NCBI RefSeq assembly: GCF_003076755.1
Contig: NZ_QDKM01000004.1
Coordinates: 62,001 to 126,000 of the forward strand
DNA length: 64,000 bases
Direction: 5' to 3'
Source: Pararhodobacter oceanensis
GTDB taxonomy: Bacteria > Pseudomonadota > Alphaproteobacteria > Rhodobacterales > Rhodobacteraceae
Below the pieces are notes generated by a model. The model ran no database searches and was not told the DNA's origin. It saw only the letters and a program-made list of their open reading frames with translations. The position numbers were made by a program, and so were the translations under genes. Below are positions 1-64,000 of this stretch, in pieces (position 1 is the stretch's first letter; each line of letters starts with the position of its first letter).

Positions 1-593
1 AAGGCTTGGCGCACCTTGGCTTTCTGGTCATTGGGCAGGCCCGAGACCATCGGCCCGGCGGGCACAAACACCGCCGGCACATGGCCGAAACTGGCGGCGG
101 CGATGATCAGACCGGGGACGATCTTGTCGCAGACGCCCAGCCAGAGCCCCGCGTCAAAACAGTCATGCGACATCGCCACGCCCGCGGCCAAGGCAATCGC
201 ATCGCGCGACATCAGCGACAGTTCCATCCCCGCGCGGCCCTGCGTGACCCCGTCGCACATCGCCGGAACCCCGCCCGCGACTTGTGCCGTGGCGCCCGCC
301 GCGCGCGCCGCCTCGCGGATCAACTGCGGGTAGGTCTCGAACGGCTGATGCGCCGAGAGCATATCGTTATAGGCGGTGACAATGCCGAGATTGGGCGCGC
401 GGTCCGCGGCCAGCGCAGATTTATCGGCGCCGGTGGCCGCATAGGCATGCGCCGCATTCGAGCACGACAGATGCGCCCGCGCCGGACCCTGATCGGCGGC
501 GCGCTGGATACGCGCGAGATAGGCGGCGCGGCTGGTCGCTGAGCGCGTGATAATCCGTTGGGTGACAGATTGGATGCGGGGATCAAGGGACAT
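1..593 (-). CDS. edd: 6-phosphogluconate dehydratase, N-terminal part (gene runs off the left edge)
   Basis: Entner-Doudoroff enzyme that dehydrates 6-phosphogluconate to KDPG; an Fe-S IlvD/Edd family member in the cytosol. About 197 N-terminal residues are present of roughly 600 usual for the family. Visible family landmarks are [17 protein letters not shown], the [13 protein letters not shown] stretch with the cluster-ligand Cys, and [20 protein letters not shown]. The ATG at 591-593 opens [18 protein letters not shown], matching the Edd N-terminus rather than IlvD. A LacI-type palindrome lies 67-80 bases upstream. The remainder, and eda if linked, lie outside the window. Confidence 0.93.
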
Positions 594-659
594 GGCGGGC
601 CTTTGCAGGTTCGAGTGGCAACACGGGGTCGTCTTGGGGCGGTTGCCGCCGCTATAGCG

Positions 660-673
660 CGTTAACGCTAACA
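660..673 (-). promoter_or_regulatory. Candidate LacI/GntR-type operator upstream of edd
   Basis: Read toward edd the site is TGTTAGCGTTAACG, an imperfect palindrome close to the TGTTAGCGCTAACA type of operator used by LacI-family sugar and gluconate repressors. It sits 67-80 bases before the edd ATG, a usual operator position. No LacI-family gene is in the window, so the regulator is unknown. The assignment is by pattern only. Confidence 0.4.
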
Positions 674-817
674 CTTCAAGCTTGCGGCGAGCAATGCGTC
701 TGGTGCAACTCGGCTCTGTCCTGGCTGGGGCTTTAAACCTGCTGCAACGCAGCATAGGTATGTTGCGAACGCGGCACAGAGGGTTTTCTGCGCCATTCAA
801 GTGAAAGGACGAGAGAC

Positions 818-1006
818 ATGATCTATAGACATCAAACCGTTGCCGGTATGGACATGATGGAAATCGAGCGTCAGGCACGTGCCCTGCAAGCTCAAGCAAT
901 GCGCGATATGTTCCGCGCTTTGGGTCGTTCCATCAGCGCCCTGTTCGGTCGCAGCGCCCCTGCCAAAAGCAATTCGGTTGGCACTGCTGCACCAACTTCG
1001 GCCTAA
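818..1006 (+). CDS. Small conserved-type protein, 62 aa, function unknown
   Basis: A clear Shine-Dalgarno (GAAAGGACGAGAG) precedes the ATG and a strong terminator follows 60 bases after the stop, so this is a single-gene transcript. The protein has a predicted amphipathic helix around residues 14-45 rich in Arg, Ala and Met ([21 protein letters not shown]), a composition shared with the very small Rhodobacterales proteins related to DUF1127. There is no signal peptide or Cys motif. Function unknown; RNA or protein binding through the basic helix is a guess only. Confidence 0.72.
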
Positions 1007-1064
1007 GGTCAAGGCCTTGGCCGAAGGTGGCGGCTGACGCCGACTGCGGGTAAACCCGCGAATG

Positions 1065-1097
1065 CCCCGCCCCGGTTGATCCGGCGCGGGGTTTTTT
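1065..1097 (+). terminator. Rho-independent terminator
   Basis: CCCCGCCCCGG (1065-1075) pairs with CCGGCGCGGGG (1081-1091) around a 5-base loop with one mismatch, followed by six T (1092-1097). It ends the small gene at 818-1006. Confidence 0.85.
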
Positions 1098-1167
1098 AAC
1101 GCTTTGGACTATCGCAACTGGCTGCAGAGCGGTATCTGGAGGGCCACACGCAAAGAGAGTTATCGTC

Positions 1168-2406
1168 ATGACCCCCGCCGAGACACCCGAGACCGCCGCC
1201 GAAACCACCGATACCCGAGCCCGCCCGACCGTGCGCCTGCGCCCCAAGGCCGAGGCGCGCGCGATCCGCCATGGTTTCCCTTGGGTCTATGCCGATGAAC
1301 TGGTGCTGGACCGGCGCACACAGGCGCTGGCGCCGGGGACGCTGGCGGTGCTCGAGGATGCCGACCGCAAGCCGATGGGCTTGGTGACGGTGAACCCGCT
1401 GTCGAAGATTGTCGCGCGGATGCTGGACCGTAACCCGGAGGCGCAGATTGACGTGGCGTGGCTGACCGCGCGGCTCTCCCATGCGTTGACGATGCGCGAG
1501 ACGCTCTATGACGCGCCGTTTTACCGGCTGGTGCATGCCGAGGCGGACGGGCTGCCGGGGGTGATCATCGACCGTTTCGGCGACACCGCCGTCATCCAGC
1601 CCAATGCGGCTTGGGCCGAGGCGCATCTCGACGCGCTGCAAGAGGCGCTGGTGGCGGTGACCGGCGTGCAGGTGATCGTCAAGAACGGCGCGGGACGGGC
1701 GCGACAGTTGGAAGGTCTGGTCGAGGAAACCACGGTTCTGAGCGGCGCGCCCCAAGGGCCGGTGCCGGTGCAGATGAACGGCGCCACCTATATGGCGGAT
1801 GTGCTGGGCGGGCAGAAAACCGGTCTGTTCTTTGACCAGCGCGACAACCACGCCTTTGCCGCGCGTCTGGGCCGCGGCGGGCGGGTGCTGGACATGTTCA
1901 GCCATGTCGGCGGTTTCGGACTGGCGGCGCTGGCGGCGGGGGCGAGTTCGGCGCTGGCCGTCGATGGCTCGGAGCCTGCGTTGAAATTGGCGCAGCAGGG
2001 CGCCGAGGCGATGGGCATGGCGGGGCAATTCGAGACGCGGCAGGGCGATGCCTTTGATGCGCTCGAGGCCTTGGGCAATGAGGGCGCGCAGTTCGAGCTG
2101 GTGGTCTGCGATCCGCCAGCGTTTGCGCCGAACCGCAAGGCGCTGGACGCCGGTCTGCGCGCCTATGAGCGCATCGCGCGTCTGGCCGCGCCCTTGGTGG
2201 CGCCGGGCGGCTATCTGGTGCTCTGCTCTTGCTCGCATGCCGCCGATCTGGCGCAGTTTCGCAACTCCAGCGCGCGCGGCATCGGCCGTGGCGGGCGGCG
2301 GGCGCAGTTGATCCACACCGGTTTTGCCGGACCGGATCACCCGATGCTGCCGCAACTGGCCGAAAGCGGCTATCTCAAGGCGCTGGTGTTCCGGCTGAAT
2401 GGCTGA
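1168..2406 (+). CDS. Class I SAM-dependent rRNA methyltransferase, RlmI-like (23S m5C)
   Basis: Predicted cytosolic 23S rRNA cytosine-5 methyltransferase of the RlmI/YccW family, 412 aa against about 400 for E. coli RlmI. A PUA-like RNA-binding region occupies roughly residues 20-95 (VRLRPKAEARAIRHGFPWVYADE is typical), followed by the Rossmann methyltransferase domain. Motif I is VLDMFSHVGGFGLAALAAGA near residue 240 and motif IV is VCDPPAF near 312; a CSCS stretch near 353 fits the catalytic Cys region of m5C enzymes. Start chosen at ATG 1168. The stop overlaps the following PIN gene by 8 bases, so the two are probably co-translated. The exact modified base is inferred from family only. Confidence 0.85.
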   Translation: MTPAETPETAAETTDTRARPTVRLRPKAEARAIRHGFPWVYADELVLDRRTQALAPGTLAVLEDADRKPMGLVTVNPLSKIVARMLDRNPEAQIDVAWLTARLSHALTMRETLYDAPFYRLVHAEADGLPGVIIDRFGDTAVIQPNAAWAEAHLDALQEALVAVTGVQVIVKNGAGRARQLEGLVEETTVLSGAPQGPVPVQMNGATYMADVLGGQKTGLFFDQRDNHAFAARLGRGGRVLDMFSHVGGFGLAALAAGASSALAVDGSEPALKLAQQGAEAMGMAGQFETRQGDAFDALEALGNEGAQFELVVCDPPAFAPNRKALDAGLRAYERIARLAAPLVAPGGYLVLCSCSHAADLAQFRNSSARGIGRGGRRAQLIHTGFAGPDHPMLPQLAESGYLKALVFRLNG

Positions 2407-2959
2407 GGGCGCGGCGGAGGGTCAACCGAGGACCGAGGGACCGCGGGTGTTTCTCGACACCTGCGTGTTATTCCCGCCGATCCTGCGTGATTTCCTGCTG
2501 GGATTGGCGGATGCGGGGCTGTTTATGCCGCTCTGGTCGCAGAGCGTGCTGGCCGAATGGTTGCATGTGACCGCGCGCAAGGGCGAGGCGGGCGCGCCCG
2601 AGGCGATCGCCAGAATAACCGCGCGATGGCCCGAGGCGATGGCCCCCGACGGTGCGCCCGAGCTCCTGGACTTGCCCGACGCGGGTGACACCCATGTTTT
2701 GGCCGCCGCGATTGCGGGGCAGGCGGATATTCTGCTGACCCTCAACCTGCGCGACTTCCCGAAATGGGCCACGGCGCCACAGGGCATCCATGCACAAGCG
2801 CCCGATCCCTTTGTCATGGATCTGTGGTTGCAGGACGCGATACGCGTCGAAGGGCAGGTGGTGCGGGTCTGGCCCGCACTCGAGGGCCGCCCGCTGCGCA
2901 ATGCGCTCAAACGCGCGCGTCTGCCGCGGCTGGGCAAGGCGCTGGAACAGGGCGGCTGA
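2399..2959 (+). CDS. PIN-domain protein (RSP_2648-type), putative ribonuclease
   Basis: A 186-aa PIN-fold protein. Acidic active-site residues are visible as FLDTCVL (D20), LAEW (E53), DAGDTHVLAAAI (D97) and LNLRDF (D119), the usual Mg2+-binding set of VapC-like RNases. There is no antitoxin-like gene next to it; instead it overlaps the end of an rRNA methyltransferase gene by 8 bases. That context argues against a VapBC toxin and for a housekeeping RNA role, which is inference. The C-terminal ~55 residues, basic near the end (ALKRARLPRLGKALEQ), extend past the PIN core. Confidence 0.8.
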   Translation: MAEGAAEGQPRTEGPRVFLDTCVLFPPILRDFLLGLADAGLFMPLWSQSVLAEWLHVTARKGEAGAPEAIARITARWPEAMAPDGAPELLDLPDAGDTHVLAAAIAGQADILLTLNLRDFPKWATAPQGIHAQAPDPFVMDLWLQDAIRVEGQVVRVWPALEGRPLRNALKRARLPRLGKALEQGG

Positions 2960-3334
2960 GCCTCGTGAGCGCGAATGTCAGGCGGAAAACGAGCAAAACC
3001 GATCCGCAACGGACCGGCCTTGACCTCGCTCCAGCCCTCGGCACAAACGCCAAGCCCGGAGGAAAATGCTCGACAAGCCCGTGTGGTGCGCTTTGATCAG
3101 CTATGTAACCCCCCGGCCAAATCTCGGGTCTCAACAGGACCGTCGACAGGGCCGCAGCTTGCTGGCGACACCACACGTCTTGCCGAAAACAGCGAACTAG
3201 AAAGTGTAGGTCAGTAGATACCTGACCCTACGCAAGGATTCGTTTGGCGGCTTCACCCATATGGGTTAAACTCTGGACGGAAGGCACGAAAAGACGTATC
3301 TAAAATAGTTCTTTTCCGGGGACAGCTGGCCAGA
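2960..3334. other. Intergenic region, 375 bp, no gene seen
   Basis: No reading frame here has an RBS or family resemblance. The right half is less GC-rich (TAAAATAGTTCTTTTC near 3300-3316), as expected for a promoter of the LuxR-type gene at 3335. A perfect 12-bp palindrome lies at 3255-3266. Confidence 0.6.
3255..3266. promoter_or_regulatory. Perfect 12-bp palindrome, possible operator
   Basis: ACCCATATGGGT is a perfect dyad 69 bases upstream of the LuxR-fusion start codon. Two-fold symmetric sites in this position commonly bind dimeric LuxR-type regulators; autoregulation is an inference. Confidence 0.35.
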
Positions 3335-5305
3335 ATGGGCAACCGCGACGACAGCACCGAGCCACCACAGCCGGCCTCTGGCGCGGTGTCTTCAAGAATG
3401 CCGGATGTCGTGCATGATGCGCCACCTGAAGTGCGGACTGAGACGCGGCGCAGCCATGGCGCCGATGCGCTGGCTGCAGATCACGAGGAAAGCGCCGAGG
3501 TTGATGGTGAGGCTGGCGGGCTTGATCCCGACCGCGCGCGTCTGATCGGCAGCATCTATGAAGTGGTGCTGCACCCCGAGCATTTCGATGATTTCATCCT
3601 TGATTGGGCCGGCTATATCGAACAGGCGGCGCGGCGGCTGGATGCCCTGCAGCTTGCCGATGGCCAAAGCGCGCATCTGCTTGATGACCCCACCGTGGTG
3701 GCGCATTTCCAGCGCGCGTTCTCGCTGTTCGAGCGGATGGGGCGCGGGGATGAACCGCCGATCCTGCACAGCGGCGCCGATCTGCCGCTCATGCGGCTTG
3801 AGCGGGGCGGCGCGGTCTCGCAAATCACCCCGCGGGCGAAACTGCTGTTCGGGCGCGCGCCCGATCTTGCGGCGATCTGCGAGGCGCTGGAATATGACAG
3901 CGCCCAGCGGCTGCACGGGTTTCTGTCCAGTTTCGAGCGCGCGCCAGCCTCGGGCCGTTTTGCCGTCCTGTCGCTGGCCAAAGCTCCTGATCCCGGCACC
4001 GCGGCCCCCGATAACGCGGGTAACTCCATCGGCGATACCCCCGCCAGTGATACCCTTCCCGGCGGCGGCCTCCTCGGGGTGATCACCCGCCGCAACCCCG
4101 ATGGCGACGGGTTTATCGTCGAACTTCTCTCGCTCTCGATCCATTGGAGCCCGGCGCTGGCGCAGATCCTCGCTGATGCCTTCCATCTGACTCCGCGCGA
4201 GATTGAACTCCTGCGCGAACTCACCATGGGCGGCGATCTTCCGGCGATTGCGCAGCGTATGGAGCGCTCGCTCAACACCCTGCGCGCGCAACTCAAATCG
4301 ATCTTTGCCAAGACCCGCACCAATGCGCAGGCCGAGCTGATGCGGCTGGTCTCGGTCTTGGTGATGCACGGGCCGAACGCGCAGACCCCCGCCGAACCTT
4401 TGGCGCAAAGCGGGCGCGAGCTGCGCGTTGATCTGGGTGACGGGCGCTTCATGCCGGTGCATGTCGCGGGGCCCGAGGACGGGCTGCCGGTGGTCTTTAT
4501 CCACGGGATGCTCGAAGGGCTGGGCATCCTGCGCCATATCGAGCCTTATCTCATCGCCGCCGGCCTGCGGCTGATCGCACCGGTGCGCAGCAACTTCGGG
4601 CAGGCGATGGCCGATCCGCGTATCCGCGAGGCACCGGCGCAATTCGCCAAAGACCTCTGCGCGGTGCTACGCGCGCTGGAGGTGCCGCGCTGCGTGATCT
4701 GCGGACATATGGCGGGCGGGCTTTATGCCTATGCGGCGGCAGGGCGGCTGCGCGAGGTGGTCGCGGGGATCGTCAATGTCGCGGGCTGCGTGCCGATCAA
4801 ATCCATCGAGCAATTCGCCGCGATGACCCCGCGCCAGCGCGCCATCGCCTATACCGCGCGCTTTGCACCGGCGCTTTTGCCCGCGGTGCTGCGCGCCGGC
4901 ATCGCGCGGATCGACAGCCGCGATGTCAAAGCCTTTATGGAGCCGCTTTATCCCGCAGGCTATGCCGACCGCAAAACCATCGGCAACCCGCGCACCGCCG
5001 CGGCGATGATCGACGGCTACCGCTTTACCGTGGCGCAGGGGCCGACCGCCTTCCAGATCGACGCTTGGCATGTGACCCGCGACTGGTCGGCTTTGGTGGC
5101 GCAAAGCGACTGCCCTCTGCTGTTGATCCATGGCACCCGCGATCCGGCGGTCAGTTTCGACAGTGTCGCCGCTTTCGCCGCCGCCACGCCGCGTGCCAAT
5201 CTGCAAGAGAAAACCGGCGACGGGCAATTGTTGTTCTATAGCCAGCCCGCAGCGGTGGTCAGCGCCATTGCCCGTTTCGCACGACACTGCCTTGAGCCGG
5301 GCTAG
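3335..5305 (+). CDS. LuxR-type HTH regulator fused to a catalytically dead alpha/beta-hydrolase domain
   Basis: A 656-aa fusion. Residues 1-65 are low-complexity and acidic. Residues ~68-280 form an N-terminal sensory region that I do not recognise firmly, possibly PAS-like. Residues ~284-340 (LTPREIELLRELTMGGDLPA, then NTLRAQLKSIFAKT) are a LuxR/GerE DNA-binding helix-turn-helix. Residues ~360-650 have the alpha/beta-hydrolase fold: HG oxyanion region (VVFIHGMLEG, 387-395), nucleophile elbow and LLLIHGTRDP. The elbow reads GHMAGG, with Met459 where the nucleophilic Ser should be. The expected catalytic His near the end is Gln631 (GDGQLLF); only Asp603 remains. The codons at these sites are unambiguous, so the domain is probably a ligand receptor rather than an enzyme. 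Monocistronic. Confidence 0.85.
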   Translation: MGNRDDSTEPPQPASGAVSSRMPDVVHDAPPEVRTETRRSHGADALAADHEESAEVDGEAGGLDPDRARLIGSIYEVVLHPEHFDDFILDWAGYIEQAARRLDALQLADGQSAHLLDDPTVVAHFQRAFSLFERMGRGDEPPILHSGADLPLMRLERGGAVSQITPRAKLLFGRAPDLAAICEALEYDSAQRLHGFLSSFERAPASGRFAVLSLAKAPDPGTAAPDNAGNSIGDTPASDTLPGGGLLGVITRRNPDGDGFIVELLSLSIHWSPALAQILADAFHLTPREIELLRELTMGGDLPAIAQRMERSLNTLRAQLKSIFAKTRTNAQAELMRLVSVLVMHGPNAQTPAEPLAQSGRELRVDLGDGRFMPVHVAGPEDGLPVVFIHGMLEGLGILRHIEPYLIAAGLRLIAPVRSNFGQAMADPRIREAPAQFAKDLCAVLRALEVPRCVICGHMAGGLYAYAAAGRLREVVAGIVNVAGCVPIKSIEQFAAMTPRQRAIAYTARFAPALLPAVLRAGIARIDSRDVKAFMEPLYPAGYADRKTIGNPRTAAAMIDGYRFTVAQGPTAFQIDAWHVTRDWSALVAQSDCPLLLIHGTRDPAVSFDSVAAFAAATPRANLQEKTGDGQLLFYSQPAAVVSAIARFARHCLEPG

Positions 5306-5528
5306 CCGTGGCAGGGGGCCTGATGGGGCCGGGAATAACAATGCTGTCAGCGGATCGAGGCTTTCCAGTATTGCCCCGCCGCCAGATCCCCCCATATTAC
5401 TACTATGTCTCGAGTAAGCGCCGGTCGGGGGCAGGGATTGCAAAGCAAAAGCCCGCACGCCAACTGGTTAGCTGTTCACAGGTCTTTCCGTTCACCCCGC
5501 CGTTCCTCACAGGTTTTACACCTCGCTT

Positions 5529-6248
5529 ATGACCCATCCCGCGCAATTGATTGTCGGCTCTTATAACGTCCATAAAGGCGTGGGCAGCGATTACCGCCGT
5601 GACCCGCAGCGCACGCTTTCGGTGATCCGCGAGATCGGCGCCGATGTGATCGCCCTGCAAGAGGTTGACCGGCGTTTTGGTGACCGGCGCGGGGTGCTGG
5701 ACCTTGAGGCGCTGCACCGCGAAACCGGCCTCTCGCCGATCCCGTTGACCGACCGTCTCGGCGATCTCTCGCACGGCTGGCATGGCAATCTGATCCTGTT
5801 CAAAGGCGTCGAGCTTGAGGATGCCCGCGTCATCGCCCTGCCGGGGCTGGAGCCGCGCGGCGCGATTGTCGCCGATCTGCGCGTCGCCGGTCAGCCACTG
5901 CGGGTGATCGCCGCGCATCTCGGGTTGCTGAAAGGCTCGCGACTGGTGCAGGCGCGGCGCTTGGTGGACGAGATCGACACCGGCCGACCGACCTTGATGA
6001 TGGGCGACCTCAATGAATGGCGGCGCGGGCCGGGATGCTCGCTGGCGCCCTTGAAAACCGGCCTCAACGATGCGCAGAATGGCCAGACAGTGGCCAGCTT
6101 TCCCGCCCAGCGTCCGGTTCTGGCGCTTGACCGGATCATCGGTTGCAACCGCGCCGAAGTCCGCGACCTGTGCCCCCATGACACGCCTTTGGCGCGGCTG
6201 GCCTCGGATCACCTGCCGATCCGCGCGCGCCTGCAGTTATCCGCATGA
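5529..6248 (+). CDS. Endonuclease/exonuclease/phosphatase (EEP) family protein
   Basis: A 239-aa single-domain EEP protein, Mg2+-dependent phosphoesterase fold. Active-site residues are in place: N13 (SYNVHKG), E45 (ALQEVDRR), H130 (AAHLG), D160 and N162 (MGDLNEW), D227/H228 (SDHLPI). No signal peptide. The stop overlaps the next gene's start (ATGA, 6245-6248), so it forms a coupled pair with a phospholipase D-like enzyme. This pairing suggests a role in membrane lipid or phosphodiester metabolism, but the substrate cannot be read from the sequence. Confidence 0.87.
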   Translation: MTHPAQLIVGSYNVHKGVGSDYRRDPQRTLSVIREIGADVIALQEVDRRFGDRRGVLDLEALHRETGLSPIPLTDRLGDLSHGWHGNLILFKGVELEDARVIALPGLEPRGAIVADLRVAGQPLRVIAAHLGLLKGSRLVQARRLVDEIDTGRPTLMMGDLNEWRRGPGCSLAPLKTGLNDAQNGQTVASFPAQRPVLALDRIIGCNRAEVRDLCPHDTPLARLASDHLPIRARLQLSA

Positions 6249-7780
6249 GTAGCTGGCCGATGTGGCCCCTTTGGGTGGTGTTGGCGCTGAGTGTTCTGGC
6301 GCTGGCGGGCTATGCCACGCTCTGGTCCGCCGGTCGCTTTGCCAAACGCAAGCGCGGCCCGCTCTCCACCGCCTTGCCGCGCGGTGAGGATGCGGCGCTT
6401 GACCGGCTCCTTGCCCCACTGGAGGCGCGCCACGCAGGGCAAACCGGCATCGCGATGATCGAAAGCCCGCTCGAGGCGTTGAAAACCCGACTGGCGATGA
6501 CCCAGATGGCCGAACGCAGCCTCGATCTGCTGTATTACATGTGGGAGGATGACCTCTCGGGCCGGTTTCTGGCGCAGGCGATCCTTGAGGCGGCGGACCG
6601 CGGTGTGCGGGTGCGGTTGCTGCTTGATGACGTGCAGTTTCTCAACAAAGACCCCGTTTACCGCGCGCTTGACCGGCATATGCATATCGAGGTGCGGATC
6701 TTCAATCCGATCCGCAACCGCGACCGTGGGCTGCGGCGCGGGCTCGAGATGATCTTTACCCTTTTGCCCTATAACCGGCGCATGCACGGCAAGATGTGGG
6801 CCGCCGATGCGCGGCTCGCGGTGACCGGCGGGCGCAATATCGGGGATGAGTATTTTGACCTACTCACCGATCCCGGGCTGAACTACGAGGATCTCGATAC
6901 GCTGCTGGCAGGCGAGGTGATGCAGGACGCGCAGGCGCTGTTTGACCAGTTCTGGAACTCCGGCCTCGCGCTGCCGATCCGCACGCTTTGGCCGGGCAAA
7001 CGCTCGCGCTTACAGCGGTTTCGCTCGCGGTTGACGCAATATCTGGCCAAGCCGAAAACCCGCGCGCGGCTACACCGGTTGCAACTTCACAAGCCCGAGG
7101 AGGCTGCCGATGTGCTGCCGCTCGCAAAGCTGCGCTGGTCCGCGGATGTGCAGTTCCTCGGGGATCCGCCGGAAAAGGCGATTGGCGAGCGGTTGGACGA
7201 CTGGATGCCGGAACTCCTGACGCCGCTGCTGCGCGACGCGCAACACTCGGTGCGGCTGATGACCCCCTATTTCGTGCCCGGCGCGCAGGGGCTCGAGGCG
7301 CTGATTTCCATGGCCCGCAGGGGGCTCGAAGTCGAGGTGATCACCAATGGGCTCGCGGTCTCGGACAATGTTTTGGTGCATGGCGCCTACCGCTGGTATC
7401 GGCAGCGGCTACTGGCTGCGGGCGTGCGGATTTTTGAGGTCTCGGCGCAAGAGAAACCCATCCGCACCCTGCATTCCAAAGCGATGCTGGTTGACGGAGC
7501 TCACGGGTTTGTCGGCTCGTTCAACTTCGATTTGCGCTCGGCTTTCATGAACACCGAAATGGGCGTGGTCTTCACCGATCCCGCGTTGATCGGTGATCTG
7601 ACGCGGATTTTCGATGGCTGCCGCGCTCCGCACCGCGCCTATGCGCTGGCGCAAAGCGGGCGGCGCGCGGTCTGGTCGCGCGGCACCGCGCCGGGCACCA
7701 CCACCGAGCCGCAAAGTAACCGCTTTGAGCGTTCAGTGTCCTTTGTCATCGGCCTGCTGCCGATCCACCGGTTTCTCTAG
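6245..7780 (+). CDS. Phospholipase D-like protein, cardiolipin-synthase type
   Basis: A 511-aa inner-membrane protein with one N-terminal membrane segment (about residues 6-28) followed by a basic stretch RFAKRKRG. Two HxK(x)4D-type PLD motifs are present: HGKMWAAD at H181/K183 and HSKAMLVD at H410/K412, each followed by the GG(R)N or GSFNFD strand seen in Cls enzymes. Such enzymes transfer phosphatidyl groups to make cardiolipin or hydrolyse phospholipid. Length and single N-terminal anchor fit ClsB/C-like or PLDc_N-type proteins; true cardiolipin synthase activity is not certain. Co-translated with the EEP gene. Confidence 0.85.
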   Translation: MSSWPMWPLWVVLALSVLALAGYATLWSAGRFAKRKRGPLSTALPRGEDAALDRLLAPLEARHAGQTGIAMIESPLEALKTRLAMTQMAERSLDLLYYMWEDDLSGRFLAQAILEAADRGVRVRLLLDDVQFLNKDPVYRALDRHMHIEVRIFNPIRNRDRGLRRGLEMIFTLLPYNRRMHGKMWAADARLAVTGGRNIGDEYFDLLTDPGLNYEDLDTLLAGEVMQDAQALFDQFWNSGLALPIRTLWPGKRSRLQRFRSRLTQYLAKPKTRARLHRLQLHKPEEAADVLPLAKLRWSADVQFLGDPPEKAIGERLDDWMPELLTPLLRDAQHSVRLMTPYFVPGAQGLEALISMARRGLEVEVITNGLAVSDNVLVHGAYRWYRQRLLAAGVRIFEVSAQEKPIRTLHSKAMLVDGAHGFVGSFNFDLRSAFMNTEMGVVFTDPALIGDLTRIFDGCRAPHRAYALAQSGRRAVWSRGTAPGTTTEPQSNRFERSVSFVIGLLPIHRFL

Positions 7781-7792
7781 GTCCGGCGCGGC

Positions 7793-8446
7793 TCAGAGCT
7801 GCCATACCGCCCCGTCCGGCGTGTCCGCAGGTCCGAAGGCGGCGCGCTCATCGACCTGCAGGGCCAAAGCCTCGGCCAGAAGCAGACGGTAATCCGCCTT
7901 ATGGATCGCGATACCGCCAAGGCTTTGCAAATGCGGGGTCAGATATTGCGTGTCCATCAGTGAAAACCCGCCCGCCCGCAGCCGCGCGACCAATTCCGCC
8001 AGTGCCAGTTTCGAACCATCGGTGACGCCCGAGACCATGCTCTCGGCAAAGAACGCGCCGCCAAGCGCCAGCCCATAGACCCCGCCCGCGAAAGCGCCGT
8101 CAGGGGTCCAGACCTCGCAGGAATGCGCCAGCCCGCGCGCGTGTAGAACCTTGAAAACACGGGTGATATCGGCGTTGATCCAGGTTTCCTCGCGCTCGGC
8201 GCAGCGCGCCATGACCCCGGCGAAATCCGCGTCACAACTGAACCTAAACCCGCCGCGCCGCCGCGTGCGCCGCAGGCTGCGCGAGACGCGATACCCGTCC
8301 AGCGGCATCACGCCGCGCACCCTCGGCTCGAACCAATGCACCAGATTGCTGTGGGCACCCTCGGCCATCGGAAACGCGCCATTGGCAAAGGCCCGCAGGA
8401 TCAACTCGGGCGTCAATACCGTCGGCTGGGCATCTTTGTGCGTCAA
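7793..8446 (-). CDS. aat: Leucyl/phenylalanyl-tRNA--protein transferase
   Basis: Transfers Leu or Phe from tRNA to N-terminal Arg/Lys of proteins (N-degron pathway), cytosolic. The body is typical: LTPELILRAFANGAFPMAEG, HWFEPRVRGVMPLD, GGVYGLALGGAFFAESMVS and the C-terminal LMDTQYLTPHLQSLGG. Start chosen at TTG 8446: a GGAGG lies 5 bases before it and family proteins begin close to LTPEL. An in-frame ATG at 8500 and GTG at 8503 are possible but would add an unconserved leader. The RBS/start lies inside a copy of a repeated intergenic sequence. accC lies upstream on the same strand, 91 bases away. Confidence 0.88.
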   Translation of the reverse strand: MTHKDAQPTVLTPELILRAFANGAFPMAEGAHSNLVHWFEPRVRGVMPLDGYRVSRSLRRTRRRGGFRFSCDADFAGVMARCAEREETWINADITRVFKVLHARGLAHSCEVWTPDGAFAGGVYGLALGGAFFAESMVSGVTDGSKLALAELVARLRAGGFSLMDTQYLTPHLQSLGGIAIHKADYRLLLAEALALQVDERAAFGPADTPDGAVWQL

Positions 8447-8502
8447 ATATCCTCCGGGGGTGAATGGCCACAGGCCAGAGGGGGCGGAAAGCCCCCTCAT
8501 CA
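8437..8502 (-). repeat. Rhodobacterales-type intergenic repeat, copy A
   Basis: On the minus strand, a GGGGGC...GCCCCC hairpin is followed by the conserved tail CCGGAGGATATTTGACGCAC and then AAAGATG. Copies B (23462-23522), C (35002-35114) and D (42361-42425) share the GGA(T/G)ATTT...AGATGA tail. Here the tail supplies the RBS and TTG start of aat. Confidence 0.6.
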
Positions 8503-8537
8503 CCTGTCACATATCGCGCGATACCAGCGGTAAAGCC

Positions 8538-9884
8538 TTAGGGCAGTTTCTCGGCCAGAAACTTCTCCAGCCAGTGAATATTGTAATCGCCCGATTGCAC
8601 ATCGGGATCATCCAGCAGCATGAAAAACAGCGGCACCGTAGTGTCGATCCCGTCAATGATCAACTCGCCCAGCGCGCGGCGCAGACGGCTCAGCGCTTCG
8701 TCACGGTCGCGTCCATGGACGATCAACTTGCCGATCAGACTGTCGTAATAGGGCGGGATTTTATAGCCGCCATAAAGCGCCGAATCCATCCGCACACCCA
8801 GACCGCCGGGCGCGTGGAAGGTGTTCACCATCCCCGGACAGGGGGCGAAATTCGGCAGTTTCTCGGCGCAGATCCGCACTTCGATGGCATGGCCGTTGAG
8901 TTCCAGGTCATCCTGCGTGAAGGAGAGCGGCAGACCCGAGGCAACGCGAATTTGCTCGCGCACCAGATCGACGCCATAGATCGCTTCGGTGATCGGGTGT
9001 TCAACCTGCAGGCGGGTGTTCATCTCGATGAAATAGAACTCGCCGTCCTCGAACAGGAATTCCACCGTGCCGGCACCGCGGTAGCCCATTTTGGCCATCG
9101 CATTGGCACAGATCGCCCCGATCTCGGCGCGCATCTCGGGCGTGATCGAGGGGCCGGGGGCTTCCTCGAATACCTTCTGGTGGCGCCGCTGCAGCGAGCA
9201 ATCACGCTCGCCCAGATGCACCGCATTGCCCTGACCGTCGCCGAACACCTGAATTTCAATGTGGCGCGGACGCTGCAGGTATTTCTCGATATAGACTTCG
9301 TCGTTGCCGAACACCGCCTTGGCCTCGGACCGTGCGCCGCGATAGGAGGCTTCGAGATCAGCCGCCGTCTGTGCCACTTTCATCCCGCGCCCGCCACCAC
9401 CGGCGGTCGCTTTGATGATCACCGGATAGCCCATATCGGCGGCGATTTTATGCGCGGACTCCAGATCGGGCACACCGCCCTCGGACCCCGGCACTACCGG
9501 AATGCCCAGCGCTTTGGCGGTTTCCTTGGCGGTGATCTTGTCGCCCATCATGCGGATATGCTCGGCCGAGGGACCGATGAAGATCAGGTCGTGATCCTCG
9601 AGCGCCTGCACAAAGGGCGCGTTTTCCGAAAGGAACCCATAGCCGGGATGGATCGCCTGCGCGCCGGTGACTTCGCAGGCCGAGATGATCGCCGGCATCG
9701 ACAGATAGCTGTCGGTCGAGGAGGCCGGACCGATACAGATCGCCTCGTCGGCCATCCGCACATGCATGGCGTCGGCGTCGGCGGTGGAATGCACCGCGAC
9801 GCTGAGAATGCCCATTTCGCGGCAGGCACGGATCACCCGAAGAGCGATCTCGCCGCGGTTGGCAATGAGGATCTTGTCGAACAT
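8538..9884 (-). CDS. accC: Acetyl-CoA carboxylase, biotin carboxylase subunit
   Basis: Carboxylates the biotin on AccB with ATP and bicarbonate, first step of fatty-acid synthesis. 448 aa, the normal length. Landmarks: [20 protein letters not shown] at the N-terminus, [11 protein letters not shown], the ATP-grasp glycine loop [12 protein letters not shown] near residue 160, [17 protein letters not shown], and [14 protein letters not shown]. Start at ATG 9884 (MFDKIL); an ATG two codons earlier at 9890 is possible. The gap to accB upstream is 10 bases, so accB-accC form one operon. Confidence 0.97.
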
Positions 9885-9894
9885 GGGCATGGCC

Positions 9895-10386
9895 TTATTC
9901 GATGATCAGCAGCGGTGCGCCGTATTCGACGGGGGTGCCGTCGGACACAAGAATCCGCTTCACGGTGCCAGATGCCGGAGCGGGGATCTGGTTCATGGTT
10001 TTCATCGCTTCGATGATCAGCAGGGTCTGTCCGGCCTGCACTTGCGAACCGACGGTGACAAAGGGCTCGGCGCCGGGTTCGGCGGCCAGATAGACGGTGC
10101 CAACCATCGGCGAGGAGACCGCGCCCGGATGGTTCGAGGGATCGTCGCTGTCACCGGCGGCGGGTGCTGCCGAACCGGCGGCAGGTGCTGCGGCGGCGGT
10201 TGGTGCTGCCGGTGCGGGCGCTGCCGGAGCGGCCACCATCTGCACCTGTTTCGAGACCTTCACATTCAACGTGTCATTCTCGCCGTATTCGCGCTTGACG
10301 GCGATCTCGGTCAACTCGTTGGTGTTCAACAGCTCTGCAAGCGCCTGAATAAAGGCAACATCAGATTTGGTGTGTTCTTTGCTCAT
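9895..10386 (-). CDS. accB: Acetyl-CoA carboxylase biotin carboxyl carrier protein
   Basis: 163-aa carrier. An N-terminal helical part ([17 protein letters not shown]) is followed by an Ala/Pro linker of about 45 residues and the C-terminal biotinyl domain with the biotin-accepting Lys in EAMKTMN. ATG 10386 chosen because GAGG sits 6 bases before it; upstream in-frame ATGs at 10392 and 10401 are less well placed. It heads the accB-accC operon and is divergent from the XRE/DUF2083 regulator at 10620, with 233 bases between. Confidence 0.95.
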
Positions 10387-10619
10387 GGACATCCTCGTCA
10401 TGGTGGGGGACCGGTCTGTGGCCCGCCTGCACCTTCTCAATTTCATTGGCTGTTTATAGGCGAGGGCGACCCTTGTGGAAAGTGCGATTCGTTCGCGTTT
10501 CGGTAACAGTCTGTCGGCGCTTGCGTTTCCGTCCGCATGCGCCGCATGATATTCGCAGCGGCACAAGGCCTTTGGGGCCTGTGTCGATGGGAATGCGCGG
10601 GCGCAGGCGGAGGCAGATC

Positions 10620-12008
10620 ATGGAAAAATCGGCGCTTTCTGGCTCGCTTTCGGGCAGGCTGTCGGGCACGCGGATCAGGGCATTGCGCATGTCGCGGCGG
10701 CTGGGACAGGGGGATCTGGCGCGGATGGCGGGGATTTCGCCGTCCTATTTGAACCTGATCGAGCATAACCGCCGCCGCGCCACCCCGCGATTGCTGGAGG
10801 CGGTGGCGCAAGCGCTGCAAATCCCCGCGGACCTTCTGGATGAAGGCGCGGGGGATGTGCAAATTCAGGCCCTGCGCGCCGCCGCCAGCCGTGCCAGCCC
10901 GATCACCGGAGCCGCCAGCGCGCCGGAAGTCGAGCGCAGCGAGGAATTCCTCGGGCGTTTCCCCGGTTGGGCGGCGCTGGTCACCCAGTTGAGCGCCCGC
11001 AGCGAGGATCAAAACCGCATTATCGAGCGGCTTTCCGACCGTATGGCGCATGATCCCAATCTCTCCGCCGCGCTCCATGAGATCGTCTCGGCGGTGACCT
11101 CGGTGCAATCGACCGCTGCGATTCTGGCAGAAACCGATGATCTCGAGCCCGAATGGCGCGCGCGGTTTCATCACAATATCCACGCGGATTCGATCCGTCT
11201 GGCGAATGCCTCGGATGCGTTGGTGGCTTTTCTCGACACCTCGGGCGAAGAGGCGGGACTGGCCGCGCCGCAAGAGGAATTCGAAAGCTGGCTAGCGCGG
11301 CGCGGCTTTCACATCGCCGAACTCGAGACCGTGGAGACCTCGGCCACCCCTGATTACACCGCGCTCATCGAAGGACAGGCCGAGCTTGCCTCGGGACCGG
11401 CGCGCGATCTTGCCCGCGCATGGTTGGCCCGCGCGCGCGATGACGCACTGGCGCTGCCCTTGGACCGCCTCGTGCCGCCTCTCACCGCGATGTTCGAGCG
11501 TGGCGAGGGGTTTGCCCCCGATACACTGGCCCGCGATCTCGATGTGCCATTACCCCTGTTGTTCCACCGGCTCGCGACCCTGCCGGCGATCAAAGGCGTG
11601 CCGCGCTTTGGGCTGGTCGAATGCGACGGCTCGGGCACATTGACCTTCCGCCGCCCGATCGAAGGCTTCGCCCTGCCGCGTTTCGGCGGCGGTTGCCCGC
11701 GATGGCCGCTTTATCAGGCGCTGGCGCAACCCCATCGCCCGCTCAGCGCCACCCTCGAAGTGGCCACCCGCCCGCCCGCGCGCTTTGCCGCCCATGCGAT
11801 TGCCACCGCCCGCGACGCGCACCGTTTCGCGCCGCCCTATGTCTGGCAATCCGCGATGCTGATCACCCCGGTCTCTGCCGCTTTGCCGCGCCACCGCAGG
11901 CCCGAGGATATCCCCGAGGCGGATCTGGTCGCTGTCGGCTCAAGCTGCCGGATTTGCCCGCGCGCCGCCTGCGATGCGCGCCGCGAACCCTCGATTGTCA
12001 GCGCCTGA
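10620..12008 (+). CDS. XRE-family short-chain acyl-CoA-responsive regulator (RamB/PccR/DUF2083 type)
   Basis: A 462-aa DNA-binding regulator. The XRE helix-turn-helix is at about residues 16-70 (RIRALRMSRRLGQGDLARMA, SYLNLIEHNRRR). A long effector region follows and the family-typical Cys-rich tail SSCRICPRAACDARREPS is at the C-terminus. Relatives such as PccR of Rhodobacter sphaeroides and RamB control propionyl-CoA or acetate assimilation genes through acyl-CoA sensing. ATG 10620 has GGCGGAGG 8 bases before it. It is divergent from accBC, which makes accBC a candidate target, an inference from position only. Confidence 0.85.
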   Translation: MEKSALSGSLSGRLSGTRIRALRMSRRLGQGDLARMAGISPSYLNLIEHNRRRATPRLLEAVAQALQIPADLLDEGAGDVQIQALRAAASRASPITGAASAPEVERSEEFLGRFPGWAALVTQLSARSEDQNRIIERLSDRMAHDPNLSAALHEIVSAVTSVQSTAAILAETDDLEPEWRARFHHNIHADSIRLANASDALVAFLDTSGEEAGLAAPQEEFESWLARRGFHIAELETVETSATPDYTALIEGQAELASGPARDLARAWLARARDDALALPLDRLVPPLTAMFERGEGFAPDTLARDLDVPLPLLFHRLATLPAIKGVPRFGLVECDGSGTLTFRRPIEGFALPRFGGGCPRWPLYQALAQPHRPLSATLEVATRPPARFAAHAIATARDAHRFAPPYVWQSAMLITPVSAALPRHRRPEDIPEADLVAVGSSCRICPRAACDARREPSIVSA

Positions 12009-12069
12009 CCTCTCGCCACCTGACCGCGCATGGAACAGCGTCAACGCAGGCTTTGACAGCGCTTTGAAA

Positions 12070-12099
12070 TGTCGCAATAGTCGGGATCACGCTGCGACA
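12070..12099. promoter_or_regulatory. Inverted repeat upstream of response-regulator gene
   Basis: TGTCGCA (12070-12076) and TGCGACA (12093-12099) are exact inverted repeats separated by 16 bases, 110-139 bases before the receiver gene. It could be an operator; no binding protein can be named. Confidence 0.25.
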
Positions 12100-12208
12100 G
12101 GTTGCGCCACGCGCTGGCGATGCAGAGTGAGGGCATCGCGGATCATCGGCGCCGCCGCGACCAGCGGCTTGTCCCGCCGCGCAGCGCAGGGCCAGAGGAG
12201 GGCACCTG

Positions 12209-12649
12209 ATGGGCCACGACAGTTTCACCCCGCCGGCCCAGCAGCCACGGGCGGGCGCGCCGCGTGCTGCAGGGCAGGGCGGCGGACGCCGGGTTCTGGT
12301 GGTCGAGGATGAGCCGGGGATCGCCGAAGCGCTGCGCTATATTCTGCAGCGCGATGACTGGTTGGTCTCGATCCTTGATCGCGGCGATTTGGTGGTCGAG
12401 GCGATGGTGGCACAGCCCCCCGATCTGGTGATTCTCGATATCAATCTGCCGGGGCTCAGCGGTCTTGAGGTCTTGCGGATCCTGCGCGGCACAAAGGGGC
12501 TGGAGGCGCTGCCGGTCCTGCTGCTGACCGCCCGCGGGCAAGACGCCGCGCGGCAATTGGCGCTTGATTACGGGGCCTCGGAATTCATGGGCAAACCCTT
12601 CGCCAATAAGGCACTGGTCGAGACGGTGCGCCGGTTGGCCACGGTATGA
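12209..12649 (+). CDS. Stand-alone receiver-domain response regulator
   Basis: 146 aa: a disordered ~26-residue N-terminus then one CheY-like receiver with no output domain. The acidic pair is E33/D34 (VVEDEPG), the phospho-acceptor D77 (LVILDINLPG), the switch Thr T107 (LLLTARG) and the conserved Lys K129 (MGKPF). A GGAGG precedes ATG 12209. It is followed by a small membrane protein and a symporter-type histidine kinase on the same strand, so it is the probable phosphorylation partner of that kinase. Signal output must pass to another protein. Confidence 0.88.
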   Translation: MGHDSFTPPAQQPRAGAPRAAGQGGGRRVLVVEDEPGIAEALRYILQRDDWLVSILDRGDLVVEAMVAQPPDLVILDINLPGLSGLEVLRILRGTKGLEALPVLLLTARGQDAARQLALDYGASEFMGKPFANKALVETVRRLATV

Positions 12650-12697
12650 GGGCGGGCGGCATCCACACGCTAGGCGTTGTATTTCGGGGGTGTTGCC

Positions 12698-13042
12698 ATG
12701 GCTAAGCCCAACGCCCCGATGTTTCTGGAACGCCAAGGCTACCGCCGCCGGCGGATCATGGATGCCGCGCGGGTGCTGCCGGTGCTCGGCTTTATCCTGA
12801 TCCTGCTGCCGGTGCTCTGGACCCGCAGCGGCGGTTTGGGCACGGCGGGCGAGGCGGTCTATCTGTTTATCCTGTGGTTCTGCCTGATCGTTGCGGCGGC
12901 GCTGATGTCGCGCCCGCTCAAACAGGCGCTGCACCGCGAGTTGACCCAACCCCATCACGCGCCACCCATTCCCGTGCCACCAACCGCGACGCAGACGGGT
13001 GCCAGCGACACTCACACACCACCGCCAGACCCCGCCGCATGA
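12698..13042 (+). CDS. Small membrane protein encoded before a symporter-type histidine kinase
   Basis: 114 aa with two predicted membrane segments (about residues 23-42 and 51-70), a basic cytoplasmic N-terminus (ERQGYRRRRIMDAAR) and a Pro/Thr-rich tail. Its stop overlaps the start of the kinase gene (ATGA, 13039-13042), so it is translationally coupled. The arrangement recalls CbrX-CbrA of Pseudomonas, where a small membrane protein precedes an SSS-domain kinase, but I cannot show homology. Confidence 0.75.
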   Translation: MAKPNAPMFLERQGYRRRRIMDAARVLPVLGFILILLPVLWTRSGGLGTAGEAVYLFILWFCLIVAAALMSRPLKQALHRELTQPHHAPPIPVPPTATQTGASDTHTPPPDPAA

Positions 13043-15792
13043 CGCTGAACATCCTGATCCCGGCGGCGGTTGGCTATGTGGTCTTTCTCTTCGTCATCGC
13101 CTCAATGGCCGAACGCCGTGCCGAGCGGTTGCGCCGCGACGGGCGCAGCCCGCGCTTGCTGCGCTCGCCCTTGGTCTACACGCTTTCGCTCTCGGTCTAT
13201 TGCACCGCGTGGACGTTTTACGGCGCGGTCGGCTATGCGGCGCGCTCGGGGTTGGAGTTCATCACCATCTACCTTGGCCCGACGCTGGTCTTTATCGGCT
13301 GGTGGTGGTTGTTGCGCAAATTGGTGCGGATCGGCAAGGCGCAGCGGGTCACCTCGATCGCCGACCTGATCTCGGCACGCTACGGCAAATCCAACGCCAT
13401 CGGGGTGATCGTGACCCTGCTCGCCGTCGCCGCCACCACCCCCTATATCGCGCTGCAATTGCAGTCCATCGCGCTGTCTTTCGGCGCTTTTGCCGATGAT
13501 GAGGTGCTGGCGCCGCGGCAATTGGCGATGTGGGTGGCGGCGGGGCTGGCGGTCTTTACCATCCTCTTTGGCACCCGCAATCTTGACAGCAACGAGCAAC
13601 ACCACGGCGTCGTCACCGCAATTGCCGTCGAGGCGGTGGTCAAGCTGGTGGCTTTGCTGGCGGTGGGCATCTGGGTTGTCTGGGGGCTGGGTGACGGCCT
13701 CGGCGATGTGATGGTGCGGATCGCCGAGGCTGACCGGCTCGCGTGGAATGTGCAGCCCGCGCGCTGGATGGGGCTGACCTTTCTCGCCGGTGTCGCGGTG
13801 ATCACCCTGCCGCGGATGTTTCAGGTGATGGTCGTCGAGACCACCGACGAGCGCCATCTCAGCACCGCCTCATGGGCCTTTCCGCTCTATCTGATGGCGA
13901 TGAGCCTGTTTGTCCTGCCGATTGCCGTCGCGGGTATGCAATATCTGCCCGCAGATGCCAATCCCGACCTTTATGTGCTGACCCTGCCGCATGCTTTGGG
14001 TCAGAACGGGCTGGCGATGCTGGCCTTTCTCGGCGGGTTTTCGGCGGCGACCTCGATGGTGATCATCGCCGCGATCGCGCTGGCGACGATGGTCTCGAAC
14101 CATATCGTGGTGCCGATCTGGCTGGCGCAGCGGCGGCAAGCGGCCGAGGCCAGCGGCGACGCCAGCAATGTCGGCGATATGCGCGGGCTGGTGCTGAACG
14201 CGCGGCGGCTGTCTATCGGGCTGATCCTCGGGCTCGGCTATCTCTACTTCGCGGTCTCGGGCGGTTCGCGGGCGCTGGCCTCGATCGGCTTGATCGCCTT
14301 TGTCGGCATGGCGCAACTGCTGCCCGCTCTGGTCGGGGGGCTCTATTGGCGCGGCGCCAGCCGCTACGGCGCGGGCGCGGGTCTGGTGGTCGGTGCGCTG
14401 ATCTGGCTCTATACGCTGTTCCTCCCCTCCTTTGGCGCGGGCGTATTGCTCAGCGCCGAGCTAATGGAACACGGCCCCTTCGGCATCACTTGGTTGCGGC
14501 CACATGCGCTGTTTGGTGTCGTTGGCGTCGATCCTTTACTGCACACGATGTTCTTTTCTATCTCATTGAATACGCTGATCTTTACCATAATCTCGCTGCT
14601 TAGCTTCCCCAGCCCCGTCGAGCGCGTGCAATCGGCGCAATTCATCTTTGCCTTCGATCTGGCGCGCGCAGAAGACATCCCGGGCACCCGCCGCTGGTCG
14701 CAGGATATGGCCGAGACCGACGCCGAAGATCTGTTGGCCATGTCGCAGCGAATTTTCGGCAGTGACGAGGCGCAGCAGCTGTTTGAAGCCGAGACCCGCA
14801 AACAGGGCAAAGCCGGTATCCTGCCCGATCCGACGCCCGAATTTCTGGACTTTTTGGAACGGGAACTGGCCGGTTCGGTGGGGGCTGCCACCGCCCATGC
14901 GATGATGTCGCAGATCATCGGCGGGCGGTTGATGTCGGTCGATGACCTGATGGCGGTGGCCTCGGAAACCGCGCAGATCATGGAGCATTCCGCCCAGCTT
15001 GAGGCGAAATCCGAAGAGCTCGCCCGCACCGCGCGGCAATTGCGCGAGGCCAACGAGATGCTGCAAAAGCTCTCGGTGCAAAAGGATAGTTTCCTCAGCC
15101 AGATCAGCCATGAATTGCGCACCCCGATGACCTCGATCCGCGCGTTCTCGGAAATCCTGATGGATGATGAAATCTTGCCCGAGGACACCACCCGCTATGC
15201 GCGCATCATTCAGGATGAAAGCATCCGCCTGACGCGTCTGCTTGATGATCTTCTGGACCTCAGCGTGCTGGAAAACGGGCAGGTTAACCTTGATATCCAG
15301 TCCGGCGACCTCGGCGCGCTGATCGAACGCGCGCTGATGTCGTCCAATTCCGTGCGCCCCGAGCGCAGTTTCAGCATCCAGCGCCACGGGTTGGATGCGC
15401 CGATTGCGCTCTCCACCGATATCGGGCGGCTGACGCAGGTATTCATCAATATTCTGTCGAATGCGCGTAAATATTGCGATGCACCCGAGCCGGTGATGCG
15501 GATTTCGGTGCGTCAAAGACGCGGGCGGGTGACGGTGGACTTCATCGACAACGGCTCGGGTATCCCAAAGAAAAGCCAGGCGTTAATCTTCGAGAAATTC
15601 GCCCGGCTCACCGACACCCATCAGGCCGGCGGCGCCGGTCTCGGGTTGGCGATCTGTCGCGAGATCATGAACAATCTCGGCGGCGATATCAGCTATGTGC
15701 CGGGGCAGGGCGGGGCGGCCTTCCGCGTGGTGTTTCCGGCACGGTTAACGCCCATCGCGCGAGCCGAGAGCCTCAATCCGTCTGACCCTTGA
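13039..15792 (+). CDS. Hybrid sodium:solute-symporter / sensor histidine kinase (CbrA-like)
   Basis: 917 aa. Residues ~1-510 form a multi-pass sodium:solute symporter (SLC5)-like module with about 13 membrane segments; ~510-660 is a cytoplasmic linker; ~640-685 is a coiled coil (EELARTARQLREANEMLQKL). The kinase core follows: H-box SQISHELRTPM with phospho-His H691, N-box INILSNARKYCD, G1 VDFIDNGSGIP and G2 GGAGLGLAI. There is no C-terminal receiver, matching the separate receiver at 12209. Such proteins couple solute uptake or binding to signalling; in CbrA the ligand is histidine or C/N status. The 3' end overlaps the convergent ABC exporter gene by 20 bases. Confidence 0.9.
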   Translation: MTLNILIPAAVGYVVFLFVIASMAERRAERLRRDGRSPRLLRSPLVYTLSLSVYCTAWTFYGAVGYAARSGLEFITIYLGPTLVFIGWWWLLRKLVRIGKAQRVTSIADLISARYGKSNAIGVIVTLLAVAATTPYIALQLQSIALSFGAFADDEVLAPRQLAMWVAAGLAVFTILFGTRNLDSNEQHHGVVTAIAVEAVVKLVALLAVGIWVVWGLGDGLGDVMVRIAEADRLAWNVQPARWMGLTFLAGVAVITLPRMFQVMVVETTDERHLSTASWAFPLYLMAMSLFVLPIAVAGMQYLPADANPDLYVLTLPHALGQNGLAMLAFLGGFSAATSMVIIAAIALATMVSNHIVVPIWLAQRRQAAEASGDASNVGDMRGLVLNARRLSIGLILGLGYLYFAVSGGSRALASIGLIAFVGMAQLLPALVGGLYWRGASRYGAGAGLVVGALIWLYTLFLPSFGAGVLLSAELMEHGPFGITWLRPHALFGVVGVDPLLHTMFFSISLNTLIFTIISLLSFPSPVERVQSAQFIFAFDLARAEDIPGTRRWSQDMAETDAEDLLAMSQRIFGSDEAQQLFEAETRKQGKAGILPDPTPEFLDFLERELAGSVGAATAHAMMSQIIGGRLMSVDDLMAVASETAQIMEHSAQLEAKSEELARTARQLREANEMLQKLSVQKDSFLSQISHELRTPMTSIRAFSEILMDDEILPEDTTRYARIIQDESIRLTRLLDDLLDLSVLENGQVNLDIQSGDLGALIERALMSSNSVRPERSFSIQRHGLDAPIALSTDIGRLTQVFINILSNARKYCDAPEPVMRISVRQRRGRVTVDFIDNGSGIPKKSQALIFEKFARLTDTHQAGGAGLGLAICREIMNNLGGDISYVPGQGGAAFRVVFPARLTPIARAESLNPSDP

Positions 15793-17605
15793 ACTGCATC
15801 GCATGTAGCCGCGCATAGCTGCCGCCCTTGGCAAGCAATTCGCTATGCGTGCCCTCCTCGACCACCGCGCCTGCCTCCATCACGATGATCTTATCGGCGT
15901 TGCGCACGGTCGAAAGCCGGTGCGCGATGACCAGCGTGGTGCGCTCAGAGCTTAACTCATCGAGCGCTGCCTGCACCATCGCCTCCGAGCGCGCATCCAG
16001 CGCCGAGGTCGCCTCGTCAAGCAAGAGCACCGGCGCCTCGCGCAACAGCGCCCGCGCAATCGCCACCCGCTGCCGCTGCCCGCCCGACAGCGACGAGCCG
16101 CGCGGGCCCACGCGGGTTTCCAGCCCCAGTGGCAATTGATCAAGGAATTCATCCACATGCGCGGCTTTCAATACCGCGTTGAGCCGGTCCTCGCTGATGT
16201 CTTCGGCGCCTATCAGGATGTTGTCGCGCAGGGTCTCGTCAAACAAAGCGCTGTCTTGCGCCACCACCGAAAACATCCCCCGCAACGCCTGCAGGTCCAT
16301 CCGGTTAATATCCTGCCCGCCAACGGTTAACTGACCGGACTGCGGGTCCGCCAGACGAGTGAGCAGGGTGAATATCGTTGATTTCCCCGCCCCCGACGGG
16401 CCAACCAGCGCCGTCGTTTCACCGGCTTTTGCGGTCAAATTGAGATTGCGCAGCACCGGCTCGCTGTCATAGGCGAAGGTGATATTGTCGAACCGGATAG
16501 TCTCGGTGCCAGCGGCGGGTGGTGCGGCCAATTCACCCACGGGCTGGGTGATCGAGGGCTGTTCTTGCAGCAGTTTATGGATCCGCTCAAGACTGGCCAG
16601 CACCGTTTGCCAGGCCCCGCTCAACCCGCCGAGACGGCGCAGTGGTTCGAATAAGAATGCGATGGCGGCAAAGAAGGTCATGAATTCGCCGACGCTGCTC
16701 TGCCCCGCGATGATCTGGCGTCCGGCGAAAATCAGCACCAGCGCAAACCCCATTGCGGCCACCAGATCCGACATCGAGCCCATCGCCGCTTCGCCGCCTG
16801 CGGTGCGCACCCGCGCCTTGATAAACCGCTTGAGCACCTGCGTCAGCCGGGTGGATTCGCGCGCCTCCAGCCCGCTGCGCTGGATGGTCACTATGCCGTG
16901 GAAAATCTCGTCCAATCGGGTCGAGGCCGCCGCCGAAGCATCGCGCGCATCTACCCCCATGCGCCGCACCAGTCGTTGCAGGATCGCCGCCGGCAGCACC
17001 AAGAGCGGCACGCCAACCAGCGCCACCAAAGTCCATTGCGCATTGGTGTAAAGTGCCACGCCCAAAAGCCCGAGAATGGCGATCATATCGCGGCCAATCC
17101 CCGGCAGGATACGCTCGAAAACCACATTGATTTCTTGCGTATCGCCGCGCACTCGGTCAATCAAATGTCCCGGCGGATGCCGGTGATGAAAACCCTGATC
17201 CAGCGCCATCAGGTGATCGGTCAGCCGGATCTGCATCGCCGCGATCACCTTATTGGCGACATAGGCCATGATCGTCCGGTAAAGAAACGCGGTGGCGGCG
17301 CGGATGATGAAGGTGCCAGCTATCGCCAGCGCGATCCAGACCACCATATCGGCGCGCCGCGCGACCAGAACATCGTCAAACATCGGCTTGAGCAGCGCAC
17401 TGACCGCGCCGGTCATCGCACCATTCACCGCCATGAGGATCAACCCCAGGATGATCCAAGGCATCCAGCCGCGGATATAATCCCGCCAGAACCAGCGGCG
17501 TAGCTTCTTATCATGGGCGCGCGCAAGGCGACGTGGCTTGCTCGCCGCCTCTTTGCGCTGGGTCGCCGGGGCGCCGGAGGTCTGGTTTTGCTGCTCACTG
17601 GTCAT
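15773..17605 (-). CDS. ABC exporter, MsbA/lipid-flippase-like, fused TMD-NBD
   Basis: 610-aa half-transporter. Six predicted membrane helices lie in residues ~40-345, then a nucleotide-binding domain with Walker A GPSGAGKST, signature LSGGQRQRVAIARAL, Walker B VLLLDEATSALD and switch-His VIAHRLSTV. Most like MsbA-type exporters of lipids or drugs. Start at ATG 17605 (MTSEQQNQ); an upstream in-frame ATG at 17656 would add an unconserved Gly/Ser/Arg leader. The N-terminus is basic. Convergent with the histidine kinase and divergent from the SLC13 permease. Confidence 0.88.
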   Translation of the reverse strand: MTSEQQNQTSGAPATQRKEAASKPRRLARAHDKKLRRWFWRDYIRGWMPWIILGLILMAVNGAMTGAVSALLKPMFDDVLVARRADMVVWIALAIAGTFIIRAATAFLYRTIMAYVANKVIAAMQIRLTDHLMALDQGFHHRHPPGHLIDRVRGDTQEINVVFERILPGIGRDMIAILGLLGVALYTNAQWTLVALVGVPLLVLPAAILQRLVRRMGVDARDASAAASTRLDEIFHGIVTIQRSGLEARESTRLTQVLKRFIKARVRTAGGEAAMGSMSDLVAAMGFALVLIFAGRQIIAGQSSVGEFMTFFAAIAFLFEPLRRLGGLSGAWQTVLASLERIHKLLQEQPSITQPVGELAAPPAAGTETIRFDNITFAYDSEPVLRNLNLTAKAGETTALVGPSGAGKSTIFTLLTRLADPQSGQLTVGGQDINRMDLQALRGMFSVVAQDSALFDETLRDNILIGAEDISEDRLNAVLKAAHVDEFLDQLPLGLETRVGPRGSSLSGGQRQRVAIARALLREAPVLLLDEATSALDARSEAMVQAALDELSSERTTLVIAHRLSTVRNADKIIVMEAGAVVEEGTHSELLAKGGSYARLHAMQFKGQTD

Positions 17606-17769
17606 CGCGGAACGCCTTTGGTCATCGGGCCTGCCGCTGGATTGGCCGCCACTCATCCTCGCGTATAGCGCGGGGAGGGAATGAGGGAAACTACCCGCTT
17701 GCCGCTCGGGGTTCACCCCGACCGGCAAATCGGTCACTCTTTGCATCAATCGCCCAGCAGGAGCCGAAT

Positions 17770-19542
17770 GTGAGCCAAGACCAGATCCTGATCTACGCGA
17801 TCCTCGCGCTGACCATCGCGGCGTTCCTATGGGGGAAATACCGCCATGACGTTGTGGCTCTGGGTGCCTTGATGGCCTCTGTGCTGGCCGGATTGGTGCC
17901 CGCCGAGGCGGCGTTCAACGGCTTTGGCCATCCCGCGGTGGTCACGGTGGCGGCGGTTCTGGTGCTCAGCCGCGCGCTTCAGCGGACCGGCGCGGTGGAT
18001 GCTTTGGCGCGCAGGGTTCTGCCGGCGAAGGCGGGGCGGTTGGTGGCCGTCTCGGCGCTGATGGGGCTGGGCGCGTTTCTCTCGGCCTTTATGAACAACG
18101 TTGGCGCGATGGCGCTCCTGATGCCGCTGGCGATCCAATTGTCGGCGCGGCTGGGTCTGGCGCCGGGGCAGGTGCTGATGCCGCTGGCCTTCGGGACGAT
18201 CCTGGGCGGGATGACCACGCTGGTCGGGACGCCGCCCAATCTGATCGTCGCGGGGTTTCGCAGCGAGGCTGCGGGCGGGCCGTTTGTGATGTTTGATTAC
18301 GCCTGGATCGGCCTGCCGGTGGCGCTGGCGGGCGGGGCCTTCGTGGCGCTGATCGGCTGGCGGCTGGTGCCGGTGCGGCGCCCGGCGGGGGAGGCGGCGT
18401 TCGAGACCGGCACCTATCTGACCGAGTTTCAGGTGCCCGAGGGGAGCAAGGCGATCGGCATGACCCTGCGCGGGTTCGAGGATAAACTTGACGGTGCCGC
18501 GCTGCAGATCATCGCGCTGGTGCGGGCGGGGGTGCGGATGAACGCGCCCCACGGCGGGCGCAAGATCCGCGAGGGGGACACGTTGTTGGTTGAGGGCGAC
18601 GCGAAGGTGCTGACCGAGACGGCGGCGCAGAATGATGTGGCGCTCGAGGGGCTGGGGCCGCCAGCGGAGGAGGAGCTGGCCGAGGACGATGTGGTGCTGC
18701 GTGAATACGCGGTGCTGCCGGGGTCTGCGCTGATCAACCGCTCGGCGCGGCGATTGCAGCTGCGGTCGCGCTATGGGGTGGCGCTGGTGGCGGTGTCGCG
18801 AGAAGGGAGACGACCCGGAGGGCGGTTGGGGACGATGGCGCTGCGCTCTGGTGATCTGATCTTGCTGCGCGGGGCGGGGTCGGTGCTGGCGCAGCTGGCG
18901 CAGGATATGGGCTGCGTGCCGCTCGATACCGCGCCCTTGTCGGTACCGGACAAGGGGCAGGCGTGGACGGCGGCGGGGATCATGGTGGTCTCGGTGGCGC
19001 TGGCGGCCTTGGGAGTACTGCCCGCCGCTGCCGCCTTCACCCTCGGCGTGCTGGCGACGATGGTGAGCCGGACCCTGCCGCTGCGCGATCTTTACACGGC
19101 GATTGACTGGCCGGTGGTGGTGCTGCTGGCGGCGTTGATCCCGGTGGCGGGGGCGATGCAGGCGACGGGGGCGGCGGATCTGCTGGCGGGGGTGTTGGTC
19201 GGCTGGCTGGCGCAGGGCAATGCGGTGGCGGCGCTGGTGGTGGTTTTGCTGGTCACGATGTTCCTCTCGGATGTGATGAATAACGCGGCGACGGCGGCGG
19301 TAATGGCGCCGATCGCGCTGGGAATCGCGGCGACATTGGGGGTGCAGGCCGACGGGTTTTTGATGGCCGTGGCGATCGGCGCGAGCTGCGCCTTCCTGAC
19401 CCCGATCGGGCACCAGAATAACACGCTGATATTGGGGCCGGGCGGGTTCGGATTTGGCGATTACTGGAAGCTGGGGCTGATCTTGGAGGCGATTATTGTG
19501 GCGATCTCGGTGCCGATGATTCTGCTGGTCTGGCCCCTCTGA
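17770..19542 (+). CDS. SLC13/DASS-type permease with two TrkA-C (RCK_C) domains
   Basis: 590-aa inner-membrane transporter of the divalent anion:Na+ symporter group. Membrane segments cover residues ~5-205, two RCK_C regulatory domains lie at ~210-300 and ~310-390 (REYAVLPGSALINRSARRLQ begins the second), and further membrane segments run to the end. Repeated SLC13 motifs: FMNNVGAMALLMPLA with GTPPNLIVAG, and MNNAATAAVMAPIAL with LTPIGHQNNTLILGPG. GTG 17770 is the start, with CAGGAG 6 bases before it. Substrate could be sulfate, a dicarboxylate or another anion; not decidable here. Confidence 0.9.
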   Translation: MSQDQILIYAILALTIAAFLWGKYRHDVVALGALMASVLAGLVPAEAAFNGFGHPAVVTVAAVLVLSRALQRTGAVDALARRVLPAKAGRLVAVSALMGLGAFLSAFMNNVGAMALLMPLAIQLSARLGLAPGQVLMPLAFGTILGGMTTLVGTPPNLIVAGFRSEAAGGPFVMFDYAWIGLPVALAGGAFVALIGWRLVPVRRPAGEAAFETGTYLTEFQVPEGSKAIGMTLRGFEDKLDGAALQIIALVRAGVRMNAPHGGRKIREGDTLLVEGDAKVLTETAAQNDVALEGLGPPAEEELAEDDVVLREYAVLPGSALINRSARRLQLRSRYGVALVAVSREGRRPGGRLGTMALRSGDLILLRGAGSVLAQLAQDMGCVPLDTAPLSVPDKGQAWTAAGIMVVSVALAALGVLPAAAAFTLGVLATMVSRTLPLRDLYTAIDWPVVVLLAALIPVAGAMQATGAADLLAGVLVGWLAQGNAVAALVVVLLVTMFLSDVMNNAATAAVMAPIALGIAATLGVQADGFLMAVAIGASCAFLTPIGHQNNTLILGPGGFGFGDYWKLGLILEAIIVAISVPMILLVWPL

Positions 19543-19645
19543 GTGGTCTTGTCCCGCGCGTGGGACAGGGTGCGGGACGAGCGATATCAAGGGGTTAGCC
19601 TGCCGCGTTAACCCCGCGGTAGGGTTAATGGCGGGGTCGCCGTAG

Positions 19646-19666
19646 GGTGTGTGCTTTGCACGCACC
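19646..19666. terminator. Hairpin between convergent genes
   Basis: GGTGTGTGC (19646-19654) pairs with GCACGCACC (19658-19666) with one G-T wobble around a 3-base loop. It lies between the SLC13 stop and the stop of the pentapeptide-repeat gene. There is no T-run, so it is at best a weak, possibly bidirectional, transcription end. Confidence 0.4.
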
Positions 19667-19671
19667 GTGGG

Positions 19672-21240
19672 TTAGCGGGTGGTGTGGGAGTGTATAAAAG
19701 TGAAGGGGTCACTACGCCATATTTCGTATTGAATTTTGTAGTCATGCCAAGAAAGCTTCGCAGTGGGCCAGTGTCTTGGCCGTTCGGTGCCTTCTGGTAT
19801 CGTTACGCTGCCATCGCCGAAACACCAAGCGAGGGAGCAGCGATCAACAATGTTTTTTGTGAGTTCGCATCGATAGAAAGCCAAACCTTTCTCTCTTTTG
19901 CCCGCATCATTAAAGCGTTCAGGCCACTGATGTTCGAACAAGTTATTGAAACCATCGAAGATGCAGCCTTGCATGTGTGCATTGGAGAAGTCTGCCCCGA
20001 TAACCCAATTCCTAAAACTATAAGGATCTCCACGGAATCTAATTCGAGCATTGTGTAGCTGGGCATATTTGAATTTTGCGTATCTACCATTAAATGATGA
20101 AAATGGCCTATCATCCTCGATAAATGTAAATTCAGATTCGTCCAGAATGGCGTGGGTGAAATTCACCCCTAAGTTCGCACCAGCAAATTTGCTGCCTCTG
20201 GCACTAGCCATTATGGCGCTGGTATCGAGTAAATTTGCGTGTCGAAAATCTGCATTACTCATCATTGCTTTGTCGAAAAGAGAGCCGCGAAAATTTACAT
20301 TACAAAAATTGCCATCGTTCAGGTCTGTTTTTTGCAAGTTTGTGTATGAGAGGTCCAGTTGATAGCCGGTAACACCGATCTCATGTTTGCTTCTCTCAAT
20401 CTTTATTTGTTCCTTGTTTCGGAATTTCAAGACCTTAATAGCAATTGATATGTCAGCCCTTGGCATAGGAATGGCACTGGCCCATGACCTAAGTTCATTC
20501 GATGCTTTTGAATCGGAACTAGGGGGTATGTTACGATCCCACTGATGGTTAAGAACCTCTGTTTCGGATGATGCGCGGGAATTGTTGCGAATATAGGCGC
20601 AGAGGATCTCCATCACTCGCACATGGTCACGGCCTTTGTCGTGACTGGTGCTGTCTTGGGCGATGCGCTCGAGTGACAGGATTGCACCGATACGGACTTC
20701 GAGGTTTGGGACTGTCTCGGTAAAAACCTGCCATTCTCCATAATGGAAGTCGTGTTCTTTACCAACTATCCGTTTAACTCTATCAGTGTTTAGGTTGATC
20801 CGCTGCAAGCGATCAACATAGTCATTTTCGTAATAATCGCGCTCTTCAGGTGGTAATGCCGGATGCGTAATGTTTCTTGCTACATATGAAATGGTTTTCT
20901 CCGCCCCCAGCATCTCGACCGCCTTGTTGATGCGGTCGGTCATATGGCCTTCTTTCTGGTAGCGGACGGTGGTGTTTTTCAACACCGTGCCCCAGATCAG
21001 AAACGGCGCGCCGAGGAGGGCGGCGATGAGGCCGCCTATACCCAAAGTAACTTCGCTATCGCCGAAGGCTGCTTTGACAATGACGATAAAGGTCGCTGCG
21101 AGGGCGAGGGCAAATAGAACAAAGAATATGAGCGCGATAATTGGGCCGAGAAGGCGAGCGACGCGCCAGTTCGGGGCATCGGTGATCCCCAGCCAGTCGA
21201 GCAGGTCTTTGGGTGGCTTTTGGTCGGGTGTCTCGGGCAT
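19672..21240 (-). CDS. Membrane-anchored pentapeptide-repeat protein, mosaic and AT-rich
   Basis: 522 aa. The N-terminus is cytoplasmic, then two membrane segments at about 29-56 and 65-86, then a conserved-looking cytoplasmic block (YQKEGHMTDRINKAVEMLGA), a second block (NLEVRIGAILSLERIAQDS, then RVMEILCAYIRNN), and pentapeptide-like A(D/N)LxX repeats at about 295-375 (LSYTNLQKTDLNDGNFCNVN, NADFRHANLLDTSA, GSKFAGANLGVNF). The last ~100 residues are unrecognised. Base composition changes inside the gene: the first ~110 codons are GC-rich like the chromosome while much of the rest is AT-rich (one line near 20041 is ~35% GC), with a less AT-rich patch over the NLEVRIGA block. This points to recombination or transfer of the C-terminal part. 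Function unknown. Confidence 0.82.
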   Translation of the reverse strand: MPETPDQKPPKDLLDWLGITDAPNWRVARLLGPIIALIFFVLFALALAATFIVIVKAAFGDSEVTLGIGGLIAALLGAPFLIWGTVLKNTTVRYQKEGHMTDRINKAVEMLGAEKTISYVARNITHPALPPEERDYYENDYVDRLQRINLNTDRVKRIVGKEHDFHYGEWQVFTETVPNLEVRIGAILSLERIAQDSTSHDKGRDHVRVMEILCAYIRNNSRASSETEVLNHQWDRNIPPSSDSKASNELRSWASAIPMPRADISIAIKVLKFRNKEQIKIERSKHEIGVTGYQLDLSYTNLQKTDLNDGNFCNVNFRGSLFDKAMMSNADFRHANLLDTSAIMASARGSKFAGANLGVNFTHAILDESEFTFIEDDRPFSSFNGRYAKFKYAQLHNARIRFRGDPYSFRNWVIGADFSNAHMQGCIFDGFNNLFEHQWPERFNDAGKREKGLAFYRCELTKNIVDRCSLAWCFGDGSVTIPEGTERPRHWPTAKLSWHDYKIQYEIWRSDPFTFIHSHTTR

Positions 21241-21308
21241 CGGATACTCGCGTGTGGGTTGCGGGTATCTTGGCGCAGGTTGTGTGGGTTGGGAAGGGTT
21301 TCTGTTTC

Positions 21309-21400
21309 GCCCGGTTGAAAACCGGGCAGCCCCCGACCGCCCCCATGGGCGGGGGCTCCTCCCCCGCCCGCGGTCTGGGGCTGCCCTTGGTGATTAGGGG
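21309..21400 (+). repeat. Long-hairpin intergenic repeat, copy 1
   Basis: A leader hairpin GCCCGGTTGAAAACCGGGC (21309-21327) overlaps an outer stem whose arms at 21324-21340 and 21370-21386 match at 16 of 17 positions, ending GCTGCCCTTGGTGATTAGGG. The inner part is a second GC stem. Confidence 0.75.
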
Positions 21401-21445
21401 GCGAGGTTGTGGTTGCTGGTCTAGTTGACAAAAGGATAGCAAACT

Positions 21446-21539
21446 CCGACCGCCCGTCACGCTAGAGGCGTGCTTGCAGCACGACGGCGGGGGCTCCTCC
21501 CCCGCCCGCGGTCGGGGGCTGCCCCTTGTGATTAGGGGG
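21446..21539 (+). repeat. Long-hairpin intergenic repeat, copy 2
   Basis: Arms CCGACCGC (21446-21453) and GCGGTCGG (21508-21515) enclose a second hairpin GTCACGCTAGAGGCGTGC. It ends GGGGCTGCCCCTTGTGATTA like copy 1. The leader hairpin of copies 1 and 3 is missing. Confidence 0.7.
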
Positions 21540-21579
21540 TGGTGTGCAGTGTAGAGCAAGTGACTTCTTGCTTTTGTTT

Positions 21580-21675
21580 GGCCCGGCTGAAAGGCGGGCC
21601 ACGCCCGAACCGACACGTCACGCCGGAGGCGTGCCTTTGGCACGACGGGTCGGGCGTGGCCCTTGGTGATTATGG
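21580..21675 (+). repeat. Long-hairpin intergenic repeat, copy 3
   Basis: Leader hairpin GGCCCGGCTGAAAGGCGGGCC (21 bases from 21580), outer stem GGGCCACGCCCGA (21596-21608) with TCGGGCGTGGCCC (21650-21662), a perfect 13 bp, and inner GTCACGCCGGAGGCGTGC. It ends GGCCCTTGGTGATTATGGG. Confidence 0.75.
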
Positions 21676-21820
21676 GTGACGTTGGTTCAAGGTTGGAAAG
21701 AACGTCCGCGCTGGGTGGCGACGCCACCCCGCCTTTGTCCCCTCCCACCCACGCAGGCGTCTTGTCGGGGCGGGCGCAATCGCCTAGACACGCTCGCAAC
21801 TCCAGTCACAAAGGTTTGCC

Positions 21821-23161
21821 ATGCGCCTGAGCCGTTATTTCCTGCCCGTTCTCAAAGAAAACCCTGCCGAGGCGCAGATTGTCAGCCACCGGCTCATGCT
21901 GCGCGCGGGCATGATCAAACAGCAGACCGCGGGGATTTACTCGTGGTTGCCTCTGGGCTTCAAAGTGCTCAAGCGGATCGAGCAGATCGTGCATGAGGAG
22001 CAAGAGCGCGCCGGCCATATCGCGCTGTTGATGCCGACCCTGCAGCCCGCTGATCTCTGGCGTGAAAGCGGGCGCTATGAGGATTACGGGCAAGAGATGC
22101 TGCGGATCAAGGACCGGCACGGGCGCGATATGCTCTATGGGCCGACCAATGAGGAGATGATCACCGACATCTTCCGCAGCCATGTCGGCAGCTATAAGGA
22201 CCTGCCGTTGACGCTCTATCACGTGCAGTGGAAGTTCCGCGACGAGGTGCGGCCGCGCTTTGGCGTGATGCGCGGGCGTGAGTTTTACATGAAGGACGGC
22301 TATACGTTTGACGTCGATAAAGCCTCGGCGCTGCATGCCTATAACCGCCATATGGTCGCCTATCTGCGCACCTATGAGCGGATGGGGCTGACCGCGATCC
22401 CGATGCGCGCGGATAGCGGCCCGATTGGCGGCGATGACACGCATGAGTTTCTGGTGCTGGCCGAGACCGGCGAGTCCGAGGTCTTCTATGATCAGGCGGT
22501 GACCGAACTGACCTTGGGCGAGCGCGCGGTGGATTTCGACAATCGCGACGAGGTGGCAGCGATCTGTGACGAGTTCACCACGCTCTATGCGCGCACCGAT
22601 GAGACCCATGATGAGGCGCTGTTCAACGCAGTCCCCGAAGACCGCCGCCGGGTCGGGCGCGGTATCGAGGTCGGGCAGATATTCTACTTCGGCACCAAAT
22701 ATTCCGAAGCGATGGGCGCCACCGTGGTGACCCAGGACGGCAACCGCGTGCCGGTCGAGATGGGCAGCCACGGGATCGGGGTCAGCCGTCTGTTGGGCGC
22801 GATCATCGAGGCCTCGCATGACGATAAGGGGATCATCTGGCCCGAGGGCGTGACGCCGTTTCATGCCGGGATCGTCAACCTCAAGCAGGGCGACGCCGAG
22901 GCGGATGCGGCCTGTGAGAGCCTGTATAAGGCGCTGGCGGGTGCCGGGCTGGAGGCGCTCTATGATGACCGCAGCGAGCGCGCGGGGGCGAAATTCGCCA
23001 CTATGGATCTGATCGGGCTGCCCTGGCGGATCACTGTCGGGCCGCGCGGGCTGGCCAAGGGCGTGGTCGAGCTGACCTCGCGGCGCTCGGGCGAGAGCGT
23101 CGAGATGAGCCCCGAGGCGGCGGTGGCGCGGCTGGTGGAGATCTACGCCCAACACCGGTGA
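21821..23161 (+). CDS. proS: Prolyl-tRNA synthetase (short alphaproteobacterial form)
   Basis: Charges tRNA-Pro; cytosolic class II synthetase. 446 aa, the length of the alphaproteobacterial form without the ~180-residue editing insertion of E. coli ProS. Landmarks: [30 protein letters not shown], motif 2 [20 protein letters not shown], motif 3 [16 protein letters not shown] and a C-terminal anticodon-binding domain. It stands alone between two repeat-rich spacers, with a terminator 25 bases after the stop. Confidence 0.97.
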
Positions 23162-23184
23162 TGGCGGTGTGAATTGTGGGATTG

Positions 23185-23216
23185 GGGCGCGGTCTGTTTG
23201 GGCCGCGCCCTTTTTT
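23185..23216 (+). terminator. Rho-independent terminator of proS
   Basis: GGGCGCGG (23185-23192) pairs with CCGCGCCC (23203-23210), followed by six T (23211-23216), starting 24 bases after the proS stop. Confidence 0.9.
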
Positions 23217-23273
23217 ATGTGTGAATGCTGAGTGTGCGAAGTTGGGTGCGTTGCGCTTGGCATGGAGCGTGAA

Positions 23274-23424
23274 GGGACGCGCCCGACCCTGGGTGGGCGC
23301 ATGTCGGCTGCCTATGACGCGGTGCGCCTGAAAGTATTCATGTCGGTTGCGCAGCGAAGGACATCACCAATGCGCCCTCCCGGGGGGAGGGTAGGGCGCG
23401 GCCCGGCTTTCATCCGGGCCTGAC
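23274..23424 (-). repeat. Long-hairpin intergenic repeat, copy 4 (reverse orientation)
   Basis: Arms at 23274-23290 and 23388-23404 pair at 15 of 17 positions and an inner pair at 23291-23302 with 23370-23381 at 11 of 12. The leader hairpin GGCCCGGCTTTCATCCGGGCC (21 bases from 23400) is the reverse complement form of the leader in copies 1 and 3. The ~67-base loop carries ATGTCGG twice. Confidence 0.7.
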
Positions 23425-23461
23425 AGAAGGCAGATGGTGTGTCTGTGATGGGGCGCGGGTC

Positions 23462-23522
23462 TAGGGGGCTTTGCCCCCTCGCGCTGTGCGCTCACCCCCA
23501 GGATATTTTTGGACAGATGACG
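23462..23522 (+). repeat. Rhodobacterales-type intergenic repeat, copy B
   Basis: GGGGGCTTTGCCCCC hairpin, then the tail CCCCCAGGATATTTTTGGAC followed by AGATGACG. It lies between proS and the folate cyclo-ligase gene and codes for nothing visible. Confidence 0.6.
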
Positions 23523-23557
23523 GGGTAAGGGCCGGGGATCTGTGAACGGTAGGAGGG

Positions 23558-24265
23558 TTAGGTTGGCGGGGATTGGGGGCCGGATGGGGTGAGGATGAGG
23601 TCGAGGGGGATGTCGTGGGGTTGTGGGTAGATGGTGGTGAGACGCGCAGTATCCACGCCGATGCCGATGCCGAAGGGGCGGGGCGTCAGGGCGGCGAGGG
23701 TGCGGTCGAAATAGCCGCCGCCATAGCCCAGCCGGTAGCCATCAGCGGACCAGCCGACCAAGGGAGCGAGGGCGATCTCGGGGGTGAGTTCGGGGGCGTC
23801 GGGGGGCGGCACGGGGATGTTCCAGTCGCCGCGCTGCATCTTGGTTGCGGGGGTCCAGAGGCGGAAGATTAGCGGCGCGGCTTTGGTCTCGACAATCGGC
23901 AGCGCGATGATCACCCCGGCGGCGTGCAATTCGGCCATCAGGGGGCGCAGGTCGGGCTCGCCCTTTATCGGCCAATAGGCGGAGAACACGCGGCCCTTGG
24001 CACCGTCGAAACGTTCATCGAGCAGGGTCCGCAGATGCGCGGAGATGGCGGCGCCATTGGCGTGTCGCTCGGCCACCGAGCCCTCGGCACGGGCGTCGCG
24101 CAGACGCTTGCGCTCGGACCGGCGCCAGCGGGCGACATCGTTGGCTTGCTGTGGATCGACGGCGGCGGGCGCATGTGGATCAAAGTAATCCGCTGCGATA
24201 TCAGCGGCATAGCAGGGCGGCGAGGAAAACCCGCTTTGGCATTTATAGCTGTCGGGATCGCTCAT
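23558..24265 (-). CDS. 5-formyltetrahydrofolate cyclo-ligase
   Basis: Converts 5-formyl-THF to 5,10-methenyl-THF with ATP, feeding C1-folate metabolism. 235 aa. The core (residues ~45-230) has RRSERKRLRDARA, FSAYWPIKGEPDLRPLM and the C-terminal signature LGYGGGYFDRTLA. An extra N-terminal ~40 residues (CQSGFSSPPCYAADIAADYF) precede the core, a pattern I associate with alphaproteobacterial members. Its start overlaps the stop of the upstream DUF488 gene (ATGA). Confidence 0.9.
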   Translation of the reverse strand: MSDPDSYKCQSGFSSPPCYAADIAADYFDPHAPAAVDPQQANDVARWRRSERKRLRDARAEGSVAERHANGAAISAHLRTLLDERFDGAKGRVFSAYWPIKGEPDLRPLMAELHAAGVIIALPIVETKAAPLIFRLWTPATKMQRGDWNIPVPPPDAPELTPEIALAPLVGWSADGYRLGYGGGYFDRTLAALTPRPFGIGIGVDTARLTTIYPQPHDIPLDLILTPSGPQSPPT

Positions 24266-24708
24266 ATCGGGGCCTCTGGCTGGGGTTTGCTCGCGCTTGC
24301 ATCGGGCTTACCGCGGGTCTGCGCCATATAGTCTTGCAGATAGTCGCGCAGCACAATTGCGTGGTTTTGCGCTTCGTCTTTCGCGCCGTAGACCAGCGTG
24401 ACGATCCCGTCCTGGGCAAATCCGGCGAGTTGGCGCAGAAGCGCGTCTTTGCCGGATAATTCCTGCCGGTAGCGCTGTTGAAACTCGGGCCAAGTCAGAT
24501 CACCGGCGTGCACTTGCCGGCGCAGATCCGTGCTCGGCGCGATCTCTTTCATCCATAGATGCAGCCGCAGGCGTTCCTTGGCGATACCGCGCGGCCAAAG
24601 CCGGTCGACGAGCACGCGGGTGCCATCCGAGACCCGCACCGCGCGATAGGCGCGTTTGAGCCGGATGCGCGCCTCGGGCGCATCGGGGATCTTGGGGATT
24701 TCAGGCAT
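24262..24708 (-). CDS. DUF488 family protein (YeaO-like)
   Basis: 148 aa from ATG 24708. Signature stretch VSDGTRVLVDRLWPRGIAKE then LHLWMKEIAPSTDLRR, WPEFQQRYRQEL and LVYGAKDEAQNHAIVL, typical of the DUF488/YeaO family. No known reaction. It is co-translated with the folate cyclo-ligase downstream by a 4-base overlap. An in-frame TTG at 24723 could start it earlier, but the ATG is preferred. Confidence 0.82.
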   Translation of the reverse strand: MPEIPKIPDAPEARIRLKRAYRAVRVSDGTRVLVDRLWPRGIAKERLRLHLWMKEIAPSTDLRRQVHAGDLTWPEFQQRYRQELSGKDALLRQLAGFAQDGIVTLVYGAKDEAQNHAIVLRDYLQDYMAQTRGKPDASASKPQPEAPI

Positions 24709-24772
24709 CAAAGCGGGCTGCAAATCGGGCGTGTTGCATTGGCGTTGCCTCGGGGTTTTGGCTTGATTTCAG

Positions 24773-24856
24773 CAATACATCCGCTAATAAGTATTGTAAA
24801 TACCATTTAAGGCCAGTCAAAACCTAAGACCGGTCAGCATTTAAGGCTGGTCAAAA
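24773..24856 (+). promoter_or_regulatory. Regulatory region of the Rrf2-HTHP operon with dyads and direct repeats
   Basis: This AT-rich stretch contains CAATAC N12 GTATTG (24773-24796), a GTATTGTAAATAC dyad (24791-24803), and two 19-base direct repeats, CATTTAAGGCCAGTCAAAA (24804-24822) and CATTTAAGGCTGGTCAAAA (24838-24856), 34 bases apart. The second ends 20 bases before the regulator's ATG. Probable operators for the Rrf2 protein and its promoter. Confidence 0.55.
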
Positions 24857-24876
24857 TCCGGCCATTCAGAGGCGCT

Positions 24877-25293
24877 ATGCGACTGACCAGTTTCACCGAT
24901 TACGGATTGCGCATGTTGATGCGGATGGCCAGCGCACCCGGACGCGGGTTTTCCACCGCAGAGCTGGCCGAGGAGCTGGCACTCTCGCGGCATCACCTGA
25001 GCAAAATCATGCAGCATTTGGCACGCAGCGGCATTGTCGAAACGCGGCGCGGTTCTGGCGGCGGGGCAGTCCTGCAACGCGATCCGGCGCAGATACGCCT
25101 TGGCGATCTGGTGCGGATTCTTGAGCAGGATCAAGCGCTTGTCGAATGCGGCGCGGCGGATGGCGGGGCTTGTAGCCTGCGTGGACGCTGTCGGTTGAAG
25201 GCGCGGCTTTATCATGCCGAGGCGCAGTTTCTGGAAGACCTGAACCGCTCGACATTGGCCGATATTGCGCTGGAGGCGCCGGTGGCGGCCTGA
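24877..25293 (+). CDS. Rrf2-family regulator, NsrR-like with three Cys
   Basis: 138-aa winged-helix regulator. The N-terminus MRLTSFTDYGLRMLMRMA and recognition region SRHHLSKIMQHLARSG are typical of NsrR. Cys91, Cys99 and Cys105 (VECG...GACS...GRCRLK) give the three-Cys pattern of NsrR/IscR proteins that bind an NO-sensitive Fe-S cluster. It heads a run with a heme protein and DUF6522, which it likely controls together with itself through the repeats upstream. NO sensing is an inference from the family. Confidence 0.87.
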   Translation: MRLTSFTDYGLRMLMRMASAPGRGFSTAELAEELALSRHHLSKIMQHLARSGIVETRRGSGGGAVLQRDPAQIRLGDLVRILEQDQALVECGAADGGACSLRGRCRLKARLYHAEAQFLEDLNRSTLADIALEAPVAA

Positions 25294-25360
25294 TGCGGTG
25301 GCCTGGGGTCATGGGCCGTGTTTTGCGGCATTTACGATTTATCAACCCGAGGAGTGGATT

Positions 25361-25588
25361 ATGACAAGCTGGTTACCATCGCTGATCACCGAGACCCCCG
25401 AAGCGGGCTATGAACTGGCGGTCAAACTCTCGCGGCTGGCGGTAAAACTGACCCAGCCGGACGCGGAGATGCGCGAACAATTGCGGCCGGATTACGCCGA
25501 AGATGCGGATTCGCTGATCGCTGTTAGCCAGGTGGTGGCGACGCATTTCGCCACGGTGGCGGCGGCAAATAACTATTGGCGCGGCTGA
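25361..25588 (+). CDS. Hexameric tyrosine-coordinated heme protein (HTHP)
   Basis: 75 aa, the size of HTHP described from Ruegeria (Silicibacter) pomeroyi, a six-subunit ring with heme ligated by Tyr and with peroxidase/catalase activity in vitro. Features shared with it: WLPSLIT near the start, ELAVKLSRLAVKLTQPDAEM, Tyr45 in RPDYAEDAD as the expected heme ligand, and VVATHFATVAAANNYW at the end. No signal peptide, so cytosolic. AGGAG sits 7 bases before ATG 25361. It lies 67 bases after the NsrR-like gene and shares a TGATG stop/start with the next gene. Confidence 0.88.
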   Translation: MTSWLPSLITETPEAGYELAVKLSRLAVKLTQPDAEMREQLRPDYAEDADSLIAVSQVVATHFATVAAANNYWRG

Positions 25589-25839
25589 TGGGCGCGGTGG
25601 AGGTCACCGAGGCGGGCGTCGTGGTCGATGCGGCGCTTTTGGTAAAGGCGTTCAGACTGGAGGAGGCGGCGATCAAGGCGCGGATGCGCGACGGGCGGAT
25701 CACTTCGGTCAGCGAACGCGGCGAGGGTGCGGATGCGGGGCGCTCGCGGGTGACATTTTACCACGCGGGGCGCGCGCTGCGGCTGACACTGGATGCGCAG
25801 GGGGAGATCCTGGGCAAGGCGACATTTCCGGCGCGGTGA
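25588..25839 (+). CDS. DUF6522 family protein
   Basis: 83 aa, starting at the ATG that overlaps the HTHP stop by one base (TGATG), so coupled to it. The pattern VVDAALLVKAFRLEEAAIKA, RMRDGRITSVSERGEGADAG, RSRVTFYHAGRALRLTLDA fits DUF6522, small proteins that I recall occurring near nitric-oxide and respiration genes. Function unknown. Being behind an NsrR-like regulator supports a nitrosative-stress link. Confidence 0.78.
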   Translation: MGAVEVTEAGVVVDAALLVKAFRLEEAAIKARMRDGRITSVSERGEGADAGRSRVTFYHAGRALRLTLDAQGEILGKATFPAR

Positions 25840-26033
25840 GCCCGGGCGAAGACGGACGCCTTGCGGCTGATGCGGGCGCCCGGTTTGGATGGCCGGAACT
25901 GGATATTTGAGGCATAAAGTTGCGGGCATGTGCAGTGAGCTGGCGCTTGCCTGTCGCTTGCGGTTGTGGCGGTGCGCCGGGCGCGTTAGGAGATTTAGAC
26001 GCCTGAATCTGGCGCTGAACCGCGAGTGCATCC

Positions 26034-26927
26034 ATGCCCACGCCGATCTTATTGATCCTCTCTGCCGCCGGTTTTGGCGCCTCGCCGCTGTTGATCGCGC
26101 TGAATGTCGAGCATTTCCCGCCCTGGACGCTGGCGGCGCTGCGCTCGGCTTTGGGGTTGCCCTTGTTAATCATCATTGCAGGGCTCAGCGGCCCGCAGCG
26201 GCGGCTTGATGCCCATGATTTGCTGACCGGAGTGGTCGGCGGCGTGCTGGTCGTCGCGGTGCCCTTCGTCAGCATGGCGGCGGGGATGCAATATATCCCC
26301 TCGGGTATGGGCGGGATGCTCTATGCGACGATGCCGCTGTTCACCTTGGCGCTGGCAGCGGTGTTTTTACGCGATGAACCGGCGACGCTGGAACAGGTGT
26401 TGCGGATTATCGCCGGCATCCTTGGCGTGGCGCTGATCGCCGCGCCCGCGCTTTTGGGTGGCGGCTTGCAAGAGGCCGGTTTGGGGACCGCGTTAACCCT
26501 GATTTCGCCGCTGAGCTATGCTGCGGGCAATGTCTGGTTCCGGCGGCGGCGCAAAATGCAGCCCTTCATGCTCTCGGCGCTGATGTTCGCGGTCGGCACG
26601 CTGACGGTCTGGCCGCTGGCGCTCGTGTTTGACGGGGCGGTATCGGTGGAGCCCTCACCCTATGTGCTGGCGATTCTGGCCGGATTGGTGGTGCTGGCAA
26701 CGATCGCACCGAACCTGTTCAACTATGCTTTGGTGCAGCAGGCGGGCGCCAATCACGCGGCTCTGGCGATGTTCCTGATGCCGGGCTTCGCGGTGGTGTT
26801 CGGCTTTATCTTCAATGCCGAGAGGCTGCCGCTGCTGACCTTTGTCGGGCTGGGCTTGGTGATCGGGGCGTCGACCGCGCGGCTGCCGAAATGGCTGCGG
26901 GCAGGGCACTTGGCGCGGGTCTCGTAG
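26034..26927 (+). CDS. EamA/DMT-family permease
   Basis: 297 aa with about ten predicted membrane helices in two EamA repeats (residues ~5-135 and ~150-287). GGMLYATMPLFTLALAAVFLRDE closes the first repeat and NHAALAMFLMPGFAVVFGFI the second, both typical of drug/metabolite exporters. Substrate not predictable. Stands alone; the 194-bp upstream spacer shows nothing except a weakly similar copy of the GATATTT intergenic tail near 25902. Confidence 0.85.
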   Translation: MPTPILLILSAAGFGASPLLIALNVEHFPPWTLAALRSALGLPLLIIIAGLSGPQRRLDAHDLLTGVVGGVLVVAVPFVSMAAGMQYIPSGMGGMLYATMPLFTLALAAVFLRDEPATLEQVLRIIAGILGVALIAAPALLGGGLQEAGLGTALTLISPLSYAAGNVWFRRRRKMQPFMLSALMFAVGTLTVWPLALVFDGAVSVEPSPYVLAILAGLVVLATIAPNLFNYALVQQAGANHAALAMFLMPGFAVVFGFIFNAERLPLLTFVGLGLVIGASTARLPKWLRAGHLARVS

Positions 26928-27072
26928 CTGTTCATCCGGGGTTAACCTTTGGCGCGCAGGATGACAGAGGGGCGCCGACGCGCGCGATGGCCAAACGCGC
27001 GGTTCTGGCGTAGATCACATGCGAGGGATGAGGCGTGCCGTTTTGCGCCGCCGTTAAGCATGAGAGTTGAGA

Positions 27073-27963
27073 ATGATCCGACCCGATGTGCGTTGGGCCT
27101 TTGCCCGCTACCGCGCGATTGACCATCATTTGCCCCGCGCCGAAGGCTTCCCCAAGGCGCCGGAGGTCTTGCCCGATCTGGGCGCGATTACTGAGCGTTA
27201 TGAGGGGTTTATCCTTGATGCCTTTGGCGTGTTGAACGTCGGCGGCACGGTGATCGCGACAGCCGTGGAGCGGATTGCGCAGATCCGCGCGGCGGGTAAA
27301 CGGCTGGTGGTCCTGACCAATGGCGCCAGCCAGCCGCGCGAGGTGGCGCTGGCGAAATATCACCGCTGGGGGTTTGATTTCACCGCCGATGAGGTGATCG
27401 CCAGCCGTGATCTGGCGGCGGCGCATCTGGCCGCGCATCCGCTGACGCAGGGCGGTGTCTGGGCGGCGATCGGCCCCAAAGGCGCGCCGCTGGCGGATTT
27501 GCCGGGCGATGTGCGGGCGATTGACGATGATTTGCTGCGCGCGGCGGACGGGTTCCTGTTTCTGGGCTCGGAAGGTTGGACGGCGGCGCGGCAGGCGGCA
27601 TTGGTGGCGGCGCTGCAGGAGCGCCCGCGGCCAGTGATCTGCGCCAACCCCGATGTGATCGCCCCGCGCGAGACCGGGTTTACCTGGGAACCGGGGCATT
27701 TTGCGGCGGATTTGCCCGCGCCGGTGACGTTTTTCGGAAAACCCTTTGGCGGCGCCTTGCAAGCGGCTTTGACGCGGTTGGAACTGCCGGCAGAGCAGGC
27801 GGTGATGGTGGGCGACAGTCTGCACACCGATATTCTGGGCGGACGCGCGGCGGGCTGCGGCACCGCGCTGGTCGCCGGTCACGGATTTTTCGCCGGTCAT
27901 GACCCGATGCCCTTTATCCGCGCCACCGGTCTGGTGCCGGATGTGATTGCGTCGGTAACTTGA
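27073..27963 (+). CDS. HAD-superfamily class IIA hydrolase
   Basis: 296 aa from ATG 27073 (MIRPDVRW). HAD motif I is FILDAFGVL, in which the second Asp of DxD is Phe, as in the TIGR01459 subgroup; motif II is VVLTNGA; motif III/IV are FFGKPFG and MVGDSLHTDILGG. Probably a phosphatase or NagD-like protein with unknown substrate. Missing second Asp may alter phosphatase activity. Convergent with the MttB-family gene, 31 bases apart. Confidence 0.85.
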   Translation: MIRPDVRWAFARYRAIDHHLPRAEGFPKAPEVLPDLGAITERYEGFILDAFGVLNVGGTVIATAVERIAQIRAAGKRLVVLTNGASQPREVALAKYHRWGFDFTADEVIASRDLAAAHLAAHPLTQGGVWAAIGPKGAPLADLPGDVRAIDDDLLRAADGFLFLGSEGWTAARQAALVAALQERPRPVICANPDVIAPRETGFTWEPGHFAADLPAPVTFFGKPFGGALQAALTRLELPAEQAVMVGDSLHTDILGGRAAGCGTALVAGHGFFAGHDPMPFIRATGLVPDVIASVT

Positions 27964-27994
27964 GTTAACCGGTTAATTTGTCCCGCCGTTAAGG

Positions 27995-29566
27995 TTAAAA
28001 ATCGGTCGGCGCGCCGCCCTCGGCTTTGCGGCGGGCGACGTAATCGGCAAGTTCCTCGCGGATGCTTTCATCCATTGTCGGGGGCTCGAAATTATCGACA
28101 ATTCCGCGGTAGATGCGGTGCGCGCGCTCGGGGGTGTCGACGGCGCCGTCCGCTTCCCATGCCTCGTAGTTGCGCCAGTCGCTGGCGATCGGGCTGTAGA
28201 AGGCGTCGGTATAGCGCGCTTGGGTGTGGGCGCAGCCGAAGTAATGGCCGTTGGGGCCGACTTCGGTGATGGCCGAAAGCGCGATATCCTCGGGGGTTGT
28301 GGCAAAAGTCGCGGGCTCGAAATAGCGCTGGATCATCTGTAACACCTCGCAATCCATGACGAATTTCTCGGGGCTGGCGATCAAGCCGCCCTCGAGCCAA
28401 CCGGCGGCGTGATAGACCATATTGGTGCCCGATTGCACTGCGGCCCACAGGCTGTTCGAGGTCTCCCACATTGCCTGCGCATCGGGAATATTGGCGGTGC
28501 AAACGCCCGAGGAGCGTAGCGGCAACCCGTAAAACCGCGCCAATTGGCCGGTGATCTGGGTCGCGCGCATGTATTCGGGCGTGCCAAAAGCGGGTGCGCC
28601 CGAGCGCATATCGACGTTCGAGGTGAAGGTGCCGATGCCGACCGGACAGCCCGGCGCGGCGTATTGCAACAGGGCAATCGCAGCGAGGCCCTCGGCGATC
28701 GACAAGGTTACCGCACCCGACATAGTGACCGGCGCCATCGCGCCTGCCAGCGTGAAGGGCGTGACCATCACCGGCTGCCCGCGCCGCGCCAGTCGCAGGG
28801 CGCCGTCGATCATCGGGAAATCATGTTTGAGCGGCGAAACAGAGTTAATATTGGTATACATGCGCGGGGCAGCGTTAAATTCGTCATCACTGAGCCCACC
28901 TGCGATCCGCACCATTTCCATCACATCCTCGACCCGCTCACGGCCCAGTGAATAGGCGTGGCAGGTCTTGTCGGTGAGGGTGAGTTTTTCGAACAGACAG
29001 TCGAGATGGCGCACCGACGGGTGGATGTCGATAGGCTCGACCGGGTAGCCGCCAGCGATATGGATGCAATTAAAGAACTGCGTCAACTTCATGAAATCTT
29101 TGAAGGTTTCAAAGTCGCCCGAGCGTTTGCCGCGGTGGATATCCCAGGAATTGGGCGGCGAGGAGACGTTGACAAAGACCATATGCTTGCCGCCGATGGT
29201 CACCGCACGGTCTGGGTTGCGCGGGGTGATGGTAAATTCGGTGGGCGCACGGGCGACCATCTCCATCACGAAATCCTCGCCCATGCGGACGTTGTTGCCG
29301 GTGACGCGGCAACCGGCGTCTTTGAGGATGGTTAACGCCTCGTCATTGAGGAACTCGATGCCGATGTTCTCAAGGATATGCATCGCGCCCTTATGGATCG
29401 CCTGCACCCCCTCGGTATCGACGGGTTCGGTGGGGCGATCAGGGTTAACGGGGATGCGCCACGGCATTTGTTCAAGGTGAAATCCCGTGGTGCGGCGCGC
29501 GTTGCCGCTGCGCCCGCCGGCGCGCCGGTTGGTTTTGCGCGCGGTGGTTGCGCTGTCATTGGCCAT
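27995..29566 (-). CDS. Trimethylamine-methyltransferase (MttB) family protein, non-pyrrolysine
   Basis: 523 aa. The N-terminal ~25 residues are basic and low-complexity, then an MTTB-family TIM barrel (ILENIGIEFLNDEALTILKD, VEDVMEMVRIAGGLSDDEFN, MVYHAAGWLEGGLIASPEKF, CAHTQARYTDAFYSP). The frame is read through without an in-frame amber, so it belongs to the non-Pyl MttB superfamily, whose studied members (MtgB, MtpB) demethylate quaternary amines such as glycine or proline betaine onto a corrinoid protein. No corrinoid protein or reactivase gene is in the window. Placed beside the DMGDH and sarcosine oxidase genes, it probably acts on a methylated amine. Start ATG 29566. Confidence 0.88.
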   Translation of the reverse strand: MANDSATTARKTNRRAGGRSGNARRTTGFHLEQMPWRIPVNPDRPTEPVDTEGVQAIHKGAMHILENIGIEFLNDEALTILKDAGCRVTGNNVRMGEDFVMEMVARAPTEFTITPRNPDRAVTIGGKHMVFVNVSSPPNSWDIHRGKRSGDFETFKDFMKLTQFFNCIHIAGGYPVEPIDIHPSVRHLDCLFEKLTLTDKTCHAYSLGRERVEDVMEMVRIAGGLSDDEFNAAPRMYTNINSVSPLKHDFPMIDGALRLARRGQPVMVTPFTLAGAMAPVTMSGAVTLSIAEGLAAIALLQYAAPGCPVGIGTFTSNVDMRSGAPAFGTPEYMRATQITGQLARFYGLPLRSSGVCTANIPDAQAMWETSNSLWAAVQSGTNMVYHAAGWLEGGLIASPEKFVMDCEVLQMIQRYFEPATFATTPEDIALSAITEVGPNGHYFGCAHTQARYTDAFYSPIASDWRNYEAWEADGAVDTPERAHRIYRGIVDNFEPPTMDESIREELADYVARRKAEGGAPTDF

Positions 29567-29705
29567 GGCTGCCCTCTTGGTTGCGCCCGAATATGCTATG
29601 AGCGTAGTCGGCGGGGCGTCGCGCGGGCAATGGGTGACTTGTGCACACAGTTGGGGAGTTTGGGCGACAGCAGGTTGAGGGGCGTTTCGCCCGACGAGCA
29701 GCGTC

Positions 29706-29743
29706 GGGCAGCGCCGAACCGACCCCACGGGTCGGCGCTGCCC
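29706..29743 (+). repeat. Long-hairpin intergenic repeat, copy 5 (short form)
   Basis: GGGCAGCGCCGA (29706-29717) pairs perfectly with TCGGCGCTGCCC (29732-29743); an inner CCGACCC/GGGTCGG hairpin can form instead. Arms resemble copy 1 (GGGCAGCCCCCGA). Lies just past the stop of the XRE gene. Confidence 0.6.
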
Positions 29744-29773
29744 TCGTTCTTTGGGCGAAGCCGTGGGAGTGAG

Positions 29774-30616
29774 TCAGTCGTCCGTCACCTGTAATGCGCG
29801 GACCCAGCGGGCGGCGTCATGGGCGTTGATCTGGGCGTGGCGGATTTGCGAATCGAAGGCGTGCGCGAGGTCATGGACGAGTTGTTTCGAGCGAACCAAG
29901 AGGTAGATTTCGCCGGCGTAGATCGCCGCGTGATTATAGCCGAAGACGGTCATCGGCGGGGCGAAGCGTTTGCGGTCGTCATAGAGATACATCCGAAACG
30001 CGGGGTATAGCTCATCCAGCGTGGCGGCGATATGGGCGAGTTGTTCGGCGCGGTCGGCGGCGGGAAGGCCCTGCCAGATGCCTTGGCCACGTGCGAATAA
30101 CTCGAGTGTTTGCAGGGGCATACACATCTCGATATCGGATTCCGGCATGCGCGAGAAATGCAACCGACTGTCGGTCTGGCGCTGCAAGCGGCGTTGTTCT
30201 TGCTGTGAAGATTGCGCCTGAAAACTGATCACCGCCGGGGTGCGCATCAGATCGGGGAGTTTGGCGGGGACATAGCGGACCTTTTGGCCGGTGGATTCGA
30301 AATGCCAGCGCTCCATCGCGGTGCGGTTTTCTTCATCGAGGGCTTGTTCGGTTTCGACAGTGTTGCGCGCCTGACTGGCGACGCCGCGGTCATCGGTCAT
30401 GCCCAAGAGCCAATCGGTGGAAACCTGAAATCGCTGCGCGAGGGCAAGGAGAGTTTCGGCCCGTGGCAGGCGAGGATTTTGGCCCGAGGAGAGCTGCGAG
30501 AGGGCCGAACGGTCGATGCCGATGGCCTGCGCAAAGCCGGTTTGCGTAAGATTGGATTGCAGTTGCAACTGCGCGAGGCGGGTGCGGAAGACCTCGGCGG
30601 TTTGACGTTTGGCCAT
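29774..30616 (-). CDS. XRE-family transcriptional regulator with unknown C-terminal domain
   Basis: 280 aa from ATG 30616 (GGGGGC before it). The HTH is at about residues 10-70 (RLAQLQLQSNLTQTGFAQAI, RSALSQLSSGQNPRLPRAET), followed by a ~200-residue domain I do not recognise, with RFAPPMTVFGYNHAAIYAGE near the end as its most distinctive part. Divergent from the desaturase-like/DMGDH operon across a 156-bp promoter region, and downstream neighbour of the MttB-family gene, so it probably controls this catabolic region. Confidence 0.82.
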   Translation of the reverse strand: MAKRQTAEVFRTRLAQLQLQSNLTQTGFAQAIGIDRSALSQLSSGQNPRLPRAETLLALAQRFQVSTDWLLGMTDDRGVASQARNTVETEQALDEENRTAMERWHFESTGQKVRYVPAKLPDLMRTPAVISFQAQSSQQEQRRLQRQTDSRLHFSRMPESDIEMCMPLQTLELFARGQGIWQGLPAADRAEQLAHIAATLDELYPAFRMYLYDDRKRFAPPMTVFGYNHAAIYAGEIYLLVRSKQLVHDLAHAFDSQIRHAQINAHDAARWVRALQVTDD

Positions 30617-30641
30617 ATATGCCCCCTTTGGTTTGCGCAGA

Positions 30642-30690
30642 ATAGTAGGCATTTGTGACCATAGGCGTCAATTCTTCAGTTTAATGACGT
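30642..30690 (-). promoter_or_regulatory. Promoter and dyad between the XRE regulator and desaturase genes
   Basis: Toward the regulator, TTGACG (30671-30666) and TACTAT (30647-30642) are 18 bases apart, a good sigma70 promoter 26 bases before its ATG. Overlapping the -35 is an inverted repeat GCGTCA N14 TGACGT (30665-30690), a candidate operator for both divergent units. Confidence 0.5.
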
Positions 30691-30772
30691 CTAAACGCGC
30701 CTTGATCCCGTGAGGGATGCGCCGAGAATGGCGCTGTGCGGGCCGCGACAGCGGTGCAACCTCGGAGACATG

Positions 30773-31675
30773 ATGCGAATTGAGTGGCCAACCATTGGCT
30801 TGATCCTTCTGTGCTATACGCTGTGGCTGAGCGTGGGGTTTTACCTTTGGCCGGTTTTACCGGTGCTGGCATTAACCATAATGGCCTTATTGGGGGCGTT
30901 GCATTCATCATTGGTGCATGAATGTTTGCACGGGCATCCGACGCGGCACCGGTTGCTGAATGAGGCATTGGTGGCGCTGCCGTTGACGTGGTTGCATGCC
31001 TACCGGCGCTATAAGGCGACGCATCTGGCGCATCACAATGACGCGCGGTTGACCGATCCGATGGAGGACCCCGAGAGCTATTATGTGGCGCGCTGGGAAT
31101 ACCAGCGGATGCCGCGGGTATTGCGGGGCGTGCTATGGGTGAATAACACGCTGATCGGGCGGATGGCGCTGGGGCCTTGGTTAGCAGGATTTGCGTTTAT
31201 TGCCAGTGAGTTGCGGTTGGTGCGCGAAGATGCGCAGGGGGTGCGGCTGGCTTGGGCGCTGCATCTGCCGGCGCTGGTGGTGGTGCTGGCGCTGATCATG
31301 GCGATGGGCATTCCGCTGTGGCTTTATTTGCTGGCGGTCTGCTGGCCGGCGATGGCGCTGATTTCCTTGCGGACCTTTGCCGAGCACCAGTGGCATGAGG
31401 CGCCGGGGGGGCGGACGATCATTGTCGAACGCTCGCCGCTGGCCTGGCTGTTTTTGCACAACAACCTGCATATTGTGCATCACCGCGAGCCGCGGGCGCC
31501 GTGGTATGAGCTGCCGCGGCTTTATGCGGAGCGGCGGGCGTATTGGCAGGACGTTAACCAAGGTTATGTGTTTCCCAATTACTGGGCGCTGTGGCGGCGA
31601 TACGGGGTGATGCCCAAGGAGCCGGTGGCGCATCCGGCACTGCGGTTCGAGCCTCCGGTGGATGCGGCGGAATGA
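30773..31675 (+). CDS. Membrane fatty-acid desaturase-like protein
   Basis: 300 aa, diiron membrane desaturase/hydroxylase fold. Three His boxes are intact: HECLHGH (49-55), HLAHH (84-88) and HNNLHIVHH near residue 230, with membrane segments at about 8-45 and 130-205. The stop overlaps the next gene (ATGA), linking it to a PhnD-like protein and a DMGDH-type flavoprotein; this makes hydroxylation or demethylation of a small amine more plausible than acyl desaturation, by context only. ATG 30773 chosen, with GGAG 6 bases before it; ATG 30770 also possible. Confidence 0.85.
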   Translation: MRIEWPTIGLILLCYTLWLSVGFYLWPVLPVLALTIMALLGALHSSLVHECLHGHPTRHRLLNEALVALPLTWLHAYRRYKATHLAHHNDARLTDPMEDPESYYVARWEYQRMPRVLRGVLWVNNTLIGRMALGPWLAGFAFIASELRLVREDAQGVRLAWALHLPALVVVLALIMAMGIPLWLYLLAVCWPAMALISLRTFAEHQWHEAPGGRTIIVERSPLAWLFLHNNLHIVHHREPRAPWYELPRLYAERRAYWQDVNQGYVFPNYWALWRRYGVMPKEPVAHPALRFEPPVDAAE

Positions 31676-32415
31676 GGCGCGCGGCGCTGCCGATGTATGA
31701 CTGGCCCGAGGCGCGCGGCGAGTCGCTTGCGTTTTGGCGCGGGGTGCGGGCGAATATGCAGGGGGAGGCGCCGGGCGTTGATTTGCCCGAGGCGCTGGAG
31801 GTTCTGGATTGGGAGGGCGTGCAGGCGCTCTGGCGTGATCCGGCAATGGTGTTCAGCCAGACTTGCTGGGGGCCGCTGTCATTAGGGTTAATCGAGCATG
31901 TCAAACCACTGGCGCAGCCGGAGTATTCCACGTTTGCAGGCGGGCGCGGGGTCTTTTACCGCTCGGCGCTGATTGCGCGCGAGGGGGAAGCGCTTGCGGT
32001 GCCCGAGACGCCCGAGACGCCCGAGGCGGCGCTGCCCGAGGATCTGCTGGCGGGGCGTATATTTGCTTACAATTCTAAGGATTCGCTTTCGGGATACCTC
32101 GGGCTTGCGCGCGATCTCGGTGCGGCGCCCGAGGTTTTCGCGCGCAGGACTGTAGCGACCGGGGGCCACCGCGCCTCGGTGCAGGCGGTGGCGGCGGGGC
32201 GCGCGGAGATCGCGGCGATTGATTGTCGCTCTTGGGCCATGGCGCAGCGTTATGAGCCTTGCGCGGCGGCGCTGACCGTGGTGGGCTGGACCTCGGAGCG
32301 TTTGGGGCTGCCCTATGTGACCAGCCGCAAAACCCCGGAGCATATCGCAGAGAGGCTGCGCAAGGCATTGATAACATTAGGGTGCTTGGAGGTGCCCGCA
32401 GGGAGGATGGAATGA
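31672..32415 (+). CDS. PhnD/SsuA-type substrate-binding protein without signal peptide
   Basis: 247 aa, periplasmic-binding-protein type II fold resembling phosphonate/phosphite-binding proteins: SLPMYD-like start (ALPMYDWPE), ALWRDPAMVFSQTCWGPLSL, GRIFAYNSKDSLSGY, VATGGHRASVQAVAAGRAEI, AAIDCRSWAM. No hydrophobic leader is present from ATG 31672, and none would be gained by an earlier start, which would read back into the desaturase gene. It therefore seems cytosolic and not an ABC transporter subunit; no permease or ATPase adjoins it. Starts and ends in 4-base overlaps with its neighbours, so its product is made together with them. Confidence 0.82.
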   Translation: MRRAALPMYDWPEARGESLAFWRGVRANMQGEAPGVDLPEALEVLDWEGVQALWRDPAMVFSQTCWGPLSLGLIEHVKPLAQPEYSTFAGGRGVFYRSALIAREGEALAVPETPETPEAALPEDLLAGRIFAYNSKDSLSGYLGLARDLGAAPEVFARRTVATGGHRASVQAVAAGRAEIAAIDCRSWAMAQRYEPCAAALTVVGWTSERLGLPYVTSRKTPEHIAERLRKALITLGCLEVPAGRME

Positions 32416-34961
32416 CGCGAACCTATCGGGCGGTGGTGATTGGCGGCGGTGTGGTCGGCTGTTCGGTGCTCTATCATCTGGCCAAAGCGGGCTGGACGGA
32501 TGTGCTGCTGATCGAGCGGTCCGAGTTGACTTCGGGGTCAAGCTGGCATGCGGCGGGGGGCTTTCATACGCTGAATGGTGATCCGAATGTGGCACGGCTG
32601 CAGGCCTATACGGTCTCGCTGTATGAGGAGTTGGAGCGGATTTCGGGCCAGTCCTGCGGGCTGCATCTGACCGGCGGCGTGATGATGGCCGATAGCACCG
32701 AGCGGATGGATTTCCTGCGCATGACCCATGCGCGCGGGCGGGCCTTGGGGATGGAGACCGAGCTGATCACCCCGCGCGAGGCGAAGGCGATGTTTCCGCT
32801 GATGGACGAGACGCAATTTGTCGGCGCGCTCTGGGATCCGGTCGAGGGGCATCTTGACCCGTCGGGGACGACGCACGCCTATGCGAAGGCCGCGAAAGTC
32901 TTGGGCGCCGAGATCGAATTGCGCAATCCGGTCAAGGACTTGACGCAGGACGCCGAGGGCATGTGGACGCTGCACACCGAGGGCGGCGAGATCCGCTGCG
33001 AGCATGTGGTGAACGCAGGCGGGCTTTGGGCGCGCGAGGTCGGGCGGATGGCGGGGCTGGAACTGCCGGTGCTGGCGATGGAGCATATGTATTTGCTCAC
33101 CGATGCGATGCCCGAGGTGCAGGAATTCAACGCCAAGACCGGCCGCGAATTGGTCGGAGTGATTGATTTCAAAGGCGAAATCTATACGCGGCAGGAGCGG
33201 GACGGTATCTTGCTGGGCACCTATGAGCGGGCGTGCAAACCGTGGTCGCCGGTGAACACGCCGTGGGATTTTGGCCATGAGTTGCTGGCGCCTGATCTTG
33301 ACCGGATCGCGCCGTCTCTAGAGGTCGGTTTCCGGCATTTTCCGGCGGTGGAGCGGGCGGGGATCAAACAGGTGATCAACGGCCCGTTTACCTTTGCGCC
33401 GGACGGCAATCCGCTGGTTGGGCCGGTGCGGGGGTTAACCAATTATTGGTCGGCCTGTGCGGTGATGGCGGGGTTTTCGCAGGGGGGCGGCGTCGGGCTG
33501 GTTTTGGCCAATTGGATGACCGAGGGCGATCCGGGCCATGATGTCTTTGGCATGGATGTCTCGCGGTTTGGCGACTGGGCGACGCTGCGCTACACCAACG
33601 CGAAAGTGCGCGAGAATTACGCGCGGCGGTTCTCGATTTCTTACCCGAATGAGGAGTTGCCGGCGGCGCGACCGGCGGAGACCACGCCGCTTTATGATCT
33701 GATGCGCGACACCAACCATGCGGTGATGGGCGATAGCTGGGGGCTGGAAACGCCCTTATGGTTCGCCCCTTCGGCGCAGGAGGCGCATGATGTGCTGTCC
33801 TTCCACCGGTCGAATGATTTCGAGCATATCGGCAATGAAGTGCGCGGGGTGCGCGAGCGCGTGGGCGTGACCGAGATCGCCAATTTCGCCAAATACGAGG
33901 TGACAGGGCCCGGCGCCGAGGCGTGGCTGGATCACCTGATGACCAACACGATGCCGCGGCTCGGGCGGCTGGTGCTGACGCCGATGCTCAATGAGGCGGG
34001 CAAGCTGATCGGGGATTTCACCATCGCCAAAGCGGGCGAAGAGCGGTTTATGGTCTGGGGGTCCTTGGGGGCCTCGGTTTACCATATGCGCTGGTTCGAG
34101 CAGCATCTGCCCGAGGATGGCTCGGTGACTTTGCACCGGTTCCATATGGATCTGGTTGGGCTGTCGATTTGCGGGCCTTATGCGCGCGAGGTTTTGGCGG
34201 AATTGGTCGATGAGGACGTCTCGAATGCGGCGTTCCGCTTCATGGATTACCGCGAGATGGATGTGGCGGGGGCGCCGTGCATGGTGAACAGGATCACCTA
34301 TTCGGGCGATCTGGGCTATGAAATCTGGATGAAACCAGCGGCGCAGCGGCGGGTCTATTGCGCGATCAAAGCCGCGGGCAAGGCGCATGGGATCGTCGAT
34401 TTCGGCATGCGGGCGCTGTTGTCGATGCGGTTGGAGAAGAATTTCCCCACATGGTTTGCCGAGTTACGCCCGATTTACGGGGCTTATGAGGGCGGGATGG
34501 AGCGGTTCGTGAAGCTGCAAAAGCCCGCGTTTATTGGCCAAGCGGCGGCTGTGGCCGAGCGTGATGCGGGACCGAGGCTGCGGCGCGTGTCGCTGGTGAT
34601 CGAGGCGGATACGGCGGATGTGATTGGCGATGAGCCGATCTGGGCGCGGGTTGGCGAGGAGGATTTCGGCACAATCAGCCCGCCGCATGGTTACGGCGCG
34701 GTGCGCTTTGATCTGCACGGCGAGGAGGTGGCCAAACCCGACCCCGCCCGCGACGGCGACTGGCGGGTGGTCGGCTGGGTGACCTCGGGCGGTTACGGGC
34801 ATTCGGTGCGGCTCTCATTGGCGCAGGGGTATATTCCGGCGGCCTTGGCCGAGCGTGGCGAGGAGGGGCTGTTCGAGGTGGAAATCTTAGGCGAGCGGCT
34901 TGCGGCAAGGATTGCGCTGGAACCGCCGTTTGATCCTGCAGGGGAGAAGATGCGCGGCTGA
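32412..34961 (+). CDS. FAD-dependent dimethylglycine/sarcosine dehydrogenase-like protein with GcvT domains
   Basis: 849 aa, length of DMGDH/SARDH enzymes. N-terminal DAO domain with dinucleotide motif VVIGGGVVGCSVLYHLAKAG and SGSSWHAAGG, in which H46 is the expected covalent FAD attachment residue. Then an FAO_M linker, a GcvT aminomethyltransferase domain from ~430 (tetrahydrofolate binding; LSICGPYAREVLAELVDEDV, GYEIWMKP) and GcvT C-terminal barrel (RVVGWVTSGGYGHSVRLSLA). Such enzymes oxidatively demethylate N-methyl amines and pass formaldehyde to THF. Third gene of a fully overlapping trio. Which N-methyl compound it uses is unknown. Confidence 0.9.
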   Translation: MTRTYRAVVIGGGVVGCSVLYHLAKAGWTDVLLIERSELTSGSSWHAAGGFHTLNGDPNVARLQAYTVSLYEELERISGQSCGLHLTGGVMMADSTERMDFLRMTHARGRALGMETELITPREAKAMFPLMDETQFVGALWDPVEGHLDPSGTTHAYAKAAKVLGAEIELRNPVKDLTQDAEGMWTLHTEGGEIRCEHVVNAGGLWAREVGRMAGLELPVLAMEHMYLLTDAMPEVQEFNAKTGRELVGVIDFKGEIYTRQERDGILLGTYERACKPWSPVNTPWDFGHELLAPDLDRIAPSLEVGFRHFPAVERAGIKQVINGPFTFAPDGNPLVGPVRGLTNYWSACAVMAGFSQGGGVGLVLANWMTEGDPGHDVFGMDVSRFGDWATLRYTNAKVRENYARRFSISYPNEELPAARPAETTPLYDLMRDTNHAVMGDSWGLETPLWFAPSAQEAHDVLSFHRSNDFEHIGNEVRGVRERVGVTEIANFAKYEVTGPGAEAWLDHLMTNTMPRLGRLVLTPMLNEAGKLIGDFTIAKAGEERFMVWGSLGASVYHMRWFEQHLPEDGSVTLHRFHMDLVGLSICGPYAREVLAELVDEDVSNAAFRFMDYREMDVAGAPCMVNRITYSGDLGYEIWMKPAAQRRVYCAIKAAGKAHGIVDFGMRALLSMRLEKNFPTWFAELRPIYGAYEGGMERFVKLQKPAFIGQAAAVAERDAGPRLRRVSLVIEADTADVIGDEPIWARVGEEDFGTISPPHGYGAVRFDLHGEEVAKPDPARDGDWRVVGWVTSGGYGHSVRLSLAQGYIPAALAERGEEGLFEVEILGERLAARIALEPPFDPAGEKMRG

Positions 34962-35001
34962 GTTTGGTTGGCTGGGTGTTTTGGGTGAGGGAGGCGGCGC
35001 T

Positions 35002-35114
35002 CTTCGGGGGCTTGTGCCCCCTTCTCGCGCCGGCGGTGTTCGGACCGCAGCCGATCGGGAGGGTTTTCCACCCTCCCGAATCCCTCCCGAGGATATTTAT
35101 CGCACAAAGATGAC
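35002..35114 (+). repeat. Rhodobacterales-type intergenic repeat, copy C
   Basis: Hairpins GGGGGCTTGTGCCCCC and GGGAGGGTTTTCCACCCTCCC-like (21 bases near 35058) precede the tail CCCGAGGATATTTATCGCAC then AAAGATGACG. It lies between the DMGDH-like and alcohol dehydrogenase genes and may end transcription of the trio. Confidence 0.6.
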
Positions 35115-35191
35115 GTGATGATGCGCGTGCTGCGGGGTTGTTCTGTGAATGGCGCCGGTGTTCACTGCTGTCCAACGAGGGGGAGAGTTGG

Positions 35192-36274
35192 ATGAAAGCG
35201 GCGGTATGTCGGGCGTTTGGCGCGCCATTGGTGATCGAGGACGTGGTGTTGCGCCCGCCCGAAATGGGGGAGGTTCAGGTGCGTGTCGGGGCGGTGGCGA
35301 TCTGTCATTCGGATCTGGGCTATCTGGATGGCAATTGGCACAGTGATTTGCCGGCGGTCTATGGGCATGAAGTTGCGGGGCGCGTGGAGGCTCTGGGCGA
35401 CGGGGTCATCGGCTATGCTGTCGGTGATCCGGTGGTGGTAACGATGATCCGCGCCTGCGGGCAATGCCGGCCCTGTGTGCAGGGCAAGCCGTTCCTATGC
35501 GGCGCGCGGGTGGACCGGCGGCGCGGGGTGTTGACCACGGCGGCGGGCGAAGTGGTGGAACAGGGGCTGGATACCGCGGGGTTTGCCGAGGCGGTGACGG
35601 TGCATGTCAGCCAGATAGCTAAGGTGCCCGAGGATGTGCCGGTGGAACTGGCGGCGCTTTTGGCCTGCGGGGTGATCACCGGCACCGGCGCGGCGATCAA
35701 CACCGCGCAGGTGACGCCGGGTTCAAGCTGCGTGGTGATCGGCGCGGGGGGCGTCGGGCTCAATGCGATACAGGGGGCGCGGCTGGCAGGGGCTTCGCGG
35801 ATCATTGCGGTGGACCTGTCGGACGAGAAGCTGGAGGCGGCGCGGGGCTTTGGCGCGACGGATGTATTGCGCGCGGATATCAAGGGCTTGCGCCGCGCGG
35901 TCTTGGCGCTGACCGAGGGGCAGGGGGCGGATTATGTCTTTGTCACCGTCGGGGTGATCTCGGCCTATCAAGGCGCGCCGGCACTGGCCGCCAAGGGGGG
36001 AATGGTGGTGATGGTCGGCATGCCGCCTTCGGGCGCGAAGATGGAGGTGGAACCGGTGATTGTGGCCGCCACCGCGCAGACATTGACCGGCAGTTTCATG
36101 GGCTCGACGGTGGTGCAGCGCGATATTCCCTATCTGGTGGAGATGTGGCGGCAGGGGCGGTTGCAGCTCGAGGAGCTGGTCTCGAAGCGCTATGCGTTTA
36201 GCGAGATCAACGAGGCGATTGCCGATGCCCGCGCAGGCGCGTCGCGGCGCAATGTGATTGTGATGGATCCATGA
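35192..36274 (+). CDS. Zn-dependent alcohol dehydrogenase
   Basis: 360 aa MDR-family enzyme. Catalytic zinc region CHSD and GHEVAGRVEALGDGV, structural zinc Cys in CGQCRPCVQGKPFLC, NAD fold VVIGAGGVGLNAIQGARLAG. Most like class III/arylformaldehyde-type or general Zn-ADHs. GGGGGAGAG precedes ATG 35192. In this C1 setting, oxidation of formaldehyde adducts or of an alcohol derived from the substrate is possible, not shown. Confidence 0.88.
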   Translation: MKAAVCRAFGAPLVIEDVVLRPPEMGEVQVRVGAVAICHSDLGYLDGNWHSDLPAVYGHEVAGRVEALGDGVIGYAVGDPVVVTMIRACGQCRPCVQGKPFLCGARVDRRRGVLTTAAGEVVEQGLDTAGFAEAVTVHVSQIAKVPEDVPVELAALLACGVITGTGAAINTAQVTPGSSCVVIGAGGVGLNAIQGARLAGASRIIAVDLSDEKLEAARGFGATDVLRADIKGLRRAVLALTEGQGADYVFVTVGVISAYQGAPALAAKGGMVVMVGMPPSGAKMEVEPVIVAATAQTLTGSFMGSTVVQRDIPYLVEMWRQGRLQLEELVSKRYAFSEINEAIADARAGASRRNVIVMDP

Positions 36275-36279
36275 CGGGG

Positions 36280-36735
36280 TCAGGCATCGAAGGCACCGCC
36301 CCAAGCGTAGCCGATGAAACTTTCTTCTTGTGCGTCAAGGCTTTGGTAAAGGGCGCGGGCGGGGAGATTATCCGGCTCGGTGCCCAGCCAAGCGGTGGTG
36401 CAGCCCTGCGCATTGGCCTGCGCGATCAAGGCCTTGACCAGCGCTTTGGCATAGCCGCGGCGGCGGTGGGCCGGGCGGGTGCCGACTTCGTTGATAAAGA
36501 GACCGGGCGGTTTATCGGGGTGCAAGAGGATGGTGCCGGAGGCGAAAGCGAGGATGATCTCGCCCTCAAGCATCGCCAGCATCAGATGCAGGGGGTTGCG
36601 CAGGAAGGCTTCGGCCTGTTCGGGGTCGATTGGATTATCAAACAGCCCCGCAGGCGTGGCGCAGAGGCGCGGCAGGTCGGCCAATGTGAGACGATGGATG
36701 CGGGGATCGGGCAGGATGAGGCTCGGACAGTTCAT
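36280..36735 (-). CDS. GNAT-family N-acetyltransferase
   Basis: 151 aa from ATG 36735. The acetyl-CoA loop is seen as RPAHRRRGYAKALVKALIAQ near residues 89-108, preceded by LFINEVGT and followed by AWLGTEPDN and ARALYQSLDAQE. Substrate unknown; the C-terminal pattern resembles aminoglycoside-type GNATs but this is weak. Convergent with the ADH (5 bases between) and divergent from the enolase-superfamily gene. Confidence 0.85.
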   Translation of the reverse strand: MNCPSLILPDPRIHRLTLADLPRLCATPAGLFDNPIDPEQAEAFLRNPLHLMLAMLEGEIILAFASGTILLHPDKPPGLFINEVGTRPAHRRRGYAKALVKALIAQANAQGCTTAWLGTEPDNLPARALYQSLDAQEESFIGYAWGGAFDA

Positions 36736-36746
36736 GAGGTGATCGG

Positions 36747-37978
36747 ATGAAATTATCACAAATCGAGGTCTTCGTCATCGGGGTGCCGCCGCCGGGCTGG
36801 GGCGGGCGCTATTGGTTGGTGGTGAAAGTGACCACCGACAACGGGATTTCGGGCTATGGCGAGGTCTATGCGGCCTCGGTCGGGCCGAAAGCGATGGTCG
36901 CGGTGATCGAGGATGTCTTTGCGCGGCATATGGAGGGGGAGAACCCCGAGAATATCGAGTTGATGTTCCGCCGCGCCTATTCCGCGGGGTTTACCCAGCG
37001 GCCCGATCTGACGGTGATGGGCGCGTTTTCGGGGCTGGAGATGGCCTGTTGGGATATTCTGGGCAAGGCGCATGAACGGCCGGTCTATGCCCTGCTCGGC
37101 GGCAAGATGAACGAGAGATTGCGCGCCTATACCTTCTTTATCCGCTGGCCCATCATGATGCGGCGGCGTTCTGGTCCTCGCCCGAGATGCAGGTGGAATC
37201 GGCACTTGTCGCGGTAGATCAAGGGTTTACCGCGCTGAAATTCGATCCGGCGGGGCCCTATACGCTGCGCGGCGGGCACCAGCCGTCGATGTATGACATT
37301 GATCTGAGCGTGCGGATTTGCGCGGCGCTGCGCGAGGCGGTGGGCAATCGCGCGGATCTACTGTTTGGCACCCATGGGCAGTTCACGCCCTCGGGGGCGA
37401 TCCGGTTGGGGCAGGCGCTGGAGCCCTATAGCCCGCTGTGGTTCGAAGAGCCGGTGCCGCCGGATAACCTGCTGGATTTCGCGCAGGTGGCGCAGGCGGT
37501 GCGGATACCGGTGGCGACGGGCGAGCGGATGACCACCAAGGCGGAATTCGGCACGCTGTTGCGCGCAGGGGGCGCGGCGATTGTGCAACCGGCGCTAGGG
37601 CGCTCGGGCGGGATACTGGAGACCAAGAAAATCGCCGCGCTGGCCGAGGCTTTCGGGGCGCAGATCGCGCCGCATCTCTATGCCGGTCCGGTGGAATGGG
37701 CGGCGAATATCCAGCTGGCAGTCACCTGTCCGAACCTGCTGCTGGTCGAAAGCATCCAGTTGGGCGGCGCGTTTCACCGGCCGCTGATCGGCGATACGCT
37801 TTGTGTCGAGGATGGCTATATCACCGCCCCGACCGCGCCGGGGCTGGGGATTGCATTTGACGAGGGACTGGCGCGCGCGCACCCCTATAACGAGAGTGCG
37901 CTGCATTTGCAGATGCAGGAGGCGCCGTGCAATTACCACGGGCCGAACGGGTTTCAGGGCGGCGCCAGCCAGAGTTGA
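36747..37978 (+). pseudogene. Mandelate racemase/muconate-lactonizing family gene with a frameshift
   Basis: Two frames together give one enolase-superfamily protein of ~410 aa. The first (36747 to about 37138) has the N-terminal capping domain, SGLEMACWDILGKA and LLGGKMNERLRAYTF; the second (about 37140 to 37978) continues YPLAHHDAAAFWSSPEMQ, FTALKFDP, LFGTHGQFTPSGAI, LWFEEPVPPDN, ATGERM, QPALGRSGG and IAPHLYAGP. One base is missing in the TTCTTTAT stretch at 37135-37142. All barrel metal and acid/base regions are otherwise intact, so this is either a recent mutation or an indel error in a T-run. Probably a dehydratase/racemase of a sugar acid or of an amino-acid betaine. Confidence 0.85.
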
Positions 37979-38301
37979 GGCATCAAGACCGGGATGCGCA
38001 AAACCCGCGTCCCGGTCCCGTCTTGAGGGCGATATTTGCCATATTTACAAGGCCATACCCTGGGTGTGCAGAACACGCAAAGGCCCAGCCATTACATCAG
38101 ATTAGTTAAATGCAGTGTCAGATTTCAGTTGTAATCTGTGCTCTGTCGCGCTTGGATGGGATATGTCGCTGGTCGAAAGGTAAAAATTTCCGTCGATCTG
38201 CGCAATAATACTACCCACGGATGCTTGGGTGAGGGGCCGCTTTGCGGTGACAGGCATAAACTCCGTGGCAACAAAAAAACGATGATCAGGGAGATAGCTT
38301 C
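37979..38301. other. Promoter region before the peptide-type ABC importer, 323 bp
   Basis: No gene seen. The region is less GC-rich than its surroundings. It contains CTGGGTGTGCAGAACACGCA-type inverted repeats near 38055-38085 and three CAGATT half-sites at 38098-38138; the RBS AGGGAGATAG precedes ATG 38302. Confidence 0.6.
38098..38138. promoter_or_regulatory. CAGATT/AATCTG half-sites, candidate operator
   Basis: CAGATT at 38098-38103 and 38119-38124 are direct copies 21 bases apart, and AATCTG at 38133-38138 makes an inverted repeat with the second. The 21-base spacing is two helical turns, as for cooperative repressor binding. Confidence 0.35.
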
Positions 38302-39951
38302 ATGAAAGACCTCAACCACGGAGCGACGGGTGTGCATCCTGTTGCCGAGATGTATGCGCGCGAAGTTGCCATGGGCAAGCTGGACCGCCGCGAGTTCCTG
38401 ACCCGCGCCACCGCGCTGGGGCTGGCGGTGCCGACGGCCTATGGGCTGTTGGGGCTGGCTGCGCCCGAAGCCCGCGCCGAATCCCACGGGATGGAGCCGC
38501 AGACCGGCGGCTCGATCCGCATGCAGATGTATATCAAACCGCAGCGTGACCCGCGCACCTGGGACTGGTCGGAACTGGCCAATGCCTGCCGCGGCTGGCT
38601 GGAGTATCTGGTTGATTACCAGCGCGACGGCACGCTGACGCCGGTGCTGCTGGAAGGCTGGGACGTCAATGATGACGCCACCCAATATACCCTGCATGTG
38701 CGTCAGGGCGTGACCTGGAACAACGGCGATACGTTCAACGCCGACAATGTGATCGACGCGCTCACCCGCTGGTGTGATGAAAGCGTCGAAGGCAACTCGA
38801 TGACCACGCGCATGGGCGGGCTGGTTGAAAACGGCAGCGTCCGCGAGGGCGGCCTGACCCGGGTTGACGATTACACCGTTCAGGTCAATCTGCCGAGCCC
38901 CGACATCGCCTTTATCGTTGGCATGGCCGATTATCCGGCGGCGGTGGTGCACCCGTCGTTTTCGTCGGGCGATCCGGTGGCCGACCCGATTGGCACCGGT
39001 CCTTACCGTCCGGTCAGCTATGACCCCGGTATCGGCGCGGTGGTCGAGCGTAACCCCGACCATACCTGGTGGAATGAGGGCAATGGCGCCTATCTCGACA
39101 GCATCGAATTTGTCGATCTGGGTGCTGATCCGGCCTCGTGGATTGCGGCGGCGGAATCGGGCGAGATCGATGTGATCTATCAGTCGCAGTCTGATTTCAT
39201 TGATATCTTCGAGGCGATCGGCATGCCGCGCACCGAAGTGGTGACCGCGGCGACGATCTGCGTGCGCTTTAATCAGGACAGCGAGCCCTATGACAACGGC
39301 AATGTGCGCCGCGCGCTGGTCAAAGCCGTCGATAATGCGGTGGCGCTGGAGCTGGGCTATTCGGACCTTGGCGTGACCGCCGAGAACCACCATGTCTGCC
39401 CGATCCATCCCGAATATGCCGAATTGGCGCCGCTGGTTGTCGATCCCGAGGCTGCGGCCGCCGAGATTGCCGCCGAGGGGCTGGGCGACCATACCTTCGA
39501 GCTGATCTCGGTCGATGAGCCTTGGCAGTCGGAAACCTGCGACGCGGTGGCGGCGATGGTGCGCGATGCGGGGATCAATATCGAGCGCACGATCCTGCCC
39601 TCGGCGACCTTCTGGAATGACTGGCTGAAGTATCCGTGGTCGGCGACCGAGTGGAACATGCGCCCCTTGGGTGTGCAGATCCTCAACCTTGCCTACCGCA
39701 CCGGTGTGCCGTGGAACGAGGCGGCCTTCTCGAATGAGGAGTTCGACAACCTGCTCGATCAGGCCAACGGGATCGCCGATGCCGATGCGCGCCGCGAGTT
39801 GATGGTGCGGCTGGAGGAGATCATGCAGGAAGAGGGCGTGATGATCCAACCCTACTGGCGCTCGTTGTTCCGCAACGTGCGGCCCAATGTCCACGGGGCC
39901 GAGATGCATCCGACTTTCGTGGTCGATTACGTCAAATACTGGGTCTCGTGA
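38302..39951 (+). CDS. Dipeptide/oligopeptide-type ABC transporter substrate-binding protein, Tat-exported
   Basis: 549 aa, family 5 extracellular solute-binding protein. The leader has a twin-arginine motif ([10 protein letters not shown]29-R30), a hydrophobic stretch and a likely cleavage after ARA at residue 59. The mature part shows [39 protein letters not shown] and [11 protein letters not shown] typical of DppA/OppA. First gene of a four-gene importer. Given the surrounding amine-demethylation genes, the ligand may be a methylated amino acid, betaine or small peptide. A stable hairpin follows the stop. Confidence 0.92.
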
Positions 39952-39962
39952 TCTGACCCTTG

Positions 39963-39992
39963 GCAGCAAGGCGCATCCCTGTGCCTTGCTGC
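39963..39992 (+). promoter_or_regulatory. Perfect 10-bp hairpin between binding-protein and permease genes
   Basis: GCAGCAAGGC (39963-39972) and GCCTTGCTGC (39983-39992) pair fully around a 10-base loop, 12 bases after the binding-protein stop. No T-run follows. Such hairpins often protect the upstream mRNA or partly end transcription so that the binding protein outnumbers the permeases. Confidence 0.5.
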
Positions 39993-40096
39993 GTCTCAGG
40001 ATGTTTTGTCACAGGACTTGGACCTGCGGTGTAGGCCCGGCCCTTCGGCTCTGGCCGGTGTTTTGCGCATTGCACCACAGATAGACAGGAGACCCC

Positions 40097-41182
40097 ATGC
40101 TGTTGTTCCTGCTCCGGCGGATCGGGGTGATGATCTTCACCGCGCTATGCCTGACCCTTGTGGTCTTTTACCTGACCAACCTTCCGGCCAAGCTGGAAAC
40201 CCTGGCCAAAACCCAAGCCGGCAGCCGGATGACCGATGCCGAGGTTGACCGCTGGCTGGTGCGCAATGGCTACGCTTCGCCGGTGCTGGTGCGTTACGGC
40301 GAATGGCTGGGCGTGGTGCCGGGCTGGACCCGCGTGGCCGAGGACGGCACGGTGACCGGTCGCTGCGTGAATTTTCAGGATGACCCCGCAGCGGCGGGCG
40401 AGCGTTGCGGGCTGTTGCAGGGGCAATGGGGATTTTCCACGCGGTTCTCGGCGCCGGTCGATGAGGTGATCGCGGCGCGGCTGGGCGCGACGGGCCTGTT
40501 GATGATGTGGGTGTTGATCTTCATGGTGCCGATGGCGCTGCTCCTCGGGGTGTTCGCGGGGATGCGGGAAGGCTCGCGCACGGATCGGTCGCTGTCGACG
40601 GTGGCGATTGTGACCACGGCGACGCCGGAATATGTCTCGGGCGTGGTGTTTATCGTGCTTTTGGCCTCCTCCTCGGTGGGGATTTCGCCGCTGCTGGTCT
40701 CATGGGGCTGGATCGAGGGGCCGGTGTTGTTTCAGGGCAACGCGCGCTCGGCGCTGACCGAGATCACGTTTTCCAATTTCACCCTGCCGGTGCTGACCGT
40801 GGCGCTTTACGGCATGGGTTATATCGCGCGGATCACCCGCGCCTCGATGACCGAGGTGATGACCCAGCAATATATCCGCACGGCGCGGCTCAAGGGCGTG
40901 AGTTTTGGCAATATCGTGATGAAACACGCGCTGCGCAATGCGCTGATCGCGCCCTTCACGGTGATCATGTTGCAGATCCCCTGGCTCTTGAACGGTGTGG
41001 TGATTTCCGAAGTGTTGTTCAGCTATCCGGGCTTTGGCTGGACGCTGTTCGAGGCGGCGGTGAACAACGATATTGAACTCTTGCTGGCGTCCTCGGTGGT
41101 GGCCGTCATTGTGGTTCTGATAACACAGCTGATCTCGGATATCGGCTATGTCTATCTGAACCCGCGCATCCGTATTTCGTAA
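40097..41182 (+). CDS. ABC transporter permease, DppB/OppB type
   Basis: 361 aa. One N-terminal membrane segment (RRIGVMIFTALCLTLVVFYL) is followed by a ~110-residue periplasmic part and five further segments, larger than a usual DppB (~335 aa) because of the extended periplasmic part. The EAA-type loop is seen as YIRTARLKGVSFGNIVMKHA near residue 255. Pairs with the permease at 41194, 11 bases downstream. Confidence 0.92.
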   Translation: MLLFLLRRIGVMIFTALCLTLVVFYLTNLPAKLETLAKTQAGSRMTDAEVDRWLVRNGYASPVLVRYGEWLGVVPGWTRVAEDGTVTGRCVNFQDDPAAAGERCGLLQGQWGFSTRFSAPVDEVIAARLGATGLLMMWVLIFMVPMALLLGVFAGMREGSRTDRSLSTVAIVTTATPEYVSGVVFIVLLASSSVGISPLLVSWGWIEGPVLFQGNARSALTEITFSNFTLPVLTVALYGMGYIARITRASMTEVMTQQYIRTARLKGVSFGNIVMKHALRNALIAPFTVIMLQIPWLLNGVVISEVLFSYPGFGWTLFEAAVNNDIELLLASSVVAVIVVLITQLISDIGYVYLNPRIRIS

Positions 41183-41193
41183 GGAGAGCTGCT

Positions 41194-42354
41194 ATGGAAC
41201 CCCTCAGCTGGCTCGAAATCATCGCCCGCGCTTTGCAGCAATTGCTGCCGGTGTGGATCGCGCTTGCCGTCACGTTCGCCGTCTCGATCCGCTATAAACG
41301 GCGTCTCGGGCTATACGGGAAGCTGTTCGATTCCAATGTCGGGATGATCGGCTTTGCGATCGTGATGTTCTGGCTGTTCACCGCGTTTTTCGCCGATCTG
41401 ATCATCACCCATGACCCGCTGGCGCAGGTCAGCCGGATGCGCAACGCCTCGCCCGGCACGCCTCTGCCGCGGCCTGATGATATGTATGAATACTATATTC
41501 TGGGCGGCGACAGTCTGGCCCGCGATGTGTTTTCGCGGATGGTGATGGGCGCGCGCGAGGTGCTCAGGATCGCGCCCTTTGCGGCGATGATCTCCTTTAT
41601 GATCGGCATCCTTTTGGGCCTGCCGGCGGGGTATTTCTCGGGCCGTTTGGACACGGCGCTGACCTTTCTGGCCAACCTCGTGCTGGCGTTTCCGGTGATC
41701 TTGCTGTTCTTCCTTCTGGTCGCGCCCGAGATTCAGGACACGCTGATCCCGGTGGTGATGGCCGGCGTCTTGTTCATCGCGCCGATCCTGTTTGTGACGA
41801 TCCTTTTGAACAGCCGGTTCTTTACCCAGCCCGCGAAACGCAACCTCTATGTCGGGGCGGTGCTTTTGGTCGGGGTCTGGGCCTATATCGGGCTGGTGTT
41901 TGACGCCGATCCGATGGGTGTCTGGTCAATGTCACCGAACCTCCTTAACGTCTTTGTCGCGGTGGTTTTCGTCAACGCGCCGACGGTGTTCAGAATTGTG
42001 CGCGGGATCACCTTGGACATCAAAACCCGCGATTATGTCGCCGCCGCCCAGACCCGCGGCGAGGGGCCGTGGTATATCATGCTTTGGGAGATCCTGCCCA
42101 ACGCGCGCGGGCCCTTGATCGTCGATTTCTGCCTGCGCATTGGCTATACCACGATCCTTTTGGGCACTTTGGGGTTCTTTGGCCTCGGCGTCTCGCCCGA
42201 AAGCCCGGACTGGGGCTCGACGATCAACGCCGGTCGCCGCCTGTTGTCGGTCTATCCGACCCCCGCCTTGGTGCCCGCGCTCTCGCTGATGAGCCTCGTG
42301 CTTGGCCTGAACCTACTGGCCGACGGGCTGCGCGAAGAAAGCCTGAAGGACTGA
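41194..42354 (+). CDS. ABC transporter permease, DppC/OppC type
   Basis: 386 aa, longer than typical DppC (~300) by a hydrophobic insert around residues 160-265 containing additional membrane segments (TFLANLVLAFPVILLFFLLV, AKRNLYVGAVLLVGVWAYIG). LGGDSLARDVFSRMVMGARE near 107 is the DppC-specific start of the core and DYVAAAQTRGEGPWYIMLWE the EAA loop. Forms the channel with the upstream permease. Confidence 0.92.
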   Translation: MEPLSWLEIIARALQQLLPVWIALAVTFAVSIRYKRRLGLYGKLFDSNVGMIGFAIVMFWLFTAFFADLIITHDPLAQVSRMRNASPGTPLPRPDDMYEYYILGGDSLARDVFSRMVMGAREVLRIAPFAAMISFMIGILLGLPAGYFSGRLDTALTFLANLVLAFPVILLFFLLVAPEIQDTLIPVVMAGVLFIAPILFVTILLNSRFFTQPAKRNLYVGAVLLVGVWAYIGLVFDADPMGVWSMSPNLLNVFVAVVFVNAPTVFRIVRGITLDIKTRDYVAAAQTRGEGPWYIMLWEILPNARGPLIVDFCLRIGYTTILLGTLGFFGLGVSPESPDWGSTINAGRRLLSVYPTPALVPALSLMSLVLGLNLLADGLREESLKD

Positions 42355-42360
42355 TGCAAT

Positions 42361-42425
42361 GTCCTGCCAGCTTCATCTTGCTGAAAATACTCCACAGGGG
42401 TCCGGGGGTGTGAAACCCCCGGTTC
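42361..42425 (-). repeat. Rhodobacterales-type intergenic repeat, copy D
   Basis: On the minus strand: GGGGGTTTCACACCCCC hairpin followed by TGTGGAGTATTTTCAGCAAG then ATGAAG. It sits between permease and ATPase genes of one operon, so it must be tolerated within the transcript. Confidence 0.55.
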
Positions 42426-42450
42426 CGCCGCCCGCAAAGGGGAGACCGCG

Positions 42451-44556
42451 ATGACAAAGACCTCCGAGACTTGGGATCCGTCCCAGCCGATCCTCGAGAT
42501 TGAAAATCTGTCGATCTCGTTTTTCACCCGCCTGGTAGAAATCCCTGCGGTGATGGATTTTTCCTGCACCGTCTTACCCGGAGAGGCGATGGGGCTGGTC
42601 GGCGAATCCGGTTGCGGCAAATCCACCGTGGCTCTGGCGGTGATGCGTGATCTTGGCGTCAACGGGCGGATTGTTGGCGGCACGATCAAATTCAAGGGCC
42701 GAGATTTGACCAATATGGGGCAGGAGGAGTTGCGCAAGCTGCGCGGCTCCGAGATCGCGATGATCTATCAAGAGCCGATGGCCTCGCTCAATCCGGCGAT
42801 GAAAGTGGGCCAGCAACTGGCCGAGGTGCCGGTGATCCATGAGGGCATGCCGCGGGCCGAGGCGCTGGCCTTGGCGCGGCAGGTGGTGGCGGATGTGCGG
42901 CTGCCTGATCCTGACCGCATTCTGAATTCCTATCCGCACCAGCTTTCGGGCGGGCAGCAGCAGCGTATCGTCATTGCGATGGCCCTGATGTCGAAACCGG
43001 CGCTCTTGATTTTGGACGAGCCGACCACCGCTTTGGATGTGACCGTCGAGGCGGGGATTGTCGATCTGGTCTCGGTTCTGGCCGAGAAATACGGCACCTC
43101 GATGCTGTTCATCAGCCATAATCTGGGGCTGGTGATGGAGGTTTGCGACCGGATCACGGTGATGTATTCCGGCGAGGCCGTCGAGACCGGCAACGTCAAG
43201 GATGTGTTCGACAAGATGCGCCACCCCTATACGCAGGCGCTGTTTCGCTCGATCCCCTTGCCCGGTGCGGATAAAAACACCCGCCCGCTGCGCGCCATCC
43301 CCGGCAATTTCCCGCTGCCGCATGAGCGCCCCAAGGGCTGTAATTTCGGCCCGCGTTGCGAGTATTTCGAGGCCGGGCGCTGTGATGCCGGCGAGATCGC
43401 GATGGATGTGGTCGATGCGGGCAAACGCCACAACAGCCGCTGTCTGCGGTTTCGCGAGATCGACTGGGAGGCCGAGCTTGTCGCCATGGCGCAGGTCAAA
43501 AAGGGCGATATCGGCGAAGTCGTCCTGTCGATGGAGAATGTGCGCAAATATTACGAGGTGGCGGCCTCCTCGCTGTTTGCGGGCGGTGAAACCAAAGTGG
43601 TCAAGGCCAATGAAACGCTGAGTTTCGATGCCCATGAGGGGGAAACTCTGGCGATTGTCGGCGAATCCGGTTGCGGCAAATCGACCTTTGCCAAGGTGTT
43701 GATGGGGCTCGAGACCGCGACCTCGGGCAACATCATGCTGTTTGATGAAAACGTGCAATCGACGCCGATCCAGCAGCGCAACACCGATGCGGTGTCGTCG
43801 TTGCAGATGGTGTTCCAGAACCCGTTTGACACGCTCAACCCCTCGATGACCGTGGGCCGGCAGATCATCCGCGCCTTGGAGATTTTCGGTGTCGGCGCCA
43901 GTGACGCCGAGCGCAAGCAGCGGATGCTGGAGCTTCTGGATCTGGTGAAACTGCCCCGTGCATTTGCCACGCGGATGCCGCGGCAACTTTCGGGCGGGCA
44001 AAAGCAGCGGGTCGGCATTGCCCGTGCCTTCGCTGGTGATGCGAAAGTGGTGATCGCCGATGAGCCGGTCTCGGCGCTGGATGTCTCGGTGCAGGCCGCG
44101 GTCACCGATCTGCTGATGGAGATCCAGCGCAAGAACAAGACCACGCTGTTGTTCATCAGCCATGATCTGAGCATTGTGCGTTATCTGAGCGACCGTGTGC
44201 TGGTGATGTATCTGGGTCATGTGGTGGAACTGGGCACCACCGATGAGGTCTTCGCGCCGCCCTATCATCCCTATACCGAGGCGCTGCTCTCGGCAGTGCC
44301 GATTGCCGACACGCGGATCGAGAAAAAGCGGATTGTATTGGACGGGGATATCCCCTCGGCGGTGAGCCCGCCGCCGGGCTGCCCGTTCCAGACCCGCTGC
44401 CGGTGGAAGTCTGAGGTTCCGGGGGATCTCTGCGAGCGCGAGATGCCGCCGATGCGGACTTTGCGCGGCGGGCATCAGATCAAATGCCACCTCTCGGCGG
44501 AGATTTTCGAGCAGATGGAGCCGGTGTTCCGCACGGTGGAGGGGGAAGAGGCCTAG
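42451..44556 (+). CDS. Fused dipeptide-type ABC transporter ATPase (DppD-DppF)
   Basis: 701 aa with two complete nucleotide-binding domains. Walker A GESGCGKSTVAL and GESGCGKSTFAK, signatures LSGGQQQRIVIAMA and LSGGQKQRVGIARA, Walker B LLILDEPTTALD and VVIADEPVSALD. Each half ends with the oligopeptide-transporter Cys-rich tail (GCNFGPRCEYFEAGRC; PPGCPFQTRCRWKS) that binds an Fe-S cluster in characterised DppD. Last gene of the importer; followed by a 581-bp spacer with inverted-repeat elements. Confidence 0.94.
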   Translation: MTKTSETWDPSQPILEIENLSISFFTRLVEIPAVMDFSCTVLPGEAMGLVGESGCGKSTVALAVMRDLGVNGRIVGGTIKFKGRDLTNMGQEELRKLRGSEIAMIYQEPMASLNPAMKVGQQLAEVPVIHEGMPRAEALALARQVVADVRLPDPDRILNSYPHQLSGGQQQRIVIAMALMSKPALLILDEPTTALDVTVEAGIVDLVSVLAEKYGTSMLFISHNLGLVMEVCDRITVMYSGEAVETGNVKDVFDKMRHPYTQALFRSIPLPGADKNTRPLRAIPGNFPLPHERPKGCNFGPRCEYFEAGRCDAGEIAMDVVDAGKRHNSRCLRFREIDWEAELVAMAQVKKGDIGEVVLSMENVRKYYEVAASSLFAGGETKVVKANETLSFDAHEGETLAIVGESGCGKSTFAKVLMGLETATSGNIMLFDENVQSTPIQQRNTDAVSSLQMVFQNPFDTLNPSMTVGRQIIRALEIFGVGASDAERKQRMLELLDLVKLPRAFATRMPRQLSGGQKQRVGIARAFAGDAKVVIADEPVSALDVSVQAAVTDLLMEIQRKNKTTLLFISHDLSIVRYLSDRVLVMYLGHVVELGTTDEVFAPPYHPYTEALLSAVPIADTRIEKKRIVLDGDIPSAVSPPPGCPFQTRCRWKSEVPGDLCEREMPPMRTLRGGHQIKCHLSAEIFEQMEPVFRTVEGEEA

Positions 44557-44608
44557 GGCGCGGCTTGCGCGTGAGGTGGCGTAAGGTGCGTTTCGAGCGT
44601 GACGCCAG

Positions 44609-44747
44609 CCGCGCATCGCCAGACCGCGGGATGGCGACCCTAACCGTGGAGCGGCGCGCTTTATGGCGGCTGTATCCGCAAGTCAGCTGAACGAAGCACC
44701 CAGCCCCACCAGATCGCCAGCCCTGCGGGCGGTCTGGCGATGCGCGG
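44609..44747. repeat. Inverted-repeat element 1 (139 bp, 19-bp perfect terminal repeats)
   Basis: CCGCGCATCGCCAGACCGC (44609-44627) is exactly reverse-complementary to 44729-44747. Homology with element 2 continues ~30 bases past the right end (CGGCT(C/T)CGCCT(C/T)GATTCC, then GCGCGGGG). An inner ATCGCCAG/CTGGCGAT hairpin lies at the right end. Confidence 0.8.
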
Positions 44748-44867
44748 CGGCTCCGCCTCGATTCCGCGCGGGGCATTGATCAGCGATTTCGCCTTTCGCT
44801 TTGCGCAATGAAGATGCGTCGACTTTGAGCGCCACGATCCCAGCCTCTGAACACGTAGCAACGCTAG

Positions 44868-45003
44868 CCGCGCATCGCCAGACCGCGGGGTGGCGACCTG
44901 AGAATTGAACGATGCGCTTGATGGTGCGTTCTGCATCCATCAGACGAGCGGCGCGCTTACATCGACCAATCGCCAGCCCGGGGGGCGGTCTGGCGATGCG
45001 CGG
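44868..45003. repeat. Inverted-repeat element 2 (136 bp, same 19-bp terminal repeats)
   Basis: The same 19-base arm at 44868-44886 and its exact reverse complement at 44985-45003. The interior differs from element 1 except next to the arms, so the ends are conserved and the middle is not. Confidence 0.8.
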
Positions 45004-45137
45004 CGGCTTCGCCTTGATTCCGCGCGGGGAAGCAGGACCGATCTCGTCTTGATCGCACGCGGCTAAAGCCCATTCACCCCAAGCCTTGTCATTCCTCATT
45101 GAACCGTGTTCTCTAACAGTGAAAGGGGTGAGGGCAT

Positions 45138-46391
45138 ATGCGTTACAGCGGACTTCGGGTCTTTACCCAAGGGCTCTTGGGCAACACCGGCTGGAAACCG
45201 GCCTGGCGCAAACCCGCGCCGAAAGCCGAGTATGACGTGGTGATCATCGGCGGCGGCGGCCACGGGCTGGCAACCGCCTATTATTTGGCGAAAAAACACG
45301 GAATCACCAATGTCGCGGTGCTTGAGCGCGGCTATCTCGGCGGCGGCAATATCGGCCGCAACACGACGATTGTGCGGGCCAATTACTTCCTCCCCGGCAA
45401 TAGCGAATTCTACAGCCACTCACTGAAACTCTGGGAGGGGCTGGAGGCGGATCTTAACTATAATACCATGCACAGCCAGCGCGGGCTGATCAATCTGTTC
45501 CACTCGGACGGGCAGCGCGATGCCTTCGCGCGGCGCGGCAATGCGATGCTGGCGCAGGGCGACGACGCGGTACTGCTCAGCCGCGAAGAGGTGCGCGAGA
45601 AACTGCCCTATCTCGACTATGAGCAAGCGCGGTTTCCAATTTACGGCGGGCTTTACCACCCGCGTGGCGGCACCGCCCGCCATGATGCCGTCGCTTGGGG
45701 CTATGCCCGCGGCGCCGACCAGCGCGGCGTTGATCTGATCGAGAATTGCGCGGTCACCGGCATTGATATCGCGGGCGGCAAGGTCACCGGCGTGCAGACC
45801 ACGCGCGGGGCGATCCGAGCCAAGAAAGTCGCGATGGTGGTCGCCGGACGCTCGTCTCAGGTGGCCGAGATGGCGGGGATGCGGCTGCCGATCGAAAGCC
45901 ATGTGCTGCAGGCCTTTGTCACCGAGGGGCTGAAGCCGGTGATTAACCATGTGGTCAGCTTTGGCATGGGGCATTTCTATATCAGCCAGTCGGACAAAGG
46001 CGGTCTCGTATTCGGCGGTGATCTGGATTTCTACGCCTCTTACGCGGCGCGCGGCAATCTGCCGAGGGTCGAACAGGTGATGGAAGCGGGGATGACCTTG
46101 ATGCCGATGATCGGGCGGGCGAAAATCCTGCGCTCTTGGGGCGGGATTATGGATATGTCGCCCGATGGCTCGCCGATCATCGACCGCACCGATATTGACG
46201 GGCTGTTCGTCAATTGCGGTTGGAATTACGGCGGGTTCAAAGCGGTGCCGGCCTCGGGCGACAGTCTGGCGCATCTGCTGGCCACGGGGCGCCCACTGGA
46301 GGTGGCCAAGGGCTTCCGGCTGGACCGGTTCCGCACAGGGCGAGGGCTGATGGACGAAGAAGGCACCGGATCGCAGCATAATCTGCATTGA
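45138..46391 (+). CDS. soxB: Sarcosine oxidase, beta subunit
   Basis: 417 aa, heterotetrameric sarcosine oxidase subunit that oxidises sarcosine to glycine and passes the methyl as formaldehyde to THF. FAD motif DVVIIGGGGHGLATAYYLAK, then RNTTIVRANYFLPGN; H182 in GGTARHDAVAWG is the expected covalent FMN attachment His. First gene of soxBDAG; a GTGAGGG precedes ATG 45138. Confidence 0.97.
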   Translation: MRYSGLRVFTQGLLGNTGWKPAWRKPAPKAEYDVVIIGGGGHGLATAYYLAKKHGITNVAVLERGYLGGGNIGRNTTIVRANYFLPGNSEFYSHSLKLWEGLEADLNYNTMHSQRGLINLFHSDGQRDAFARRGNAMLAQGDDAVLLSREEVREKLPYLDYEQARFPIYGGLYHPRGGTARHDAVAWGYARGADQRGVDLIENCAVTGIDIAGGKVTGVQTTRGAIRAKKVAMVVAGRSSQVAEMAGMRLPIESHVLQAFVTEGLKPVINHVVSFGMGHFYISQSDKGGLVFGGDLDFYASYAARGNLPRVEQVMEAGMTLMPMIGRAKILRSWGGIMDMSPDGSPIIDRTDIDGLFVNCGWNYGGFKAVPASGDSLAHLLATGRPLEVAKGFRLDRFRTGRGLMDEEGTGSQHNLH

Positions 46392-46427
46392 GACGGGCGC
46401 GGGAATGGGTTTTCACAGGAGGGCAAA

Positions 46428-46700
46428 ATGCGCATAGACTGCCCCTATTGCGGCGCGCGCGATCTACGCGAATACACCTATGGCGGCGCGGCGGCCTATT
46501 TGCAGCGGCCCGAAGCGGAGGCCGAGGCGGCGGCGGATGATGCCGCTTGGGACGCCTATTTGCACCTGCGCGACAACCCCGCCGGACGCACGCGCGATCT
46601 GTGGTTCCATGAGCCCTGCGCGACTTGGCTGGAGGTCGAGCGCGACACCGTCAGCCATGAGATTTTCGCCACCCGCGCGCTGGCCGGGGTGCGGACATGA
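46428..46700 (+). CDS. soxD: Sarcosine oxidase, delta subunit
   Basis: 90 aa zinc-binding subunit. Zinc ligands CPYC (C5, C8) and WFHEPC (H61, C64) are present. Starts 36 bases after soxB with GGAGGGC before the ATG; stop overlaps soxA start (ATGA, 46697-46700). Confidence 0.96.
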   Translation: MRIDCPYCGARDLREYTYGGAAAYLQRPEAEAEAAADDAAWDAYLHLRDNPAGRTRDLWFHEPCATWLEVERDTVSHEIFATRALAGVRT

Positions 46701-49636
46701 GCACGCGGCCCAGATCGCAATCGCACCGCATCCCCGGACGCGGCTTGATTGACCGCACAAAGCCGCTGCGGTTTCAATTTGACGGGCGTTCCTATGAAGG
46801 CTTCGCGGGCGATACGCTGGCCTCGGCGCTTTTGGCCAATGGCGTGCGGCTGATGGGGCGGTCGTTCAAATACCACCGCCCGCGCGGGGTGCTGACCGCG
46901 GGCTCTGAGGAACCCAACGCATTGGTCACTGTGCTGGAAGACGGCCAACACACGCCCAATATCCGCGCCACCATGCAAGAGCTTTATGCAGGGCTCAACG
47001 CGCGCAGCCAGAACCGCTGGCCCAGCTTGGGTTTTGACGCGATGGCGGTGAACGACTATGCATCCCCCTTTCTAAGTGCCGGATTTTATTACAAAACATT
47101 CATGTGGCCGCGCGCGTTTTGGGAGCGTCTCTATGAGCCGGTGATCCGCCGCGCGGCGGGTCTGGGCGCGCTCTCGGGCGTCGCCGATACCGCGGTTTAC
47201 GAGAAAGCCTTTGCCCATTGCGACCTTCTGGTGATCGGCGCGGGGCCGAGCGGTTTGATCGCTGCGCTCAGCGCCGGACGCGCGGGGGCGGATGTGATCT
47301 TGGTCGAGGAAGACAGGCGCTTGGGCGGGCGGTTGCTGGCCGACCAGCCGCTGATTGACGGCAAATCCGGCGTGGCCTGGGCGGAGGGGATCGCCGAAGA
47401 ACTGGCGAGCCTGCCGAATGTGCGGGTGATGACGCGGACCACGGTGACCGGCGCCTATGACGGCGGCACTTACGGCGCGTTGGAGCGCGTCGGCTTGCAT
47501 CTGGCACCGCGCGCAGAGCTGCCGCGCGAGTGTTTCTGGCGGATCACCGCGCGGCGCACGGTGCTTTCTGCGGGGGCATTGGAGCGTCCGATTGCGCATC
47601 CTGACAATGACCGGCCCGGGGTGATGCTGGCCTCGGGGCTGCGCGCCTATGTGGCGCGTTGGGGCGTCAATCCCGGCCCGGTGGTGGTGTTTTCCACCAA
47701 CGACTCCGGGCTCGAGGCGGCGCGGGCACTGACCCGCATGGGCGTCGAAGTGGCCGCCTATGTCGACCCGCGCGCGGTGCCGGTGGTCGAGGAATTTCCG
47801 GTCTATGCCAAGGCGCAGGTGGTCGGCACGCAGGGGCGACTGGGGTTGAAAACCGCGGCAATTCAACATGCTGGCGGGATTTCGCAAGTCGATGCGCGGG
47901 TCTTGGCGCTGGCGGGGGGCTGGAACCCTTCGGTGCATCTGGCCTGCCATATGAACGGCAGACCGGCGTGGTCCGAGAAGATCGCGGGCTTCGTGCCAGT
48001 TGCGGATATGGTGCCGGGGATGGCGGCGGCGGGGGCGGCCTCGGGGGTGTTTTCCACTGCGGGCTGTCTTGCCGACGGGCTGAAGGCAGCGCGCGCGGCA
48101 TTGGACGATCTGGGCATCGCGGCGCCGGATGTGCCGCTGCCCTTGGCCGAGGATGCGCCCTATGCGATTGCGCCGCTCTGGGCGGTCGATGCGGGCGGGC
48201 GCGCATGGCTGGATTTTGCCAATGATGTGACCACCAAGGATGTGGCATTGGCGGCGCAGGAAGGCTTTGCCTCGGTCGAGCATATGAAGCGCTACACGAC
48301 GCAAGGCATGGCGCCGGATCAGGGGAAATCGTCGAATGTCGGCGCTCTGGCGGTGCTGGCCGAGGCGAGCGGGCAGAGCATTCCGGCGACCGGCACCACC
48401 ACCTTTCGCCCGCCCTTTGTGCCGGTGTCGATCGCCGCTTTGGGCGCGGGCGGGCGCGGTGAGGGGTTTGCGCCGCGTCGTTTGCTGACCTCGGACGCGC
48501 AATCGCGGGCGATGGGGGCGCCGATGATCGAGGCGGGGCTTTGGTATCGGCCCAGCTATTACCCGCGCGAGGGCGAAGCGGATTGGCGCGCCGCCTGCGA
48601 CCGGGAGGTGCAGATGGTGCGCAAATACGTCGGTATCACCGAGGTTGGAACCCTTGGTAAGATCGACGTGCAAGGCACTGATACCGCACGGTTTTTGGAC
48701 TTTGTCTATTCGAATATGATGTCGACGCTGAAGGTCGGGCGCGCGCGTTACGGGCTGATGCTGCGCGAGGATGGATTTGTCATGGATGACGGCACCTGCG
48801 CGCGAATGTCAGACACTCATTATGTTGTCACCACCACCACCGCCGCCGCCGGATTGGTGATGCGGCATATGGAATTTGCCCATCAGGCGTTTTGCGCCAA
48901 TCTTAACGTCAGATTTACCTCTGTGACCGAGACTTGGGCGCAATTCGCCATTGCCGGCCCGCGCGCGGCGGAGGTTCTGGCGACGGTCTGCGAGGCGCCG
49001 GAACTGCCGTTTATGGGCTGCGCCGAACTCGAGATTGGCGGGATCGCGGGGCGGATCTTTCGGATCTCGTTCTCCGGCGAGATGGGCTATGAAGTGGCGG
49101 TGCCGACGCGTTACGGCGCCGATCTATTCGCGCATCTGGTCCGCGCTGCCGAGGCTTTGGGCGGCGGCGCCTACGGGATGGAAGCACTGAATGTGCTGCG
49201 CATTGAAAAGGGGTTCCTGACCCATGCCGAGCTCGACGGGCGGGTCACGGCAGAGGATATCGGGCTGGGGCGGATGGTCTCGGCCAAGAAGGATTGTATC
49301 GGCAAGGGTGCTAGCCAGCGCCCGGAATTGGTTGCGGCGGGGCGGGCGCAATTGGTCGGGCTGCTGCCGGTCGATCCGGCGCATGAAATCTCGGCCGGGG
49401 CGCATCTTTATGCCAGCGATGCCAAGCCCTTACGCGAGAACGGGCAGGGCTATGTGACCTCGGTCGGGCCGTCGCCGACGCTGGGGCAATGGATCGGGCT
49501 CGGCTTTGTGGTCAACGGGCGCAAGCGGCATGGCGAGGTGCTGCGGCTATACGACGGGCTGCGCGGGCGCGATGTGCCGGTGCAACTGGTCGATCCGGTG
49601 TTTTATGATCCCGAGGGAGGGCGGATGCGTGGTTAA
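46697..49636 (+). CDS. soxA: Sarcosine oxidase, alpha subunit
   Basis: 979 aa, normal length. N-terminal ferredoxin-like domain (FDGRSYEGFAGDTLASALLA), NAD/FAD-binding domain with LVIGAGPSGLIAALSAGRAG, and C-terminal GcvT-type THF domain (FSGEMGYEVAVPTRYG, RIEKGFLTHAELDGR). THF accepts the C1 unit here to form 5,10-methylene-THF. Coupled to soxD and soxG by short overlaps. Confidence 0.97.
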   Translation: MSTRPRSQSHRIPGRGLIDRTKPLRFQFDGRSYEGFAGDTLASALLANGVRLMGRSFKYHRPRGVLTAGSEEPNALVTVLEDGQHTPNIRATMQELYAGLNARSQNRWPSLGFDAMAVNDYASPFLSAGFYYKTFMWPRAFWERLYEPVIRRAAGLGALSGVADTAVYEKAFAHCDLLVIGAGPSGLIAALSAGRAGADVILVEEDRRLGGRLLADQPLIDGKSGVAWAEGIAEELASLPNVRVMTRTTVTGAYDGGTYGALERVGLHLAPRAELPRECFWRITARRTVLSAGALERPIAHPDNDRPGVMLASGLRAYVARWGVNPGPVVVFSTNDSGLEAARALTRMGVEVAAYVDPRAVPVVEEFPVYAKAQVVGTQGRLGLKTAAIQHAGGISQVDARVLALAGGWNPSVHLACHMNGRPAWSEKIAGFVPVADMVPGMAAAGAASGVFSTAGCLADGLKAARAALDDLGIAAPDVPLPLAEDAPYAIAPLWAVDAGGRAWLDFANDVTTKDVALAAQEGFASVEHMKRYTTQGMAPDQGKSSNVGALAVLAEASGQSIPATGTTTFRPPFVPVSIAALGAGGRGEGFAPRRLLTSDAQSRAMGAPMIEAGLWYRPSYYPREGEADWRAACDREVQMVRKYVGITEVGTLGKIDVQGTDTARFLDFVYSNMMSTLKVGRARYGLMLREDGFVMDDGTCARMSDTHYVVTTTTAAAGLVMRHMEFAHQAFCANLNVRFTSVTETWAQFAIAGPRAAEVLATVCEAPELPFMGCAELEIGGIAGRIFRISFSGEMGYEVAVPTRYGADLFAHLVRAAEALGGGAYGMEALNVLRIEKGFLTHAELDGRVTAEDIGLGRMVSAKKDCIGKGASQRPELVAAGRAQLVGLLPVDPAHEISAGAHLYASDAKPLRENGQGYVTSVGPSPTLGQWIGLGFVVNGRKRHGEVLRLYDGLRGRDVPVQLVDPVFYDPEGGRMRG

Positions 49637-50174
49637 ATTGAGGGCAACAGAGCCGACGCCGCGCCTGCCCTTGGAGATCGGCGCGGCGCGGCTGGCCGCG
49701 GTCGATGCGGGGCAGGTGACCTCGGTCGCGCCCTATCCCGGCTGTGATGTGACGCCCGTCTTGGCCTCTGCCGGGCTGGCGTTTCCGGCGCCGAATTCCA
49801 TGGCGGCGTCGGGGGCATTGCGCATTGTCTGGGCCGGGCGCGAGATGGCGTTTTTGCTGGGCGGTCCGGCGCCCGAAGGGCTGGAGGATCTGGCGGCGCT
49901 GAGCGATCAAAGCGACGGCTGGGTGTTCGTGCAACTCACCGGTGCTGCGGCGCGCGATGTGCTGGCGCGGGTGACGCCCTTGGACCTGCGCGATGCGGCG
50001 ATGCCGGTGGCAAGTGCTGCGCGCACATTGATCAATCATATGCCGGCGCTGATCCTGCACAACGCGCCGCAAGCCTATGAAATCGCGGTGTTTCGCTCAA
50101 TGGCCGCGACGCTGGTCGAGGAGTTGGAAGCGGCAATGACAGCGGTGGCGGCGCGGGCGGAATTGACCGCTTAG
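49629..50174 (+). CDS. soxG: Sarcosine oxidase, gamma subunit
   Basis: 181 aa. GTG 49629 is taken as start: GGAGG lies 9 bases before it and the start overlaps the soxA stop by 8 bases. Conserved parts are WVFVQLTGAAARDVLARVTP, LDLR and YEIAVFRSMAATLVEELEAA. The stop overlaps the convergent DeoR gene by 4 bases. Completes soxBDAG; glyA, folD and purU often seen with this operon are not here. Confidence 0.92.
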   Translation: MVKLRATEPTPRLPLEIGAARLAAVDAGQVTSVAPYPGCDVTPVLASAGLAFPAPNSMAASGALRIVWAGREMAFLLGGPAPEGLEDLAALSDQSDGWVFVQLTGAAARDVLARVTPLDLRDAAMPVASAARTLINHMPALILHNAPQAYEIAVFRSMAATLVEELEAAMTAVAARAELTA

Positions 50175-50935
50175 GGCTGGGCGATCTCGATCCGCGTGTC
50201 CCAATCTGCGCAGCGCGTTTTCAGCGCGGCGGGCAGGCCGCGGTCGATGAAAAGCGCGTCAAGTTCCGACAGCGAGGCAATACGCGCGGGGGCGCTGCGG
50301 CTGAGTTTGGAGTGGTCGCTGACCAGCCATGTCTGGCGCGCTTGCGACAGTAGCGCCTGACTGACGCCGACCTCTTGAATGTCATAGTCCAATAGATCGC
50401 CCTCCGCGTCGAGCGCCGAACAGCCGATCACCGCGATATCGACCTTGAACCGCGCAATCGCCGCCTGCGTCAGCGCGCCGGTCAAGCCGCCGTCCGAGCG
50501 CCGTAAAGCGCCGCCGGTGACGATAACCTGACAGTCAGGATTGTCGGCCAAGATATTGGCAACATTCATATTATTGGTGATCACCATCAGCCCTTCGTGA
50601 CGCACCAACTCTCGCGCCACGGCCTCGGTGGTGGTGCCGATGGCCAGAAACACCGAGGCGCCCTGCGGGATCTGCGCGGCGCAGTGGCGGGCGATGGCGC
50701 GTTTGGCCTCGGCGTTGAGCGCGGCGCGTTCTTGGTAGCCGATATTCACCGTGCCCGAGCGCAGGATCGCGCCGCCATGCACGCGTTCCAGCTTGCCGGC
50801 AACATCCAGTTCCGCCAGATCGCGGCGAATCGTCTGCGCGGTCACCCCGAAACGCGCCGCCAGATCATCGACCGTCACCCGCCCCTCGGCGCGCGCGATA
50901 TCGACAATATCCGGCAATCGAAAGCCCTGCGCCAT
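50171..50935 (-). CDS. DeoR/GlpR-family transcriptional regulator
   Basis: 254 aa from ATG 50935. DeoR HTH at residues ~8-55 (VDDLAARFGVTAQTIRRDLA, LERVHGGAI) and a phosphosugar-isomerase-like sensor domain (ALNAEAKRAIARHCAAQI, FLAIGTTTEAVARELVRHEG, SDHSKLSRSAP). Members usually respond to sugar phosphates or glycerol-3-phosphate. Convergent with soxG, so it need not control it. No partner operon of the GlpD type is adjacent. Confidence 0.9.
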   Translation of the reverse strand: MAQGFRLPDIVDIARAEGRVTVDDLAARFGVTAQTIRRDLAELDVAGKLERVHGGAILRSGTVNIGYQERAALNAEAKRAIARHCAAQIPQGASVFLAIGTTTEAVARELVRHEGLMVITNNMNVANILADNPDCQVIVTGGALRRSDGGLTGALTQAAIARFKVDIAVIGCSALDAEGDLLDYDIQEVGVSQALLSQARQTWLVSDHSKLSRSAPARIASLSELDALFIDRGLPAALKTRCADWDTRIEIAQP

Positions 50936-51119
50936 GATTCTTGCCTCATCCTTGCTCCGTGGCCCGCATTGTCGGCGCTGGGGCAGGGTGACGCAAGCGC
51001 CAAGCCTTGTGCCTCGCGGTGGAATGTGATCCTCAAGGGGCGGAATTTCCGCATGCATAAGGTTTTCTCGCGGTAGAATGCAAGGTAACCTGCGCGCAAA
51101 TCGACAACAGGAGCGCCCG

Positions 51120-51632
51120 ATGGCCGACTATAAAGACCCCGAAAACACGATTCTGATGGAACTCAAAGGCGGCACCGTGGTGATCGAACTGCTGCCCGAG
51201 ATCGCGCCCGAGCATTGCGCACGGATGAAAAGCCTTGCGCGTGCAGGGGCTTACGACAATGTCGTGTTCCACCGCGTGATCGACGGCTTCATGGCGCAGA
51301 CCGGCGATGTGGCCAATGGCAACACTTCGAAGAATTTCAACATGGGCCGCGCCGGCACCGGTGGCTCGGATATGCCCGATCTGCCGGCGGAATTCTCGGG
51401 CATCCCGCATGACCGTGGCACGCTGGGTGCGGCGCGTTCGCAGAACCCGAATTCGGCCAATAGCCAGTTCTTCATTAATTTTAGCGACAATCATTTTCTC
51501 AATCGCCAGTATACGGTCTATGGTCGTGTGGTCTCGGGGATGGAACATGTCGATGCGATCACCCGTGGTGAGCCGCCGCGCGAACCCGATGTGATGATCA
51601 GCGTCAAGGTGGCTGCAGATGCGGCGGCTTAA
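51120..51632 (+). CDS. Cytosolic cyclophilin-type peptidyl-prolyl isomerase
   Basis: 170 aa from ATG 51120, with CAGGAG before it. Cyclophilin core: FHRVIDGFMAQTGDV, SANSQFFINFSDNHFLN, YGRVVSGMEHVDAI; catalytic Arg in FHRVI and the QFFI strand are present. No signal peptide, so PpiB-like. Its end overlaps the next, exported cyclophilin gene by 14 bases. Confidence 0.92.
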   Translation: MADYKDPENTILMELKGGTVVIELLPEIAPEHCARMKSLARAGAYDNVVFHRVIDGFMAQTGDVANGNTSKNFNMGRAGTGGSDMPDLPAEFSGIPHDRGTLGAARSQNPNSANSQFFINFSDNHFLNRQYTVYGRVVSGMEHVDAITRGEPPREPDVMISVKVAADAAA

Positions 51633-52260
51633 GGGGCTGACGGCTGCGCTGGCGCTGGGGCTGTTGCCCTTTGCGGCGCTGGCGGATGAGCGGGCGGAAA
51701 CCGCGCTGCCGGTGCTGGAGATTGACGTCGCGGGCGGCGTCGAGGGCATGATCTCGGTGCAATTGCGCCCCGATCTGGCCCCCGATCACGTGGCGCGGAT
51801 CATCGCGCTGGCCGAGGCTGACGCCTATGACAATGTGGTGTTTCACCGCGTGATCGAAGGCTTCATGGCGCAGACCGGCGATGTGCAATACGGGGTGCGC
51901 GGGGCGGATACGCGGCGGGCAGGCATGGGCGGATCGGAGCTGCCCGATCTGCAGGCCGAGTTCACCGCGACGCCTTTTGAGCGCGGCGTGATGGGTATGG
52001 CGCGGGCACAATCGCCGCATTCCGCGAACAGCCAGTTCTTCCTGATGTTCGCCGAGGCGCCGTTTCTGAACGGGCAATACACCGTGTTGGGCGAGATCAT
52101 CGACGGATTCGACGTGCTGGATTCGATCAAACTGGGACGCGGGCCGAATGGCGCGGTTCTGGGTGAGCCGGATTATATGGCCGATGTGCGCGTGGTCTAC
52201 GCGGCAGAAGGCGATGAAGCGGAAGCGGCCGAAGATATGGCCGAGGCTGCAAGCGACTGA
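51619..52260 (+). CDS. Exported cyclophilin-type peptidyl-prolyl isomerase
   Basis: 213 aa with a cleavable-looking signal peptide (MRRLKGLTAALALGLLPFAA then LADE) and a cyclophilin domain (FHRVIEGFMAQTGDVQ, SANSQFFLMFAEAPFLNGQY). The C-terminus is acidic and Ala-rich (EAEAAEDMAEAASD). Probably periplasmic PpiA-like. The pair with the cytosolic gene looks like a tandem duplication with one copy gaining export. Confidence 0.9.
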   Translation: MRRLKGLTAALALGLLPFAALADERAETALPVLEIDVAGGVEGMISVQLRPDLAPDHVARIIALAEADAYDNVVFHRVIEGFMAQTGDVQYGVRGADTRRAGMGGSELPDLQAEFTATPFERGVMGMARAQSPHSANSQFFLMFAEAPFLNGQYTVLGEIIDGFDVLDSIKLGRGPNGAVLGEPDYMADVRVVYAAEGDEAEAAEDMAEAASD

Positions 52261-52563
52261 TATCCGGTCGAAAATCATCTGCGAGAAGCGGCCCGCCGGT
52301 GTGACTGGCGGGCCGTTTTCTATCGGGGCTTTGGCGAAATCTTTGGCACGGGAACGTGGATTATTGGGGTGGCGGCGCCCCAGTGCGGCTGCGGTTGGCT
52401 GAGAAAACACCACTGATCAGTGAGCCGAACCCCGCCGGACCCGCTTAGGGCGCGATGTCGCAGCGATGTTCACGCCGAAGTGCCCCACAGGGCTTTATTT
52501 CCCCGTGGAACTGCGTCATATATCAAACCCAGATTGACTCCGTCCAAGACTGGGAACCCGGCA
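52261..52563. other. Intergenic region, 303 bp
   Basis: Holds the terminator of the cyclophilin pair at 52289-52319; the rest is the presumed promoter region of the NDUFA12-like gene, with TTGACT at 52532 as a possible -35. No gene seen. Confidence 0.6.
52289..52319 (+). terminator. Rho-independent terminator
   Basis: CGGCCCGCC (52289-52297) pairs perfectly with GGCGGGCCG (52307-52315), followed by TTTT. Confidence 0.85.
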
Positions 52564-52938
52564 ATGAAATTCCTTCTTCGCATCCTGACATGGTGGAACG
52601 GCCAAACGCTTGGCGTCCAGTTGTTTACATGGCGCAAAGGCGTCAAAGTGGGCGAGGATGCGCAGGGCAACCTGTTTTACCGCACCAAAGACGGCAAACG
52701 CCGCTGGGTGGTCTATAATGGTGAGGTCGAGGCGAGCCGGGTGAGCCCGGATTGGCACGGCTGGCTGCACCACACTTGGGATGAGGCGCCGTCCGAGCAT
52801 CCGCTGCCGCGCAAGACCTGGGAAAAGCCGCATGAACCGAACCATACCGGCACCGCGCAGGCCTATGTTCCCGCCGGGTCGCTGCGCCGTCCGGCACCTG
52901 TCGCTCGGCAGGATTATGAGGCGTGGCAGCCCGAGTAA
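52564..52938 (+). CDS. NADH:ubiquinone oxidoreductase NDUFA12/B17.2-like subunit
   Basis: 124 aa accessory complex I protein shared by alphaproteobacteria and mitochondria. Landmarks: [60 protein letters not shown] and [10 protein letters not shown]. Encoded away from the nuo operon, as is usual, and followed by mlaD-like and DUF2155 genes. Confidence 0.95.
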
Positions 52939-52973
52939 GGCGCAAATTGCGGCCTGAAAACAAAGGTGTAGCC

Positions 52974-53438
52974 ATGGGGTATCGCACATGGGAAGTGGTG
53001 CTGGGGGCCGCCGTTATGGTGGTCGCCGTGGCGTTCGTCGCGTTTGCGCTGCGCAGCACCGGCACCACATGGACGCAGGGCGGGACCTATCCGCTGCATG
53101 CCACTTTCCGCTCGGCGGAGGGGGTGCGAATGGGCACCGATGTGCGGCTGGCGGGGGTGAAAATCGGCTCGGTCGGCGGGCTGAGCCTTGATCCGCAGAG
53201 TTTTCGCGCGCAGGTGACGGTGAATATTGATCCGGCGATTGAGTTGCCGCGGGACAGCTCGATTCAGGTCGCCTCCGAGGGGCTTTTGGGCGGCACTTTC
53301 ATTGAAATCCTGCCCGGTGGTGATTTTGACAATCTGGCCGCGGGCGAGAGTTTTCAGGACACCCAAAGCGCGGTTTCGCTGGTGACTTTGCTGTTGCGGT
53401 TCGTCACCGGATCCTCGAGCGAGGAGGCGGTGCAATGA
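52974..53438 (+). CDS. mlaD: MlaD-type outer-membrane lipid asymmetry protein
   Basis: 154 aa with one N-terminal membrane anchor (residues ~7-28) and one MCE domain (FRSAEGVRMGTDVRLAGVKI, LPRDSSIQVASEGLLGGTFI, EILPGGDFDNLAAG). Periplasmic phospholipid-transfer component of the Mla system; MlaEF are elsewhere. Overlaps the DUF2155 gene start by 4 bases. Confidence 0.92.
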   Translation: MGYRTWEVVLGAAVMVVAVAFVAFALRSTGTTWTQGGTYPLHATFRSAEGVRMGTDVRLAGVKIGSVGGLSLDPQSFRAQVTVNIDPAIELPRDSSIQVASEGLLGGTFIEILPGGDFDNLAAGESFQDTQSAVSLVTLLLRFVTGSSSEEAVQ

Positions 53439-53851
53439 TGCGATATACTGTTACAGCATTGATTTGCGGGGCTTTTCTGGCCGCGCCGCTTGCCGCGCAG
53501 ACGATTTGGGCGCCCTTGCAAGCGACGCCGCAAGAGCAGCAGCGTCCGCGTGGGCCGGCGCTCTCTTCGGGCACATCGGCGACATTGCGGGCCTTGGACA
53601 AAATGTCCGGCGAGGTGGTGGAGCTGGGGCTGAATGTCGGCGCGACGGTGGGGTTCGGGCGGTTGCAGATTGACCTGATTTCCTGCCGCTATCCGACTGA
53701 AAACCCCGCCTCGGACGGGTTCGCCTTTATGGAAATCCGCGATGCGGCGCGCGATGAGCGGCTGTTTCGGGGCTGGATGGTGGCCTCCAGCCCCGCGCTC
53801 AATGCGCTGGATCACGCGCGCTATGACATCTGGGTGCTGCGCTGCCAGTGA
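53435..53851 (+). CDS. DUF2155 family exported protein
   Basis: 138 aa with a signal peptide (MMRYTVTALICGAFLAAPLA then AQ) and the DUF2155 core: LRALDKMSGEVVELGLNVG, LISCRYPTENPASDGFAFME, LFRGWMVASSPALNALDHAR, YDIWVLRC. Two Cys (in SCRYP and LRCQ) may form a disulfide. Function unknown; coupling to mlaD suggests envelope maintenance. Convergent with the aminopeptidase gene. Confidence 0.9.
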   Translation: MMRYTVTALICGAFLAAPLAAQTIWAPLQATPQEQQRPRGPALSSGTSATLRALDKMSGEVVELGLNVGATVGFGRLQIDLISCRYPTENPASDGFAFMEIRDAARDERLFRGWMVASSPALNALDHARYDIWVLRCQ

Positions 53852-53854
53852 GAT

Positions 53855-55636
53855 CTACCCCAGCGGCGCGCAGGCCTGTTGCAGCCATGTGCGGGCGGTC
53901 TCGGAGACGCGCGCGTTGAGGTTTTCCCAGACCTGTGCGTGATAGGCGTCGAGCCATGCGACCTCATCCGCCGTCATTAACTCTTGCAATATCAAGCGCT
54001 TGTCGATCGGGCAAAAGGTGATCGTCTCGAAATCGAGCCACGGGCGGCTTTCGCCCAAGGGCGCGGCCTCTTGCACGACAATCAGGTTTTCGATGCGGAT
54101 GCCAAAGGCTTTGGGGCGGTAGTATCCCGGTTCATTGGACAGGATCATGCCCGGTTCAAAGGGCAGCATCGAGACCCGCGACAGGCGCATCGGGCCTTCA
54201 TGGACGCTGAGCGCGGCGCCGACGCCGTGGCCGGTGCCATGGTCAAAATCGAGCCCGTCGAGCCAAAGCGGATAGCGCGCGAGGGCGTCGAGATGGCCAC
54301 CGGCGACGCCGCGCGGAAAGCGGGCGCGGGAGATCGCGATCATCCCTTGCAGCACGCGGGTATAGGCGGCGCGGCGGTTGCGCGCGACCTCGCCCACGGG
54401 CAGGGTGCGGGTGATATCGGTGGTGCCATCGGGGTATTGGCCGCCGGAATCGATCAGGAAAAGATCGCCGCTTTGCAGCATCCGGTTGCTGTCTTCGGTG
54501 ACGCGGTAATGGTTAATCGCGGCATTGGGGCCGGTGGAACTGATCGTGTCAAAGCTCAGATCAAGAAGCTCTCCGGTGGCGGCGCGGAAGGATTCCAGCC
54601 GCTGCGCCATATCGATTTCACTGAGCGATGTGAGGTCTTGCGCGTCATACCAGGCGAGAAATTCAACCATCGCGGCGCCGTCGCGCAGATGGGCGGCGCG
54701 CATACCGGCAAGCTCGGCGGGGTGTTTGATCGCCTTTGCCATCAGAAAGGGATCGGCGCCCTCAACGCCTTGATTCAACGCGGTTTTCACCGCGAGAGGG
54801 GCGGTGGCGGGGTCGAATTGCACGGGGCCATCAAGGGCACGCAGGGCGGGGACGAAAGCCTCGGGCGCGTGCAGGGTGACATCCGGCTCGATGGTGATAT
54901 CCGTGAGTTTCGCCGTGTCGATGAAGAGGTCGATCTGCGCGTTGCTGTGCAGGATCGCGAAGCCCTGCACCACCGGATTGCGCGTGATATCGGCGCCGCG
55001 CCAATTCATTAACCACGCCAGCGAATCCGCCAGTGTGATCACTGTGGCGGTGATGCCCGAGTGCTGCAGTTGCGCGGCGATCTCGGCGCGTTTTTCGGCG
55101 CTGCTGCGACCGGCGAGGGTGAGCGGATGGGCGCGGACACGGCCCTGCGCGGGGGCAGGTTGATCGGCCCAGATAGCATCAAGCGGGTTGCTGTCGAGCG
55201 CTTGCAGGGTGATGCCGTGACCGCGCAACCCGTCCTCGATTTTAGCGATCTCATCCGGCGTGTGCAGCCACGGGTCAAAGCCGATCACCGCGCCGGAGTT
55301 TGCGTGTTGGATCAGCCAATCGGCGGCGCTGGTTTGGGGCCAAGGGACGGGTTGATAGGCGGTAAGGTCGATCTGGTCGCGCACTTGGATGGTGTAGCGA
55401 CCGTCGATGAAAACACCGGCAACCTGTTGAAGAACAACACAGAATCCCGCCGATCCGGTGAAGCCGGTGAGCCATGAGAGGCGCTCGTCATGGGGGGAGA
55501 CATATTCGCCTTGATGGGCGTCGGCGCGGGGCACGAAGAAGCCGTCGATCCCGCGCGCGGCGAGTTCAGCGCGCAACAGCGCGAGGCGCGGGGCGCCTTG
55601 GTCGGGCGAGGTGGAGGCGGTGAAAGATTGGAACAT
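53855..55636 (-). CDS. Xaa-Pro aminopeptidase (aminopeptidase P family)
   Basis: 593 aa, the long eukaryote-like form with two N-terminal creatinase domains (~15-140, ~160-300) and a C-terminal pita-bread metallopeptidase domain. Metal ligands are Asp in LIDSGGQY and GTTDITRT, His in GTGHGVG, Glu in LSNEPGYY and Glu in IRIENLIVV. Removes N-terminal residues before proline. Cytosolic, single gene. Confidence 0.94.
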   Translation of the reverse strand: MFQSFTASTSPDQGAPRLALLRAELAARGIDGFFVPRADAHQGEYVSPHDERLSWLTGFTGSAGFCVVLQQVAGVFIDGRYTIQVRDQIDLTAYQPVPWPQTSAADWLIQHANSGAVIGFDPWLHTPDEIAKIEDGLRGHGITLQALDSNPLDAIWADQPAPAQGRVRAHPLTLAGRSSAEKRAEIAAQLQHSGITATVITLADSLAWLMNWRGADITRNPVVQGFAILHSNAQIDLFIDTAKLTDITIEPDVTLHAPEAFVPALRALDGPVQFDPATAPLAVKTALNQGVEGADPFLMAKAIKHPAELAGMRAAHLRDGAAMVEFLAWYDAQDLTSLSEIDMAQRLESFRAATGELLDLSFDTISSTGPNAAINHYRVTEDSNRMLQSGDLFLIDSGGQYPDGTTDITRTLPVGEVARNRRAAYTRVLQGMIAISRARFPRGVAGGHLDALARYPLWLDGLDFDHGTGHGVGAALSVHEGPMRLSRVSMLPFEPGMILSNEPGYYRPKAFGIRIENLIVVQEAAPLGESRPWLDFETITFCPIDKRLILQELMTADEVAWLDAYHAQVWENLNARVSETARTWLQQACAPLG

Positions 55637-55713
55637 GGGGCAGCCTGCTGTGAATTTTGCGCAGCATGCCAGTTGCGGGCGCGGGCTGCAATCAGGGGCA
55701 ATCGGGGCGCGCG

Positions 55714-56337
55714 TCAGTATTCATTGGCGCCTTTGCCAGCGAGGATTTTCGGGGTCAGTTTCGCGATCCGCTTGAGGCGGGTGGCGCTGGTTTTGGCGGT
55801 GTTCAGCACAATCGCATAGCTGCGCTGGCGGCCCGGGGTGAGGGCATTGAAGGCCTCGGCGAGCGCGGGATCGGCGTCGAGGGCGTCGATCAACTCTTGC
55901 GGCAGGTCCAATGGCGCGGGAGCGGATTTTCCGGGGCGCAGACCGGCCTCGGCATTGGTTTTGGCGGCGCTGAGAAAGCCCTGGATCGCGGGGGTCAGGC
56001 GGATCACCTCGGCCTTGGAAGTGAAGCGTAACACATTGGAAACGCTGCTATTCGGCCCGGGTTTTTGTAGCAGGCCATCTGGGTCGTCCAAGAGTTCAGC
56101 ATCCATCAAGGTCAGGCAGAAGTCGCCCTTGAAAGCACCCACTAACGCGATGTTGCGGTCGGCAAAACGGTAGCAGGGATGGCCCCAGCGCAGGGATTCC
56201 TCGAGCCCTGCGTCAATGCAAATCTGGCGCAAATGGGCCAGCCCCTCGGCCCAGCGGCGGGCCGAACAGGCGTCGGAGGCAAAGCGCGGGCAGCGGCCGC
56301 AGCCGTCGATGAAATAGCGCTGGACGTCCTCGATCAC
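55714..56337 (-). CDS. YdeI/OmpD-associated (DUF1801-type) family protein
   Basis: 207 aa starting at GTG 56337, which overlaps the cobT stop (GTGA). N-terminal DUF1801/YdhG-like domain ([33 protein letters not shown]) and C-terminal OmdA/YdeI tail ([40 protein letters not shown]). Studied relatives are linked to protection against cationic peptides; role here unknown. Cys-rich N-terminal stretch [12 protein letters not shown] is unusual. Confidence 0.85.
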
Positions 56338-58208
56338 CGGCCCATCATCGACGCCATGCCCATCACGCGGGCGCGGGCGCGCGGGTCGCTGTCAAACAGC
56401 GCGGCGAGTTGTTCGGTCATCGCGCCGGCGAGTTGTTCGACATCGGTGATGGTGACCGCGCGCTCGTAGTAGCGGGTCACGTCATGGCCGATGCCGATGG
56501 CCAGCAGTTCGACGGCTTTGCGCTTTTCGACCATGGCGATCACGTCGCGCAGGTGTTTTTCCAGGAAATTCGCCGAGTTCACCGAGAGGGTGGAATCATC
56601 GACCGGCGCGCCGTCCGAGATCACCATCAGGATTTTGCGCTGCTCGCGGCGGTTGATCATTCGGCGGTGCGCCCATTCCAGCGCCTCGCCGTCGATATTT
56701 TCCTTGAGCAAACCCTCTTTCATCATCAGCCCGAGGTTGTCGCGCACCCGCCGCCACGGCGCATCGGCGCTTTTGTAGATAATGTGGCGCAGGTCGTTGA
56801 GGCGACCGGGCGATTGGGCGCGGCCATCGGCGAGCCATTTCTCGCGGCTTTGCCCGCCTTTCCACGCGCGGGTGGTGAAGCCGAGGATCTCGACCTTGAC
56901 CTGACAACGCTCGAGCGTGCGGGCCAGAACATCGGCGCAGATCGCGGCAATCGAGATCGGGCGGCCACGCATCGAGCCGGAGTTGTCGATCAGCAAGGTC
57001 ACCACGGTGTCGCGAAATTCGGTGTCTTTTTCCACCTTGAACGACAAGGGTGTGGTCGGGTTGGCGACGACCCGGGCGAGGCGGCCTGCGTCGAGCGTGC
57101 CTTCCTCAAGATCGAATTCCCACGAGCGGTTTTGCTGCGCCTGCAAGCGGCGTTGCAGCTTGTTGGCGAGACGGCTGACCGCGCCTTTCAGCGGGTCAAG
57201 CTGCTGGTCGAGATAGGCGCGCAGGCGTTCCAGCTCGATCGGCTCGGCCAGTTCCTCGGCAGAGATTTCTTCATCGAAATCAGTGCTATAGATCACATAG
57301 TTGGGGTCGGCATCCGAGGGTGGAGCGGGCAGCGGCGGCTCGGGCGGGGCCTCGGCCTGCGGCATTTCGCTTTCGTCCGACATCTCGTCTTCGGCGTTTT
57401 CGTCCATCACCACATCGGTTTCGGCGGTCTCTTCCTGCGCGCCGTCCTGTTCGGTCTCGGTCTCTTCGCTGTCGGAGGATTCGTCGCCGGTGCTGTCGGG
57501 GGTGTCCTCGGCCTCGGATTGTTCTTCTTCCGAGCCCTCGTCCTCATCGCCCATATCGTCGGGGTCGTCGCCCAATTGGTCGCCGTAGCCGAGATCCTGA
57601 ATCACCTTGCGGGCGAAACGGGCGAAAGCGGCCTGATCGCCCAGCACATGATCGAGGTTTTCGAGTGTCTCGCTGGCCTGTTGTTCGATGAACGGGCGCC
57701 AGAGGTCGGCGACGGTGTCGGCGCCTTTGGGCAGCGCGCGACCGGTGGCCATTTCGCGGATCAACAGACCGGCGGCAACCGAGAGGGGCGCTTCGGTCTG
57801 GCTGCGGATCTGGGCATAGCCCTTGCGTTCGGCGTCATGGGCGATACGGGCGTCGATATTCTCGGCCGTCCCGGGCATATGGCGGGCGCCGACGGCCTCG
57901 CAACGGGCGGTCTCCATCGCTTCATAGAGGTCGCGCGCCATCTCGCCCTGCGGCTGATAGCGGGCGTGCGTGGCCTCATTGTGAAAGCGGCGTTTGAGCG
58001 CGAACCCGTCCGCCGTGCCACGCGCCAAGAGCACCTCGTCGCGGGTCATGCGGCGGGTAACCTGCGGCAAGCGCATGGAATCTTTCGTCATTCCCGGCGG
58101 ATCGACGGTAAAGCTGACGGCGACCTCGGTATCATCAGCCATCACGCGGGTGGCGTCGCTGAGGGCTTTTTTGAACGGATCGGCGGGGTTGTCGGACATC
58201 TTGCTCAT
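56334..58208 (-). CDS. cobT: Cobaltochelatase subunit CobT
   Basis: 624 aa from ATG 58208. Part of the aerobic CobNST complex that inserts cobalt into hydrogenobyrinic acid a,c-diamide in B12 synthesis. N-terminal CobT domain, a very acidic middle (about residues 215-310, rich in Asp/Glu/Ser), and a C-terminal VWA domain with MIDAS motif DNSGSM near residue 405. CobS, usually next door, is not in the window. B12 made here would be the cofactor for the corrinoid-dependent chemistry implied by the MttB-family gene. Confidence 0.95.
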
Positions 58209-58352
58209 GGGCTGTTTATGCACCCGAGTGCGGGGCGGGAAAAGGGGGCATTTGGCACATTGGGCCGCGATTGCGGGGTGCCGGAGGGAATTCGGCGAAA
58301 AGGCCGGGCCGGGCGCGGGGGCGCGGTATGGTTAACGGCGGTAACTGGCGGT

Positions 58353-58967
58353 TTAGTCGAACAAAGCGCGGCAGATTTGCGGGATATAATCGAGCGTCAG
58401 ATCCTGCAATGCAAACCCTCCGGGCGCAAGCCTGCCGCTGTCATTGCGCACTTGCGCGGGGTCGCCGCTGTTGCGTTCTAACACGTAATCGCCGGTCAGC
58501 AGGTTGACGTCGCAGCTGCCGTGATAGGCGGGGTCGATGCGGTCATAGAATTGATGGGTGAAACCGGCGACGCGAAAGCTGTCCTCGCGGTAGGCGATGG
58601 TGATGCGCTGAGTCCATGGCGTGCGGCCAATGCCGGTTTGCTCGGAGGTGATGGCGAATGTGGTGGGTGTCAGCGCCACGAGGCCGGGGGTTTGGCCGCC
58701 CCATGGGCCCGCGTAGGTCGCGGAGAATGTGGTGAATTGCGGTTCGAGCCCGCGGAAGGTGCCGAGATAGACGCGGAGATCGGCGCTATCGGGGGTCTCG
58801 CTTTGCACCAGCAGCACCGCATCGGGGTCGCCGTCGCCGTTCCAATCCCCCGAGAGCGCGGCGATCAGGGTTCCGGGCTGCGGCGCATCGCTATCGGCGA
58901 GCGCGGGGGTGACCAGCGCGGTGAGTGCGAGGAGGGCGAGGTGATAGCGGGTGGAGGGCGCTTGCAT
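58353..58967 (-). CDS. Exported protein with FG-GAP/VCBS-like repeat, function unknown
   Basis: 204 aa with a signal peptide (MQAPSTRYHLALLALTALVT then PALADS). One Ca2+-binding-like motif SGDWNGDGDPDAVLLVQ follows, as in FG-GAP repeats, and two Cys (GSCDVN, PQICR) may form a disulfide. Rest unrecognised. Single gene between cobT and the MscS gene. Confidence 0.78.
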   Translation of the reverse strand: MQAPSTRYHLALLALTALVTPALADSDAPQPGTLIAALSGDWNGDGDPDAVLLVQSETPDSADLRVYLGTFRGLEPQFTTFSATYAGPWGGQTPGLVALTPTTFAITSEQTGIGRTPWTQRITIAYREDSFRVAGFTHQFYDRIDPAYHGSCDVNLLTGDYVLERNSGDPAQVRNDSGRLAPGGFALQDLTLDYIPQICRALFD

Positions 58968-59062
58968 GGCTGAAAACTCCTTGGGGTAACGCCAGCCTAG
59001 GCGGCGGGGCGTTGGATTTATAGCCTAGATGCACCCCTCACCGGAACGTGACGCGCAAGCGG

Positions 59063-60079
59063 TCAGGGCAATCGCCCCGCCGGTCTGCCGCTGCGGGGCG
59101 TGCTGTCGGTGGCGTGTTCGACTGAGGGGTCCGCTGTGGCGGTCTCAGCGACCACCTCGCCGGCCTCGGGGGCTTTGGCCAGCGGTGGCACGGGGGGCGC
59201 CTCGCTGCCGGTGATCACCGCGATGCGGCGGTAAGGGGCGACGGAGCCCGCCTCGCGCAGTGCTTCATCAACGCGGCGGAAGACCTCATCGCGGCAATCC
59301 ACATCTCGGTCAAAGCGCGAGAGCCAATAGCGGATCGCATAGGTGATGCCGCCCTCCTCATAGGCGGTGACGCGGACATCGGGGGCGGGGTCTTGCTGGA
59401 TATGTTTGGCCTCTTTGAGCGCGGAGAGCAGCAGCGCGCGGGCCTGCTGGATCGGCATCGAATGATCGAGCGTGACATTGACCTGCGCGCGGTATTGCGG
59501 CTTGGGCGCCGAGTAATTGGTGATCCGCTGGCGGGCGATCTGGCTGTTGGGCAGGATCACATAGGCATGGTCGCGGGTCAGCAGGCGAGTGGTGCGCCAG
59601 CCGATCTCAATCACCTTGCCGCGGGCCAGCGCGTCGATATCGACCCAATCACCAATGCGAAACGGGCCTTCGACGCCAAGCGCGATCCCCGAGAGCGTAT
59701 CGGCGACGACATTGCGGATGGCAAAGCCAAGAAGGGCGAGCACAAGGCCGGAACCGGCCAGCGTGCCAAAGGCGCCTTGGCCAAGATAAAGCGAGGTGGC
59801 GGCGATAAAAGCGACCATGAACAGCAGCACCGCCACCATATCCTTGAGCAATCGCGGATAGGGGCGGCGCTTGCTGGCGGCTTGGTCAAGGGCCAGCGCG
59901 GCGATCCGGCTGATCAGCCAAGCGGCGGCGAAATAGGCCAGCGCGGTGACCGCTTGGGGCAGCGATTCAAACTCACCGAAACGGTCACGCAGGAGCCATG
60001 GGGTCAGCACCAAGAGCAGGCTGAGCAGGGTCAGAAGGGCGGGCCATAGAAGGCGTCTATAGGCATGTTTTATCCGCAT
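59063..60079 (-). CDS. Small-conductance mechanosensitive channel (MscS family)
   Basis: 338 aa. Membrane segments at about 12-30, 42-62, 78-98 and the pore helix near 105-135 (GTLAGSGLVLALLGFAIRNV is the TM3 glycine/alanine pattern). The cytoplasmic beta domain follows (VEGPFRIGDWVDIDALARGK, YVILPNSQIARQRITNYSAP). C-terminal ~45 residues are Ala/Glu-rich and disordered. Releases solutes on hypo-osmotic shock. Confidence 0.9.
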   Translation of the reverse strand: MRIKHAYRRLLWPALLTLLSLLLVLTPWLLRDRFGEFESLPQAVTALAYFAAAWLISRIAALALDQAASKRRPYPRLLKDMVAVLLFMVAFIAATSLYLGQGAFGTLAGSGLVLALLGFAIRNVVADTLSGIALGVEGPFRIGDWVDIDALARGKVIEIGWRTTRLLTRDHAYVILPNSQIARQRITNYSAPKPQYRAQVNVTLDHSMPIQQARALLLSALKEAKHIQQDPAPDVRVTAYEEGGITYAIRYWLSRFDRDVDCRDEVFRRVDEALREAGSVAPYRRIAVITGSEAPPVPPLAKAPEAGEVVAETATADPSVEHATDSTPRSGRPAGRLP

Positions 60080-60090
60080 GGGCTCTCCGG

Positions 60091-60363
60091 TCAGGCGCTA
60101 AGCGGTTGCCGACGCTGTGCGGGCATGGCGCAGGTCGGGCAGCGGGTGCCATCGACACTGGCATTCGCAGCGCGGGGGATTTCAGTTTTGCAGCGGCGGC
60201 AGAATAGCGCAACACCGGGGCTGGAGGCGCCCATGGCAAAGCCCATGGCGCGGCCCATCGCCGATGAAATCGGGGTGCGGCAGACCGGACAGCGGCCAGC
60301 GGCGGCGCGGGGCAGGGTTTCGTTGCAGGTTTCGCAGACTGCGCGTGCGTTGATGACGTTCAT
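60091..60363 (-). CDS. Small zinc-ribbon protein
   Basis: 90 aa from ATG 60363 with GGAG upstream. Four CxxC pairs: CETC, CPVC, CRRC and CPTC, which make two zinc ribbons separated by a Met/Gly/Ala-rich linker that may be a hydrophobic helix (SSAMGRAMGFAMGASS). Precedes the MscS gene by 11 bases, so both may be co-transcribed. Function unknown. Confidence 0.75.
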   Translation of the reverse strand: MNVINARAVCETCNETLPRAAAGRCPVCRTPISSAMGRAMGFAMGASSPGVALFCRRCKTEIPRAANASVDGTRCPTCAMPAQRRQPLSA

Positions 60364-60514
60364 TTCGCCAACTCCGAACAAAGGGTTATGCCGGACGCGG
60401 GGTCCGGCGGTGTTATCCCCTGTGACCGGAGCTGCCATCACCTAGGGGGTGGCGCCGGTCATTGGGGGTGCCCGCAGGAGGTGCGGGCGGAGCATTGTGT
60501 TGCGCAACAAGAGG

Positions 60515-61027
60515 TTACGCGTCCTCGGCGTCGCGGTCAGCGTCGCTGGGGGTGTCGGGTGTGTCGTCGAGATCGTCGTGATCCGCAGGGCTTGCGGTCA
60601 GTTCGGGATCCGCCTCGACGTGGATCACGGTCAGCATCCGGCGCTCATCATCGCGGGTGTCCCAATGAAAGGCCGCGCCCTCGGCCAGACCCAGCAGGGC
60701 GACGCCGATCGGCGTCATCACCGAGATCATATCGCGGGTGATATCGGCGTTCTCGGGGTAGACCAGCGTCACCCGACGGGTCTGTTTGGTGGCCTCGTCG
60801 CGGTAGGTGACGCGGCTGCCGATGCCGATCACGTCCTGCGGCATATCCGCAGGCTCGACGATGCGCGCCCGCCCGAGTTCCTCAAGCAGCCGGTCGGCGA
60901 GCGCCGGATTGCGCCCGAATGCGCCCTCGGCCAGCCCCTCGATATGCGTCAGATCCTCGGCATTGATGACAATCTGCGGCTGCTGGCTGCGGCGGGCCGC
61001 GGCGGTTTCGGGAGTAGCTGTGCTCAT
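60515..61027 (-). CDS. Nucleoside-diphosphate-kinase regulator (Rnk)/GreA-C-like protein
   Basis: 170 aa. An N-terminal Rnk-type helix region (IVINAEDLTHIEGLAEGAFG, ADRLLEELGRARIVEP) and a GreA/GreB C-terminal-like domain (IGIGSRVTYRDEATKQTRRV, TLVYPENADI, VMTPIGVALLGLAEGAAFHW). The C-terminal ~25 residues are Asp-rich. Rnk binds RNA polymerase and affects NDP kinase levels; role here by family only. First of two such genes on this strand. Confidence 0.85.
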   Translation of the reverse strand: MSTATPETAAARRSQQPQIVINAEDLTHIEGLAEGAFGRNPALADRLLEELGRARIVEPADMPQDVIGIGSRVTYRDEATKQTRRVTLVYPENADITRDMISVMTPIGVALLGLAEGAAFHWDTRDDERRMLTVIHVEADPELTASPADHDDLDDTPDTPSDADRDAEDA

Positions 61028-61139
61028 CGGGGAACCTCTCTGTGCGTGATCTGGGCATGTGTCGGATGGGTGTATAGGGGGGATATATTGACGCTATGTG
61101 ACAGGTGGCGGGGGGCGGGCGGCGGGTGACGGGCGGGCG

Positions 61140-61625
61140 CTAATGGGTAACGCCGAGTACCGTGACCGCGGTGATCTTGCCGCAGCGATGGACCAAGGGC
61201 GCGCGCTGGCCGACCCGCATACCGATCAGCGTCACACCCAAGAGCGAAAAGGCGGCAATCACGCCATTCGCCCCGAGGGTGCGCGACTGGTGGCACAAAA
61301 GGCCCACCTGCTCGGGCCCGTCGTCGATCGTATAGCGCACCGTCGCGCCACCGCTGACCGCATCGCCTGGCAGATCCGCGTCCTCGACCGTCGGCGCGTT
61401 CAGCGTGTTGCGCAGCACGCGGCTGAGATAGGGTTCCAGCCTTGGGTCACATTCCGCGTCATAACGCTCCAGATGGCCGCGGTCGGTGGTGTTGATCACC
61501 GGCACATAGGCTTTGGGCACATAGGAGGGGCGGCGGCTGGCACCCCAACCGCGGGGCTTGCGGCCGCCGGGGCTGCGCGGGGTGAAGAGTGGTGCAAATA
61601 GATATGGGTTAAAATTCAGTTTCAT
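61140..61625 (-). CDS. Second Rnk/GreA-C-like protein, divergent
   Basis: 161 aa from ATG 61625 (GGGGAG 8 bases before). Weaker copy of the same fold: an N-terminal extension rich in Pro/Arg, then ECDPRLEPYLSRVLRNTLNA and VSGGATVRYTIDDGPEQVGL, ANGVIAAFSLLGVTLIGMRVG. It lies upstream of the 60515 gene on the same strand, 112 bases apart. The Rnk helix motif is degenerate, so function may differ. Confidence 0.72.
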   Translation of the reverse strand: MKLNFNPYLFAPLFTPRSPGGRKPRGWGASRRPSYVPKAYVPVINTTDRGHLERYDAECDPRLEPYLSRVLRNTLNAPTVEDADLPGDAVSGGATVRYTIDDGPEQVGLLCHQSRTLGANGVIAAFSLLGVTLIGMRVGQRAPLVHRCGKITAVTVLGVTH

Positions 61626-62221
61626 CTTGATCTCCCCTCGGTCGATGGCCGGATTTCGCCACCGTCGTTTCAAAACTCAGAAAAGTGAGGAGCCCCGAGA
61701 GGATTGCAGCGCAACGCGCTTAAACCGCCCGGGGAGACGTCCGGGTCAGAAGTGGTAACCCCATATATTTAAAACAGCACCGCATAGATATTAGCTAGGG
61801 TCGCGATCTGCTTTCGTCAACTGGCAGCTTGGGAAATTGGCCGGAACCCGCCGAATAACCGGCGAAATGGCCAAAAGGTCGCACCACGCGCGGATCACTT
61901 GAAACACAATGCCGTGAGCCCCATATCGAATGTATGATGACATTGCCCGTTCACAAGAGGTTCCTGCGCTGTGCCGGAAATCTGCTGAACCGCCGGTAAC
62001 CCCGAGCGGGCTCTGCGCCATTGCGCCTGCACGTCTCGGGGGTCATCCGCCTTGGGGGCTTACCCCCTCAGGCATCGGCTCGGGATCATAGAACCCGCGC
62101 CACCCGTTTACCAGTCTCGCAGACCGCCCAGCGGTCATGTTGATCCTCTGGCGCGTTGTCAGGGGGGCCGTTGTGACGGCGGTCTGCGCTATCGCTCTGC
62201 ATGTCTATGGAGGGTTCCCCA
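61626..62221. other. Intergenic region of 596 bp, possible non-coding RNA locus
   Basis: No protein gene is supported. There is an AT-rich stretch (CCCCATATATTTAAAACAGC at 61761-61780), a CCCCGAG/CTCGGGG inverted repeat at 62000-62041, a GGGGGCTTACCCCC hairpin at 62054-62067 and CCCATAT at two places. The RBS GGAGGG of the DUF1127 gene is at its right end. A small RNA could be encoded but nothing proves it. Confidence 0.45.
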
Positions 62222-62581
62222 ATGCATCCGTTCTTGATTTTCCACGACTATCTCGGCTTTCGCAAAGCGCATCAGCGCCGCCAGCAGCAACGGCGCGAGA
62301 GCAATCTTTTACTGCGCGCGGCGCAGGCCCTGCGCGGGTTGGCGCAGAATATGATGACCGCGCACCGGCGGCGCCGGATGATCGCCGCGCTTGAGGGGAT
62401 GGACGACCGGCTGTTGCGCGATATCGGGTTGTATCGCTGCAATATCCGCGAGGTGGTCGAGAGTTTCAGCGACCGCGAATTGAGCATGCGTCCGGTGGCG
62501 GCGGCGCTGCCGCGCAGTGAGCCGCAGCGCACCGTCCGCGCCGCCAATTCGGGCCAGCCGGCCTATTTGCAGGCCGCCTGA
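62222..62581 (+). CDS. DUF1127-family small protein
   Basis: 119 aa. The DUF1127 core RRRRMIAALEGMDDRLLRDI then GLYRCNIREVV is at residues ~49-80, preceded by a basic Gln/Arg-rich helix and followed by a variable tail. GGAGGG lies 7 bases before ATG 62222. DUF1127 proteins in alphaproteobacteria bind RNA and tune phosphate/carbon metabolism; a role here is only by family. Confidence 0.85.
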   Translation: MHPFLIFHDYLGFRKAHQRRQQQRRESNLLLRAAQALRGLAQNMMTAHRRRRMIAALEGMDDRLLRDIGLYRCNIREVVESFSDRELSMRPVAAALPRSEPQRTVRAANSGQPAYLQAA

Positions 62582-62672
62582 TCCCGCAGCTTCGCGTGGT
62601 GCCACCGGCGATGGTGGCGCCGCGCATCCCGCCACTGATGTTCACCGCAGTCACCCTCTGGGAGTTACGCAT

Positions 62673-62858
62673 ATGATGATTTGTAAAGCTGATTTCGAAG
62701 ACCTTTTCCCCGAGATTTTCCCTGCCGAGCGTGGCCAGCCTGCACGCCCGCCAGAGGGGCGAGAGGGAGGGCCATCCGGTGAGCCTGAGGGGGCGGCGCC
62801 CGCCGCGGCAAGCGCGCGGCGACAGGCGGCTGACGCTTGCGACGCACTGGCGGCCTGA
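62673..62858 (+). CDS. Short protein, 61 aa, uncertain
   Basis: ATG 62673 follows GGGAGTTACGCAT, a fair RBS. The translation starts MMICKADFEDLFPEIFPAER and continues Pro/Gly/Ala-rich without domain. Good RBS and position 91 bases after a DUF1127 gene support it; low-complexity composition argues against. Could be a real small protein or a chance frame. Confidence 0.45.
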   Translation: MMICKADFEDLFPEIFPAERGQPARPPEGREGGPSGEPEGAAPAAASARRQAADACDALAA

Positions 62859-62901
62859 GGGGGCGTTGCGGGTGCGGAATGCAGAAATTTTGACAGATTT
62901 C

Positions 62902-62931
62902 TTGACCTGAGCGCGACGCGCCCCATTTAGA
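62902..62931 (+). promoter_or_regulatory. Candidate sigma70 promoter of dps
   Basis: TTGACC (62902-62907) and TTTAGA (62926-62931) are 18 bases apart, 34 bases before the dps ATG; TTGACA at 62890-62895 is an alternative -35. AAGGAG (62951-62956) is the RBS. Confidence 0.5.
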
Positions 62932-62964
62932 GCTTAGCAAAGCAGTATTTTAAGGAGAAAGAGA

Positions 62965-63459
62965 ATGGCTAAGGACAAGGTTGAAACCGCATCCGGCAAA
63001 GACGCTGGCTCCGCGATCTCGAATGTTAAAACCGTGGCCGAGGGATTGTCCGATGTTTTGTCGGAAACCTACCGGATGGTTTTAAAGACCCATATCTACC
63101 ACTGGAATGTCACCGGCCCGCAATTCCGCTCGATCCATATGCTGACCGAAGAGCATTACACCGAAATGTTCGGCGCGGTTGATGTCTTGGCCGAGCGGAT
63201 TCGCGCGCTTGGCAAACCGGCCGTGGTGGCACCGCAGGCGTTCCAGTCGGGGCCCGATAGCGCCGAGCCGGACGCCGGTCAAAACGCGCAAGAGATGGTC
63301 GCCGAATTGCAGGGCGAGCATGAGCGTCTGGCGGCGCGGATGCGCGCGCTGGTCGAGACCGCCGAAGAGGCCAAGGATTTCGCCACCGGCGATCTGGCCA
63401 CCGCGCGGGCAGCGTTCCATGAGAAAGCCGCCTGGATGCTGCGCGCCTCGGCTGCGTAA
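62965..63459 (+). CDS. dps: Dps-type DNA-protecting ferritin-like protein
   Basis: 164 aa. Dodecameric ferroxidase that stores iron and shields DNA in oxidative stress. Intersubunit ferroxidase residues are H46 (HIYHWNVTG), H58, D73 and E77, with the same spacing as in E. coli Dps (51, 63, 78, 82). Lysine-rich N-terminus (MAKDKVETASGKDAG) could bind DNA. Single gene with its own promoter and terminator. Confidence 0.95.
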   Translation: MAKDKVETASGKDAGSAISNVKTVAEGLSDVLSETYRMVLKTHIYHWNVTGPQFRSIHMLTEEHYTEMFGAVDVLAERIRALGKPAVVAPQAFQSGPDSAEPDAGQNAQEMVAELQGEHERLAARMRALVETAEEAKDFATGDLATARAAFHEKAAWMLRASAA

Positions 63460-63534
63460 GAGTCTGGCGTAAGGCTTTGAATTATCAGGTCTTTGTGTTG
63501 AGATGTCGCCGCGCTTATCGCGGCTGAGTGATTG

Positions 63535-63564
63535 CGAAAACCCCGGCTTTGGTCGGGGTTTTCG
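63535..63564 (+). terminator. Rho-independent terminator of dps
   Basis: CGAAAACCCCG (63535-63545) pairs perfectly with CGGGGTTTTCG (63554-63564); A/T tails inside the stem let it work in both directions. Confidence 0.85.
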
Positions 63565-63695
63565 TCTGTCTGGCCACTGCATGCCACCGCGTTGATGATA
63601 TTCCGGCGCGGCGCGATATCTGCTAAGCGAGAGGGATCGCCCCCCATGCGCCGCGCGGATTGCGGCGCGGTCGGGCCTTGGTTGCGGGACATATC

Positions 63696-64000
63696 ATGGT
63701 GTTGAAACTACGCGCGGTGATGGCTCCGGTGCGGTCGCTGTTGACGGCGACGGTGGCGTTTATGGCGGGCAACAGCCTGCTGGGCGTGGTGCTGCCCCTG
63801 CGGATGGAGGCGGCAGACTATCCGGTGGCGCTGACCGGGGTGATAATGGCCGCCTATTATCTGGGGCTGGCCTTTGGCGGATATAAGGCCAAGCATATCA
63901 TTATGCGGATCGGGCATATCCGCGCCTTCTCGAGTTTCGCCGCGCTGACCGCCGCCACCTGTCTGGGCCATGCGTTTCTATTTGATCCGCTGACCTGGGG
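63696..64000 (+). CDS. MFS transporter, N-terminal part (runs off the right edge)
   Basis: About 101 residues from ATG 63696 with three membrane segments: SLLTATVAFMAGNSLLGVVL, ALTGVIMAAYYLGLAFGGYK and SSFAALTAATCLGHAFLF. GGYKAKHIIMRIGHIRAF is the loop 2-3 region of major facilitator proteins. Substrate unknown. Confidence 0.85.
   Translation, partial: MVLKLRAVMAPVRSLLTATVAFMAGNSLLGVVLPLRMEAADYPVALTGVIMAAYYLGLAFGGYKAKHIIMRIGHIRAFSSFAALTAATCLGHAFLFDPLTW

Follow-up and report, generated by a model that had tools for sequence, protein, structure and literature searches.

A LuxR-type regulator of Pararhodobacter oceanensis with a hydrolase-fold domain that lacks the catalytic Ser and His

A 656-residue protein encoded in a 64,000-nucleotide stretch of the Pararhodobacter oceanensis genome (contig NZ_QDKM01000004.1, positions 62,001 to 126,000; hereafter the window) joins a LuxR-type helix-turn-helix (HTH) to an alpha/beta-hydrolase-fold domain in which Met and Gln occupy the positions of the catalytic Ser and His. 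We consider it fairly probable that the protein is a self-regulating one-component transcription factor, whose HTH would sit as a dimer on a palindrome before its own gene and whose dead hydrolase domain, derived from an active ancestor, would serve as a ligand receptor. The architecture, the loss of the triad, the conservation of that loss and a conserved dyad upstream are the sequence observations that suggest this reading. From them we infer that this protein binds the dyad, that it dimerises, that it acts as a receptor and in which direction control runs.

Domain layout and gene neighbourhood

The initial annotation described a LuxR-type HTH fused to an alpha/beta-hydrolase. This is borne out by an open frame lying exactly at 3335-5305 on the forward strand, with Pfam matches to GerE and Abhydrolase_6 (Table 1). 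The start codon is unsettled, with in-frame ATG codons at 3335 and 3398 and GTG codons at other positions. Abhydrolase_6 matches residues 386-643 with an E-value of 9.4e-10, above the cut-off, whereas the GerE match at residues 285-338 (E 7.5e-4) scores 19.5 bits and thus falls below the curated cut-off of 23.5. Among 16 family members, GerE was found at E ≤0.01 in nine and PAS_4 in one. An input domain and an HTH within a single chain make up a one-component architecture. Autoind_bind is absent from the Pfam matches of the protein at E up to 1, which sets it apart from the AHL-responsive LuxR regulators. A role in bacterial defence was considered and dropped, a CARF-HTH model being matched by the HTH part only.

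Table 1. Features of the regulator gene and its upstream region, in window coordinates
Feature	Position	Strand	Remark
Candidate operator CTTCACCCATATGGGTTAAA	3251..3270	+	starts 84 bases 5' of the ATG; conserved before relatives' genes
PAS-like / LuxR HTH / pseudo alpha/beta-hydrolase regulator (putative)	3335..5305	+	656 aa ORF
Residues 1-62	3335..3520	+	unconserved; pLDDT <50 nearly throughout; absent from orthologs
Residues 65-150, helical N-terminal region	3527..3784	+	predicted models
Residues 151-270, PAS-like domain	3785..4144	+	model; Foldseek matches weak
Residues 275-343, LuxR/GerE helix-turn-helix	4157..4363	+	Pfam GerE; helices in model
Residues 363-650, alpha/beta-hydrolase-fold domain	4421..5284	+	Pfam, phmmer, Foldseek
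Residues 489-585, cap region	4799..5089	+	lowest pN/pS of whole protein
Met459, nucleophile position	4709..4711	+	invariant in close relatives
Asp603, acid kept	5141..5143	+	invariant in close relatives
Gln631, catalytic His position	5225..5227	+	invariant in close relatives; Gln in 88/129 family members

With a hydrolase-fold core, a cap and a Pfam Abhydrolase match above the cut-off, the C-terminal domain belongs to the alpha/beta-hydrolase fold superfamily. Its closest solved structure by sequence is 9wlv, an alpha/beta-hydrolase (phmmer, E 8e-16), which is also the best match of the full model (Foldseek E 2.2e-15, TM 0.82 by target, 26% identity). That model puts much of the hydrolase core above pLDDT 90 and has one loop of poor quality, at residues 419-427. 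All 22 NCBIfam hydrolase families listed, among them BchO, PcaD and haloalkane dehalogenase, scored under their curated cut-offs, the highest being BchO with 38.3 bits against 172.55.

The part before the HTH was modelled separately over residues 57-350, from 38 sequences, with a mean pLDDT of 83.5 (m5f6a8afe66e7). The model has a helical lead, then a PAS-like order of strand, helix and strand, and then the HTH. In the PDB the top-scoring entries for this model are EL222, a LOV receptor and VqmA, at a Foldseek probability between 0.95 and 1. These matches are weak: their E-values run from 1.2e-3 to 1.3e-2, none reaching 0.001, and whole-chain TM-scores are about 0.2-0.3. The N-terminal part is thus predicted, on the model, as likely to hold a PAS domain. 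The PAS-like part was overlooked in the initial annotation, as was the palindrome upstream of the gene, which we rate above all other evidence bearing on function.

The downstream gene order EEP-PLD-Aat-AccC-AccB-XRE is kept in all six of the other Pararhodobacter-type loci, and the frame is open at the same place in the same six. In other clades, where neighbours were called crudely (longest ORF) with one representative of each named by Pfam, eleven loci with Gly at the nucleophile position (L168-L178) have a RecN-type gene in ten cases, an FtsZ-type gene in seven and an LpxC-type gene in six; a LipB-type gene is common to three loci of another clade. The neighbourhood was examined as a clue to the ligand and set aside, as the sampled loci of other clades sit in different surroundings. 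Since neighbours differ between clades, no pathway is named by them.

The lost catalytic triad and its history

The elbow reads PRCVICGHMAGGLYAYA at residues 451-467, the sequence around Asp603 is HGTRDPAVSF and that around Gln631 is GDGQLLFYSQP. No Ser was found within 8 residues of Met459 in the window protein, so there is no Ser at a shifted elbow, which the initial annotation had named as a finding that would refute it. As a control on the columns, we took stand-alone alpha/beta-hydrolases from genomes of the 60-genome homolog search, not from carriers of the fusion. All 11 have [S/D]-[D/N]-H at the aligned columns, therefore the triad columns are correctly assigned, and the earlier claim that Ser and His are lost while Asp603 is kept stands. 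In an alignment (A1) of ten rows, made of the window protein and nine close relatives of which two are near-copies of each other, Met459, Asp603 and Gln631 are invariant, the loss being conserved in 9/9. Neither the window protein nor any of the nine relatives has the triad of a catalytic Ser/Asp hydrolase. H390-G391-M392, G457-H458-M459-A460-G461, P604 and G630-Q631-L632 are likewise invariant. Gln631 may hold the hydrogen bond to Asp603 that a His would make, which would preserve the shape of the pocket without supplying a base.

Selection on the gene was measured as pN/pS over eight rows, made up of the window protein plus seven orthologs that include a pair of near-copies. With synonymous differences close to saturation, the values serve only to compare regions with one another. 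The cap has 0.26, the HTH 0.31, the N-terminal helices 0.35, the two core parts 0.42 and 0.44, the PAS-like part 0.49 and the linker 0.58. Amino-acid identity is 0.80 in the cap and the HTH alike, and 62 of the 97 cap columns are invariant in these eight rows. The hydrolase domain is not decaying, because its pN/pS values reveal constraint, with the cap below both the HTH and the linker.

How far the family extends was surveyed in several genome sets. Some match was found in 40 of the 60 genomes first searched (the own genome included), most of them weak or to one domain. Orthologs with 59-63% identity over nearly the whole length occur in 6 of 17 genomes of the same genus, and two more have 39-40%. 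A profile search (A2), in which matches at E 1e-30 or better were counted, gave 98 of 394 genomes drawn from the taxonomic family and 13 of 385 drawn from the class, three of the 13 being the own genome or its family. From the phylum, 37 of 398 genomes matched, of which nine were the own genome or family, eight the same class and 20 outside the class. Phage records gave no match, and ten plasmid records gave partial matches, none of which covered 80%. In public annotation, family members go under two names, 'alpha/beta fold hydrolase' and 'LuxR C-terminal-related transcriptional regulator'.

The family alignment holds 129 distinct proteins after the removal of 14 duplicates and one partial sequence. 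At the nucleophile column Gly is found in 50, Met in 25, Leu in 12, Ser in 11, Asp in 8, Arg in 7, Ala in 6 and other residues in 10. The acid column is Asp in 113/129; the His column is Gln in 88 and His in 13. A plausible [Ser/Asp]-[Asp/Asn]-His triad occurs in nine (six S-D-H, two D-D-H, one D-N-H), D-S-H in four more and the exact set M-D-Q in 24, while 116 of the 129 members are without a usable nucleophile-His pair. A further set of 22 proteins, consisting of 20 far places from the phylum search and two plasmid-borne relatives, includes S-D-H in four of the 20 far places, D-D-H in the Ruegeria sp. TM1040 protein and G-D-Q in the Aliiroseovarius protein.

The initial annotation had named homologs with an intact triad at these columns as a finding that would refute its reading. 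Such homologs do exist in distant members (9/129, and five in the further set) but none are found among the close relatives, for which reason we regard them as remnants of an ancestor that was active. A quick hydrolase-domain tree, made with the three triad columns omitted, has 140 rows and 44 of 137 inner branches starred; over all rows, the dead or alive state needs at least five changes. The deep order of the tree is poorly supported, so this figure is not to be read as a number of triad losses. An ancestor with an active hydrolase is the simpler reading of these sequences, because the intact members sit on separate branches and in other families.

The palindrome upstream of the gene

An alignment of ortholog upstream regions revealed GCTTCACCCAT..GGGTTAA, and the candidate operator of the window gene encloses a 12-base palindrome, ACCCATATGGGT, at 3255-3266. 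Within the 64-kb window the pattern occurs once when two mismatches are allowed, against 0.10 expected. Of 40 upstream regions examined, all seven of the Pararhodobacter type carry the dyad with 12-14 of 16 consensus letters (strict ACCCN4GGGT in six), and all seven sampled loci of a second subclade carry it as TGACCCAWWTGGGTCA with 14-16 of 16 letters. A clear copy was missing from the other 26 regions; L165, one of the sampled loci between the two subclades, came closest, at 13 of 16 letters. The 14 sites show no variation at T, ACCCA, GG and the last A. A scan of 2950-5600 for sigma-70-type promoters found none, with 0.5 expected.

A matrix built from the 14 sites was applied to every member whose upstream sequence was long enough, 124 of the 129; among these, 15 are training loci or a near-copy, leaving a held-out set of 109. 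Six of the 109 scored above 19.7, the highest value among 2480 shuffled sequences (L103 35.1, L089 31.2, L100 30.6, L137 29.2, L091 23.4 and L156 20.7); the remaining 103, led by L148 at 18.5, did not. L103, L089, L100 and L091 belong to the second subclade, whereas L137 and L156 are distant from that subclade. The triad of L156, a locus from outside the taxonomic family, is S-D-H. Within the second subclade, 6 of the 17 scanned rows gave no site (L090, L122, L128, L131, L132 and L135). A variant dyad, CATNACCANNTYTGGNTAT, lies close to the start in L111, L114, L115, L147 and Ruegeria TM1040; L111, L114 and L115 have D-D-H or D-N-H, and these three together with L147 score 9.9-13.4, below the shuffle maximum. 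In the further set of 22 loci, the 20 with enough upstream sequence were each compared with 300 shuffles of their own. Three lay far above all 300 (L250 and L257 at 31.1, L253 at 22.4), six others reached p 0.01 or less and 11 did not. These three loci belong to a family in a different class of the phylum, and their triad columns read S-D-N in L250 and L257 and S-D-S in L253.

All 6-base dyads were also counted free of any motif. TNACCC-N4-GGGTNA, at two mismatches or fewer, occurs in 15 of 33 upstream regions of Met/Leu-type loci, against at most four in three shuffles at that spacing and six at any spacing. The same count in 47 Gly/Ala-type loci gave nothing clear, the best dyad occurring in 11 against 9 in shuffles (three per spacing). 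At the same tolerance, TTSACC-N6-GGTYAA was found in 16/36 Met/Leu-type loci (0.65 expected), 7/33 loci of other types (0.38 expected) and 2/55 Gly/Ala-type loci (0.57 expected). The shorter TTGACC-N4-GGTCAA, again with two mismatches allowed, was found in 7/55 Gly/Ala-type loci (0.33 expected, at most 2 in 40 shuffles), this form having been picked after two of its seven loci had been seen. The palindrome is absent from most members of the largest clade.

Readings of the protein and comparison with known systems

In the reading that we favour, the LuxR-type HTH would bind, as a dimer, the palindrome before its own gene and so regulate itself. The C-terminal domain, incapable of ordinary hydrolase chemistry, would act as a ligand-binding receptor, with the cap closing over the pocket. 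A small molecule lodged under the constrained cap, at the site of the former triad, would alter the state of the dimer and with it DNA binding, and the PAS-like domain may add a second input or a dimer interface. The pseudo-hydrolase would descend from an active hydrolase, because distant members keep Ser/Asp-Asp-His. The idea of a one-component regulator, already put forward in the initial annotation, is supported and gains, at the level of sequence, from the conserved palindrome; the ester or lactone proposed there is a possible ligand suggested by the fold. On the other side of the balance, GerE scores under the Pfam cut-off, the PAS fold matches are weak, most members are without the palindrome, the palindrome could be another regulator's and the hydrolase-fold domain might instead serve protein interaction or dimerisation.

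The last of these points can be put as a full alternative, that the pseudo-hydrolase domain works as a module for structure or for protein interaction, such as dimerisation or partner binding, and the PAS-like domain is the sole sensor. PAS-HTH alone is a complete regulator in VqmA and EL222, two of the top fold matches to the N-terminal half; the cap, with the lowest pN/pS, could be an interface; and many different residues stand at the nucleophile position (G, M, L, S, D, R, A). However, the pocket landmarks HGM, GHMAG, DP and GQL are invariant in close relatives and Gln631 recurs in 88/129, features for which a mere scaffold has no obvious need. We regard such a module as unlikely, if still a serious contender.

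Another regulator, perhaps a global one, could own the palindrome, with the fusion protein controlling other genes, which we judge distinctly improbable from the distribution of the sites. CACCCATNNGGGTTA without mismatch occurs once in the 4.08-Mb window genome, at the site before this gene, and the motif precedes the fusion gene in distant genomes too. With up to two mismatches it is found 46 times against 36 for the reversed control; a regulon drawn from these sites was rejected, as they are hardly commoner than the control. A pattern made from the upstream sites, TSACCCANNYGGGYYA, matches in all 14 carrier genomes, 46 times in total against 9 in the control and just before the fusion gene in 12 of the 14; further sites therefore exist in carriers, which suits a regulator with wider duties. 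In 14 genomes without a fusion relative the pattern has 10 matches, in six genomes, against 2 in the control, which points the same way, but five of the 10 are one sequence, TCACCCAGATGGGCCA, which recurs in carriers as well. In a far family, 14 genomes gave nine matches in six genomes with a pattern made from some of their own sites; five of the nine precede fusion genes, and three of the other four share one genome. The core NCCCANNTGGGN is too common to be of use, with 28 to 105 forward matches per genome in nine genomes and an excess over the reversed control in five of the nine. Three other sites that were inspected (L214, L218 and L201) lie inside long coding-looking frames, which we take to be 5'-nucleotidase-like at L214 and L218 and MurE-like at L201. 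Genome G827 has three further sites (L270-L272) near genes for a glycine-zipper-like protein, a short protein and an MFS-like transporter, and G943 has one inside a frame (L264); as a regulon these extra sites are not conclusive.

That the domain is still an enzyme, with a different chemistry through other residues such as His458, His579 or Asp603, seems to us very improbable. His390, His458 and Asp603 are invariant in A1 and His579 nearly so, and some distant members keep the full triad; against this, the elbow is without a nucleophile and the usual place is without His, and we know of no alpha/beta-hydrolase-fold enzyme that does without at least the His. A decaying gene or an annotation accident, which might be suspected from the unconserved N-terminal 62 residues, is already contradicted by the frame open in the six other Pararhodobacter-type loci, by purifying selection over all folded domains and by the conserved palindrome.

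A one-component regulator is a known kind of protein; what appears new is the pseudo-hydrolase as its input, a classification made against the open literature. In that literature we found no title describing such a fusion family, in a search where part of the queries probably missed 'alpha/beta' written with a slash. We tentatively propose, as a possibility, an undescribed family of bacterial receptor pseudo-hydrolases with PAS-HTH-hydrolase architecture, spread over two or more classes of the phylum. Many of its members would have a CATNACC-N6-GGTNATG operator before their own genes, and active hydrolases would have turned into dead receptors more than once, His to Gln being the commonest step. 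Conversion of enzymes to receptors is best known from plant hormones. If the proposal is true, the family would parallel, in bacteria, the plant hormone receptors that share this fold, and its living enzyme-like members could be set beside the dead ones. Dead and apparently living members, a path from sensor to DNA in one chain and a candidate operator would make the step from enzyme to receptor directly testable in laboratory strains. The family could reveal a new class of small-molecule signal in Rhodobacteraceae. The annotation 'alpha/beta fold hydrolase' probably hides regulators among the proteins of these genomes.

Two members of the same family illustrate its range. WP_260519347.1 of Aliiroseovarius sp. 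M344 has G-D-Q and is without such a dyad upstream, and WP_011536845.1 of Ruegeria sp. TM1040 has D-D-H, by which it might be active, and the variant dyad upstream. The closest solved structure by both sequence and fold, 9wlv from Microlunatus, is a stand-alone protein named as an esterase. The AHL-type LuxR regulators TraR and SdiA share the LuxR-type HTH and have a dyad operator, whereas the window protein is without Autoind_bind. VqmA and EL222 (PAS/LOV - LuxR HTH), to which the N-terminal half is closest in fold at a weak level of similarity, are without a hydrolase domain and have the HTH at the end, whereas the window protein has it in the middle. Use of the hydrolase fold for signalling is common to D14/KAI2 and RsbQ, which differ in that their triad is intact and in that they are separate proteins not known to bind DNA. 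GID1, for its part, works through a separate protein partner. The initial annotation likened the window protein to GID1 as a hydrolase relative that had lost two of its three catalytic residues. PMC4728528 and PMC11294565 place GID1 in the GDSSG (Ser-bearing) group with only the His replaced, by Val/Ile. The likeness holds in that GID1, of the plant HSL/carboxylesterase family, is likewise a hydrolase relative turned receptor after loss of the catalytic His, and fails in the two-of-three loss, as GID1 keeps the Ser. In the window protein, by comparison, Met stands for Ser and Gln for His, and the domain is fused to an HTH.

Genes beside the fusion gene and its Gly-type relatives

The gene pair downstream of the fusion gene, encoding an Exo_endo_phos protein and a PLD-like protein, is kept 3' of the fusion gene in all six of the other Pararhodobacter-type loci. 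The chromosomal location is stable for the fusion genes with Gly at the nucleophile position in L168-L178, eleven loci from different genera, where the nearby genes include RecN-type (10 of 11), FtsZ-type (7 of 11) and LpxC-type (6 of 11) members.

TCACCCAGATGGGCCA was found repeated in several Rhodobacteraceae-type genomes, both with and without the fusion gene, in a search of 14 carriers and 14 non-carriers.

Coordinates of features at the fusion gene and at two relatives
Feature	Position	Location
Exo_endo_phos gene overlapping PLD-like gene	window 5529-7780	downstream of fusion gene
Palindrome copy and two genes	1501-1516, 825-1268, 1846-2982	L270 (genome G827)
Relative WP_011536845.1	L238:4524-6161	Ruegeria sp. 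TM1040 megaplasmid

Palindromes and triad columns among the relatives

Upstream of three Gly-type members (L046, L049 and L055) lies TTGACC-N4-GGTCAA, in which the half-site is unchanged and the spacing is two shorter than in the N6 dyad; with two mismatches, it also precedes L047, L054, L057 and L059. Its position is 24-43 bases ahead of the homology start.

WP_011536845.1, annotated solely as an alpha/beta fold hydrolase, has the triad columns D-D-H (motifs GYDAG, GAD and AGH), and the dyad CATGACCAGTTTTGGTTATA is located directly upstream of its gene.

A phylum-wide profile search yielded 20 selected places (L244-L263), many of them representing one family of another class. The triad columns of these far relatives are mixed, including S-D-H, S-D-F, S-D-N, G-D-H and C-D-H, and several carry the same palindrome upstream as the fusion gene. 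Genome G827 has a second fusion-type gene at L270, with both the Ser and His motifs present. This gene is followed by a palindrome copy, about 230 bases ahead of the gene of a small protein that we take to be glycine-zipper-like; this gene is a possible target.
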